Part shown: in pieces, positions 1 to 43,937 of the stretch
Layout of the letters: each line of letters starts with the position of its first letter
Position numbering within the stretch: the first letter of the stretch is position 1
From: Bacillota bacterium
GTDB lineage: Bacteria; Bacillota; Limnochordia; DUMW01
Length of the DNA stretch: 43,937 nucleotides
Assembly: GCA_012839765.1 (NCBI GenBank)
Contig: DUMW01000042.1
Location: 1 to 43,937, forward strand
Direction: 5' to 3'
The notes under the pieces: model-generated
Seen by the model: only the letters and a program-made list of their open reading frames with translations
What the model was told of the DNA's origin: nothing
Databases searched by the model: none
Position numbers and translations under genes: made by a program

Positions 1-53
1 ATTCTGGGCGAGGTAAAAAAATGACATTTTCCCCTACATAACGCCGACATGGC

Positions 54-97
54 CAGAGGTCTGCAAACCCTTTCGTACCAAGGGTTTGAGACCTCTG
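54..97. repeat. Long imperfect hairpin near the window start
   Basis: The two arms, 54-72 and 80-97, pair over 18 bp. CAGAGGTCT pairs with AGACCTCTG and CAAACCCTT with AAGGGTTTG; G63 is a single bulge and the loop is the 7 nt at 73-79. Only a short TTT follows on the + strand, so this is not a textbook intrinsic terminator. It may end an upstream transcript or be a structured RNA or small mobile repeat. Nothing else recognisable lies between 98 and the DUF1614 gene. Confidence 0.6.
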
Positions 98-291
98 TTT
101 CTGACTATAACTGCAAAAGATGGGATTATATCCCTTTCGGTGATTTCCAGCAAGTGCTCTTTATCGGTTCAAGGCGGACCGGAAAATGCTTACGTCCCTT
201 GGGAAAAGAAGCGGCCCGCAGCCACTGCATAATCCCCTAATCGGGCGCACACTCTAAAGAAGAGATACGGAGCGCAAGGAGTGTGATCCCT

Positions 292-987
292 TTGACCATT
301 GGGTTAATTATTTTGTTTGGTGTGGCGGTCCTCATCTATTTCGGCTTGTTACATCGGGTGTTGGACCGGATGCGGCTAGATGACCGCCAGGCCCTGCTAA
401 TCATTGGGCTGATGGTGGTGACCAGTTTTGTGACCCTTCCTCTGTACCGGCGGGGTTTGCAGGTGAGCTTGAATGTGGGTGGTGCCCTCGTCCCTGTGGC
501 GGTGGCCATCTATTTGTTGGTCAAGGCCGACGAGCGCAGGGAATGGATCCGGGCCCTGTTGGCTACGGTTGCTACGGTGGTGGTTCTGACCATCGTCACC
601 AATCTAACGGACTTTGATCCACCCGATGCGGACTTTATGGATCCCCTCTGGTTCTTTGGTTTGGTGGCGGGGGTTTCCGGGTACCTTGCGGGTCGATCCC
701 GTCGTTCCGCCTTCATTGCCGCCACCTTAGGGATTGTGGCCCTGGACGTGATCCACCTGATTCGGGCGGTGGTGGAAGGGGTACCGGCCACGGTGAACCT
801 AGGTGGGGCCGGTGTCTATGATGCCACGGTGCTGGCGGGAGTCATTGCGGTGGGACTGGCGGAACTGGTGGGTGAGGTCCGGGAGCGACTACAGGGGGGA
901 CCGGCGGAACGGGAGGATGCGCCCTTGCCCCTGCGCAATGAGGACTTTGCCCAGGAGGTTGCAAAGGAGGATGAACCCGATGCCTAG
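292..987 (+). CDS. DUF1614 family membrane protein
   Basis: About 231 residues with five or six hydrophobic segments covering the first 190, then a charged cytoplasmic tail rich in Glu and Asp. The pattern (short N-terminal segment, Arg-rich loop, Gly/Ala/Val-rich helices) fits DUF1614, a family of unknown function seen in spore-forming Firmicutes. AAGGAG at 276-281 ends one base before a GTG at 283, too close to use, so TTG 292 (spacing 10) is preferred; both give the same frame. Its TAG stop overlaps the start of the next gene by 8 nt, implying translational coupling with the SpoIIP-like gene. The tie to sporulation rests on this neighbourhood only. Confidence 0.7.
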   Translation: MTIGLIILFGVAVLIYFGLLHRVLDRMRLDDRQALLIIGLMVVTSFVTLPLYRRGLQVSLNVGGALVPVAVAIYLLVKADERREWIRALLATVATVVVLTIVTNLTDFDPPDADFMDPLWFFGLVAGVSGYLAGRSRRSAFIAATLGIVALDVIHLIRAVVEGVPATVNLGGAGVYDATVLAGVIAVGLAELVGEVRERLQGGPAEREDAPLPLRNEDFAQEVAKEDEPDA

Positions 988-2128
988 GTGGCTGCTTGTG
1001 TGCTTAGTGTTGGTCTTTGTGCTTTGTCCCTGTGGAGTGGAAGCAACTTCCCCTGGGGATAATGAAGGGATGGAGTTTGTGGGTCGATATTGGCAGCTGG
1101 TGGACGAGGAGGGCAATCCCCTGACTTTGACGGCGCGGTTGCCGGTGGAAGGGGACCAGTACATCGCCGCGGATAACCGGATGTACGAAGTGGTGGAGGT
1201 GGGGGAGGATGTGGCCTATTGCAAATACATTGAGACCATCGAGTTACCGGATGTCGCTTCCCTCACCACCGTGGGTGGCACCACCTTCTTCCAGGATGTC
1301 TTTGCGGCCTTGTCCGGTCGATGGGCGGCCAGCATGGGGACCAGTGGGCCCGTCGCCCTGTACCACACCCATAGTGACGAATCCTTCGTGCCCACCAGTG
1401 GTGTGTACACCAAGGATGTGGGGGATATTTACCAAGTGGGACGGACCTTCCGGGATGCCCTGGAGGAGCTGGGCTATAAAGCCATCTGGTCCCAGAACAA
1501 CCACAACCCCCACGACGGCCAGGCTTACATGCGCTCACGTCGCACCGCCATGGAACTGATGAAGGCCAGCCCCTCTACTTTGATCGACGTTCACCGGGAC
1601 GCGTTACCGCCGGAGGTTTACGCGACAGAGATAGACGGCACTCCCGCAAGTAAGGTGCGGATTGTGGTGGGCCGACAGAATCCAAATATGGCCACCAATT
1701 TGGAGTATGCCAAACGGATCAAGGCGGTGGCCGATGAGAAATACCCGGGGATTATCGAGGGTATCTTTATGGCTCAGGGGAACTATAACCAAGACCTGGG
1801 TCCGAAGGCCATCCTTTTGGAGATGGGCACCCACACCATTTCCCTGGAACGGGCCCAAAACGCTGCCAGGTTCTTCTCAGAGGTGATCCCGGTGGCTGCT
1901 GGGCTTACTGCCACGGGTCGGCCTAGTGTTCTGCGGCGCATAGGCAGTGCTGCTTTGGCCACGACGCTGTTTCTGGCGATCCTGTTGGTGGTGGGCCTGG
2001 TAGCCTTTACGGCCCTAAACTGCGGGTCTGTGGACGAGTTTAAGGAGAAAGTAGGGCAAATGTTTAGAGGCGATTTTCACGGGGTGCTGGAAGATGCAGG
2101 TCTACGGTTGGGTCCTAAGCGAGATTAG
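980..2128 (+). CDS. spoIIP: Stage II sporulation protein P-like amidase/endopeptidase
   Basis: About 382 residues. SpoIIP degrades septal peptidoglycan during engulfment together with SpoIID and SpoIIM. The conserved zinc and catalytic positions are visible: His129 and Glu134 in YHTHSDESF, His205 in DVHRD, and Glu281 in ILLEMGT after the NYNQDLGP block. A signal peptide covers residues 1-22, and a second hydrophobic helix sits near residues 323-345, followed by a short charged tail. Classical SpoIIP is anchored at the N-terminus, so this C-terminal anchor is unusual. ATG 980 is chosen because AAAGGAGG (963-970) lies 9 nt upstream; ATG 971 would abut the ribosome site. A shorter paralogue with the same layout lies at 22333-23349. 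Confidence 0.88.
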   Translation: MPRWLLVCLVLVFVLCPCGVEATSPGDNEGMEFVGRYWQLVDEEGNPLTLTARLPVEGDQYIAADNRMYEVVEVGEDVAYCKYIETIELPDVASLTTVGGTTFFQDVFAALSGRWAASMGTSGPVALYHTHSDESFVPTSGVYTKDVGDIYQVGRTFRDALEELGYKAIWSQNNHNPHDGQAYMRSRRTAMELMKASPSTLIDVHRDALPPEVYATEIDGTPASKVRIVVGRQNPNMATNLEYAKRIKAVADEKYPGIIEGIFMAQGNYNQDLGPKAILLEMGTHTISLERAQNAARFFSEVIPVAAGLTATGRPSVLRRIGSAALATTLFLAILLVVGLVAFTALNCGSVDEFKEKVGQMFRGDFHGVLEDAGLRLGPKRD

Positions 2129-3041
2129 TCCCATGGACTTTTTGGTCTCCATACCCTTAGCCACCCTGATGGGGACCCTGGCCCGGCTGTACATGCTCCG
2201 GATCGATTACCGCCAGTATCCCAGCTATCCCCAAGGGTATATCATTCATCTGTCCCTGGGATTCATCGCCGCCTTTCTAGGGGCCATGGCTGTGCCCGCC
2301 GTGCTCAGCGAGGACTATGCCGCGGCTACCTTTCTGGCCCTGGCTGCCACCCAATTTCGGGATGTGCGGGAGATGGAGCGTAGGACCTTGCTAAATTTGG
2401 AGGAGACGGAGCTGGTGCGGCGGGGTACCGCCTATATCGAAGGGATCGCGCGGGTCTTTGAGGCCCGGAACTACTTGGCTATCTTTGTATCCCTCTTGGT
2501 AAGCCTAGGATATTTGGGGACTGGCTTCCTTTTGGAACCGGCCTGGCGGTTTACCCTGGCGGTTTTGGTGGGGATGTTAAGTGCGTATATGCTAAACAAA
2601 CTTATGCGGGGCAAGGTGATCGGGGACATTGCCGAGGTGCGGCCGGGTAAGATCAGTTTTGACGGTCCGATGCTGAAGGTGGACAACATTGTGATCATGA
2701 ACGTGGGGCTAAAGGAGTCCCGGGAACGGTACCTCGCCCATGGGCAGGGGGTGATCATCACCCCGCGGGACCCTAACGCCAAGGCTACCCTGGCCAACCC
2801 CGGCCAGATGCAGGCCATCATCCATGACCTTTCGGTGGTACTGGGACTGCGGTTGGACCTTGGGGAACCGGAGTTTCTACCCTTAGCCCGGCGGGACGCC
2901 CAAACCGGTGCCATCGGCATTGCCATTATTCCCTCTAGCCCCAGTGAAAGGGCCATGATCCAAGCGGCCCTGAGGGTACCGGTCCTGGAGGCATCGGTCC
3001 GCAGACCCCTTGATGCCAAGGCCGGGTTAATGGTGGATTAG
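2094..3041 (+). CDS. YIEGIA family membrane protein
   Basis: About 315 residues. The family signature YIEGIA is present literally at residues 114-119, after a block matching the family (TLARLYMLRIDYRQYPSYPQGY). There are hydrophobic helices near residues 15-30, 58-80 and 125-165, then a soluble C-terminal half that probably faces the cytoplasm. ATG 2094 has GGGGTG 7 nt upstream and overlaps the SpoIIP end by 35 nt; ATG 2133, just after the SpoIIP stop, is the alternative but has no good ribosome site. The next gene encodes the small partner annotated as the capping complex subunit for YIEGIA. Molecular function is not established. Confidence 0.85.
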   Translation: MQVYGWVLSEISPMDFLVSIPLATLMGTLARLYMLRIDYRQYPSYPQGYIIHLSLGFIAAFLGAMAVPAVLSEDYAAATFLALAATQFRDVREMERRTLLNLEETELVRRGTAYIEGIARVFEARNYLAIFVSLLVSLGYLGTGFLLEPAWRFTLAVLVGMLSAYMLNKLMRGKVIGDIAEVRPGKISFDGPMLKVDNIVIMNVGLKESRERYLAHGQGVIITPRDPNAKATLANPGQMQAIIHDLSVVLGLRLDLGEPEFLPLARRDAQTGAIGIAIIPSSPSERAMIQAALRVPVLEASVRRPLDAKAGLMVD

Positions 3042-3056
3042 AAAAGGGGTATTGTG

Positions 3057-3254
3057 ATGTCTGGAGACGTCCGGATGACGAAACAAATCATCGCCATTGT
3101 GACTTTGCATAGGGACCGGGTGGGAGGCAGTGCGCCCATCTTCTATGCCAAAGACCCCGCGGCCTTGGAGGAAATTGCCCGGTACATCAGTCGGGTATCC
3201 GGGGGGATGGTCCATGAACTTGAGGAAGGCACCTACTTCATCGTCCTACACTGA
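3057..3254 (+). CDS. Capping complex subunit for YIEGIA (small protein)
   Basis: A 65-residue protein with a beta-rich start (TKQIIAIVTLHRDRVGGSAPIFYA), a central helix (DPAALEEIARYISRVSGG) and a final strand ending EEGTYFIVLH. Length, sequence and position directly after YIEGIA fit the partner family. ATG 3057 is preferred over GTG 3054 because AAGGGG (3044-3049) is then 7 nt away. It lies 15 nt after YIEGIA and 15 nt before DUF3189, so the three are almost certainly co-transcribed. Biochemical role is unknown. Confidence 0.75.
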   Translation: MSGDVRMTKQIIAIVTLHRDRVGGSAPIFYAKDPAALEEIARYISRVSGGMVHELEEGTYFIVLH

Positions 3255-3269
3255 GGAGGAGGGCTATGG

Positions 3270-3722
3270 TTGAAGATTATCTATTGTTGTTTTGGCGGTG
3301 CCCACTCCTCTCCTGTGGCCGCCGCCATTCACCTGGGGATCTTGCCAGCGGACCGCCTCCCCACCAGACAGGAGCTTCTGCAACTGCCCCTCTTTGATCG
3401 TAACGACCAGCAGGGTACCCTTCACTGCATGGGCAAAGATGAAAGGGGACATGAGGTTTACGTGTTGGGACGGGGCAGAGGGGGGAAAATCGCTGAGACC
3501 ACCCTGATTAACGGATACAACCTGGCCGGAGGACAGGCGGACAGGGAGCTGGTCATCGTGGATACCTTAAAGTGCGTGAACCTGATCATGCGGATCGGTG
3601 GATACCTGTCCCGGCGGTTGCGCCTGGTCTTCCTGGGACGTCCCCTGGTTTTGGTGGGCACCCAACGGGCCTTTCGATGTCTTGTGGCGGTGGTGGAGGC
3701 GGTGAAGGCAGAGGTTAGATAG
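3270..3722 (+). CDS. DUF3189 family protein
   Basis: 150 residues beginning MKIIYCCFGGAHSSPVAAAIHLG, which matches the start of DUF3189 proteins, followed by a segment like the FDR-x-G-x-x-x-MGKDERGHEVYVLGRG region of the family. The TTG start at 3270 is supported by GAGGAGGAGGG at 3253-3263. An overlapping ATG at 3266 is in another frame and gives no family match. The N-terminal strand with CCFGGAHSS looks nucleotide- or phosphate-binding, but the function is unknown. It is the last gene before a new promoter, so it probably closes the operon that starts with DUF1614. Confidence 0.8.
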   Translation: MKIIYCCFGGAHSSPVAAAIHLGILPADRLPTRQELLQLPLFDRNDQQGTLHCMGKDERGHEVYVLGRGRGGKIAETTLINGYNLAGGQADRELVIVDTLKCVNLIMRIGGYLSRRLRLVFLGRPLVLVGTQRAFRCLVAVVEAVKAEVR

Positions 3723-3724
3723 GT

Positions 3725-3753
3725 TTGCCTTCGTATACAGCTTATGGTATAAT
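3725..3753 (+). promoter_or_regulatory. Predicted housekeeping (sigma-A) promoter for DUF512-der-plsY
   Basis: -35 TTGCCT at 3725-3730, a 17-nt spacer, and a perfect -10 TATAAT at 3748-3753 preceded by TG (extended -10). It lies just after the DUF3189 stop and about 40 nt before the radical SAM gene. Confidence 0.75.
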
Positions 3754-3792
3754 TCTCTCGCAAATACCCCGTGGTGGTGGTCCAAAAACAAA

Positions 3793-5091
3793 GTGGCAGG
3801 GAAGATTAAAGAGATCGCACCCGGTTCCTTGGCTGAGGAGCTGGGCCTGGAACCAATGGATGAACTGGTGGCCATTAACGGTCATCAGTTGCGGGATATC
3901 CTTGACTATTACTACTACTCCAATGTATCCGATCTGGTCTTGACGGTGCGCAAACAGGAAGAAACGTGGGTGATCGAGACGGAGAAAGACCCCGATGAAC
4001 CACTGGGTATTACCTTCACCGATGTCCTTTTCGATCGGGTCAAGACCTGTGCCAACCGTTGTCTGTTTTGCTTTGAGGATCAGATGCCCGCCGGGATGCG
4101 TGCCTCGTTAAGGGAAAAGGACGATGACTACCGGCTATCTTTTCTCTATGGCAACTTCATTACCTTGACGAACCTGAAGAAGTCCGATTGGGAGCGGATC
4201 GCCACCCAAAGGCTGAGTCCCTTATATGTGTCGGTCCATGCGACGGATCCCAAGGTGCGGGCGCGGCTTTTGCGGAATCCCAAAGCCGCTTTGATTCGTG
4301 AACATTTGACCTGGCTGCGGGAACACAATATCCAAGTACATTGCCAGATTGTACTGTGTCCGGGGGAGAACGACGGTGAGATCCTGGACAGAACCATAGA
4401 AGATTTGCGCAGATTTTGGCCGACGGTGCTATCCGTGGCCGTGGTCCCAGTGGGCTTAACGCGATTCCGTACCCATTTGTCCCCGTTGCGGTCTGTTCGC
4501 CCACCGGAGGCAAGGCAGCTGATTGCCGCCTGTGCAAAGGTGCAAGACCGGTGTCTGGAGGAATTCGGTACCCGGTTCCTGTGGCTATCCGACGAGTTTT
4601 ACTACCTGGCCCAGGCTCCTGTCCCTAGGGGAGACTTTTACGAGGAGTTTGCCCAGCTGGAAAATGGTGTGGGGATGGTGGCCGCCTTCCGGGAGGAGCT
4701 GGCCCAGTGCACTTGGCCCCGACGTCTGGGGCGGGAGAAGTCGGTGACTATCGCTACGGGCAAGATGGGTGCCTATTTTCTTCAGGATTTCTTTGTACTT
4801 TTGTCCGGCATTGGCAACCTCCGGTGTAATGTGGTGGTGGTGGAGAACCGGTTCTTCGGTTCCTTGGTTACTGCCACGGGTCTCATCACGGGAGAGGATT
4901 TGGTGGCGGCCTTGCGGGAGCAGGAGCTGGGAGATTATCTTGTCCTGCCCCGGGTGATGGTGAACCAGGACCTGTTCTTCCTGGACGATTGGCATCTAGA
5001 TGATGTGGCGAAGCGGTTGAACGTGCCGATTCGGCTGGTGGATGGGGCCGCAGAAATGGCTGGATTCATTGAAGAATTAGCCGCGGAGTAA
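3793..5091 (+). CDS. PDZ-like/DUF512 radical SAM protein
   Basis: About 432 residues. The N-terminus (AGKIKEIAPGSLAEELGLEPMDELVAINGH) is a PDZ-like fold. The radical SAM cluster motif follows at Cys86, Cys90 and Cys93 (CX3CX2C in CANRCLFCF), then FEDQMPAGMR, typical of this family. The C-terminal DUF512 part includes VTIATGKMGAYFLQDF. Such proteins are conserved beside der in Clostridia; the substrate is unknown. The start is a GTG with no clear ribosome site between the predicted promoter and 3793, so the transcript may have a short or weak leader. der begins 12 nt after the stop. Confidence 0.88.
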   Translation: MAGKIKEIAPGSLAEELGLEPMDELVAINGHQLRDILDYYYYSNVSDLVLTVRKQEETWVIETEKDPDEPLGITFTDVLFDRVKTCANRCLFCFEDQMPAGMRASLREKDDDYRLSFLYGNFITLTNLKKSDWERIATQRLSPLYVSVHATDPKVRARLLRNPKAALIREHLTWLREHNIQVHCQIVLCPGENDGEILDRTIEDLRRFWPTVLSVAVVPVGLTRFRTHLSPLRSVRPPEARQLIAACAKVQDRCLEEFGTRFLWLSDEFYYLAQAPVPRGDFYEEFAQLENGVGMVAAFREELAQCTWPRRLGREKSVTIATGKMGAYFLQDFFVLLSGIGNLRCNVVVVENRFFGSLVTATGLITGEDLVAALREQELGDYLVLPRVMVNQDLFFLDDWHLDDVAKRLNVPIRLVDGAAEMAGFIEELAAE

Positions 5092-5103
5092 GGAGGAAAT
5101 CCC

Positions 5104-6423
5104 ATGGGAAAACCGGTTGTGGCCATTGTGGGTCGGCCGAACGTGGGAAAGTCCGCGTTGTTTAACCGGCTGATTGAACGCAGAGTGGCGATTGTGGAGT
5201 CAGAACCGGGCATTACCCGGGATCGGCTGTACCATGAATGTAATTGGTTGGGGCGCAGCTTCATTCTGGTGGATACGGGCGGTATAGATTTCTCCGATGA
5301 TGACGATTTTGCTGCCAGCGTCCGCAAACAGGCCCAAATGGCCATCGAGGAGGCCGATTTGGTGCTGATGGTGGTGGATGGGCAAGCCGGTCCCCAAGAG
5401 TTGGACCAGGATGTGGCCGAACTTTTGCGCCGGCAGAACAAGCCTGTACTCCTGGTGGTGAACAAGGCAGATAATTCCGAGCTGGAACTGCATGCGGTGG
5501 AGTTTTATGCCCTGGGTTTGGGGGACCCCATCGCGGTGTCTGCTATGCACAATCGGAATATTGGGGATCTATTGGACCTGGTGATGGAGCAACTTCCCCC
5601 CGCGGAGGAGGAGCCCGCGGATGAAAGCAATGTACGCATCGCGATCGTGGGCCGACCAAACGTGGGAAAATCTTCTTTGGTGAACAAACTCCTAGGTGAA
5701 GAGCGTACTATCGTCAGCGACATCGCCGGCACCACCCGCGAGGCTATTGATATCCTCCTGGAACGGGAGGGGAAAAAGTATCTCCTGGTAGATACCGCAG
5801 GGATGCGGCGCCGATCCAAAGTGGAGAAACCGGTGGAGCGCTACGGGGTCATCCGGAGCCTGCGGGCGATCGATCGTTGTGATGTAGCAGTATTATTGAT
5901 GGATGCCACCGAGGTGGCCACGGATCAGGATGCGAAGATCGCCAGTTACATCCACGAGGTGGGCAAAGGCCTCATTTTGGCCGTGAACAAATGGGACTTG
6001 GTGGTAAAGGACCACCGGACCATGCGGGAATTTGAGGAGTTGATCCGGTATCGCTTTGCCTTTGTAAGCTATGCACCTTTGGTGTTCATCTCCGCCGCCA
6101 CCGGGCAGCGGGTCCATGAGGTGTTGGAAGTGGCCGAGTATGTTCACGAGCAGGCTTCGCTCCGGATTACCACCGGTAGACTCAACGATCTGCTAAATGA
6201 GATTACCTCCCGGGTGCAGCCGCCCAGCCGAAAAGGCAAGCGGCTAAAGATCTACTATGCAGTGCAGGTGGGAGTACGACCGCCGAGATTCTTGTTTTAC
6301 GTCAATGATCCCCGTTTGATGCATTTTTCCTACGCACGGTACCTGGAGAATCAATTGCGGGAGCACTACGGTTTCCACGGAGTGCCGGTGGTCATTGAGA
6401 CCAGGGGGCGAGGGGAAGTTTAG
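5104..6423 (+). CDS. der: Ribosome-assembly GTPase Der (EngA)
   Basis: 439 residues with two tandem GTPase domains and a C-terminal KH-like domain, the invariant Der layout. Domain 1 shows GRPNVGKSALF, DTGGI and NKAD; domain 2 shows GRPNVGKSSLV, DTAGM and NKWD. The KH-like part ends with the RNA-binding segment around GKRLKIYYAVQVGVRPPRF. Der is needed for maturation of the 50S subunit. TAAGGAGG lies just ahead of ATG 5104. The gene sits between the DUF512 radical SAM gene and plsY, a common Clostridia order. Confidence 0.97.
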   Translation: MGKPVVAIVGRPNVGKSALFNRLIERRVAIVESEPGITRDRLYHECNWLGRSFILVDTGGIDFSDDDDFAASVRKQAQMAIEEADLVLMVVDGQAGPQELDQDVAELLRRQNKPVLLVVNKADNSELELHAVEFYALGLGDPIAVSAMHNRNIGDLLDLVMEQLPPAEEEPADESNVRIAIVGRPNVGKSSLVNKLLGEERTIVSDIAGTTREAIDILLEREGKKYLLVDTAGMRRRSKVEKPVERYGVIRSLRAIDRCDVAVLLMDATEVATDQDAKIASYIHEVGKGLILAVNKWDLVVKDHRTMREFEELIRYRFAFVSYAPLVFISAATGQRVHEVLEVAEYVHEQASLRITTGRLNDLLNEITSRVQPPSRKGKRLKIYYAVQVGVRPPRFLFYVNDPRLMHFSYARYLENQLREHYGFHGVPVVIETRGRGEV

Positions 6424-6435
6424 GAGGTCAGAAGT

Positions 6436-7041
6436 ATGGCGACAGTGGTCTCGCTACTCGTTATTCTCGGAAGTTATTTAATGGGAAATATCCTCACCGG
6501 GCCTTTGGTGGCTCGGTATCGGACGGGGATCGATCTCCGTCAGGTGGGCAGTCGCAATGTGGGGGCCACCAATGTGGCGAGGAGTCTTGGGATCCGATTG
6601 GGTTTTTTGGTGTTATTTCTGGATGCTTTAAAAGGTTTCATTCCTCTTTTTGTGGCGAGACTGTTGAACCAAAGTGATGTGGTGCTGGCGATTGCGGCGG
6701 TGGCAGTGGTTCTGGGGCATGACTGGCCCGTCTTCGCCCGTCTTCAGGGAGGCAAAGGGGTGGCCACCTCCCTGGGGGTGCTGGTGGCCATTGCCCCAAA
6801 GGTGGCTTTGGTTCTCACTTTGATTTGGCTTTTGGTGGTCTACTTCAGCCGTTTTGTGTCCCTAGGTTCCCTTGTGGTCGCGGTTTTGTTACCCTTCACC
6901 ATGTTGGTGTTCCGTATGTCCACCGCCTATGTGGTGGCGGGAGCCATCCTGGGGATCATGGCTATCGTGCGTCACTGGAGCAATATTCAGCGGCTGCGCG
7001 ATGGCTCGGAATTGAAGTTCAAATTGGGTCAGCGGCAATGA
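6436..7041 (+). CDS. plsY: Acyl-phosphate:glycerol-3-phosphate acyltransferase PlsY
   Basis: 201 residues with five predicted membrane helices. PlsY transfers the acyl group from acyl-phosphate to glycerol-3-phosphate, the first committed step of phospholipid synthesis in these bacteria. The catalytic loop motifs are visible: GSRNVGATNVARSLG after the first helix and GGKGVATSLGV in the middle. AGGAGG lies just before ATG 6436, 12 nt after der. In many relatives gpsA, which makes the substrate, follows plsY; here a terminator follows. Confidence 0.95.
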   Translation: MATVVSLLVILGSYLMGNILTGPLVARYRTGIDLRQVGSRNVGATNVARSLGIRLGFLVLFLDALKGFIPLFVARLLNQSDVVLAIAAVAVVLGHDWPVFARLQGGKGVATSLGVLVAIAPKVALVLTLIWLLVVYFSRFVSLGSLVVAVLLPFTMLVFRMSTAYVVAGAILGIMAIVRHWSNIQRLRDGSELKFKLGQRQ

Positions 7042-7062
7042 GGAAGGCTGTTTTCAAAGAGG

Positions 7063-7092
7063 AAAAAGCGCGGCTTGGGCCGCGCTTTTTTT
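7063..7092 (+). terminator. Intrinsic terminator of the der-plsY operon
   Basis: AAGCGCGGC and GCCGCGCTT arms around a TTGG loop, ending in seven T residues (7086-7092), 20 nt after the plsY stop. Confidence 0.93.
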
Positions 7093-7100
7093 GTTCCCCG

Positions 7101-7130
7101 GTTATATTCAAAGGTCCAAGCTAATATAGA
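7101..7130 (+). promoter_or_regulatory. Candidate sigma-E-type promoter for spoIVA
   Basis: GTTATATT at 7101-7108 resembles a sigma-E -35. AATATAGA at 7123-7130, 14 nt further on, shares the ATA core of the sigma-E -10 but is only a partial match. spoIVA of Bacillus subtilis is transcribed by sigma-E, so such a promoter is expected here; the sequence support alone is weak. Confidence 0.3.
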
Positions 7131-7204
7131 TATATTGAATGTGGTCAAGGATATCCAGTGACTGGGATCTTTGGGTATTAGGACGGTGAGGAGGGGACCT
7201 ACCG

Positions 7205-8683
7205 ATGGAAAAGTTCGATATCTTCCAGGACATCACGGAACGAACCGGCGGCAGCATTTACATAGGGGTGGTAGGGCCGGTTCGTACTGGTAAGTCGACG
7301 TTTATTAAGAGGTTCATGGACCTTATGGTGCTACCTAGAATAGAGGATGTCCATGAAAAGGAACGTACCATTGATGAATTGCCCCAAAGTGGGGCTGGTA
7401 GAACCATCATGACTACGGAACCGAAATTCGTGCCCGACGAGGCAGTGGAGATCGGTCTTACGAACAATATCAAGTGCAGGGTACGCTTGGTGGATTGCGT
7501 GGGGTACACCGTGGAAGGGGCGAAGGGTTACGAAGAGGAGACCGGGCCCCGGATGGTGCGCACCCCCTGGTTTGATCATGAAATTCCCTTCCAAGAGGCC
7601 GCAGAGATCGGCACCCGAAAGGTGATCGCAGAACACTCCACCTTGGGTCTGGTGGTGACCACCGACGGTTCCATCACCGAGATTCCCCGGGAGAATTACG
7701 TGGCCGCAGAAGAACGGGTGATCAGTGAACTGGAGGAATTGGGTAAGCCATTCCTGGTGGTGCTTAATTCCATCACCCCCGAGAAGGAAGAAACCAAGGC
7801 CCTGGCCCGGTCCTTGGAGGAGAAGTATAATGTGGCGGTTATTCCCATGGACTGCTTGCGCATGACCCAGGAGGATATCATGGAACTCATGCATCGGGTT
7901 CTGTATGAGTTCCCGGTCCGGGAGATCGTGATCCGCCTACCCCAGTGGGTGGACGAATTGGCCGAGGATCACAAGCTAAGCAAGCGCTTCGGTGCGGCGG
8001 TCTTTGAGACCGTGGAGAACATCCATAAACTGCGAGACGTTACCACGGCGGTGGAGGCTTTCCGGCAGTACGAATCGGTGCAGAGTGTGAAGCTGGCCAC
8101 CATGGATTTGGGTTCCGGCAAGGCGGTTATTGACCTATTCGTGGACGGCAGCCTCTTCTACCAAGTGCTCCAGGAGATGACAGGCTTTGCGGTGGAGGGC
8201 GACCATCACCTGATGCGCTTGATGCAGGAACTGTCGGCCGCGAAGAAGGAGTACGACTTGATTGCCCAGGCCTTTGCCGATGTGCGGGAACGGGGCTATG
8301 GGATAGTCAGTCCGCGTCTTGAGGACATTACCTTCGATGAGCCGGAGCTCATCAAGAAAGGTAACCGTTTTGGGGTCCGCCTTACCGCCAGTGCTCCGTC
8401 CTTCCACTTGATCCGGGCCAATATTGTCACCGAGGTCACTCCCTTTGTGGGGACGGAAAAACAGGGGGAGGAGATGGTGCGGTACCTCACCGAGGAGTTT
8501 GAGGCCGATCCCAGCAAGATCTGGTCCTCGGATTTCCTGGGGAAATCCCTCTATGAACTGATTCAGGAGGGGATCTCCAGCAAGCTGCACCGGATGCCCG
8601 AACACGCCCAGGAGAAACTGCAGGAGACCTTGAGCAAGATTATTAATGAAGGCAGCGGGGGTTTGATTTGTATCATCCTCTAA
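7205..8683 (+). CDS. spoIVA: Stage IV sporulation protein A (SpoIVA), coat-basement ATPase
   Basis: 492 residues, the normal family length. SpoIVA polymerises on the outer forespore membrane with ATP hydrolysis and anchors the spore coat. The Walker A motif GPVRTGKST is at residues 24-32; downstream blocks (TTEPKFVPDEAVEI, VDCVGYTVEGAKGY, LVVTTDGSI, FLVVLNS) match the family. The C-terminus ends in hydrophobic GGLICIIL, the membrane-docking tail. AGGAGGGG precedes ATG 7205. As in Bacillus and Clostridia, the HU gene lies close downstream, although a reverse-strand gene intervenes here. Confidence 0.97.
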   Translation: MEKFDIFQDITERTGGSIYIGVVGPVRTGKSTFIKRFMDLMVLPRIEDVHEKERTIDELPQSGAGRTIMTTEPKFVPDEAVEIGLTNNIKCRVRLVDCVGYTVEGAKGYEEETGPRMVRTPWFDHEIPFQEAAEIGTRKVIAEHSTLGLVVTTDGSITEIPRENYVAAEERVISELEELGKPFLVVLNSITPEKEETKALARSLEEKYNVAVIPMDCLRMTQEDIMELMHRVLYEFPVREIVIRLPQWVDELAEDHKLSKRFGAAVFETVENIHKLRDVTTAVEAFRQYESVQSVKLATMDLGSGKAVIDLFVDGSLFYQVLQEMTGFAVEGDHHLMRLMQELSAAKKEYDLIAQAFADVRERGYGIVSPRLEDITFDEPELIKKGNRFGVRLTASAPSFHLIRANIVTEVTPFVGTEKQGEEMVRYLTEEFEADPSKIWSSDFLGKSLYELIQEGISSKLHRMPEHAQEKLQETLSKIINEGSGGLICIIL

Positions 8684-8706
8684 ACAGCCGATATCTGGGA
8701 AGGAAA

Positions 8707-8743
8707 GAAAAGGACGTAGATTTGGTATCTCCGTCCTTTTTCT
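8707..8743. terminator. Bidirectional intrinsic terminator
   Basis: AAAAGGACG and CGTCCTTTT arms with T-rich runs on both strands, between the convergent ends of spoIVA (+) and the methionine-synthase-activation gene (-). Confidence 0.85.
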
Positions 8744-8746
8744 TCG

Positions 8747-9442
8747 TTATACCGTCTTGGTTTTGCTATAGGAGCGGGCGTACAGATGTGGGTCGTAAGG
8801 GGCCCGCCGGCCAGGGCAGTTCTCCCGAGGGCAGAGCATGCAGTTTTCGTAGTCCACGGTGGTGGAAAAACGAATTCCCGACAGGGACTTGATAGGCAGC
8901 ATCAGGAAGGAATCGGTCAGTCTCAGTCCGATGGTTGCTTCCGTATCTCCCAGCAGTTGAAATAGAGGCTTTTGTTCGCTGATAGGCCAGTCCTCTAGGG
9001 AACCTGGGCTCATGTGGGCGGTCTTGCCCATGTGGAAAGTGGTTTCCAGATGGCGGTTCAGGTATTCCACCGCCTGTCTTAGGACCAGTTCATTGATCCG
9101 CTCTGCATAGTATTGCATCAAGAGATCGGGAATCTCCTGGGCCCAGGTTTCCAGCTCCTGTCCGCAGGTGACCACATAGGCGATAAACCGGTGGGCGTTT
9201 TGCAAGTTGACCGCCAGCACCCGGCTACGGAAGGTAATGCCCTCGGCCACGATGCTTTCGTCGGTGCGTGTCTCGATATACGCTTCTTTGTACAGGGCCT
9301 TAGGACGGGCAATGGTCTGGGCCTGTTTCACCAGTTCCGCGATGGACGGCGCTTCAGGATGGTCTTCGGTCATCTTTATGTATTTTAGGACTTTGGATAA
9401 TTCCAATTCTACTGGTATCTGGTCTAACACCGTGGTGCTCAT
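8747..9442 (-). CDS. Stand-alone methionine synthase activation-domain-like protein
   Basis: About 231 residues. It resembles the C-terminal SAM-binding activation domain of cobalamin-dependent methionine synthase, which supports reductive methylation of oxidised B12. Family blocks seen are AHRFIAYVVTCGQELE, the SAM-binding region HMSPGSLEDWPISEQKPLF, and IGLRLTDSFLMLPIKSLSG. A Cys cluster (Cys201, Cys204, Cys209 in CMLCPRENCPGRRAPYD) ends the protein and may bind metal, which the canonical domain lacks. The start at 9442 has AGGAGG 9 nt upstream; an upstream in-frame start at 9493 lacks one. It interrupts the usual spoIVA-HU adjacency. The matching MetH core is not in the window. Confidence 0.8.
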   Translation of the reverse strand: MSTTVLDQIPVELELSKVLKYIKMTEDHPEAPSIAELVKQAQTIARPKALYKEAYIETRTDESIVAEGITFRSRVLAVNLQNAHRFIAYVVTCGQELETWAQEIPDLLMQYYAERINELVLRQAVEYLNRHLETTFHMGKTAHMSPGSLEDWPISEQKPLFQLLGDTEATIGLRLTDSFLMLPIKSLSGIRFSTTVDYENCMLCPRENCPGRRAPYDPHLYARSYSKTKTV

Positions 9443-9588
9443 GACTGATCGCCTCCTGCGTTGAGTATACACCGAGTAGGTTGCTAAGATCAATCATTGC
9501 TATCAAATCCTGACAAGACCGGAAATGAACCTCATTAGCTGCGAAATTCTCGGAAATTCTTGTTAGGCAAGCAGGATATTAAGCCGAT

Positions 9589-9658
9589 TGGTAGAATATA
9601 CATCAGTAGACGAGGGAGAGCCGGAAAGCCCATGGTTATTTGGGTTGAGACTTATAAT
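9589..9658 (+). promoter_or_regulatory. Candidate promoter elements for the HU gene
   Basis: An extended -10, TGGTAGAAT, lies at 9589-9597, and a perfect TATAAT at 9653-9658. Neither has a good -35 at 17 nt. Either could drive HU, whose start is at 9743. Confidence 0.35.
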
Positions 9659-9742
9659 GTCCCTTTTGGGTGGACAACCTATCAAAGGAAAGCGTGGAAC
9701 TACGAGGGTTAGATTAGCGTGTAACAAGGGAGGTGAACTGAG

Positions 9743-10015
9743 ATGACCAAAGCCGAATTGGTGGATCGGGTGGCAGAGAGTACCGGGTTGACGAAGAAGA
9801 TGGCCAGCGGTTCGGTGGATGCGGTGTTTGCCGCGATCACCGAGGCGTTAGCCCGTGGCGAGAAGGTACAATTAGTTGGTTTTGGCAGCTTTGAAGTTCG
9901 GCAGCGGGCGGCAAGGAAAGGTCGTAATCCCCGCACCGGAGAAGAGATCGAGATCGATTCGCGGCAAGTTCCCGTCTTTAAGGCCGGAAAAGCCCTAAAG
10001 GATGCCGTAAGATAA
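9743..10015 (+). CDS. hup: HU family DNA-binding protein
   Basis: 90 residues, the standard HU length. Family blocks are [12 protein letters not shown] at the N-terminus, [30 protein letters not shown] (the beta-arm entry and DNA-intercalating arm) and [13 protein letters not shown] at the end. HU is the abundant nucleoid protein that bends and wraps DNA as a homodimer in Firmicutes. GGAGGTG lies ahead of ATG 9743. It is a single-gene unit with a terminator 25 nt after the stop; its position downstream of spoIVA matches Bacillus. Confidence 0.97.
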
Positions 10016-10040
10016 GGAACTCTTGAGTTGCCAGGTTTCA

Positions 10041-10076
10041 AAAAGGAGAAGACATTCGATGTCTTCTCTTTTTTTT
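10041..10076 (+). terminator. Intrinsic terminator after HU
   Basis: A 10-bp stem GAGAAGACAT/ATGTCTTCTC around a TCG loop, followed by a run of eight T residues. Confidence 0.93.
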
Positions 10077-10101
10077 GTGGGTTTTCTTAGATGCCGGAAA
10101 C

Positions 10102-10110
10102 TGTTATAAT
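10102..10110 (+). promoter_or_regulatory. Extended -10 promoter of thrB-lysC
   Basis: TGTTATAAT gives an extended -10 with a perfect TATAAT at 10105-10110, 34 nt before the thrB start. No convincing -35 is seen. No lysine or threonine riboswitch fits between the HU terminator and thrB. Confidence 0.6.
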
Positions 10111-10143
10111 ATGTACTTGAATGTTGATGGAAGAGGTGTACCC

Positions 10144-11058
10144 ATGGCTGTCCGTGTGAAAGTGCCTGCGACCACTGCCAACCTCGGTTCAGGTTTTGAT
10201 TGTCTAGGGCTTGCCCTCGGTCTTTACAACGTCTTCACTGTGGAGGAAGGGGAAGAGGGCCTGCACGTGGAGGTGCGGGGAGAATCCCAGGGCATTGCTA
10301 CCACCAAAGAGAACCTGTTTGTGCAGGCCATGGAGCAGGTCTTTGTGCGGGTAGGGTATCAACCTCGGGGCTTGCGGGTCGTGGCGGAGAACAACGTTCC
10401 CCTGGGCAGGGGCTTGGGCAGCAGCGCCACTGCCATCGTAGGCGGCTTGGTGGCGGCAAACAGTCTCAGTGGTAATCGCCTGGGGGAAGGGGAGCTGGTG
10501 GCTTTGGCTTCGGAGCTGGAAGGCCATCCGGATAACGTGACGCCGGCCCTTTTAGGCGGTTTCGTCACTGTTTTCACCGACGCTTCTGGCAAGGCCCATT
10601 ATCAGCGGATTGTGCCTACGGTCCCCTTGAAGATCTGTCTGGCCATTCCTGATTTCGTTCTCAGCACCCGACGGGCCCGGGAAGTGTTGCCCCGGGAAGT
10701 GCCCCTGAAGGATGCGGTGTTTAACCTGGGGCGGGTGGCGGTGCTGGTGGCAGCCCTTTGTCAAGGGAACCTGGAGATGCTGAGAAATCCGGAGTTGTGG
10801 GATGATCGTTTGCACCAGGGTTACCGAGCGGGTCTGATCCCCGGGTTCGATGATGTGATGGCGGCCGCAAAGGAGGCTGGCGCCTATGGAGTGGCCCTCA
10901 GTGGGGCTGGCCCCACGGTGGTGGCCTTTGCCGGTGAAGAGGGTGACGATGTTTCGCAGGCGATGGCCAAGGCTTTCGCAAGGCATGGGGTGGCCTGTCG
11001 GTCTTTGGTTACCGAGGTCTCTGTTCATGGTGCGCTGACATCAACGGAGTTCATTTGA
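10144..11058 (+). CDS. thrB: Homoserine kinase ThrB
   Basis: About 304 residues, the usual length of this GHMP kinase. It phosphorylates homoserine to O-phosphohomoserine in threonine synthesis. The N-terminal block [25 protein letters not shown] and the ATP-binding loop [16 protein letters not shown] are diagnostic; [11 protein letters not shown] near the C-terminus is the third GHMP motif. ATG 10144 fits with GAGGTG upstream; an in-frame start at 10075 would lie over the HU terminator. lysC starts 16 nt after the stop, so the pair is an operon. Threonine synthase and homoserine dehydrogenase are not in the window. Confidence 0.96.
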
Positions 11059-11074
11059 GCGGAAGGTGGAAGAG

Positions 11075-12307
11075 ATGGAAATCGTAGTACAGAAGTACGG
11101 TGGTAGCTCAGTTGCTAATCCGGAATTGATCAAGAATGTGGCGCGGCGGGTTATTGCCACAAAACAGGCGGGTAACAAAGTGGTTGTTGTCGTCTCTGCG
11201 ATGGGGGACACCACGGACGATCTGATCGCCCTCGCAGGAAAACTGAGCAATAATCCTCCTAAACGCGAAATGGACATGTTGATGTCTACTGGCGAACAGA
11301 TTACCATTTCCCTGCTGGCCATGACTTTGCAGGCCATGGGGCATTCGGCAATCTCCTTAACCGGGCCCCAAGCGGGGATCTACACCAATCGGATGTTCAG
11401 CAAGGCGAAGATCCAGGAGGTCAACCCTGAGCGGGTGCTCGAGGAACTGGAGAAGGACAATATTGTGGTGGTGGCTGGCTTCCAGGGCAAGACTTATGAT
11501 GGAGAGATCACTACCCTCGGACGTGGTGGTTCCGATACAACAGCGGTGGCCTTGGCCGCAGCCTTGAAGGCCAAGGTGTGTGAGATTTATACTGATGTAG
11601 ATGGGGTATACAGTGCCGACCCGAGGATTGTTCCCAATGCCCGGAAGTGGCGGGAGATCTCCTACGGGGAGATGTTGGAGATGGCCAGTCTGGGAGCAGT
11701 CGTCCTGCAACCCCGGGCTGTTGAATATGCAGCTATCCATGGGGTAGTTATTCATGTGCGGTCCTCCTTCAAACAGATAGAAGGGACCTTTGTGAGGAGT
11801 GAAGCTGACTTGGAAAAAGATGTATTGGTTACCGCAGTGACAAAAGACGAAGATACCGTGCGGGTCGTCGTGGTGGATGTGGATGACAAACCGGGGATTG
11901 CGGCCCGACTGTTCTCTGCCTTGGCGGATCAGGGTGTGAACGTGGATATGATCGTTCAGACCTATACGCGTGGTGGGAAGACCGATATGCTCTTCACCGT
12001 GTCCCGGTCGGATCTTAATCTGACCCTCGAGGTAGTGAAGGGGATCAAGGAAGAACTGGGGGCCAGTGATGTGCTCTACGACGACACGGTGGCCAAGGTT
12101 TCCATTGTTGGGGCCGGTATGGTGAGCAATCCCGGTGTGGCTGCAAAGATGTTCAAGGCTTTGTACGATGCGGGAATTAACATCCAGGCCATCAGTACTT
12201 CTGAGATTAAGGTATCTTGCCTGATTGACCAGAAGTATACCTTGGATGCAGTGCGTGCAATCCACAAAGAGTTCGAATTAGACCTTTCCGCGGAGCAGAG
12301 CGCGTAA
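11075..12307 (+). CDS. lysC: Aspartate kinase
   Basis: About 410 residues. It phosphorylates aspartate, the entry step to lysine, threonine and methionine. The catalytic N-terminal domain starts [17 protein letters not shown] and contains [18 protein letters not shown] and [15 protein letters not shown]. Two ACT domains follow from about residue 265 ([19 protein letters not shown], then [19 protein letters not shown] and [17 protein letters not shown]), indicating allosteric feedback by a pathway amino acid. ATG 11075 is chosen because GGAAGGTGG (11061-11069) then serves as ribosome site. Second gene of the thrB-lysC operon. Confidence 0.96.
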
Positions 12308-12325
12308 AATCACGGCAAAACGGGG

Positions 12326-12354
12326 TTGCACATCGGGAGCAATTGTGGTAGTAT
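12326..12354 (+). promoter_or_regulatory. Promoter of tRNA-Pro
   Basis: -35 TTGCAC at 12326-12331, a 17-nt spacer, and -10 TAGTAT at 12349-12354 preceded by TGG (extended -10). It ends 9 nt before the mature tRNA start. Confidence 0.7.
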
Positions 12355-12363
12355 AACTGGTGT

Positions 12364-12441
12364 CGGGCTGTGGCGCAGCTTGGCTAGCGCGCTTGACTGG
12401 GGGTCAAGAGGTCGCAGGTTCAAATCCTGTCAGCCCGACCA
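12364..12441 (+). tRNA. tRNA-Pro, anticodon GGG
   Basis: The acceptor arms CGGGCTG and CAGCCCG pair perfectly over 7 bp. The D-arm TGGCGCAGCTTGGCTAGCGC is typical of tRNA-Pro. The anticodon stem CTTGA/TCAAG encloses CTGGGGG, giving anticodon GGG. The T-arm GCAGGTTCAAATCCTGT is normal. The discriminator is A and the CCA end is encoded. It is a solitary tRNA with its own promoter and terminator. Confidence 0.97.
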
Positions 12442-12456
12442 GTTTTGAACATAGTT

Positions 12457-12490
12457 AACCACGGAGCTTTTGAGCTACCGTGGTTTTTTT
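12457..12490 (+). terminator. Intrinsic terminator of tRNA-Pro
   Basis: AACCACGG and CCGTGGTT arms with an inner AGCT/AGCT pairing, followed by a T-run at 12484-12490. Confidence 0.9.
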
Positions 12491-13011
12491 GTTTGTCCCG
12501 CGGTCAACCTCACACTTGGGCAAAATGGGGCAAATCCGAGTCTGGGGGCAGATGCTCCTGAAGGCACTTGGCCACCGCAAGGAGGCACTGAGTCAAGTAT
12601 CGGGATACAATACTCGTATGGTCCTGGGTTGCCCGGCCAGTTATTCGAGTATAGGCAACGGTATGCCCAGGGTATTAAGCAGGCTAATATGGATAGTAAA
12701 CAAGTTCGTCGGAGCGTGTATTGTACATCGGCGCCGCCCGCGTGTAGTTCCAAAGCCGCTTCGCCAGAACATGACAGCCACTTTCGGTGAAACTCGTACT
12801 CAATCAGGCAGGGATTCGTGCTCTTCGGTGTCGAACTATTGTTCATCAGAGAGGTGCTTCCTTTGGGGAGGCGAGGGGTCGTAGCCCTCGTAGACAATTC
12901 CCCCTGGGGAGGCGCTTTTCCCTCATTTTGCGCTGTTTTTCAGCTTTCGACTCCTGAGCGATCTTGAAAAGGGAACCTGGGAGAAAAAGATGCTCGATTG
13001 GAGCGCGTAAG
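12491..13011. other. Gene-free stretch, start of a decayed island
   Basis: No reading frame here looks like a protein; the longer open frames are Cys-, Pro- or Arg-rich in shadow fashion. Small local inverted repeats occur, such as GAGGG/CCCTC near 12871-12888, and two copies of a TGGGGAGGCG-like motif near 12860 and 12908. I cannot assign a function. Confidence 0.4.
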
Positions 13012-13625
13012 ATGATGGACTTTGAGCGTATCGTGTCAATTCAAGAATGCGATTTGCCTGCGGCGTCAAAAGAGCGTTGAGTGGAAACGACATTGCTCAA
13101 CTCGTAGATTGGTTAGCATCAAAGAATGAGGATGTGCGCTATCAGGCATTTCTCCTGCTCCAGCACCGGTCGGCGCTTTTTGACGACGTTTACCCGTTTT
13201 GGGACACTTTTTACGAAAAGCTGAAAAGTCTAAACTCCTATCAACGAAGTATTGGTTTGATGCTCATAGCGGAAAATGTCAGATGGGATACGGAAAACCG
13301 GATGGAGGAGATCCTTGACGGGTATCTGGTGCTTCTGAACGACGCGAAACCCAACGTAGTACGACAGTGTATCCAATCGCTGGGGAAAATTGTCTCTGCA
13401 AAACCGAGTCTGAGTGATATCGTCGCCTCTAGGCTGATCTCCTTTGATATCATGGCCATGAAAGAGACCATGCGAAAATCCATACTGCTTGATATCCTGA
13501 ACCTATTGCTTATCATTCGCGAAGAACAGACGACAGCTGAGGTTGAAAGCTTTATCTCGAATGCGCTTTCCGGTGAGATATTAGATAAGAAAACAAGCAA
13601 ACAAATCGAGAATCTTTTGGGTTAG
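13012..13625 (+). pseudogene. HEAT-like helical protein of unknown function, needs a -1 frameshift
   Basis: A good start (ATG 13012 or 13015 with GGAG at 13000-13003) begins MMDFERIVSIQECDLPAASKER and hits TGA at 13078-13080. The -1 frame then carries RALSGNDIAQLVDWLASKNEDVRYQAFLLLQHRS and about 180 more residues of amphipathic helix repeats with HEAT-like character. The two segments join sensibly at the A-AAA-G run at 13067-13071. This may be a disabling one-base insertion, programmed -1 frameshifting, or a sequencing error. The downstream frame alone could start at ATG 13047, but that start has no ribosome site. I do not recognise a named family. It is the only long coding signal in its part of the island. 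Confidence 0.55.
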
Positions 13626-14092
13626 AGACGAGCGGAATTCTCCGGATGTAGTTGTTTTCCGTTGCCATCTGTGCCGGCTTTGCTGAGGTATATGGATCCA
13701 TCGCCGATGGGGTCAGGGAAACCAGGATAACACGCAGCAGGTTCGGAGCAAGCCTAGTGATGTTGTGACCTGCGGCATAGGCTTCCCGGCATAACCAATA
13801 GGGCCAAACCCGCCGGCGAAGAGGATTTGGGCGCACCCGACCCACTGAAGGTTGTCCGTCCGCGACGTCAAGAACGGCCGATTTCTAAATAGGGGGTGAA
13901 AGACGATTGTCCACGTATTTATCAAGATGGACAGGAAGAGACTGACCCACGGAACCATATGCTGTTTCATATTGTAGTCTCACTGGATATATTGATTGAT
14001 TTACCCAAGTTAGCCCAGACCGGAGCCACACGTCTTTGAACAACCGACAGAACAACATGCCGAAACCCAGTGGAAACGGGTACTTGATGACC
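13626..14092. other. Gene-free stretch
   Basis: Nothing here supports a gene. One reverse-strand frame beginning near 13970 starts with a membrane-helix-like sequence (MKQHMVPWVSLFLSILINTW) but degrades into unstructured sequence within 40 residues, so it could be the start of a decayed membrane-protein gene. Confidence 0.35.
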
Positions 14093-14551
14093 TTAGCGTC
14101 TTTTCCCAGCGCGTCTGTCCATTTCGCGGGCTACTGCGCTGGCCAATGCCTTCCTTTTGGATACTACTCTGCACCCCGCAGGGGCAAGGAGAAACTGACC
14201 CATTCGAACATACACAACGGCAATCGGTATCCCGACGATCGTTAGAAAGTAGAGGATGGCCAAGGTGAAGTAGACCAGAGTCAAAGCCAGGCCAATGGGG
14301 AACCAGATTATGTTAAGGACGGTATTGACAATTCTCCAAACCCAACATATGTTCTCTTTTCCTTTCAGTTCGGTTTCCCGGATGATCTCCTTTCCGTAGG
14401 GAAAGGCTGATAGTTTCGCAAACTCCAAACACGCCCTGCCAATGGGTATCCCCACTATGGTCAGGTAAAAGAGGATTCCGATCACCAGCCACAATAGAGC
14501 CAAGGCACCTCCGCCCAAGACGAACCAGATAAGATTTCCTAACGTTGTCAT
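14093..14551 (-). CDS. YccF domain-containing membrane protein
   Basis: 152 residues containing two copies of the YccF motif: FYLTIVGIPIGRACLEFAKLSAFPYGKEI near residues 28-55 and YFLTIVGIPIAVVYVRMGQF near residues 101-120. There are two hydrophobic hairpins and a basic C-terminal tail. YccF proteins are small inner-membrane proteins of unknown role. ATG 14551 has GGAGGG 7-8 nt upstream. It is the one clearly intact gene in the 12.5-16.2 kb island. Confidence 0.88.
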   Translation of the reverse strand: MTTLGNLIWFVLGGGALALLWLVIGILFYLTIVGIPIGRACLEFAKLSAFPYGKEIIRETELKGKENICWVWRIVNTVLNIIWFPIGLALTLVYFTLAILYFLTIVGIPIAVVYVRMGQFLLAPAGCRVVSKRKALASAVAREMDRRAGKRR

Positions 14552-15214
14552 CGTACTCCCTCCGGACTTTTCTTTTCAGAACACGTGGACAATACGGTCC
14601 GTTTCCCTGTGGATCTGATTTCAATGGTCTTGGTTTCCCGCCCAGATGAAGCTCACCCTATAGTGTTCCGTATTTCAACTCCATCCCACAGCCCCTTGGT
14701 GGGTACTGAGGAATAAACGACAGTATGACCTCTCGAAGCCCCTCTGGTCCGGGAATCCGTGTGGTTAACGAAGATACTAGCTTGATCCCAACTCCATAGG
14801 GCGACATCGAATATCTGTACCATGTTTGTTCTTATTCTTCTTGGGTGCTCACTGGTTTCGGCCATTGCTCGGTAGGGGTGGTTGCCCCCTGTGGATTCCC
14901 CCTTAACCCCTAAGGGCGTGGAGTGTGTCGGAATCCCTGATTTCAAGAATATTATACCATGACACGGGGAGTCGGACCCGAATGGGTCTACCCTTCGGCG
15001 GGGTTTGTTACCGATGACCCTGAGGAACAAAGCGTTAAGGATAGCCTTCGGAAAGTCGCTAAGGAGATAAGAAGTCATGTCGTCTAAGGTCCGGGGAATG
15101 ATCACGTTAGGGTGATGGTGGTTACAATCGCTGTTTTGCCGTCGCTATCGATACAAAGAACCAATTGTCCTTCGTCGAATAGTGGCAATTGGCTATACTG
15201 AGGGGGTATGTGTT
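14552..15214. other. Gene-poor stretch with one short candidate ORF
   Basis: No convincing long gene. The best signal is a 42-codon frame at 14959-15087 (+), listed separately. A 150-residue reverse-strand frame over 14653-15105 has a biased, Arg/Ser/His-rich composition and overlaps the better short ORF, so it is not called. CCTTA/TAAGG forms a small hairpin near 14901-14915. Confidence 0.35.
14959..15087 (+). pseudogene. Possible protein remnant, 42 codons
   Basis: ATG 14959 to TAA 15087 reads MTRGVGPEWVYPSAGFVTD, then a charged amphipathic helix (DPEEQSVKDSLRKVAKEIRSH). The composition looks like real protein, unlike the surrounding frames, but it has no Shine-Dalgarno sequence and begins soon after an in-frame TGA. 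It may be the C-terminal remnant of a lost gene. Family not recognised. Confidence 0.3.
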
Positions 15215-15595
15215 GTGGCTGATGCATTGGCTAAGACCTAGATCTTTTTTATCGAGGTTCCTATCCCTGATTAGCTGAGAGATATGCTGACAGAACAGGA
15301 GGAGCCTTTGTTTGCGGTCAAGACTTTTCGAGATGCGGCAGTATTCACGGACAAGAGGATTCAGATTGCCGATAGACAGGGGCTGACCGGCAAGAAAACC
15401 GAGTATTGCACCATACCGTACAAGTCGATTGTCGCCTATGCCATGGAGACGGCCCGGATGCTTGACTTGGATAGTGAGATCAAGCTTATCCTGTCCGGGG
15501 GCATCAGGGTCGAGTTACAATTCCTGAAGGACAAACGCATGTCTGAATTGCTTTTCAAGGTATACGACACTATTACGAGATTTGTGTTGGGGTAG
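15215..15595 (+). pseudogene. Bacterial PH-domain protein (bPH_1-like) with two in-frame TAG codons
   Basis: From GTG 15215 (AGGGGG at 15201-15206, spacing 8) the frame reads VADALAKT-TAG-IFFIEVPIPD-TAG-LRDMLTEQEEPLF and continues through AVFTDKRIQIADRQGLTGKKTEY and IPYKSIVAYAMETARMLDLDSEIKLILSG to a normal end. The motif TDKR..-DRQGLTGKK-IPYKSI is that of the bacterial PH family (bPH_1). Family members have an N-terminal helix before LxEMLTExEE, which is exactly where the two TAG codons fall (15239-15241 and 15272-15274). Both are single C-to-T changes from CAG. ATG 15284 could yield a 103-residue product. TAG is an ordinary stop in many intact genes here, so a nonsense-damaged gene is likeliest. 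Confidence 0.65.
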
Positions 15596-16167
15596 GGTTC
15601 TCCATAGGAGTAAGGTGCTAAACGGGAATTAGCCAAGGGCTTCGGTGGCTATGCTTTGCGCAAGTCCGATGGCTTAATAGGGAATGGTCCCACCCGAAAG
15701 TTGTTTGCCTCGGCGATCTCGCGGATCCTCAGGGTTAGAATTGTGGATGTTCTCGGTGTTCATCAGGGAAGGGGTGGAAAGAAAAATCCCGTTTAGACTT
15801 GCGATATCCCTCTGGGTCAGCGACGACATCTGTCTTTCTCCCCTTGGACGTTGGCGGTTGCCCTTCCGCTGTTTACCGCGACACAGGATGATAGATCACG
15901 CAGTATTGCTGCAATTCCAACGGGGATATGAGTTTCATCTGGGTCTTCCGTCTGTTAGCCGCTAGGACTTGGGGCCCAAAGGAGGAAACGCGACTTTGGT
16001 GGGGAAGATCAAGGGGAAGACAGTTCCGGAGCAAACTGACGATAACGTACGTCTAATCTACAGGGGCCCGTTACTGGAGCCTGTGGGTGAGTCTTTGAGA
16101 CGAAAGTCATGCCCGTATACGCGGGGATTCTCCTGGTCCCGGGTGGCACAGCAAGACCAGGACACAT
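15596..16167. other. Gene-free stretch, end of the decayed island
   Basis: I see no gene. Short open frames lack ribosome sites and protein-like composition. A small inverted repeat TAGCC/GGCTA lies near 15633-15654. Confidence 0.35.
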
Positions 16168-16182
16168 AAGGGAGTGGCGGTT

Positions 16183-16563
16183 TTGCGAGTAATGGCAGGC
16201 ATTTTGGGCGTGCTTGTGGTGGTGGCACTTGCTGTGTTGATCTACCTATCCTGTGGTTTGAGGCAAGGGGCGATCCTTGCCATTTCCAATGTCGATTTCA
16301 GTGCTTTGCCCGATGGGATCTACCGCGGCACCTACCAGGGCGGCCGCTGGACCAACACCGTGGAAGTAGCGGTGCTTAGTGGGATGATCCGGTCTATCCG
16401 GGTGATCAAAGATGTCCAGTTCCAGTTGGATCATGTACGGGAACAGGTGCTTGAACGTATTGTCGAAGAACAATCGACGGTGGTGGATGCGGTTTCCGGT
16501 GCCACGGTGACCTCCAAGGCCTACATGAAGGCGGTGGAAAACGCGCTTACTCCCCAGGAATGA
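16183..16563 (+). CDS. FMN-binding domain protein, membrane anchored
   Basis: About 126 residues: one N-terminal membrane helix (residues 5-23), then an FMN-binding domain with the flavinylation-type motif SGATVTS at residues 105-111, followed by KAYMKAVENAL. In related proteins an ApbE-type transferase attaches FMN to the last Thr of this motif (Thr110 here), and the protein carries electrons outside the membrane. AAGGGAG (16168-16174) favours TTG 16183; GTG 16174 overlaps the ribosome site and ATG 16192 is the other alternative. It overlaps the convergent methyltransferase gene by 17 nt. A polyferredoxin-like membrane protein 7 kb away could be a redox partner (inference). Confidence 0.82.
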   Translation: MRVMAGILGVLVVVALAVLIYLSCGLRQGAILAISNVDFSALPDGIYRGTYQGGRWTNTVEVAVLSGMIRSIRVIKDVQFQLDHVREQVLERIVEEQSTVVDAVSGATVTSKAYMKAVENALTPQE

Positions 16564-17392
16564 GCGGAGCGGCGCATCTTTGCCGCTGGATTTCGTAAAG
16601 AAAGATCGAGGCGGCACAGGCAATGTTCAACGAACTGGTGGAACCGAAGATGGGAATCTTAGCGATTTCATCGCAGATTTCCCGGAAGTTGTGGCTGAGT
16701 CCGCTGGTTTCATTGCCTAGGATTAGCGCGGTGGGACGGGTGAAGTCCACTTGGGTGATTTTTTTGGTGGCTTTGGCGCTAGAGCCGATGATCTGAAAAT
16801 CGGGATAGCGCTCCCTGATCCGGGCAAACCAAGGCAGCAATTCCTGGTAGGAAGGCACCCGGACCGTCGGCAGGGCAAACAAGGAACTGATGCTGCTGCG
16901 TACCGCCTGCGGATCATAAAGATCGGCGCTGTGTCCGGTGATGACTAGGCCCGCAGCCTGGAAGCTGTCGCAGGAACGGATGATCGTCCCGATATTCCCC
17001 GGATTGCTGGGTCGATCCAGGACCACCATAAGGAAGCCTTTCCTGATAGGAATCCTTGCCAGGTCATCGGGCGGGATCGCGGCCAGGGCCAATAATTCCG
17101 AAGTCTCTTCCCGGTCGCTGAGTTCTTCCATGAGCCTAGGATTCAACTCATAGTGCACCGGTGCCCTAGAATTCTGCAGGATGTCCTGGGCCCAACGTGA
17201 AAGCTCCACCTGCGCAGGGTAGATGAAAGCCTGGATATCCCACCGATACTGGAGGGCCGCATTGATCCCCTTTACGGTCTCTACGAGGAAGACACCGTAA
17301 CGGTGCCTTTTTCGTCGGTTTCTGGAGATTACCTCCAGATACTGGAAGTTGTTGTCTGCTTTCGTCACCCGGATCACCCTCGGTTTTGCCAC
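16547..17392 (-). CDS. TrmH/SpoU family RNA 2'-O-methyltransferase
   Basis: About 281 residues. The N-terminus is the substrate-binding domain typical of 23S rRNA methyltransferases (RRKRHRYGVFLVETVKGINAAL), and the C-terminus is the knotted SPOUT domain with all three motifs: NPGNIGTIIRSCDSF, ALILGNETSGLS and IPIFGSTSSLNIACAASIFLYE. It probably methylates a ribose in rRNA using SAM; the exact site cannot be told. GTG 17392 is preferred because AAGGTGG lies 6 nt upstream; TTG 17410 and TTG 17398 are in-frame alternatives. Confidence 0.88.
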   Translation of the reverse strand: MAKPRVIRVTKADNNFQYLEVISRNRRKRHRYGVFLVETVKGINAALQYRWDIQAFIYPAQVELSRWAQDILQNSRAPVHYELNPRLMEELSDREETSELLALAAIPPDDLARIPIRKGFLMVVLDRPSNPGNIGTIIRSCDSFQAAGLVITGHSADLYDPQAVRSSISSLFALPTVRVPSYQELLPWFARIRERYPDFQIIGSSAKATKKITQVDFTRPTALILGNETSGLSHNFREICDEIAKIPIFGSTSSLNIACAASIFLYEIQRQRCAAPLIPGE

Positions 17393-17540
17393 CAGCAACC
17401 ACCTTCTCAACCTAGTCTTGACTTGAAACCAGAATAGGATTCGTCATTTCTTGCCCGAATCCCTTTGCGGGAGAGGTAATCTTCCGGATTTGTCGAATGC
17501 ATCATCTATTTAGTGGAGAAAACCCCCAGAGGGAGGTATC

Positions 17541-18533
17541 ATGGTGGACGTACTGATCACATATAACACCCCAGTGAACCGAGCCGATGAACATTACCTG
17601 GCCCACGCCGGGGTGATGCAGGAAGTTAGGGACGTGGGGCGGGCTTGCTTGGAATTGGGATACCGCTTTAAGGTCTTGGGTATTGGCAGGAATCTCCCCG
17701 AAGAGCTAAAGCGCCTTGCGGATACCAACGCGGATGTGGTGTTTAACCTCTGTGAGAGTATCAGGGAAAGTAGCAAGGCCCAGGCCCTTTTTACCGGGTA
17801 CTTAGAACTACTGGGGTTCAAATTCACCGGTTCAGACAGTGTGGGTATGTTCAATGCCGTAAACAAGCAGGTTTCCTATGCACTTTTGCAAAACGCTGGT
17901 CTGCCCGTCCCCAAGACCTGGCCCTTGGACCGGTGGCAGGCGGTAGACTGCTTCCCAGTCCTGGTTAAGCCTGTGGCCGAAGATGGCAGTATCGGCATCA
18001 CCCAGGATAGCATCGCCACTAATCCGGAAGAACTAAAGGCCATTGTTATGAAGAGGAAAGACCCGGTGAAGTGGTTGATTCAGCAATATGTGGAGGGCAG
18101 GGAGTTTTATGTCAGCATCCTGGAGGATGAACATCTGCGGACCTTAGCCTTGGCTGAAGCAACCTTCCAAGATCTGCCACCGGGGTACCGGCGGATCCTC
18201 TCCTATGATGCTAAATGGATTGAGGGGTCTGTAGAGCAGGCGGCCTATCGGCGGATTTGCCCTGCGCCTGTTGGGGCCGAAGAGGCTAAGTTGTATGAAA
18301 AGCTGGCCTGCCGGGCCTTTCAGTTGATCGGTCTGCGGCATTATGGGCGGGTGGACCTGCGGGTGGATCAACAGGGACAGCCTTACATTATCGATGTGAA
18401 CGCCAATCCGGACATTACGAAAGGGCAGGGTTTTCCCTTCGCCGCGGAGGCGGCGGGTATTACCTACCCTGAGTTAATCGATAGCATCCTGAAGCTAGCT
18501 TTAGCCGATAAACAGCGGGGTCCCTGGTCCTAG
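17541..18533 (+). CDS. D-alanine-D-alanine ligase-like ATP-grasp enzyme
   Basis: 330 residues. The central and C-terminal ATP-grasp domains follow the Ddl pattern: FPVLVKPVAEDGSIGIT (ATP loop with the conserved Ser), the ILSYDAKW block, and the metal-binding end YGRVDLRV...YIIDVNANPDIT. The N-terminal domain lacks the Ddl motif G-G-x-S-x-E-H and instead has DVVFNLCESIRESSKAQALF, so the amino-acid specificity is probably not D-Ala-D-Ala. This subfamily is common in thermophilic Clostridia and its product is unassigned. AGGAGG precedes ATG 17541. Its stop directly abuts the end of the convergent DUF3231 gene. Confidence 0.8.
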   Translation: MVDVLITYNTPVNRADEHYLAHAGVMQEVRDVGRACLELGYRFKVLGIGRNLPEELKRLADTNADVVFNLCESIRESSKAQALFTGYLELLGFKFTGSDSVGMFNAVNKQVSYALLQNAGLPVPKTWPLDRWQAVDCFPVLVKPVAEDGSIGITQDSIATNPEELKAIVMKRKDPVKWLIQQYVEGREFYVSILEDEHLRTLALAEATFQDLPPGYRRILSYDAKWIEGSVEQAAYRRICPAPVGAEEAKLYEKLACRAFQLIGLRHYGRVDLRVDQQGQPYIIDVNANPDITKGQGFPFAAEAAGITYPELIDSILKLALADKQRGPWS

Positions 18534-19511
18534 CTATTCCGCCCGGTAATTGGGGCAGGGATGTAACCAGTCCTTCATTTTCCCGTATTTCACGAACTTG
18601 TCGAACATGTCCAGTTCCTGTAGCAAAAGATCTTGGAAGATATGCCGAATCCGATCATTGACCAAGGTGTGGGTGGCTGCTTCCGCGTGGATCTGCATGG
18701 CCCCTTGCAACCCTGCCAAGATGCTCCGATAGATCTTATCATCGTCGATTACCTCCGAGCTGCTAGGGGTGATGAAGACCTCCGCAGGTCGCTTGGGCAG
18801 GGTTATACCAAATGTCTTGCACTCTTTTTCTAGCACTTCCACTTGTTTGGCCAGTTTGTCCAGTCCGCGCTCCAGGATGATGCGAAAGTCTCCATCGTGG
18901 ACCACCTCCCGGAAGACCTTGGTTAACCAGATGTTGTCATATCGGAAGGTGAGGTGATCCCACAGCTTGCCCACCGCGGTGACGTCGATGATCTCCGTGA
19001 CATCGGGAGGAGTGCTCGGGTACAGGGGTGGGGTTGCCAGCCAGCCCTTCAGTTTTAGGTAATTCACCAAGAGCTCCACGTGGTCGAGTTCTGGTTTGAT
19101 CATCTTGAGCAAGACTTTGCGGACCCTATCGTTATTAATACAGACCCGAATGGCCCGCAACATGCCATGGACCCGGCTCTGAAGCTGGGTCAGACTGTTT
19201 AGTGCAATGAACTCATCCCGCAAGGCCTCCGGATTGCCGGCCCAGTTGGAAGGTCCCCGGTACTGATCGGGACCGGGTATGGAGAACTCCTTCATGATCT
19301 TTTCCAGGCTCTCCTTATGCTGGTTAAAGGTTTCAATCAGCCGGCCCAAAATGAATTTGAGATCCGCATCATGGGCGAAGGTTTGGTACATTTCATTCAG
19401 TTCTAGGGCATCATACTTGCCCTTCAACAGATCCCAGAGGACGAAGGCTTCCTGGACACTAAGCTGCCGTTGCCTGGCCTCTTTCTTCATTGATCTGATG
19501 GTTAACACCAT
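18534..19511 (-). CDS. DUF3231 family protein, duplicated helical-bundle domain
   Basis: About 325 residues in two similar halves, each starting with a LWD/LKGKYDAL- or LWDHLTFRYDNI-type segment and containing a -DF-R-ILERGLDKLAKQ- or -DLKFILGRLIETFNQH- helix. This internal duplication is typical of DUF3231, a four-helix ferritin-like family found mainly in spore-formers. Both halves end in a Leu-rich helix with L-x-x-x-D/E (MIKPELDHVELLV and LLLQELDMFDKFV). ATG 19511 is preferred over GTG 19520 because the G-rich ribosome site lies 8 nt upstream. A good sigma-G-like promoter lies immediately upstream, which would fit forespore expression. Function unknown. Confidence 0.82.
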   Translation of the reverse strand: MVLTIRSMKKEARQRQLSVQEAFVLWDLLKGKYDALELNEMYQTFAHDADLKFILGRLIETFNQHKESLEKIMKEFSIPGPDQYRGPSNWAGNPEALRDEFIALNSLTQLQSRVHGMLRAIRVCINNDRVRKVLLKMIKPELDHVELLVNYLKLKGWLATPPLYPSTPPDVTEIIDVTAVGKLWDHLTFRYDNIWLTKVFREVVHDGDFRIILERGLDKLAKQVEVLEKECKTFGITLPKRPAEVFITPSSSEVIDDDKIYRSILAGLQGAMQIHAEAATHTLVNDRIRHIFQDLLLQELDMFDKFVKYGKMKDWLHPCPNYRAE

Positions 19512-19528
19512 ATTTTTCACCCCGCCCT

Positions 19529-19557
19529 TAGTATGAGAGCGAGGACGGCGGTTATGC
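19529..19557 (-). promoter_or_regulatory. Sigma-G-like promoter before DUF3231
   Basis: On the minus strand, GCATA (19557-19553) and CATACTA (19535-19529) with a 17-nt spacer match the sigma-G consensus gHATR / CATnnTA. The predicted start of transcription would be only about 10 nt before ATG 19511, leaving a very short leader; this weakens the call. Confidence 0.4.
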
Positions 19558-20285
19558 GGAAGAACACTGGCAAATGTCGGTGGGGTTGGCAGTCTGTATT
19601 GTAGTTACCGACATTGTTCTCATCAGGGCATGGGAGCGTAAAGATACAATAAGCAGGCTTGGTATGGGTGTGTTACTGCCCTGAAGCGAAGCCGAAAAAG
19701 GGTCAGAGTCAACTGGACCATGGCTTGGTTCGCGATAGTGATGGGGTTCGACCTCTCTTTGTCAGTCGCAATACCAATGTATCAATTAACTAGCCTACTA
19801 GCCACATGATATTACTATCCCACTTCCCCCCTCACCGGGTCTTGGCTGATTAAGCGTAGGTCGAAGGATCTGGAGATATCGGTGAGTAACCCAGATACTA
19901 GCGAGGCCCAGCCAGTGAGGCGGTGTCGTGCGGACAAGTTTCGCTCCCTGGGAACCCAAAGTTAATTGTAGGAACCGACTAGAGTGGCCAAGTCGTAGGC
20001 TGGGATTTCCCGCCAGGTGGATGCCCGGAGAGGATATGTCTGTGACCACCAGGCCGTGGATCCAGGGGTCTACGCAAAGAGCCTTTAGGCTTGGAAGCTT
20101 GCTATAGCCCCAAGGGTTCTCTTGGAAAGGTGAAGGGGGAAGACAGTGATTGTAACCCAAGTGTACTTACCGATGATCCCTTGGTCGGTTCCCAATTACC
20201 TTGATGGTCCTTCGAAGGAAGGCTATCCCACGGGTTCGGGGGGAGATGGGGGTCCCACCTCCCGGCGCCGTGAGAAAAGGGGGAT
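19558..20285. other. Gene-free stretch with a hairpin next to the HMT-MTHFR end
   Basis: No open frame looks like protein; a 120-residue reverse-strand frame at 19798-20160 is Pro/Ser/His-rich and unsupported. A 10-bp hairpin, arms 20241-20250 and 20254-20263 with one G-T pair on the minus strand, lies 23 nt after the HMT-MTHFR stop. It has no U-run but may end that transcript. Confidence 0.4.
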
Positions 20286-22115
20286 CTACTCCAAACCCTT
20301 TAAGATCTCTACCACCATGGAGTAGCGACCAAGGGGAGGCATGAAGTACACACCCTGCACCAGTTCCCTAGCCTGGACTAGGAATTCCCGGGCAATTTCC
20401 ACGCCCATCTGGGCCTGACGATCCGGTGGGGCTTGATACATCCGGGCCTGGACCCCTTCGGGGATGACAATTCCCGGTACCTCATTGTGTAAAAACTCCA
20501 TGTTTCGCACACTGACTAAGGGTAGTACTCCCACCAGGACTGGGATCTCGATGGATCGGGACCGCAGACAATCCAAGAAGCGTTCCAGGAGCTTAATGTC
20601 ATAGATGGGTTGAGTCTGCACGAAGTGGGCTCCTGCCTCGATTTTTCCTTCTAGCCGTTGCATCTCCAAATCTAGATTCGCCGCGGCGGGGTTGGCGGCC
20701 ACGCCGATGCAGAAATTGGTCTTCTGGTCCAAGGGATTGCCCGCCAGATCGGTCCCATTGTTCAGCGCGGCAATGATCCGCACTAGACCCAGGGAATCCA
20801 CATCGAAGACACCACTGGCCTCGGGATGATCACCGATGGTGGGCGGATCCCCAGTCAAGGCCAGAATGTTCCTCAATCCCAGTGCGTGGGCCCCCAACAA
20901 CTCCGATTGGATCCCCAGGATGTTGCGGTCCCGGCAGGTGAAATGAAGGATGGACTCGGTGTTTACTTCCTCTAGTAACCGATGGCCAATCGCGATAGGA
21001 CTTAGGCGGACCCGGGCCATGGGACTGTCGGAGATGTTGATGGCATCGACGCCCACATCCAGCAGCATTTTGACTCCGGCGAAGACCTTGTCTAGATTGG
21101 TGCCTTTGGGAGGATCGATCTCCACGGTTGTAAGAAACTGGTTACCCAGCATCCGGGCAAAGCGGGACTCCCGTGGGGTGGGTAGTGCTTCCGGTTCGGT
21201 GGATGGGGTTGGGACACGCTCCGTCACCACCGTTACCGGCCGCAGGGCCCGTAGGGCCTTGGCCATGGCACCGATGTGTTCGGGTCTTGTGCCGCAACAG
21301 CCCCCGATCAACCGGGCGCCGCCCGCCACAAATTCGGGCACTTTACTGGCGAAATAGGCCGGGGAGGAGTAGTAGTATGTGCGACGGTTCACAATTTCCG
21401 GTAATCCGGCATTGGGTTGAATCGACAGGGGCAATTGGGTCAAGGAGTGTAGGGCATGTAATACATCGATCAGTGCTTGCACCCCGGCCCCGCAATTTAC
21501 CCCCAAAACATCCACGCCCGCCTTTTCCAGCTCTTCCACCATCGTCTGGGGAGCAATTCCCATCGCAGTCTTCCCGTCCCGCAGGAAAGACATCTGACAA
21601 ACGATAGGGATGTCAGCATCTAGCTGGCGGGCTGCTTGTACCGCCGCCAGGGCTTCCTCGGTCTGGGAGATGGTCTCAATGATCAGCAGATCTACGCCCG
21701 CGGCCAATAAGGCCTTGATTTGCTGGGAGTAGATCTCCGTCGCCTCCCTTTGGGATAAAGACCCGAAGGGACGCAGCAGTTTCCCCGTGGGGCCCACGGA
21801 TCCTGCTACAAACACATCCGTACCCGCAGCCTTCCGGGCAATTTTCACCGCTTCGCGATTGATCTGTTCTGTCTTGTGGTGTAACCCGTACCGGGACAGT
21901 TTCCCCGCATTGGCCCCGAAGGTGTGGGTCTGGATCACTTGGGCTCCTTGCTTGATGTATTGTTCATGAATGCTTTGTACCAAAGTGGGGTTAGTCAACA
22001 CCACTTCTTCTAAACAGCTGCCCGCGGGAACTCCGGCTTCTATGAGCATCGTGCCCATGGCACCATCGGCTAGTAGGACCTGTTCTTTGATTATCTCCAG
22101 AAACTCTTTGGACAT
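20286..22115 (-). CDS. Bifunctional homocysteine S-methyltransferase / methylenetetrahydrofolate reductase
   Basis: About 609 residues with two domains, the YitJ layout. The N-terminal homocysteine methyltransferase (1-300) has LADGAMGTML and the zinc ligands Cys208 (GVNCGAG) and Cys273-Cys274 (GGCCGTRPEH). The C-terminal MTHFR domain (from about 320) begins TVEIDPPKGTN and contains NILALTGDPP and FVQTQPIYD, reducing methylene-THF to methyl-THF. The fusion links C1 reduction to methionine formation or homocysteine methylation from another donor. It lacks the cobalamin domains of MetH. ATG 22115 is chosen over an upstream in-frame start because of the AGGGGGGG site just before it. No SAM-I riboswitch is visible in its leader. 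Confidence 0.92.
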   Translation of the reverse strand: MSKEFLEIIKEQVLLADGAMGTMLIEAGVPAGSCLEEVVLTNPTLVQSIHEQYIKQGAQVIQTHTFGANAGKLSRYGLHHKTEQINREAVKIARKAAGTDVFVAGSVGPTGKLLRPFGSLSQREATEIYSQQIKALLAAGVDLLIIETISQTEEALAAVQAARQLDADIPIVCQMSFLRDGKTAMGIAPQTMVEELEKAGVDVLGVNCGAGVQALIDVLHALHSLTQLPLSIQPNAGLPEIVNRRTYYYSSPAYFASKVPEFVAGGARLIGGCCGTRPEHIGAMAKALRALRPVTVVTERVPTPSTEPEALPTPRESRFARMLGNQFLTTVEIDPPKGTNLDKVFAGVKMLLDVGVDAINISDSPMARVRLSPIAIGHRLLEEVNTESILHFTCRDRNILGIQSELLGAHALGLRNILALTGDPPTIGDHPEASGVFDVDSLGLVRIIAALNNGTDLAGNPLDQKTNFCIGVAANPAAANLDLEMQRLEGKIEAGAHFVQTQPIYDIKLLERFLDCLRSRSIEIPVLVGVLPLVSVRNMEFLHNEVPGIVIPEGVQARMYQAPPDRQAQMGVEIAREFLVQARELVQGVYFMPPLGRYSMVVEILKGLE

Positions 22116-22146
22116 GAAACCCCCCCTGTGTTGGCAATTTATAAAA

Positions 22147-22175
22147 AGTCTAAGGTAAAGGGCAAGCTTTGTCAA
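22147..22175 (-). promoter_or_regulatory. Promoter of the HMT-MTHFR gene
   Basis: On the minus strand: perfect -35 TTGACA (22175-22170), 17-nt spacer, -10 TAGACT (22152-22147), about 30 nt before the start codon. Confidence 0.7.
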
Positions 22176-22332
22176 CGTTCCGATCCGGCAAAGTACCATG
22201 TTTACGATAACAAGCACCTGCTTTGGCACAGGAAATGGGGAAGAGAGTGATGCGTAACGTCGTGAGGGTTATAGAACATCTACTCCAGTGAGATACTAAA
22301 CCCGCACTTCATGGAAGGATGGGCGTGGCGGG

Positions 22333-23349
22333 ATGAAACTACTACTTCCCCTACTGGTGGTTTTACTTGTGAACGGGACCGCGGCAAGCTCCCTTGTAAG
22401 TATTTACGACGAAACGGGTAATCTCCTATTCGAAACCGGTCTGGAGGTGGCAGTGGGGGATTACTTCCTTGATCCGGACAACCGGAAGTATATTATCTTC
22501 GAGGTGCAGGAGGCAACTGCCCGAGCTAGATATCTGGAGACGGTTTCTCTGGAGGAACGATTCCCAAAGGACACTTTCCAGCGGGGCTTGCTCGGTGCCG
22601 CAGCCGATGTGGTACGGTTCGACCGGATCGGACTGTACCACACCCATGATGCGGAGGCCTATCTGCCCACCAGTGGGGTCCAGGCCAAAGAAGAAGGGGA
22701 TATTCTGCAGGTGGGCCGAACCATGGCCCAGTGTCTGGAAGAGGAGGGTGTCCAGGTGTTGCACAGGGATACCAGCCACGCGCCCATCGACGGCTTAGCT
22801 TACCAACGGTCCCGTCGGACCGCTACGGAATTGACTCAACAGAAGGTGGACGCGCTTTTCGATATCCACCGGGACTCTCCTCCGGCCCACGTCTATGCCC
22901 ACCGGTTGGCCGGGGAGGATCTCACTAAGATTTTACTGGTTATTGGAGCCGGCAATCCCATGATGTCGCTGAACGAGGAATTCGCCCTGGCCTTGAAGCA
23001 TTATGCGGATCAAGAATACCCCGGACTCATCCGGGGCATCTACTATAGCCGGGGCAGTTTCAACCAGGACTTGCATCCTCGGGCCCTCCTACTGGAGGTG
23101 GGAACGGTCCACAGTAATCTCGAGGAGGCCCAAAGGGGCGCCCAGCTGATGGCCCAGGTGGTTACCACCGTTCTTTACGGGGCCGGGGTGGGGCTTTTAT
23201 CCGAGGCCCAAAACACCTCGGCCGCCTGGTTGGTCATCTTGGTCCTGATCCTCGTATCGATCGCATTGCTGCTGGATAGAGAACGTTACCAGCGGTTTAA
23301 CCAATGGGTGCGCCGACTCCGGGACCGACTTTTCAGGCCGAGAGTTTAG
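22333..23349 (+). CDS. Second SpoIIP-like amidase/endopeptidase
   Basis: 338 residues, a diverged paralogue of the protein at 980-2128. The key residues are kept: His103 and Glu108 in LYHTHDAEAY, His179 in DIHRDS, and Glu255 in LLLEVGT after FNQDLHPRA. A signal peptide covers residues 1-19, and a C-terminal membrane helix (about 297-315) is followed by a strongly basic tail. Mature length is shorter because the N-terminal region is reduced. A GGCGGG-type ribosome site precedes ATG 22333. Its end overlaps the convergent ferredoxin gene by 17 nt. It may act in sporulation engulfment, in germination, or as a second amidase. Confidence 0.85.
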   Translation: MKLLLPLLVVLLVNGTAASSLVSIYDETGNLLFETGLEVAVGDYFLDPDNRKYIIFEVQEATARARYLETVSLEERFPKDTFQRGLLGAAADVVRFDRIGLYHTHDAEAYLPTSGVQAKEEGDILQVGRTMAQCLEEEGVQVLHRDTSHAPIDGLAYQRSRRTATELTQQKVDALFDIHRDSPPAHVYAHRLAGEDLTKILLVIGAGNPMMSLNEEFALALKHYADQEYPGLIRGIYYSRGSFNQDLHPRALLLEVGTVHSNLEEAQRGAQLMAQVVTTVLYGAGVGLLSEAQNTSAAWLVILVLILVSIALLLDRERYQRFNQWVRRLRDRLFRPRV

Positions 23350-24061
23350 TCTCAAAATCAGCACTATCGCGGGGATTTTCAAACTTTAGGACCTTGGCCG
23401 GGCAATTGGCTATACATAGTCCACAGCGAATGCAGCGGGGATCCGTGAGTTGCTCCTGGGGAGGAAGGTTGATCCCCATGGGACAGACCCGGGCGCAGAT
23501 CCCACAATTCCTGCAGGCTGCCAGGTTTACCGGTGTCACCCGCTGGTCTGTCCGGTGATTGAGACCGGTTTTGTTGCCGAGCCAGTGGATCGCCTGTTGC
23601 ATGGTACCCATCGGACAGATCCAGCACCAGGCCCGGCGTCCTACGGTGAGGGCCAGCAAGATGCCCACCAGGGTAGGGATTAAGTAGTTGATGGCCAAAA
23701 GCAACCCAAGTTGATCCCAGAAGGAAAGGGTGCCAAACAAGGGGAGGACTTTGATGACTCTGCGGATGAACATGGCCATGTAAAAGACGAAAAGGCCCAG
23801 ACGCAAGGTTTGGGAACCGATCAACTTGACTGAGGTCTTCGGTGGTGCAAAGGGCCTCAGGATGACATCAAAGAGGCTACCATGGGGGCAGAGCTTTCCA
23901 CACCAATACTTTCCTCTAAAGAATCCCAACAGGATCAAGGTCAACATAATAGGCAAGAGAAGTAGTCCCAGTTTGTGATAGTATAACCCCCCGAAGGCGA
24001 TGATCGGCACCAGGATCCATGCAGATCGCTGCCAGAAACTCATAGGCATTTTTACTTTCAT
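23333..24061 (-). CDS. Membrane 4Fe-4S ferredoxin of the NapH/NosR/CcoG-like type
   Basis: 242 residues with four or five membrane helices. Two membrane-proximal Cys motifs are present, WCGKLCPHGSLFD and WCWICPMGTMQ, typical of NapH- and NosR-type polyferredoxins. A C-terminal domain carries two classical 4Fe-4S motifs, CRNCGICARVCPMG and CIRCGLCIANCPAKV. It probably passes electrons between a quinone or flavoprotein and a periplasmic-side acceptor, but the partner is unknown. GGAGGGG lies just ahead of ATG 24061. The promoter carries a CsoR-like inverted repeat, suggesting control by metal or persulfide. Confidence 0.87.
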   Translation of the reverse strand: MKVKMPMSFWQRSAWILVPIIAFGGLYYHKLGLLLLPIMLTLILLGFFRGKYWCGKLCPHGSLFDVILRPFAPPKTSVKLIGSQTLRLGLFVFYMAMFIRRVIKVLPLFGTLSFWDQLGLLLAINYLIPTLVGILLALTVGRRAWCWICPMGTMQQAIHWLGNKTGLNHRTDQRVTPVNLAACRNCGICARVCPMGINLPPQEQLTDPRCIRCGLCIANCPAKVLKFENPRDSADFETKLSA

Positions 24062-24074
24062 CTGTACCCCTCCA

Positions 24075-24096
24075 ATACCCGTACTGGTATGGGTAT
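24075..24096. promoter_or_regulatory. CsoR/CstR-like inverted-repeat operator
   Basis: ATACCC-N10-GGGTAT spans the site, with an internal ATACC-N6-GGTAT. The arms resemble operators of the CsoR/CstR (DUF156) repressors, which are built on TACCC...GGGTA halves. It lies immediately after the -10 of the ferredoxin promoter, over the predicted transcription start, so binding would block initiation. No csoR-like gene is in the window. Confidence 0.5.
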
Positions 24097-24126
24097 ATTA
24101 TGGACCGGTAGGGGTTGTCCTGTCAA
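24097..24126 (-). promoter_or_regulatory. Promoter of the ferredoxin gene
   Basis: On the minus strand: perfect -35 TTGACA (24126-24121), 18-nt spacer, -10 CATAAT (24102-24097), directly beside the inverted repeat at 24075-24096. Confidence 0.7.
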
Positions 24127-24156
24127 GTGCTAAAAGGGTCTTGTATTTAATGTCAC

Positions 24157-24186
24157 TTGTGATGAAAATTATCTATATAGTATAAT
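24157..24186 (+). promoter_or_regulatory. Promoter of the GH13 gene
   Basis: -35 TTGTGA at 24157-24162, 18-nt spacer, perfect -10 TATAAT at 24181-24186. A 13-bp palindrome, ATGTATAATACAT at 24185-24197, overlaps the end of the -10 and could be a repressor site, although AT-rich sequence forms palindromes easily. Confidence 0.65.
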
Positions 24187-24273
24187 GTATAATACATAAT
24201 ACACATCATTCAAAAATATACGTACGATACCGGCCATTGATGCCCCCCAACATCAAACCTGGAGGGAAACCAC

Positions 24274-26184
24274 ATGGTGATTTATCATAATTCTCACGAT
24301 CCTCTTTACCGTACACCCTTTGGGGCGGTCTCCGAAGGGACTGAGATCACCCTTCGGTTGAAGGTAAAGACGAAAAGACCTGTCCAACAGGTTTTTCTGC
24401 GTCTTTGGATCGATGAGGGGGAGCAACTAATTCCCATGGAACTTAACTCCCAAGGCCTCTATGAGGCCAAGTACCGCCCCGATAGGACAGGGCTAATCTG
24501 GTATTATTTCATCCTTCATACAGACGAACAAACCCTCTTCTATTGCAACAATCCACTGCAGCAGGGTGGGGTGGGGAGGGTGGTTGATCATCCGAGCAAT
24601 TCCTATCAGATCACGGTGTATCGACGGGACTTCACTACTCCTGCTTGGTTCAAGGATGCAGTGGTTTACCAGATCTTCGTGGATCGTTTCTGTAACGGCA
24701 CCGAGGACGGTTCCATTTTAAATCCCAAGGAGGACGTGGTTATTCACAGGGAATGGGACGAAAAGCCCTACTACTGGGACAAAAGGAATAACGATTTTTT
24801 CGGCGGTAATCTGCTGGGCATCATCAAGAAGCTACCTTATCTCAAGAAACTGGGCATCACTGCCCTTTATCTCAATCCGATCTTCGAGGCTTACTCCAAT
24901 CACAAATACGACACCGGAGATTATTACAAAATCGATCAAATGTTTGGGGACAATGATCTGTTCCAGGAGCTTTGCACCCAGGCGGAGGCGCTGGGGATAC
25001 GGGTGATCTTGGACGGTGTCTTTAGTCATACTGGTAGCGACAGCATTTACTTTAACAAAGAGGGGCGTTATCCTAGCATCGGGGCTTACCAGGGGCGCCA
25101 TTCGCCCTATCATTCCTGGTACCGATTTTACAACTACCCCGACCACTACGACTGCTGGTGGGGCTTTTCTCATCTACCCAATGTGAATGAGCTGGAGCCC
25201 TCTTTTCTGGAGTTTGTTTTGCATGGCGAAGACAGTGTGGTGAAATATTGGTTGAGGCGAGGGGCCGCCGGTTGGCGCATTGATGTGGCCGATGAACTGC
25301 CCGATGAATTCTTGAAGCAACTGCGGAAAGTGGTGAAGGAGGAAAAACCCGACGGGGTCCTCATCGGCGAGGTGTGGGATGATGCCTCCAATAAGAAGGG
25401 GCCCGATGGTAGGTTTAGGGAATACCTATTGGGTGAGCAATTTGACTCGGTGATGAATTATCCCTTCCGAGGTCTTGTCCTGGATTTTCTCTGTGAACGG
25501 ATCGATGGTCAACAGCTGCACCAGGGACTGATGAGCCTTTATGAAAACTACCCTAGGGAGAGTTTCTACGCCATGCTGAACTTGATTGGCAGCCACGACG
25601 TGGTCCGGGCCCTGACCATCTTGCAGGGAGCGCCGGATCCGGAGACCATGACCATGGATGAACAAGCGGCGTATCATCCTGCGGAGGAGCAGCGGATCCT
25701 GGGGAAGCGGCGGATGAGATTGGCGGTGCTGTTGCAAATGACCTTCCCTGGTGTACCCAGCATCTATTACGGCGATGAAGCGGGTATGGAGGGCTACAAG
25801 GACCCCTTGAACCGGTGCACCTATCCCTGGGGCCGGGAGGATCAGGAACTTCTGGAGTGGCATCGGAAACTGATTCACCTGCGACATCGTTATCCCTGCC
25901 TGCGCACAGGTCACTGGAAGACGGTCTACGCCCGGGGCGACGTCTATGTCTTTCAACGGGAGATCACCGGCGGAAAGGATGTCTTCGGACAAAACAGAGA
26001 AGATGGACAAGCCCTGGTGCTACTCAATCGCAATACCGATATGCCCCATCATCTGAAGCTGGACTTGGGAAGAGAGGGTACCTTTGTGGACTTGCTGGAA
26101 GGCCAACGCTTTCTTACGGAAAAGGGCGCCCTTCCGGTGACATTACAGCCTTTGGAGGGCAAGCTTTTGTTGGCCACAGCTTAA
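24274..26184 (+). CDS. GH13 alpha-glucosidase/neopullulanase-like enzyme, cytoplasmic
   Basis: 636 residues without signal peptide. An N-terminal beta-sandwich (about 1-115, CBM34-like) precedes the TIM-barrel catalytic domain, starting at AVVYQIFVDRFCNG. The catalytic triad is visible: Asp337 (GWRIDVAD), Glu366 (IGEVW) and Asp442 (NLIGSHD). The N-terminal domain and YLNPIFEAYSNHKYDT are typical of the cyclomaltodextrinase/neopullulanase/maltogenic amylase group. It probably hydrolyses alpha-1,4 (and some 1,6) glucans imported as oligosaccharides. GGAGGG precedes the start. No sugar transporter is adjacent. Confidence 0.92.
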   Translation: MVIYHNSHDPLYRTPFGAVSEGTEITLRLKVKTKRPVQQVFLRLWIDEGEQLIPMELNSQGLYEAKYRPDRTGLIWYYFILHTDEQTLFYCNNPLQQGGVGRVVDHPSNSYQITVYRRDFTTPAWFKDAVVYQIFVDRFCNGTEDGSILNPKEDVVIHREWDEKPYYWDKRNNDFFGGNLLGIIKKLPYLKKLGITALYLNPIFEAYSNHKYDTGDYYKIDQMFGDNDLFQELCTQAEALGIRVILDGVFSHTGSDSIYFNKEGRYPSIGAYQGRHSPYHSWYRFYNYPDHYDCWWGFSHLPNVNELEPSFLEFVLHGEDSVVKYWLRRGAAGWRIDVADELPDEFLKQLRKVVKEEKPDGVLIGEVWDDASNKKGPDGRFREYLLGEQFDSVMNYPFRGLVLDFLCERIDGQQLHQGLMSLYENYPRESFYAMLNLIGSHDVVRALTILQGAPDPETMTMDEQAAYHPAEEQRILGKRRMRLAVLLQMTFPGVPSIYYGDEAGMEGYKDPLNRCTYPWGREDQELLEWHRKLIHLRHRYPCLRTGHWKTVYARGDVYVFQREITGGKDVFGQNREDGQALVLLNRNTDMPHHLKLDLGREGTFVDLLEGQRFLTEKGALPVTLQPLEGKLLLATA

Positions 26185-26301
26185 GTCTTAGGTTTGGAGC
26201 GGGGTGGCCCCCTGGTCGAGGGAGTGGACAGGGGGCTTGTTGCCCCGGGGGGATCGTGCCCGGATTACCGAAAAAGTCTTTTATCCCTCTAGAGGCCGTA
26301 G

Positions 26302-26307
26302 TATAAT
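26302..26307 (+). promoter_or_regulatory. -10 box before the pRiA4b ORF-3-like gene
   Basis: Perfect TATAAT 80 nt before ATG 26387; the best -35 at the right distance (TTTTAT, 26279-26284) is poor. Confidence 0.35.
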
Positions 26308-26386
26308 AGGAATCACCGAGATAACATCTAGTCGTACATATTTGCTGCCGGACTGGGTGATATTAGAGCCTAGGGAGGAAGAGTTG

Positions 26387-26911
26387 ATGTCAGACCGTAG
26401 TGCAGTAGTCCTCAAAGTAACCTTAGACGATCCCTTCGGCCGAGCTCCGGATAAACCCTACCGAGTGCTGGCGGTGCCCGGAGAGTGGTCGTTATATGAC
26501 TTGGCCCATTTGATTGTCGACAGCTTCGATTTTGACTTTGATCACATGTTCGGGTTTTACAATAACTTGAGGAATTATGCTAAGTCCACCGAAGGCTACG
26601 AGTATTTCAGCGACATCGGGGAAGGAAACGAGTTTGGAAGCGTCACTGAGACTAGCGTTTTATCTGTCTTTCCAGAGAAGGGGAAGAAGATGCTGTTCCT
26701 CTTCGACTATGGCGACCACTGGTGCTTTACCATAAAGGTGGAGGATGTGCAGGATGCAGAGGAATTCGAAGACCTGCCTGCAGTGGTGAAAAGGGTCGGA
26801 GAGGCACCTCTGCAGTATGGGGACATGGTGGATTGGGACGACGAAGAAGATTGGTCCGAGGATTGGGATGATGACGATTGGGACTATGACTGGATGGAGG
26901 ATGACGAATAA
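26387..26911 (+). CDS. Plasmid pRiA4b ORF-3-like protein (PF07929 type)
   Basis: 174 residues. The beta-rich N-terminus (VVLKVTLDD...PYRVLAVPGEWSLYDLAHLIVDSFDFDFDHMFGFY) and the block MLFLFDYGDHWCFTIKVED...VVKRVGEAPLQYGDMV match the IS1096-passenger/pRiA4b ORF-3 fold, with the usual FDYGDxW motif. The last 30 residues are almost pure Asp, Glu and Trp, an extreme acidic tail. AGGGAGG lies about 8 nt ahead of ATG 26387. The family is found in plasmids and chromosomes and has no proven function. It is followed by an 11-bp hairpin. Confidence 0.82.
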   Translation: MSDRSAVVLKVTLDDPFGRAPDKPYRVLAVPGEWSLYDLAHLIVDSFDFDFDHMFGFYNNLRNYAKSTEGYEYFSDIGEGNEFGSVTETSVLSVFPEKGKKMLFLFDYGDHWCFTIKVEDVQDAEEFEDLPAVVKRVGEAPLQYGDMVDWDDEEDWSEDWDDDDWDYDWMEDDE

Positions 26912-26919
26912 AGGGAGCA

Positions 26920-26947
26920 TAACGACCGGTGACGGGACCGGTCGTTA
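26920..26947. terminator. 11-bp hairpin between convergent genes
   Basis: Perfect arms TAACGACCGGT and ACCGGTCGTTA around a 6-nt loop, centred between the ends of the pRiA4b-like gene (+) and the ABC permease (-). There is no U-run on either side, so it may be a U-less terminator or a transcript-stabilising hairpin. Confidence 0.5.
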
Positions 26948-26951
26948 GTAC

Positions 26952-27716
26952 CTAAAGTTCCTGACGGTAAAAGATCTGGATGCCGATGGCCCCGAGTCCC
27001 AGGGCGAGGAGGACGGCAACTCCCACTGCCGGTAGGGCCTCCTGGAGGGGGATTGCTCCGGTGAGGACTTGATCCGACAGACCGGTGAGGGCCCCGGGTG
27101 AGTAGGTTTTCAGGACCCCGGGCAGTGCCGGAAGGGTGACGGTTATGATAAACCCGCCAATGGCCAAGCCCCCGGCGGCCAGGCCACTTTTACTGATGGT
27201 ACTGGCACAGAGCGTCAAAGAAGCGATGAAGAAGATGTAAACCAGGGACAGGAAGGCTGCTTGTGCCGATGCCTTTGTATTCAGTTCCGGAAACAGCACG
27301 GTGGTGTTGTACAAGCATCCTAAGTAGCTTACCAGATAGACCACAGCCAAGAATAGCAGGTTTGCCCCGTATTTGGCCAAAACGAAGCTGCGTCGCGAGA
27401 TCGGTTTGGCTAATACTAAAGCCGCGGTACCCTTGTCCTTTTCCTCTGCGATGCTCCCCATCAGGGTCAAGATGACCACGATGACTCCAATCTGGTGCAT
27501 GTTCTTGAAAAACTGCCGAAAGGCATCTAGCCAGGTGGGCGGCGGGATCTCTATGGTGAATTCCGTGGCAATGGACTTGAGCAGTTCCGGTGTTAGTTTG
27601 GCGATAATAGGACTGGTCAATCCAAAGAGCAAAAAGATGGTGGGGATTACATAGATCCGATAGGTCCGCAAGATCTCCTTGAATTCCTTCTTCAGTAATG
27701 TAATGCTACTGCCCAT
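26952..27716 (-). CDS. ABC-2 type transporter permease (YxlG-like)
   Basis: 254 residues with about six hydrophobic helices, starting LLKKEFKEILRTYRIYVIPTIFLLFGL and containing MGSIAEEKDKGTAALVLAKPISRRSFVLAKY, the cytoplasmic loop typical of ABC-2 permeases. Together with the ATPase it overlaps by 11 nt, it forms an exporter or drug/lantibiotic-resistance-type complex. The gene order ATPase-permease preceded by a small PLDc_N protein matches yxlE-yxlF-yxlG of Bacillus subtilis. Confidence 0.85.
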   Translation of the reverse strand: MGSSITLLKKEFKEILRTYRIYVIPTIFLLFGLTSPIIAKLTPELLKSIATEFTIEIPPPTWLDAFRQFFKNMHQIGVIVVILTLMGSIAEEKDKGTAALVLAKPISRRSFVLAKYGANLLFLAVVYLVSYLGCLYNTTVLFPELNTKASAQAAFLSLVYIFFIASLTLCASTISKSGLAAGGLAIGGFIITVTLPALPGVLKTYSPGALTGLSDQVLTGAIPLQEALPAVGVAVLLALGLGAIGIQIFYRQEL

Positions 27717-28623
27717 TTTCCCTCACCAACCTTACAAAGATATCTTCCAGGGTTATCTCCTGCATTTGGAAGTCCACTAAGCCAAAGCCCAGCTCACTGA
27801 TGAGCCTAGGCAGTCCGTACTGGGCCGCCGCGGGATCCTGGACTCTCAGCCTAAGCTTGCCTGATTCCAGACTAGCCTCCAGTACCCATTGTGCTTCCTT
27901 CAGTCGCTCAAGCAGGGGAGTGGGCTCTTCGGCTACCTGCAGAGTGAACACAGAATCGAAAAACCGTTTCTTCAGTTCTGGCATCGTTGCGTGGACCAAA
28001 AGTCTTCCTTTGTCCAGGATGGCCACTTGATCACAGATCCGTTCCGCATCGGCCAGGATATGGGTGGAGAGGACTACCGTGGTTTCTGCGGCGATGGAAC
28101 GGATGAGCTCCAGGATTTCCTTGCGACCGATGGGATCCAAGGCGGAGGTGGGCTCATCCAAAAGCAGCACCTTGGGACGGTTGATGAGGGCCTGGGCCAG
28201 CCCCAACCGCTGTTTCATGCCCCGGGAAAAGCCGCCAATCCTGGTCCTTATCTGGGACAACCCGACCAGTTTTAGTAATTCTGTCACCCGTTCCCGCAGG
28301 GGTTGGCCCTTCATACCCACCAGTTCTCCCATGAATAGTAGAAACTCATCGGCCCTCATCCAGTTGTAAAAGCTAGGGACGTCGGGCAGGTAGCCTATGT
28401 GTCGACGGTAGGTACCCGTGTCCACCTCTTCTCCCATGATCCAGGCTCTACCGTTGGTAGGTTTGGTAAAACCCAAAAGCATCTTCAACGTGGTGGTTTT
28501 TCCTGCGCCGTTGGGACCTAAGAATCCGAAGACTATACCCTGGGGGATCTCTAGGCTGAGATTATCCACCGCGGTGAGGTTACCAAACCTTTTTGTTAGG
28601 TCTTGGGTTACGATCGCCTTCAC
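27706..28623 (-). CDS. ABC transporter ATP-binding protein (YxlF-like)
   Basis: 305 residues. Walker A GPNGAGKTT is at residues 36-44, the signature is FSRGMKQRLGLA, and Walker B is KVLLLDEPTSALDP, followed by the H-loop STHILADAERIC. The C-terminal 90 residues are the accessory domain common in ABC-2 drug and antibiotic exporters. The start is GTG 28623 with GAAGGGAGG 8 nt upstream. It pairs with the overlapping permease and lies 3 nt from the small membrane protein upstream. Confidence 0.92.
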   Translation of the reverse strand: MKAIVTQDLTKRFGNLTAVDNLSLEIPQGIVFGFLGPNGAGKTTTLKMLLGFTKPTNGRAWIMGEEVDTGTYRRHIGYLPDVPSFYNWMRADEFLLFMGELVGMKGQPLRERVTELLKLVGLSQIRTRIGGFSRGMKQRLGLAQALINRPKVLLLDEPTSALDPIGRKEILELIRSIAAETTVVLSTHILADAERICDQVAILDKGRLLVHATMPELKKRFFDSVFTLQVAEEPTPLLERLKEAQWVLEASLESGKLRLRVQDPAAAQYGLPRLISELGFGLVDFQMQEITLEDIFVRLVRENGQ

Positions 28624-28626
28624 CGA

Positions 28627-28821
28627 CTAGGCCTCCCTTCGGCCGAAGAGGAAATAGATTAGGGGGCCGATGATGGAGAAGCACAGGATGACAATCCCCC
28701 AGATCAGCTTGTTACCTCCGGTCACTTCCTTGCGCTTTACCAGATCTAGCATGGCTGCCACCAACAGGACCACCTGCAGGAAAATGACGGGAATCAGCAG
28801 CTTGAACAGTGTTGCATCCAT
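28627..28821 (-). CDS. PLDc_N-domain small membrane protein (YxlE-like)
   Basis: 64 residues in two membrane helices (FKLLIPVIFLQVVLLVAAMLDLV and LIWGIVILCFSIIGPLIYFLFG) separated by the basic loop KRKEVTGGNK. The G-P-x-x-Y-F-L-F-G-R-R end is the PLDc_N signature. In Bacillus subtilis YxlE holds back the ECF sigma factor SigY and precedes yxlF-yxlG; here the three-gene order is kept but no sigma factor is adjacent. ATG 28821 is preferred to 28830 because AAGAAGGG is then 9 nt away. Confidence 0.82.
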   Translation of the reverse strand: MDATLFKLLIPVIFLQVVLLVAAMLDLVKRKEVTGGNKLIWGIVILCFSIIGPLIYFLFGRREA

Positions 28822-29138
28822 AAGGTTCATCCCTTCTTGTAACGATACTCAACCAGTTCGGTGTGGAATTGACCAAACGATCCACCGTGGGCAAGTCACG
28901 TGGAGTTTACACCTTAAGGATATTCCATTGTGGATCCATTGTCTAGGGTAGCGGTGGCCTTCGGTCACTGTGTTGTCATCGGTTTCCCAAACCGGGAACC
29001 AGTAGGGTATTCTGCTACCGATTTCCCGGGCTATGGGATGACTTGAACGGTGGTAAGACTGGCAGCACACAGAAGGTGAGGACAATTGGCAGCGGCACTA
29101 GGCCGAATCCAGCTGACCTTGGAGGAAGGAAATAGACG
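28822..29138. other. Divergent intergenic region with a hairpin
   Basis: It separates the YxlE-like gene (-) from yhaO (+) and should hold both promoters, but no strong -35/-10 pair was found on either strand. A hairpin with arms CCGGGAA (28992-28998) and TTCCCGG (29023-29029) also contains an inner GTAG/CTAC pairing. A smaller CGGTTT/AAACCG repeat overlaps its left side. Confidence 0.4.
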
Positions 29139-30404
29139 GTGAAGGATGAAGATCTAATAGGAAGATGGAAGCAGGTGATTGCATTGATTCCGTTCCGTTT
29201 CGTCCACATGGCCGATTGTCACTTGGATGCACCCTATGCCACCAAAAATGAGAGCATCAGGAAGATTCTTCTGAATGCGGCCTATACCTCCTTTCGGCGG
29301 GCCGTTGCCCTGGCTTTAGCCGAAGGGGCCCATGCCTTTCTCATTGCCGGAGACCTTTTCGATGAAAACTATCTGTCCTTTCGTGGTGAGACTTTGCTGA
29401 TGGAGGAATTGGGGCGGCTGGTAGATGCCGGTGTGCAGGTGGTGTATGGGACGGGCAATCACGACTACGGCGGACCGGACTCCAAGGCCCGGAGCCTACC
29501 CTGGCCCAATATTGTGATCATCGATGATGCCTTTCAGCTGGTGGAGGTACAGTCCGATGGCAGACTAGTGGGTGTGGTGGGAGGTGCCGGACACAACGGG
29601 CCTAAGGTAATGGAGAACCTAGCGGCCACCTTTCCGAAGCTGAGTTACTCTGTACCCACGGTGGGTCTGCTCCATTGTCAAGTGGCATCTAGCCTTGCGC
29701 CGGAAGAACCCTATGCCCCCTGTACCAAAGGGGATTTGCAGAACAAGGGCTATGACTACTGGGCCCTGGGGCACATCCATAAGCCCCAAAGGGTCCTGGA
29801 AGCTCCTTTGGCCCATTATTCCGGTAGCTTGATTGGTAACAATCCCAAGGAAGAGGGCCCCCGGGGCGTGCTGTTGGTGGAGTTGACCAAAGACTACGGT
29901 CGCGTGAAGTTTTGCCCAACGGCACCGGTCCAGTGGTTGAGGTTGACGCCGGATCTCAGGGACGTGCGGAGTTTCGAAGACCTGTTCCGGGTGCTTAGGG
30001 GCCTTGTACCTAAAGATGCAGAGAATTTGCTGGTGCGGGTAGAGTTCGCTGGGCCAAGTCCTTTGAGTAAGGAATTAGGCCGGATGGCTGGCGAACCAGA
30101 CCAGTGGCTGGAGTTGGGTGAGGAGATCAGAAGGGAGACCGGAGCCCTAGGGGTGGAATTGAAGCTAGGTACTTTGACCGGTTCTCTTGACCCGCAGGAG
30201 TATAAGCACGCTCCCCATGTGCTGGCGGAGGCTTTGAGCATCTACGAGGAATTGCAGCAGGACCCCCAAAGGACGTTGGAGCTATTGCCCGTTTTGGCCG
30301 GGGAGAGGGAAGGCTTCGTCAACGAAGAAAACAAAGCACAGTACTTGGCTCAATTGCTGGACAATTTGGACCAGGATTTAGCTTTGAAAATGGTGAAGGA
30401 GTAG
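29139..30404 (+). CDS. yhaO: DNA repair metallophosphoesterase, YhaO/SbcD (Mre11-like)
   Basis: 421 residues. The phosphoesterase motifs are clear: MADCHLDAP, GDLFDEN, GTGNHDYGG, LLHCQV and GHIHKPQ, giving the two-metal nuclease site. The C-terminal 150 residues form the capping part seen in YhaO-type proteins. It should act with the adjacent YhaN ATPase as an SbcCD/Mre11-Rad50-like nuclease that processes DNA ends or hairpins. GTG 29139 follows a GGAGGAAGGAAA site; a short N-terminal extension precedes FRFVHMADCH. yhaN begins 17 nt after the stop. Confidence 0.9.
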   Translation: MKDEDLIGRWKQVIALIPFRFVHMADCHLDAPYATKNESIRKILLNAAYTSFRRAVALALAEGAHAFLIAGDLFDENYLSFRGETLLMEELGRLVDAGVQVVYGTGNHDYGGPDSKARSLPWPNIVIIDDAFQLVEVQSDGRLVGVVGGAGHNGPKVMENLAATFPKLSYSVPTVGLLHCQVASSLAPEEPYAPCTKGDLQNKGYDYWALGHIHKPQRVLEAPLAHYSGSLIGNNPKEEGPRGVLLVELTKDYGRVKFCPTAPVQWLRLTPDLRDVRSFEDLFRVLRGLVPKDAENLLVRVEFAGPSPLSKELGRMAGEPDQWLELGEEIRRETGALGVELKLGTLTGSLDPQEYKHAPHVLAEALSIYEELQQDPQRTLELLPVLAGEREGFVNEENKAQYLAQLLDNLDQDLALKMVKE

Positions 30405-30421
30405 TAGGATGGGGTGGGACT

Positions 30422-33016
30422 ATGCAGATTGCGCGGATTGAGATCGAGGCCTTTGGGCACCTGAAGGACTTAACGGTGGAGCTGGGGGAAAGTACCCTGG
30501 TGCTGGTGCAAGGCGCCAACGAGGCTGGAAAGTCCACCCTGTTCAACTTCCTAGTAACGATGCTCTATGGTTTTTCTCCGGCCAACCAGGCCCAATTTCC
30601 CTATGTGCCCTGGGCCGGTGGCCGTCCCGCAGGGGCAGTGGAAGTGGTGTTGGATGATGGGGCCCGGTACCGGATTGAGAGGAACCTGGCCTCGCGTCCG
30701 GCGGGTAGCCTGCTCCGGCAGGGTATAAGCAAGTCTCTCCGGAACCAGACGGTTCCCTGGGTGGTGTCCATCCCCCGGGCCCTGTTCGGGGAGATCTTCA
30801 TGCTCACCCAGGAACAGATGCAAGTATTCGGCCCCCGGACGTGGGAGCAGGTTGGTGATCAGCTGGTTACCGGCATCGGTACCAGTTTTCTTAGACCCGT
30901 CACCGAGGTGGCAGAGGAAAGCGCCAGGGAGGCGAGAAAACTCTGGCGGGAGGACCGTCGGCGCACCAGGGTCCGGGACTTGAGAGAACGGGTGAAGGAA
31001 CTGCAGGGACAACGGAGTACCCTTGTCACGGTCCAAGATGAGTTGCGCGGGATCCAAAGGCAAGAGGAAGAACTCCGTTTGCAGGCCAAGGCGTTGCGGG
31101 AGGAGCGAGAACAACTGACGGCTTTTCTAGAAGAAGCCCGCTTGTTAAAACCGGTCCATGAACAACTGCAGCGGATCGAGGAACTGTCGAAAACCCGGTG
31201 GAAAGAGGAAGTGGCTTCCCTTCCGCAGCAAATCGAAGAGCAGTTCCAAGGGGTTACAGACCAACTGCGGGAAAACGAACGGCAGCAAAGGGAGTTGAGG
31301 AGCCGGATAGAGCAACTGGCCCCGCTGGATCCCACCCTTGAACAGGCGATGGGTTTATCGGAAGAGATTAGGGCCCTGCAAAAAGAGGAGCCCTTCTATG
31401 CGGAACAGCAAAGACAGCTAGAACGGCTCCAGGAGGACTTACACCGCCTTGATGAGAAGCTGAAGGGAACTGTAGAAAGCTTAGCTGGACCAGGTGACCT
31501 GGTTCGACGGGTGACCGCCCTGGAAGCTGGCCTTTTGGACGCTATTACCGCCAGGATCCGTCAGCTTAATGCCGACTTGGAGGCGACTTCTCCGCCGACC
31601 ATGGTTTTAGGCTGGGTGAGCCTTGGCTTGGCCTTTTTATGTATCCTGTTGGGGATGAGTTTTTCCCCGTGGTTTTACCTGGCCGCGGCTCCCTTGGCGG
31701 GAGTGAGCATTGCCCGGTCCTTAGCTTGGAAGGAATGGTACGATCGCCAAGCAAAACTACTCCAAACCCAACGGGAGGAGATTATCCGCCTAGCGACCTT
31801 GACAGGGCTTCCCGAAGACCCTCTGGCTGAGGAGTCAACCCTGGCAAGGATAGAGAAGTTGTACAACCTTTGCCAAGAACGAGCTCGGTTAGAAACAGCT
31901 TGGCAAGAAGCGAATCGGGCCTTGACTGCGTTTTCCCAGAGGGTCAATATATTGGGTGAAAAGTTGTGGCTTTCGGGGCCGGTTTTCGCACAGTTGCAGC
32001 AGATGGGTGAGCTGCTTAGCAAGGGACAGGAGGCGCAGAACCAAAGGCTTCTTCAAAAACGGGCCTTGGAAGAAAGGTTAGCCTTGTTACAGGATCAGCA
32101 CCGGACCCTCGCGACAAGAAAGGCACAGTGGCAGGAGGTACTATTAAGGATTGGTCAAGGGGATCTGAGCCAGGGGTTGGCAATTGCCAGCCAAGCTCAA
32201 AAAGATTTGCAGGCCTGCGCCCTTTTGACCCAGCAGCTTACACAATCCTATCCCGATCTTGACGAGTTACGGGAAAGGGTCCAAAGGGCCGTGGCAGCTG
32301 GGATCCTCTCAGGTGAAAGGATCAAGGAAGCCAAGGACAGGCTCCAGGCCATTGAAGGGGATGGGGGGTTACTTGAACAGTGTAAAGACCGCCTGGCGGA
32401 TTTGGCGATAAAGCGTGCCGAACTGGAGCGGTATCCCACCTTGGGAGAGGTGGATGGTGAAATTGCCGCTTGTCTGGAAGAGTTGCGGGAGGCAACCCTG
32501 CTGCGGGATCGGTTGGAGTTGGTCAGTGCCATCCTCCTGGAGGCGGAGCGTCGGTTTCGTCAAAAGCATCAACCCAGCGTGTTGAGAATTGCCAGTGAAT
32601 ACTTAGCTACGATCACCCAGGGGCGCTACACCCAGGTATTCTTTGAAGAAGGTGGTTCTTCACCTCAGTTGGTGGTGAAGCGTTCCGATATTTACGCGCC
32701 AATCTCCATTACTGATCTCAGTTGTGGGACCCAGGATCAGGTGCATTTTTGCCTGAGATTAGCCATCGCCGAACATTTGGATGAAGGGCAAGAACGCCTG
32801 CCGGTCTTCCTCGATGAGATCTTCGTAAATTGGGATCGGTCTCGAATTCTCCAGGCCCTTTCTCTGTTGGAGAAGATCAGTCGACAACGCCAGGTATTCG
32901 TTTTCACCTGCCATGATTGGCTGGCAGAACTATTGGCGCAGCGGCTTGTGGTTTACCGGTTGGATCTGGATAAACGGGTGGAGCACCAACGGGTTGAGGG
33001 CTCCCAAGCCAGGTGA
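30422..33016 (+). CDS. yhaN: SbcC/Rad50-like ATPase YhaN with a central membrane hairpin
   Basis: 864 residues. Walker A GANEAGKST is at residues 31-39; the ABC signature LSCGTQDQVHFCLRLAIAE and Walker B LPVFLDEIF are near the C-terminus. Long Gln/Glu/Leu/Arg-rich coiled coils lie between. In place of a zinc hook, two hydrophobic helices at about residues 397-436 (WVSLGLAFLCILLGMSF and FYLAAAPLAGVSI) sit at the coiled-coil tip, as in Bacillus YhaN. The complex may therefore be tied to the membrane. The last codons overlap a potential GTG start of the next gene. Confidence 0.9.
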   Translation: MQIARIEIEAFGHLKDLTVELGESTLVLVQGANEAGKSTLFNFLVTMLYGFSPANQAQFPYVPWAGGRPAGAVEVVLDDGARYRIERNLASRPAGSLLRQGISKSLRNQTVPWVVSIPRALFGEIFMLTQEQMQVFGPRTWEQVGDQLVTGIGTSFLRPVTEVAEESAREARKLWREDRRRTRVRDLRERVKELQGQRSTLVTVQDELRGIQRQEEELRLQAKALREEREQLTAFLEEARLLKPVHEQLQRIEELSKTRWKEEVASLPQQIEEQFQGVTDQLRENERQQRELRSRIEQLAPLDPTLEQAMGLSEEIRALQKEEPFYAEQQRQLERLQEDLHRLDEKLKGTVESLAGPGDLVRRVTALEAGLLDAITARIRQLNADLEATSPPTMVLGWVSLGLAFLCILLGMSFSPWFYLAAAPLAGVSIARSLAWKEWYDRQAKLLQTQREEIIRLATLTGLPEDPLAEESTLARIEKLYNLCQERARLETAWQEANRALTAFSQRVNILGEKLWLSGPVFAQLQQMGELLSKGQEAQNQRLLQKRALEERLALLQDQHRTLATRKAQWQEVLLRIGQGDLSQGLAIASQAQKDLQACALLTQQLTQSYPDLDELRERVQRAVAAGILSGERIKEAKDRLQAIEGDGGLLEQCKDRLADLAIKRAELERYPTLGEVDGEIAACLEELREATLLRDRLELVSAILLEAERRFRQKHQPSVLRIASEYLATITQGRYTQVFFEEGGSSPQLVVKRSDIYAPISITDLSCGTQDQVHFCLRLAIAEHLDEGQERLPVFLDEIFVNWDRSRILQALSLLEKISRQRQVFVFTCHDWLAELLAQRLVVYRLDLDKRVEHQRVEGSQAR

Positions 33017-33036
33017 GCACACAGGAGACACAGGAT

Positions 33037-33552
33037 ATGAAGAGCTCGGTTTTTTGTCGATCTTCTGAAGCGGGATATACCCTGATGGAATTGTTGGTGG
33101 TTATATCTGTCTTGGGTATTGTGGGAGGGATCATCTTGCTGGTGGTTTCTTCCGGTGCCTTTGTGCCCAGGCGCGTAAGTAGCTGGTACGAGGCGGAGCA
33201 GAACCTCTCCGCGGTGTTGATGGAGCTATCCTATGGCTTTACCTACGATGAGGTTCGCTATTTGGGTTTGGTACAAGCCAGCGAAGCCACTCCCTTAGGT
33301 GCGGGTACGGGTTTGGCCTACAAAGACCTCGCAGGACGAGAGATCGTCTACCTTTTCCGAGAGGACACTCTTTACCGACAGGTGGAAGGAGGAAAGGAAG
33401 TATCCGTCCTTTCCGGCTTGACCTCGGTTTCCTTTCAAATTACCGATGGGTCCCTGTTGGAGATCACCCTAGAATTGGCTGCGGTGGGCGCGGGCAGCAA
33501 ACCGCGTCGGGTGATACACTTTGTGGCTTTGCGTAACGCCCAGCGGAGGTGA
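33037..33552 (+). CDS. Type IV pilin-like pseudopilin
   Basis: About 171 residues. A short positive leader is followed by the prepilin signature GYTLMELLVVISVLGIVGGIILLVV: cleavage after Gly by a PilD-type peptidase and Glu+5 are both present. The rest is a small beta-rich domain. ATG 33037 is preferred because AGGAG (33023-33027) lies 9 nt upstream; GTG 33013, overlapping the yhaN stop, would give eight extra residues. It probably belongs to a competence or type II-like fibre, but no pilus ATPase, platform protein or major pilin is in the window. Confidence 0.82.
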   Translation: MKSSVFCRSSEAGYTLMELLVVISVLGIVGGIILLVVSSGAFVPRRVSSWYEAEQNLSAVLMELSYGFTYDEVRYLGLVQASEATPLGAGTGLAYKDLAGREIVYLFREDTLYRQVEGGKEVSVLSGLTSVSFQITDGSLLEITLELAAVGAGSKPRRVIHFVALRNAQRR

Positions 33553-33556
33553 GTTC

Positions 33557-33907
33557 ATGTTAGAACGTGCCGAGGGTTTTTCTCTCATCGAAGTGCTGGT
33601 GGTGATTCTGCTCATCGGCATACTAGTACCGCCCCTGTATGGTGTTGTGGCGATGATGCATCGGGGGATGCAAGCTTCATCTGATTTAGCGGAAGCCTAC
33701 CGGATTGTCAGCAATGTGGTGGAGTACACCACAAGCCAAGGCAATACGCCCGGGCCGGATGTTCTGGCCAGGATCTCCGATAGATTTTCCGTGGAAATCG
33801 CTACTACCGATACGGACTTGCCAGGCCTTAAGGAAAGCACAGTTCGGGTCACTCAACAGGATAAGGAACTGGTGGTCTACACTTTCCTGTGGCTTTCTGC
33901 CGACTGA
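33557..33907 (+). CDS. Second type IV pilin-like pseudopilin
   Basis: About 116 residues with the prepilin signature GFSLIEVLVVILLIGILVPPLYGVV, again with a short leader ending in Gly and Glu+5. GGAGGT lies 6 nt ahead of ATG 33557. It follows the first pseudopilin by 4 nt, so the two are translated from one message and may pair in a fibre tip. The convergent DUF362 gene ends 2 nt further on. Which assembly machine they serve is unknown. Confidence 0.8.
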   Translation: MLERAEGFSLIEVLVVILLIGILVPPLYGVVAMMHRGMQASSDLAEAYRIVSNVVEYTTSQGNTPGPDVLARISDRFSVEIATTDTDLPGLKESTVRVTQQDKELVVYTFLWLSAD

Positions 33908-33908
33908 G

Positions 33909-34988
33909 CTACAGGGTATGCTCCTCAAGGAACTGGAGGATATCCAAAGCCTGGGGCGGACAGCCGGGCAGGTAGTGGCTGTGGCCTCGGGTACAGGAAC
34001 CAATGCCCAGTTCGTTTCCCTTCTGGCCTTTGTATCCTTGCCCAATTAAAATCTTTTTGCCCTGGGGCCAAGCCCCATGACGTTCTTCGTATCGTTTCAG
34101 GGCGTGGAGCAGACTGCCGTAGCATGCGGAGCAGGCATCCTTGGCTTCCACGTACCTAGCCAGCCTTTGATGTAGCCGGGTGGGTTTTGCCTCGGTCATC
34201 GGCCTTGGGGTTCCGAAGGAAGTCACCGTATACCTTTGGGTTCCCACCCCTAGTTCCGTTGCCAAGACGATATACTCGATTTCCGTCGGATCGTATCCAA
34301 GGAGCCTAGCTGCGTAGGCGTCGATGGCTACAGGATCGTGTCCGCAGATGATCCGGTCCATGTGCACCGGGTTGCCGCCTTCTTCGAAGGTGAGGTCCCC
34401 GGCCAAGGCGTCGACAATCACCAAATGCTGCGGCAGAACCTTATTTAGTACAGCGATGGGCCGATGCAAACCCAAGGTGTGGAAACGCCGTTTTTCCCGG
34501 TCGGGAATGCAACCCTTCATGTTCTTGAGGGCACAGGTGATTTTCGTCTGACAATGGGCCTTTAACACCGGGAGATTGATGAGGTAATCCACTTCCAAAG
34601 GTGAGACACAAACTTCCAGTTCCAGATCCTGGTAGGTCACTTTTCGGGTTTTGTCCTTCTTCAGATCCACCAAAGGGACTCCAAAACGCTTGCTGATTTC
34701 GGTATATCCGCATACTTTGAAGGCCCGTTCTGTATCGTCCCCTACCCAGGAGCTTTCCATGATGGTGATGTCCTTTATGCCAACGTCCTGGAGGAAAGCA
34801 ACCAACGCCGCCACTAGCCGAGGGTCAGTGGTCGCACCACTGTCGGCGGGTTTGGCCACCACCAGGTTGGGCTTGATACCTACCTTCATCGATGGGGTCA
34901 ACCTGGTGTGCAAAGACAGATTGAGTAGGACAAGGTAGAGTTGGTCCTTGATCTGGTCCATATTGTAATGAACGAGAATCTGTTCCAT
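33909..34988 (-). CDS. DUF362 family protein
   Basis: 359 residues. The N-terminal 290 residues match DUF362 (VGIKPNLVVAKPADSGATTDPRLVAALVAFL, INLPVLKAHCQTKITCALKNMKGCIPD, HDPVAIDAYAARLLGY). The C-terminus carries a Cys pair ACSACYG and later Cys residues in GIGSCTRGHSHYLPGCPP, which could bind a metal or Fe-S cluster. The family occurs in anaerobes and its reaction is unknown. GAGGAGGT precedes ATG 34988. Confidence 0.85.
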   Translation of the reverse strand: MEQILVHYNMDQIKDQLYLVLLNLSLHTRLTPSMKVGIKPNLVVAKPADSGATTDPRLVAALVAFLQDVGIKDITIMESSWVGDDTERAFKVCGYTEISKRFGVPLVDLKKDKTRKVTYQDLELEVCVSPLEVDYLINLPVLKAHCQTKITCALKNMKGCIPDREKRRFHTLGLHRPIAVLNKVLPQHLVIVDALAGDLTFEEGGNPVHMDRIICGHDPVAIDAYAARLLGYDPTEIEYIVLATELGVGTQRYTVTSFGTPRPMTEAKPTRLHQRLARYVEAKDACSACYGSLLHALKRYEERHGAWPQGKKILIGQGYKGQKGNELGIGSCTRGHSHYLPGCPPQALDILQFLEEHTL

Positions 34989-35247
34989 GGGATTACCTCC
35001 TCAAGACTCCAGTCTAATTCTAACAAAGGGCGGAAATTAGCGCAAATGATCGTGGAACCATCGAAGAATCTGTTGCCTTGGAAAAATAATTGGGAGTGAG
35101 GATAGAACAAGGTTTCCTAGGGTCAGGGACTGGGAGGACAGGGTCTTAAAGTGGGCAAGGACAGACATGGGGCACTCTTTCCCCAGGGGTTTGAATATGA
35201 TATAGTTATTGCATAGTTGTGGTTGTCAGACGAAGGGATGACGGTTA

Positions 35248-35979
35248 ATGAAAAAGGGTGTACGGATTGGGTTAGGGGGGGTGTTAATACTCGTTCTCCT
35301 GGTGGGGAACGTCTTTGCCGCCTTTCCCCGGCCTGTGGGCTTTGTGAATGATTATATCAATGTTATTGATCCGGAGAGTAAGAACGAGATGGAGGCCCTG
35401 GCCCGCAAAGTACGAGAGGAACAGGGCATCGAGATTGCCGTAGTCACCCTGGATTCTACCGAGGGGATGAGTATTGAGGAATACGCGGTGGAACTGTTTA
35501 ATGATTGGGGCATTGGTTCCAGTACCGAGGACAGTGGATTGTTGATGCTTCTGATCCTAGGGGAGGAGCAACGGGAGATTAGGGTGGAGGTGGGCTACCA
35601 ACTGGAGGGTATCTTGCCAGACGGTAAGGTAGGTGCCATTCTGGATCAATACGTCCTTCCCTATTTCTACGAAGGACAGTGGGGGCAAGGTCTGCTAACC
35701 GGAATGAAGGCCTATGTGGCCGAGCTTTCCGGAGAAGAATTTGAGTTAGCCGAGGAACGGGACAATGATTTCGTGAAGACAGTGGTGAGCTTTTTCATAC
35801 TCATGATGTTGCTAATGATCTTTGGTTCCCGTACGCCCTTTATCATGGGACCCGGGAGACGGAGCAGCCGAGGTTACGTACCGCCCACGCGCGGTCCCCG
35901 TGGCGGCGGTGGGTTCGGTGGGTTTGGCGGATTTGGCGGAGGTCGAAGCGGTGGTGGCGGAGCAAGCCGCAGATTCTAA
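35248..35979 (+). CDS. TPM domain-containing membrane protein
   Basis: 243 residues: signal peptide or anchor (1-25), then a TPM domain (GFVNDYINVIDPESKNEMEALARKVREEQGIEIAVVTLDST and GLLMLLILGEEQREIRVEVGYQLEGILPD), one membrane helix (about 170-188) and a Gly/Arg/Phe-rich tail (GGGGFGGFGGFGGGRSGGGG). Such proteins pair with LemA in many bacteria and may act as a membrane chaperone or phosphatase-like module. LemA starts 12 nt after the stop. In the 260 nt upstream, back to DUF362, I see only a TATAGT at 35201-35206 without a good -35. Confidence 0.9.
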   Translation: MKKGVRIGLGGVLILVLLVGNVFAAFPRPVGFVNDYINVIDPESKNEMEALARKVREEQGIEIAVVTLDSTEGMSIEEYAVELFNDWGIGSSTEDSGLLMLLILGEEQREIRVEVGYQLEGILPDGKVGAILDQYVLPYFYEGQWGQGLLTGMKAYVAELSGEEFELAEERDNDFVKTVVSFFILMMLLMIFGSRTPFIMGPGRRSSRGYVPPTRGPRGGGGFGGFGGFGGGRSGGGGASRRF

Positions 35980-35991
35980 GGAGGAATGATG

Positions 35992-36546
35992 GTGAAAAAA
36001 GGTCTCATTATTGCTGGTATTGTGGTATTACTATTGGTGATTGTGGTGATTGGTCAATACAACAGTCTGGTGAATCTGGAGACTGGTGTCGATGCCGCTT
36101 GGGCCCAGGTGGAAAACCAAATGCAACGCCGGGCGGATCTGATCCCGAACTTGGTGAACACAGTCAAGGGGTTTGCCAGCCACGAGCAGCAGATCTTCGA
36201 GGATATCGCCGCGGCGCGGAGTCGTTTGCTAAACGCTCAGACTCCGGAGGACCAGATGGAGGCCAATAACAGCCTCGATACGGCTTTGGGTCGGTTGTTA
36301 ATGGTGGTGGAAAACTATCCTACGCTGAAGGCCGATGCCAGCTTCATTCGTTTACAGGATGAGTTGGCAGGTACTGAAAACCGCATCGCCTATGCCCGGA
36401 AGGAATACAATGAAGCGGTGGAAAAATGGAACCGCAGTATTCGCCGCTTTCCTACGGTCTTGATTGCTCGTATGTTTGGTAAAGATCCGTATCCCTACTT
36501 CCAGGCTTCGGAACAGGCCAGGGAAGTGCCACAGGTGCAGTTTTAA
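35992..36546 (+). CDS. LemA family protein
   Basis: About 184 residues. One N-terminal membrane helix (KKGLIIAGIVVLLLVIVVIG) is followed by the LemA helical domain: YNSLVNLETGVDAAWAQVENQMQRRADLIPNLVNTVKGFASHEQQ, LLMVVENYPTLKAD, and LQDELAGTENRIAYARKEYNEAVEKWN. AAGGAGG (35978-35984) favours GTG 35992, with in-frame ATGs at 35986 and 35989 as alternatives. It is the second gene of a TPM-LemA operon. LemA proteins are membrane helical bundles of uncertain function. Confidence 0.93.
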   Translation: MKKGLIIAGIVVLLLVIVVIGQYNSLVNLETGVDAAWAQVENQMQRRADLIPNLVNTVKGFASHEQQIFEDIAAARSRLLNAQTPEDQMEANNSLDTALGRLLMVVENYPTLKADASFIRLQDELAGTENRIAYARKEYNEAVEKWNRSIRRFPTVLIARMFGKDPYPYFQASEQAREVPQVQF

Positions 36547-36558
36547 GGCTTGTATTCC

Positions 36559-36595
36559 AAGTCTAGGGGCACCATGGACGGTGTCCTCTAGACTT
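36559..36595 (+). terminator. Hairpin after lemA, probably terminating
   Basis: Arms starting AAGTCTAG and ending CTAGACTT pair over about 15 bp with one bulged T and a 6-nt loop. The sequence after it is pyrimidine-rich but has no U-run. Confidence 0.5.
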
Positions 36596-36644
36596 CTCCT
36601 CTCATTTCGAGTTTCCCACACATCAAGTTCAGGGAGAGTTCAAG

Positions 36645-37412
36645 ATGAAACTGGGGATTTGTTGCAATCCTGATCAAGCCCGTTTGGTGCAGGAGATAGG
36701 CTACGACTATGTGGAGTTGAATGTAGCAATGACCTTGTCCGGTGATTCAGACGATTTTGAACGACTGTACAAGCAGTTCCAGGATCTCGAGATTACAGTA
36801 GATGCCTTTAACTGCTTTATTCCCGGCAATCTAAAGCTAACCGGTCCGCAGCGGGATTTTGCGGCCATAGAGACGTACATAAACTTGGTGCTGCCACGGG
36901 CGAAGGCCCTGGGTGCAGAGTTGATTGTCTTTGGTAGCGGTCCTGCTCGATCCTATCCGGAAGGATTTCCTCCGGACCAAGCCTGGGAGCAAATCAAAGA
37001 GTTTCTGGTTATGGTTGCTCGTCAGGCCACTCTCAACGATTTGCATATCTGTGTCGAACCCCTACGGAGAAAAGAAGGCAACATCATTAACACCCTTCGG
37101 GAAGCCCATGCGCTACTTAAGGAATTGAACCAACCATCCCTGGGATTGACGCTGGACATCTGGCACATGATGGAGGAAGAAGAGCCCTTCGAGGTGATCA
37201 GCGAGATTGGCGATCTTTTGTACCATGTGCATGTGGCAGACTCCGGTCGACGGTACCCTGGGAGTGGTAGCTATGACTTTGCCTCCTTTTTTGCAGAGCT
37301 AAAGAGCATTGGTTATGACCGCCGGATTTCCTGTGAGTTTTCCGTGACCGATTTTCAAGAAGATGCCGCAAAGGCATATGCGTTTTTGAAGCAGATGATC
37401 AAGAGAATTTAG
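36645..37412 (+). CDS. Sugar phosphate isomerase/epimerase family TIM-barrel protein
   Basis: 255 residues. Motifs of the xylose isomerase-like (AP endonuclease 2) superfamily are present: YDYVELN at the second strand, LIVFGSGPARSYPEGF, HICVEPLRRKEGNIINT (metal-ligand Glu), LTLDIWHM (Asp and His) and VHVADSGRRYPG. It probably isomerises or epimerises a keto-sugar; the substrate cannot be inferred. GGGAGAG precedes ATG 36645. The PHP-domain gene follows after 48 nt on the same strand. Confidence 0.85.
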   Translation: MKLGICCNPDQARLVQEIGYDYVELNVAMTLSGDSDDFERLYKQFQDLEITVDAFNCFIPGNLKLTGPQRDFAAIETYINLVLPRAKALGAELIVFGSGPARSYPEGFPPDQAWEQIKEFLVMVARQATLNDLHICVEPLRRKEGNIINTLREAHALLKELNQPSLGLTLDIWHMMEEEEPFEVISEIGDLLYHVHVADSGRRYPGSGSYDFASFFAELKSIGYDRRISCEFSVTDFQEDAAKAYAFLKQMIKRI

Positions 37413-37460
37413 GAGGGTAAGTTCCGGTGGATGTACGAAGGCTTTCACCGGGCTATGTAG

Positions 37461-38201
37461 ATGAGATTGGGGAATTATCACAATCATACCGGTAATCTTG
37501 GTTTTTCCTATTGTGCCGATTCGGATCTCACTTTGGAATGGTATTTGGCTCAGGAGACGGAGTGGTCCCGTGTGGCCATTACGGATCACGGTTTTAACCT
37601 TGCCTTTCCAAATGAGATTGCCTGGGGTTTCAAATGGCACAAGGATCCTAGGTATTTTGAGGAGTATAGGGACTATAGACTGGAGAAGGTAGAGCGATAC
37701 TTGGAGATGCTATCCAAGCTGGATGGAGAATTCTTCCTGCCTGGAATCGAGATTGAGGTGACCAGTTGGGGAGATCTCACCATCGAAGAGCAGTACCTTC
37801 CCCATTTCCAGATCATACTAGGTGCAATTCATCACTTGTCGGGACAGACGGAAGAAGAGATTCTTGCTTCCTTTTGGCAGCAAATCAATGACCTGCTGCG
37901 CTATCCAGTGGATATTATTGCGCACCCCTTCCGGATCCTAGAGCGCAAACTCGGGGAGATTCCACTCCAGGTATTGGACAGGGTGGTGCAGCAAGTTACG
38001 GCGGCTGGCGTTGCACTGGAACTGAACTCTCACTATATTTGCTCTTGCGACGAATTGATGCTAAAACTTGTCTGTAAGTATGGTGGCAAGATAGCCATTG
38101 GGACCGATACGCATGCCAGGCGTGAATTGTTTGATGCGTCCTATCATTTGGGGCTGTTTGAACGACTAGGGATTGTTCAGGAGAATATTTTCGTTAAATA
38201 G
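37461..38201 (+). CDS. PHP domain phosphoesterase
   Basis: 246 residues. Metal-binding PHP motifs are visible: NYHNHTGN at the start, ITDHGF, GIEIEVTSW, HPFRI and the C-terminal GTDTHAR. The family includes histidinol phosphatases and DNA polymerase-associated phosphoesterases. ATG 37461 directly follows an in-frame TAG (37458-37460) and has no ribosome site. The good AGGAGG at 37411 points instead to GTG 37427, in another frame, or ATG 37431, in this frame but stopped by that TAG. A short leader ORF or a damaged start is possible. Confidence 0.82.
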   Translation: MRLGNYHNHTGNLGFSYCADSDLTLEWYLAQETEWSRVAITDHGFNLAFPNEIAWGFKWHKDPRYFEEYRDYRLEKVERYLEMLSKLDGEFFLPGIEIEVTSWGDLTIEEQYLPHFQIILGAIHHLSGQTEEEILASFWQQINDLLRYPVDIIAHPFRILERKLGEIPLQVLDRVVQQVTAAGVALELNSHYICSCDELMLKLVCKYGGKIAIGTDTHARRELFDASYHLGLFERLGIVQENIFVK

Positions 38202-38439
38202 TGCAGGTGGGAAACAGTGTTCTGGAAGGAGTTGGGCCGGAAGAGGAGAATATAGAACTATCCGTTTGGTTTTTCGCGTCGACCTCCAATAGCGCAAAAT
38301 CCCTGGGGGGTCGACGCGAATCAAGAAGGATGACAAAAACCATGAAAGGACTTAATCAAGCGGTTTTTCGACATCTGTCCATCTTAACGCATATCGAACA
38401 AGTGTTCTGGTTCTGTAGCAAAATCCCAGTGTAACGAGG
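38202..38439 (+). other. Probable CRISPR leader with inverted repeat
   Basis: This region lies directly before the first CRISPR repeat and contains no convincing gene. A perfect 12-bp inverted repeat, TTCGCGTCGACC (38273-38284) and GGTCGACGCGAA (38309-38320), sits about 120 nt upstream of that repeat. The position fits a CRISPR leader (inference). It supports reading the array on the + strand. Confidence 0.5.
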
Positions 38440-38535
38440 GTTTTGGATCTTCCTATCAGGGTTGGAAATTCCTCCATCAGGGGGATAGCCACGCGGGGCT
38501 CCTGCGTTTTGGATCTTCCTATCAGGGTTGGAAAC
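38440..38535 (+). CRISPR. CRISPR remnant: two repeats and one spacer
   Basis: Two identical 29-bp repeats at 38440-38468 and 38506-38534 start GTTTTGGATCTTCC and end CAGGGTTGGAAA, with C or T as a possible 30th base. They resemble the 30-nt repeats ending GGAATTGAAAC of thermophilic Clostridia. The single spacer, 38469-38505, is 37 nt and has no visible match in this window. No cas gene occurs in the window. The array ends abruptly against a group II intron fragment, so it is probably a relic. Confidence 0.85.
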
Positions 38536-38556
38536 GGAAATACCCGATCGTATAAT
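38528..38556 (+). promoter_or_regulatory. Promoter-like sequence across the CRISPR repeat end
   Basis: TTGGAA, inside the second CRISPR repeat at 38528-38533, and a perfect TATAAT at 38551-38556 are exactly 17 nt apart. It may be chance, but it would drive transcription into the intron remnant. Confidence 0.3.
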
Positions 38557-38576
38557 ACAATTGCTTTCCGTCGTTT

Positions 38577-39094
38577 TAGTTGACAGGCCATGGAAGCGGA
38601 AGTTTCTGGGGTTCAGCATGTACCACCGAAAGAGTGGGATGGGAATCAGGCTTGCCTCGGAGACCCTCAAACGGGCACAAAACCAAATACTGGAGATAAC
38701 CTCTCGGACCAAACCAGAAAGTATGACGGACCGTATTCGGAAGCTTAATTCCTATCTTAGCGGATGGCTAGGCTATTATGCGTTAGCCGAAACACCGAGC
38801 AAGTTCGAACTGCTCGAAGGCTGGATAAGACGAAGGCTAAGAATGTGTGTCTGGAAACGGAACCGCGTCCGAACCCGATACCGCGAATTGCGGGCCTTGG
38901 GTGTACCCGAATGGGCCGTACACAAACTGGCCAATGCCCGGAAAGGACACCGGCGCGTGTCTCAGATGCTAAGTATAGCCCTGGATAATCGATATTGGAG
39001 CAGCCAAGGGATGATGAGCTTCACCGAACGTTACCATCAAATTCGTCAAGCTTGGCAAACCGCCGTATACCGAACGGTACGTACGGTGGTGTGA
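38577..39094 (+). pseudogene. C-terminal part of a group II intron reverse transcriptase/maturase
   Basis: About 170 codons: DRPWKRKFLGFSMYHRKSG, the maturase (X) domain helices around MTDRIRKLNSYLSGWLGYYAL, and the DNA-binding end WIRRRLRMCVWK..RYRELRALGVPEW. The catalytic YADD domain and everything before it are absent. The open frame extends back to 38528 over the CRISPR repeat, but that part is not maturase sequence. It lies in the intron remnant and cannot be functional as a reverse transcriptase. Confidence 0.85.
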
Positions 39095-39128
39095 GAGGAC
39101 GGGGGCTTGCCGCCCCCTCCTACTCGAT
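38577..39128 (+). mobile_element. 5'-truncated group II intron (maturase end, domains V and VI)
   Basis: It contains the end of the intron-encoded maturase, then a domain V hairpin at 39060-39089 (CCGCCGTA/TACGGTGG outer stem, inner ACC-GAAC-GGT) and a domain VI hairpin at 39093-39125 whose GAG-AGGA arm pairs with TCCT-A-CTC, leaving A122 (position 39122) bulged as the branch-point adenosine. The intron would end in AT at 39127-39128. Domains I-IV and the reverse transcriptase half are missing, so it cannot splice on its own. The left break lies within about 40 nt of the second CRISPR repeat. Confidence 0.82.
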
Positions 39129-39153
39129 ACGAAATAGAGTTTCTGTCTTATAA

Positions 39154-39621
39154 TCAGTCAACTTGAGTCGTCAGGAATATGGGCAGTCCCATCTGCTCAA
39201 TCTGGTCTATGAGTTCCTCAAGTTCATCCATATGGCGATCCTCGTCGTTGAGAATCTGAACGAGGATATCCCGTGTCGCATGATCGCCAACTTCAGCGGC
39301 AAGCGCAATAGCATCGTTGTAAGCCTTGATTGCCATCTCCTCGGCAGCCCGGTCAAACTCTAATTGTTGGGGAACGTTCTCACCAATGTGGATTTTGCTC
39401 AGGTTGCTCACGATTGGTTTCCCGCCAAGGAACAGAATTCTACCGATCAGTATTTCAGCATGCTTCATTTCCTGTATTGACCGCTTTTCAAAACCCTCGT
39501 GCAACTTGCCGTAACCCCAGTCCTCACACATCTCGGCATGTACAATGTACTGGTTGATGGCCGCAAGTTCGTCGGCTAGCAGAGCATTCAACGTCTCGAT
39601 AAGCTTTGGATCTCCCTTCAC
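39154..39621 (-). CDS. bfr: Bacterioferritin
   Basis: 155 residues with the same length and numbering as E. coli Bfr. The ferroxidase ligands Glu18, Glu51, His54, Glu94, Glu127 and His130 are all present, with Tyr25; the haem ligand Met52 is in EMKHAE. It forms 24-meric iron-storage cages and oxidises Fe(II) with oxygen or peroxide. The start is GTG 39621 with AAAGGAGGT 6 nt upstream. A good promoter lies about 136 nt upstream; no clear Fur or PerR box is seen. Its 3' end is 25 nt from the group II intron end. Confidence 0.96.
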   Translation of the reverse strand: MKGDPKLIETLNALLADELAAINQYIVHAEMCEDWGYGKLHEGFEKRSIQEMKHAEILIGRILFLGGKPIVSNLSKIHIGENVPQQLEFDRAAEEMAIKAYNDAIALAAEVGDHATRDILVQILNDEDRHMDELEELIDQIEQMGLPIFLTTQVD

Positions 39622-39756
39622 AGTGGTACCTCCTTTTGCTTAGAGATTATGAGCAGGTTCGCTTAAGGTTGACCTTATGCTGGATTTGACACCGGTATTA
39701 CAGCATCCCACGACGATACTGGTGAATGTTTCCATGGTACAACGTCTTTACTAGTT

Positions 39757-39786
39757 ATGATAGAACAACATACCATATCTTGTCAA
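39757..39786 (-). promoter_or_regulatory. Promoter of bacterioferritin
   Basis: On the minus strand: perfect -35 TTGACA (39786-39781), 18-nt spacer, -10 TATCAT (39762-39757). It leaves a leader of about 135 nt before the start codon. Confidence 0.7.
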
Positions 39787-40369
39787 ATTGTACAGACCCT
39801 AGTCCTAGTTCACTGAGAATCTGTCTCGTCCGATAGTTCTTTAGCGAGAACTGTCAAGAGCACCTTAGTTAGCCAATGTGTATGGTTCAATCTATCGTGT
39901 GACCGCCAAATTGCCGGGGCCTGGGGTAACGGGGCAGGCACGGTAACCTTATTGTGCGGGACCAAATACGAGGTGTAAAGCACCACCAAATACTGCAAGA
40001 GATTCCTTTCCGAGGATACTAGTTCGACACGGGTAACTAGAAATTCCTGCTTTCTGTCTACAAACTTGGGAATATGCTCCGACTGGTGTGTTTGGACCAG
40101 GGCCGCTGGAATTGATGCGCTTCGTGGCGTTGCGTGCTCTGGATGCGGCGTGGAACTCGTTGAGGATGTATAGGTGTAGATGGTAGTGCACGACTATTGA
40201 GCCCAGAAAAGAACAACATGCAACCGTTACTCGTATGGACCCGGATAGAACCGTCAAACAGGAGATTGTGAAAAGGGGGCTGTGGGTGATAGACATTGCT
40301 GGAGAAAGTGCACTGGGGATTCCTCAGAATGACGTCCGCAGCCCCCGTGTAGTCGGTCCGTGTGAAGGA
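39787..40369. other. Gene-free stretch with a long-loop hairpin near the YchF-like gene end
   Basis: No reading frame here is protein-like. GGGGGCTG (40275-40282) and CAGCCCCC (40339-40346) can pair across a 56-nt loop. On the minus strand the stem ends in TTTT (40274-40271), which could make it a terminator for the YchF-like gene. Confidence 0.4.
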
Positions 40370-41407
40370 TTAGACGTTGAATCGAAAATGGATGATGTCT
40401 CCGTCTTGAACCAGGTATTCCTTTCCCTCCAGGCGGATGAGTCCGGCCTTACGAAGTTCCGCCATACTTTCTTTGGTGATGAAAGTATCGTAATTCACTA
40501 CTTCGGCGCGGATGAACCCCCGGGCGATGTCGGAGTGGATCTTTCCAGCGGCCGTCAAGGCTGTGTCTCCTTGGCGGACGGTCCAAGCCTTCACTTCGTC
40601 GTCTCCCACTGTGAAGAACGAGATAAGCTTCATACTGTCGTAGATCGTTTGGGCCAAAAGGTGGACGCTGGGTTGTTCAATTCCCGCGTCAGCCAGAAAA
40701 TCCGCCTGTTCTTCCGGCTCTAATTCGGCAATCTCCTTTTCCAGTTGGCCGCAGACCTTGATGAGGGGAATATTCAGGTCTTGGCACCATGTCACCAGTT
40801 CATCATCAGCTGGATCGTTGACATCTTCCACGTTTAGCACCACGATGAAACTCTTCATGGTCAGTAGTGCGTAGTTTCTTAGAATTGCTTCTTCATCTTC
40901 ATCAAAGGTGAGGTCGAAGAGCGGTTGTTCAGCCTCCAAGGCTTCCTTACAGCGATTCAACACCGGAAGTTCCCTTTCCCAAATGGCCCGCTTCTTGGGG
41001 TTCTTTTCCTCTCGCCCTCGGGTAATTCTGGTCTCTAACAGCTGCCAGTCGGCCAGGATAATCTCAGAGAAGACCTGCTTAGCATCGCGTAGGGGGGAGA
41101 TACTGCCCTCAACGTGAGGGACATGGGGTGCACTGAATTGGCGAACGATGTGGACGATGACGTCCATGTCCTGCAATTTATTGAAGATCTGGGATTGATT
41201 CTGGCTTGTCAGACCAGGATGATCCACGATCGTGATCTGGGCATAGGTAGTCTTTCGGGGATTAAAGATTTCGCTGAGGCGTTCCACCCGCGGGTCGTAA
41301 ACCTTGGTTACGGCCATATGCGAGGCTCCCTTGCCTTGCGCGGAAGCCATTGCTTCGAAGATTGTTGTTTTGCCCACTTGGGGTAGTCCTATTAGACCAA
41401 CTTGCAT
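40370..41407 (-). CDS. YchF/OLA1-like NTPase, diverged
   Basis: 345 residues. G1 is GLPQVGKTT at residues 7-15, G3 is DHPGL and the G4-like motif is NVED. A coiled-coil segment follows, then the C-terminal TGS-like DUF933 domain (FFTVGDDEVKAWTVRQGDTALTAAGKIHSDIARGFIRAEVVNY and DIIHFRFNV). Typical YchF has GLPNVGKST and NMSE and about 364 residues, so this is a diverged or second copy. YchF proteins bind ribosomes and hydrolyse ATP; this one probably does likewise. AGAGG lies about 12 nt before ATG 41407. Confidence 0.85.
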   Translation of the reverse strand: MQVGLIGLPQVGKTTIFEAMASAQGKGASHMAVTKVYDPRVERLSEIFNPRKTTYAQITIVDHPGLTSQNQSQIFNKLQDMDVIVHIVRQFSAPHVPHVEGSISPLRDAKQVFSEIILADWQLLETRITRGREEKNPKKRAIWERELPVLNRCKEALEAEQPLFDLTFDEDEEAILRNYALLTMKSFIVVLNVEDVNDPADDELVTWCQDLNIPLIKVCGQLEKEIAELEPEEQADFLADAGIEQPSVHLLAQTIYDSMKLISFFTVGDDEVKAWTVRQGDTALTAAGKIHSDIARGFIRAEVVNYDTFITKESMAELRKAGLIRLEGKEYLVQDGDIIHFRFNV

Positions 41408-41588
41408 GTGCTCAAGAACCTCTTTTCCTTGGAAGATAACACTAGATATCTTAGCACAAGAGACGTGGCTTTGCTATCCCAGCGATGCCTACGCTCGGTG
41501 ATGGGAAATCATTGCTAACATTGATTGGTTTCCGTCGGGGGAAAATGTAACTGAAGACAGTTTGGACAAAAGGAGGTGCACAATCCCC

Positions 41589-41825
41589 ATGGTGAACACC
41601 CAAACAGTCATGACTAAACCGCCCGAGGTGCTGACCGGTAAAGACCTGACGTATATAGAAGACGCGATGTCTTGGGAGTTGTTGGCGATGAAGAAGTGCC
41701 GGCATTACTCCAACTTGTGTCAGGACCCAGAAGTGAAAAGCCTATTAGACGAAGCGGGTCGGATGCATCAAGCCCATTATGTTAAACTGCATCAACACCT
41801 CAATCCCCAGAAAGTGTGGCAGTAA
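41589..41825 (+). CDS. Small coat-F-like protein
   Basis: About 78 residues forming two predicted helices of a ferritin-like bundle (GKDLTYIEDAMSWELLAMKKCRHYSNLC and DPEVKSLLDEAGRMHQAHYVKLHQHLN). This resembles the half-size partners often found next to CotF proteins in Clostridia. AAAGGAGG lies 13 nt before ATG 41589; an earlier TTG at 41562 would overlap the ribosome site. The CotF gene follows after 20 nt, so they form an operon, probably made in sporulation. Confidence 0.72.
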   Translation: MVNTQTVMTKPPEVLTGKDLTYIEDAMSWELLAMKKCRHYSNLCQDPEVKSLLDEAGRMHQAHYVKLHQHLNPQKVWQ

Positions 41826-41845
41826 CTGGAAAGGAGGAAGCCTGA

Positions 41846-42166
41846 GTGTCGCAGCGTATTCAAAACCCGGAGCCGACCCCTGCGGTGAAAGGTCCGGAAC
41901 TGAACGACCGTGATCTGCTCAACGATATCTTGGCTACGGCGAAGTACCTGACGGACGGATACAATGTCTTTGCTCGGGAAGCTAGTCACCAGACTCTGCA
42001 TCAGGATGTCTTAGGAATGCTCAACCAGACCCACGAATGTGCAAGAAAATGCTATGAACTGATGTTCCGCAAGGGTTGGTACGCTTTGGAGACCGCTGAA
42101 CTGCAGCAGGTTCAGCAGGCACAGCAACAGTTTGCTGGGTATATGAATCAGTTTCCCTACCAATAG
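41846..42166 (+). CDS. CotF family spore coat protein
   Basis: 106 residues matching Coat_F (PF07875): LNDRDLLNDILATAKYLTDGYNVFAREASHQTLHQDVLGMLNQTHECARKCYELMFRKGWY. It ends in a Gln-rich helix (LQQVQQAQQQFAGYMNQFPYQ). It is a structural spore-coat component. GTG 41846 has AAAGGAGG about 9 nt upstream. It pairs with the smaller gene just before it. Confidence 0.88.
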   Translation: MSQRIQNPEPTPAVKGPELNDRDLLNDILATAKYLTDGYNVFAREASHQTLHQDVLGMLNQTHECARKCYELMFRKGWYALETAELQQVQQAQQQFAGYMNQFPYQ

Positions 42167-42175
42167 AAGCTGTTC

Positions 42176-42197
42176 GGAGAGGGGTTTGTCCCTCTCC
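42176..42197 (+). terminator. Hairpin after the coat operon
   Basis: GGAGAGGG and CCCTCTCC, perfect 8-bp arms around a 6-nt loop, 10 nt after the CotF stop. No U-run follows, so it is a U-less terminator candidate. Confidence 0.5.
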
Positions 42198-42385
42198 CCA
42201 GGTAGTCCTTCTTCGCTGTCTTCCTTGGTTCACTTCTTTTTAGGATCCCTTAGTTTTTGCCACGAGGTCCCACTCGGATGCTGCCAAGGTTCGTCTGGAA
42301 TAGGGTGGAAGTGCATGTTGTCCAAGGTAAGCCTTGGTGCTTCCCTATTCGTCCTCCGATTGAGTCAAGTCTGTTCCAAAAACTC

Positions 42386-42415
42386 TTGCGAATCGGTTTC
42401 ACCTGGTGGTACACT
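42386..42415 (+). promoter_or_regulatory. Candidate promoter of the ExoD-like gene
   Basis: -35 TTGCGA at 42386-42391, 18-nt spacer, -10 TACACT at 42410-42415 preceded by TGG (extended -10). It lies 20 nt before the start at 42436. Confidence 0.45.
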
Positions 42416-42435
42416 GGAAGACAAGGAGGCAGATT

Positions 42436-43035
42436 ATGTCGCTGGATAATTCGCTTTCCGATACACTGGCCGGTGTATTGGAGCAAGATTCCATTGAACT
42501 GAGGGATTTGTTCGCCTGCGCTGGGCAGTACAGCTTTAGTTTTCTGTTCATCCTGGTGGGCTTGTTTGTTATGATCCCGTTGCCACCGGGGGGTGGTATT
42601 CTGCCGGGACTCCTTGTTTTTTTCTGGGGATTGCAACGGGCCCTTGGTTTGGAGGCACCGTGGTTACCCAACTGGCTGCTGAACCGAAGGATTGATCAGA
42701 AGACTGCGGCCCTGTTGTTGACCAAGGCCTTGCCGGTGATGAGAAAGCTAGAGTTGCGATTTGCCCAGGAGGGACCTTTGGTACCGACGGAGTTGGAGAT
42801 GAGGTTGGGCTCCTTTCTGGCCGGGGCTATGGGGTTGTTCATCGTGCTGCCGACACCCTTTCTAAACAGGTTTCCGGCCTTGGGTGCGATCTTAATTGGT
42901 CTATCCCAGATTAACCGGAACCGCCGATTCTTGCTTCTCAGTATATTGTACTCCATCGTGACCAGTGTTTTTATGACCATGTTCCTGGTGACCAGCGGTG
43001 CTTTCCTCTGGAAGGAAATCGATGAACGAATCTAG
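42436..43035 (+). CDS. ExoD-like membrane protein
   Basis: About 199 residues with four or five hydrophobic helices. The sequences around PPGGGILPGLLVFFWGLQRALGLEAPWLPNWLLNRRI and GAMGLFIVLPTPFLNRFPALGAILIGLSQINR match ExoD, a family first linked to exopolysaccharide production in rhizobia. AAGGAGG precedes ATG 42436; an in-frame start at 42406 lacks a site. hisF follows on the same strand within 27 nt and may be co-transcribed. Function here is unknown. Confidence 0.8.
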   Translation: MSLDNSLSDTLAGVLEQDSIELRDLFACAGQYSFSFLFILVGLFVMIPLPPGGGILPGLLVFFWGLQRALGLEAPWLPNWLLNRRIDQKTAALLLTKALPVMRKLELRFAQEGPLVPTELEMRLGSFLAGAMGLFIVLPTPFLNRFPALGAILIGLSQINRNRRFLLLSILYSIVTSVFMTMFLVTSGAFLWKEIDERI

Positions 43036-43061
43036 GAAGCTATTTGTTAGGAGTGGGACGT

Positions 43062-43811
43062 ATGGCTCAGGTACGGATTATGCCGTGTTTGGATCTGAAG
43101 GATGGACGAGTGGTCAAGGGAGTCAACTTCGTGGAATTGCAGGATGCCGGAGATCCGGTGGAATGTGCCCGTACATATGCGTTGAACGGTGCCGATGAAC
43201 TGGCTATGTTGGATATCAGTGCCACGGTGGAACAGCGGAGGACTACCTTGGATGTGGTGCAGAGGGTAGCAGAGGTCATCGATATTCCCCTTACTGTGGG
43301 TGGGGGTATCGGCAGCGTGGAGGATGCCAGGCGAGTGTTGGAGGCTGGTGCAACCCGTGTATCGGTGGGGAGTGCCGGTTTTAACAAACCCCAATTGTTC
43401 AGGGAATTGGCCCAGGCCTTTGGCCAGGAGCGGGTCGTGGCGGCAGTGGACGTGGACCTGAATCCTAATTTACCTTCCCACTATGAAGTTTATATAAACG
43501 GCGGTGCCACTGCTACGGGGAAAGATGCCCTTGAGTATATGGCGGAGGTGGAAGCAGCGGGGGCTGGCTGGTTGCTGGTGACCAGTAAGGCCTGCGACGG
43601 AACGAAAAGTGGGTATGATCTGCAGTTGCTGCGACTGATCAAAAGCAGATTGACTACTCCGGTGATTGTCTCCGGTGGGGCCGGTACCCTCGAGCATTTT
43701 CTTGCCGCAGCCCAAGCGGGGGCCGATGTGCTATTGGCGGCATCAGTATTCCATTTTGGTCAGGTGCATATTGGTGAATTAAAGCGCTTACTAGCGCAGC
43801 ATGGTTTTTGA
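43062..43811 (+). CDS. hisF: Imidazole glycerol phosphate synthase cyclase subunit HisF
   Basis: About 249 residues. HisF turns PRFAR and ammonia from HisH into imidazole glycerol phosphate and AICAR. Motifs seen are RIMPCLDLKDGRVVKGVNFVELQDAGDPVE (catalytic Asp of the first strand and the phosphate-loop Lys), TVGGGI, AAVDVD (second catalytic Asp) and TSKACDGTKSGYD, where most homologues have MDRDGT. The second phosphate site SGGAGTLEHFL is intact. ATG 43062 follows a GGAG site; an in-frame ATG at 43044 overlaps it. No other his gene is in the window; 43812-43937 shows only a TTGACA at 43823 without a matching -10. Confidence 0.93.
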   Translation: MAQVRIMPCLDLKDGRVVKGVNFVELQDAGDPVECARTYALNGADELAMLDISATVEQRRTTLDVVQRVAEVIDIPLTVGGGIGSVEDARRVLEAGATRVSVGSAGFNKPQLFRELAQAFGQERVVAAVDVDLNPNLPSHYEVYINGGATATGKDALEYMAEVEAAGAGWLLVTSKACDGTKSGYDLQLLRLIKSRLTTPVIVSGGAGTLEHFLAAAQAGADVLLAASVFHFGQVHIGELKRLLAQHGF

Positions 43812-43937
43812 TACTGAGGTTTTGACATAAGGTTTGTGGGGTTGGGACGGTTTTTCGTTGTCGCGAGAAAAAGTTCTGTGGCGTTGCAGGAGATCCAGAA
43901 AATTCCGCGAACTTATCAGATAATTGCAGTTTCGCGG

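Follow-up and report, generated by a model that had tools for sequence, protein, structure and literature searches.

A CRISPR leader and mini-array abutting a 5'-truncated group II intron in a draft Limnochordia genome

How does a pair of CRISPR repeats come to lie directly against part of a group II intron? The window, that is, the whole stretch of 43,937 nucleotides that was analyzed, carries such an arrangement. An initial annotation proposed that an intron had landed in or near an array, and that a deletion then removed the rest of the array and the 5' half of the intron to leave a scar. We find that the locus is a junction between two decayed elements. Both halves are of well-known kinds, and a search of open-access papers, limited in extent, turned up no earlier case of such a junction.

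Direct reading of the window finds two identical 29-mers, one at 38440 and the other at 38506, separated by 37 nt, exactly as first described. When they are read against the intact arrays of relatives, however, the unit becomes a 30-nt repeat with a 36-nt spacer, and the CRISPR part of the locus resolves into the following features.

38275..38439, + strand: CRISPR leader, recognized by homology to leaders in the same genome and in relatives of the same class, and overlooked in the initial annotation
38277..38316, + strand: leader hairpin of 40 nt (CGTCGACCTCC...GGGGGTCGACG), conserved in class relatives
38440..38469, + strand: CRISPR repeat 1, 30 nt, with final base T where relatives have C
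38470..38505, + strand: spacer 1, 36 nt
38506..38535, + strand: CRISPR repeat 2, 30 nt, with final base C
38536..38572, + strand: spacer 2, 37 nt, inside the 34-39 nt range of relatives' spacers
38573..38577, + strand: probable broken third repeat, GTTTT, the first 5 nt of the repeat, at a position that matches the array spacing

The repeat in the window reads GTTTTGGATCTTCCTATCAGGGTTGGAAA(C), and the 30-nt repeat of relatives reads GTTTGGGCTCTACCTATGAGGGATTGAAAC. With up to three mismatches allowed, the repeat pattern has five matches in the window's own genome, compared with none for the reversed control pattern. The repeats are identical and the spacers are unique and of like size (36 and 37 nt); the two-repeat array is far beyond chance, is also preceded by a leader, and is thereby confirmed. 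The single spacer initially recognized is real, but a second one follows it. Because GTTTT would occur at an acceptable spacing by chance with a probability of about 0.012, we regard 38573-38577 as likely, rather than certain, to be the start of a third repeat. The repeat pattern had no match in GTDB genome contigs and none in IMG/VR; as judged from these searches, this repeat variant is present in no other genome or viral contig among those searched. In exact matching against IMG/VR, spacer 1 had no match, either whole or as a 22-nt seed, and neither did a 22-nt stretch of spacer 2.

The leader connects this small array to a wider family. Together with the first repeat, it is 89% identical to C12:110-303 and 74% identical to C45:13037-13229, two loci on other contigs of the same genome. 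Found with the DNA preceding the array as the query, these leader copies each stand directly before one or more repeats. The window leader can also be aligned with the leaders of four relatives from the same class (G006, G069, G071 and G072). In these four, the hairpin is 82-85% identical, and 26 of its 40 columns are invariant across seven aligned leaders. It folds as DNA (z=-3.2) and stands about 150 nt before genuine arrays with sister repeats in G006, G069 and G071; the G072 contig ends within the first repeat after the hairpin. One stem position, compared by eye, changes from T-A (G071) through T-G (G006 and the window) to C-G (G069), which may be a small sign that pairing matters. The G071 copy lies on contig 66, where genes for Cas8b, Cas7b, Cas3b, Cas6b and Cas1b are followed by the leader and 22 repeats. 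Since the window leader adjoins its first repeat and its homologues head real arrays in relatives, one of them beside a type I-B cas operon, we assign 38275-38439 as a CRISPR leader of the type I-B family.

The hairpin (CGTCGACC...GGTCGACG) is kept across families of one bacterial class, and candidate roles are an integrase site, a host-factor site or an insulator. A comparison with plasmids gave no match. As a class-wide feature, the hairpin can serve as a marker for finding relics of this kind. Ordinary array finders usually require at least three repeats and so would miss them.

What remains of a CRISPR-Cas system around this array? The statement that the 44-kb window holds no cas genes is borne out: searches for Cas1, Cas6 and Cas7 had no match inside it, and PADLOC scans of 30 of its proteins found no cas protein. 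The PADLOC matches that did appear (LeoA/LeoBC, C3a214, mad3, AriA and LmuB) were partial or weak, and we judged them to be domains common to other families, not defense systems. Genome-wide searches covered Cas1, Cas6 and Cas7. No Cas1 was found in the 2.56 Mb of this genome, nor any Cas7 with PF05107, for which G071 was the positive control. PF01905, another Cas7 model, was wrong for this subtype, also missed the Cas7 of G071, and was replaced by PF05107. Of the Cas8b/Cas7b/Cas3 effector and the Cas1-Cas2 genes that would define type I-B, Cas1 and Cas7, the two sought across the genome, were not found.

Cas6 was found at the ends of contigs C72 and C99, which overlap by exactly 127 nt and when joined give one intact, solo cas6b (Cas6b E=6.5e-65). 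Directly after it lies a cas2 remnant that retains only the later part, from about profile positions 26-36 on, with best scores to generic Cas2 and Cas2c. The repeats that follow are degenerate and, by eye, type I-C-like. The entire arrangement, cas6b, 5'-truncated cas2 and three decayed type I-C-like repeats, occupies the last 1.2 kb or so of C99 joined to C72:1-760. This locus makes a second scar from CRISPR deletion in this genome. With no Cas1 or Cas7 found, and only cas6b from the I-B set, the window array is a relic of a I-B array family, not a shown working system.

A search of the rest of the genome for the same repeat, as well as for cas genes, had been suggested; the genome holds three more relics of the family. 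The C12 relic has two full repeats and a truncated third, that on C45 has a single decayed repeat, and contig C55 begins inside a repeat. At C55:1-25, a repeat variant (CTATGAGGG) is followed by a spacer-length stretch and then by a terminator-like hairpin; this is probably the distal end of an unassembled array. At C12:1-40, a divergent repeat-like sequence (GGATCTTCTCAAAAAGGGTTGAAAAC) stands at the contig start, about 70 nt before a second leader, so C12 possibly carries two arrays in tandem. Given that C55 starts in a repeat and that the genome is a draft, 95.9% complete, more array sequence, and perhaps cas genes, may be unassembled. With this reservation, two CRISPR subtypes are apparently in decay here.

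The second half of the junction, and the genes that flank the locus, are as follows.

38578..39128, + strand: group II intron reduced to its 3' part; homology to longer intron proteins starts at VDRPWKRKF, and domains V and VI are intact
38579..39058, + strand: C-terminal maturase fragment, with a GIIM domain at 38666-38896 (Pfam GIIM E=4e-18)
39058..39128, + strand: intron domains V and VI and the intron 3' end (Rfam RF00029, Intron_gpII, DV+DVI)
37461..38201, + strand: upstream flanking gene, an intact open reading frame for a PHP-domain protein (Pfam PHP E=2.5e-5, just under its cut-off)
39154..39621, - strand: downstream flanking gene, ferritin/bacterioferritin-like (Pfam Ferritin E=6e-39)

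The match of 39058-39128 to RF00029 scores 44.2 bits (E=3.6e-7; the gathering score is 40) and spans model positions 1-77 of 77; it had escaped a gathering scan of the whole window that used fast filters. Reading by eye places a probable branch-point A at 39122 in domain VI. These data uphold the initial identification of a group II intron 3' part after the repeats. Alignment to full-length relatives, also proposed at the outset, puts the start of homology at ...KSA/VDRPWKRKFLGF (that is, KSA/VDRPW), nucleotides 38578/38579, and plasmid relatives align from residue 3 of the maturase fragment. This start falls after the reverse transcriptase domain, inside the C-terminal part of the protein. 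The intron therefore has domains V and VI with its 3' end, and lacks its 5' end, domain I to most of domain IV, and the reverse transcriptase domain, all of which are needed for function. No RVT_1 domain was found anywhere in the genome, and the maturase had no match in IMG/VR.

Searching with the maturase C-terminus, a query that 5'-only fragments would escape, gave four intron copies in this genome. All four have the 3' end and domains V and VI, and three lack the 5' part: those in the window, C26 and C31. In an alignment of the four, the maturase stop is TGA in the other three copies and CAA at 39056 in the window copy, whose frame reads on to 39094. No site conservation is visible in the 3' flanks. 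The remaining copy (C112:8049-about 9200, minus strand) has an internal deletion that joins approximately protein residue 90 to the C-terminus, and its 5' RNA sequence and domains V and VI seem to be retained; from its sequence, it might be a splicing-competent intron without a working protein.

The locus thus runs from a leader through two repeats and two spacers to a probable third-repeat start, and the intron 3' part follows from the next base. Because GTTTT ends at 38577 and the intron starts at 38578, the two remnants abut without a spare base. As the initial annotation noted, neither part is complete. The array probably breaks off in a third repeat, at GTTTT, and the intron has no 5' part. 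Both a repeat and the maturase gene are interrupted at the join, and comparison with relatives gives no evident microhomology there. What follows the intron on its 3' side (from 39129) is not array sequence, so we rejected an insertion inside an array that otherwise stayed intact.

Our preferred explanation, to which we give a slightly better than even chance, is that a degenerate leader-proximal mini-array of a type I-B-like family was fused by deletion, at a point within its third repeat, to a group II intron lacking its 5' part. The intron would first have settled beyond the distal end of the array, before the ferritin gene. An illegitimate deletion, with no evident microhomology, would then have joined array to intron. 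The matching cas operon would have been lost, or nearly so, in this genome. Support for a deletion comes from C112, itself a deleted intron copy, and from a join inside both a repeat and the maturase gene with no evident microhomology. Larger forms of both parts, which the proposed scar presupposed, do exist elsewhere, in the 22-repeat array with its I-B cas operon in G071 and in the longer intron proteins. The proposal thus stands as to two incomplete, exactly abutting parts, but loss of a long array is possible and not required: the mini-arrays of C12 and G069 (the latter also two full repeats and a truncated third) likewise stop in a broken third repeat, so this array may already have been tiny. 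In G006:C75 (about 1.0 kb), the last repeat of an array breaks off after 16 nt, and a transposase-like open reading frame, recognized by eye, follows; it is another array end that borders a mobile element.

Those same sister mini-arrays also speak for an alternative without any large deletion, in which the intron, already 5'-truncated through incomplete reverse transcription, entered by retrotransposition where a very short array ended in a degenerate terminal repeat (GTTTT followed by ACGAAATAG...). All four intron copies keep domains V and VI and the 3' end, three of them without the 5' part, and 5'-truncated group II introns are known within integron cassette arrays, where incomplete reverse transcription has been suggested as the cause (PMC7923331). 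This count is weakened, however, by a query that could not recover 5'-only fragments; C112, with an internal deletion and kept 5' sequence, shows that deletions also occur; and the array must have ended at exactly GTTTT beforehand. We consider this course of events unlikely, though a serious contender, and modestly favor deletion over it. No other genome of its order was in the set compared, and no relative with an empty or ancestral site was among those available for comparison; family- and order-level searches returned only this genome.

It is improbable, in our estimation, that the array is instead a live satellite, still read and processed in trans, of a cas operon that is present but unassembled. 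This reading has in its favor two repeats that are identical over 29 nt, a well-conserved leader and an intact Cas6b, and both the C55 start and the draft state leave room for missing sequence. Yet 2.56 Mb yielded no Cas1 or Cas7, cas6b stands alone beside a truncated cas2, only one or two complete repeats follow each of the three leaders, and the single repeat of C45 has decayed. There is only a very slight chance that the mini-arrays of the window, C12 and C45 are kept with Cas6b for a nonimmune purpose, in which the leader would drive short repeat-spacer RNAs for Cas6b to process, one of them supplied with a structured 3' tail by the junction with domains V and VI. An artefact at 38577/38578 is the least probable explanation. 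The junction occurs in no independent genome, and a chimeric read there is possible, but the contig runs through it, with no assembly break at 38.54 kb, and the junction lies mid-contig. A misjoin is unlikely: the contig overlap of exactly 127 nt points to the word length of the assembler and suggests that joins need long exact identity, while the junction region shares no more than 25 nt of exact sequence with the other loci examined.

On the deletion reading, the locus probably no longer works. The searches found neither a Cas1 nor an effector Cas7 to make use of the array, and the intron is without its reverse transcriptase domain and its RNA from domain I through most of domain IV. Should the leader still be active, its transcript could be cut by the surviving Cas6b, but nothing known would use the product. 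For a bacterial order that has been poorly sampled, the locus provides a scar of CRISPR decay resolved to the base, within one genome where several arrays, two CRISPR subtypes and an intron family all appear to be decaying and where cas6b is the only intact cas gene found (among Cas1, Cas6 and Cas7 searched). It thereby records how immunity genes decay in a genome.

Among known systems, the type I-B system of G071 shares with the window a homologous leader hairpin, a sister 30-nt repeat and a similar spacer length, but it has genes for Cas8b, Cas7b, Cas3b, Cas6b and Cas1b and 22 repeats, which the window array does not. The CRISPR2 locus of Enterococcus faecalis is an orphan (cas-less) array, which like that of the window is short and has no adjacent cas genes. 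In the window's genome, by comparison, the loss is apparently genome-wide (no Cas1 or Cas7 found), and the array is cut inside a repeat with an intron fragment abutting. The term orphan CRISPR arrays is used in PMC4894674. The closest maturases found, with identities of about 50-61% over the fragment, belong to group II introns of Anoxybacillus, Cohnella and Fervidicola. Like the window's, they have no evident endonuclease domain, but they belong to longer intron proteins (in Fervidicola with a small internal gap) that keep the reverse transcriptase domain. The introns of integron arrays (PMC7923331) resemble ours in that the 3' part of an intron stands alone in or next to an array of repeated units; those introns neighbor attC cassettes, whereas the one in the window neighbors a CRISPR array.
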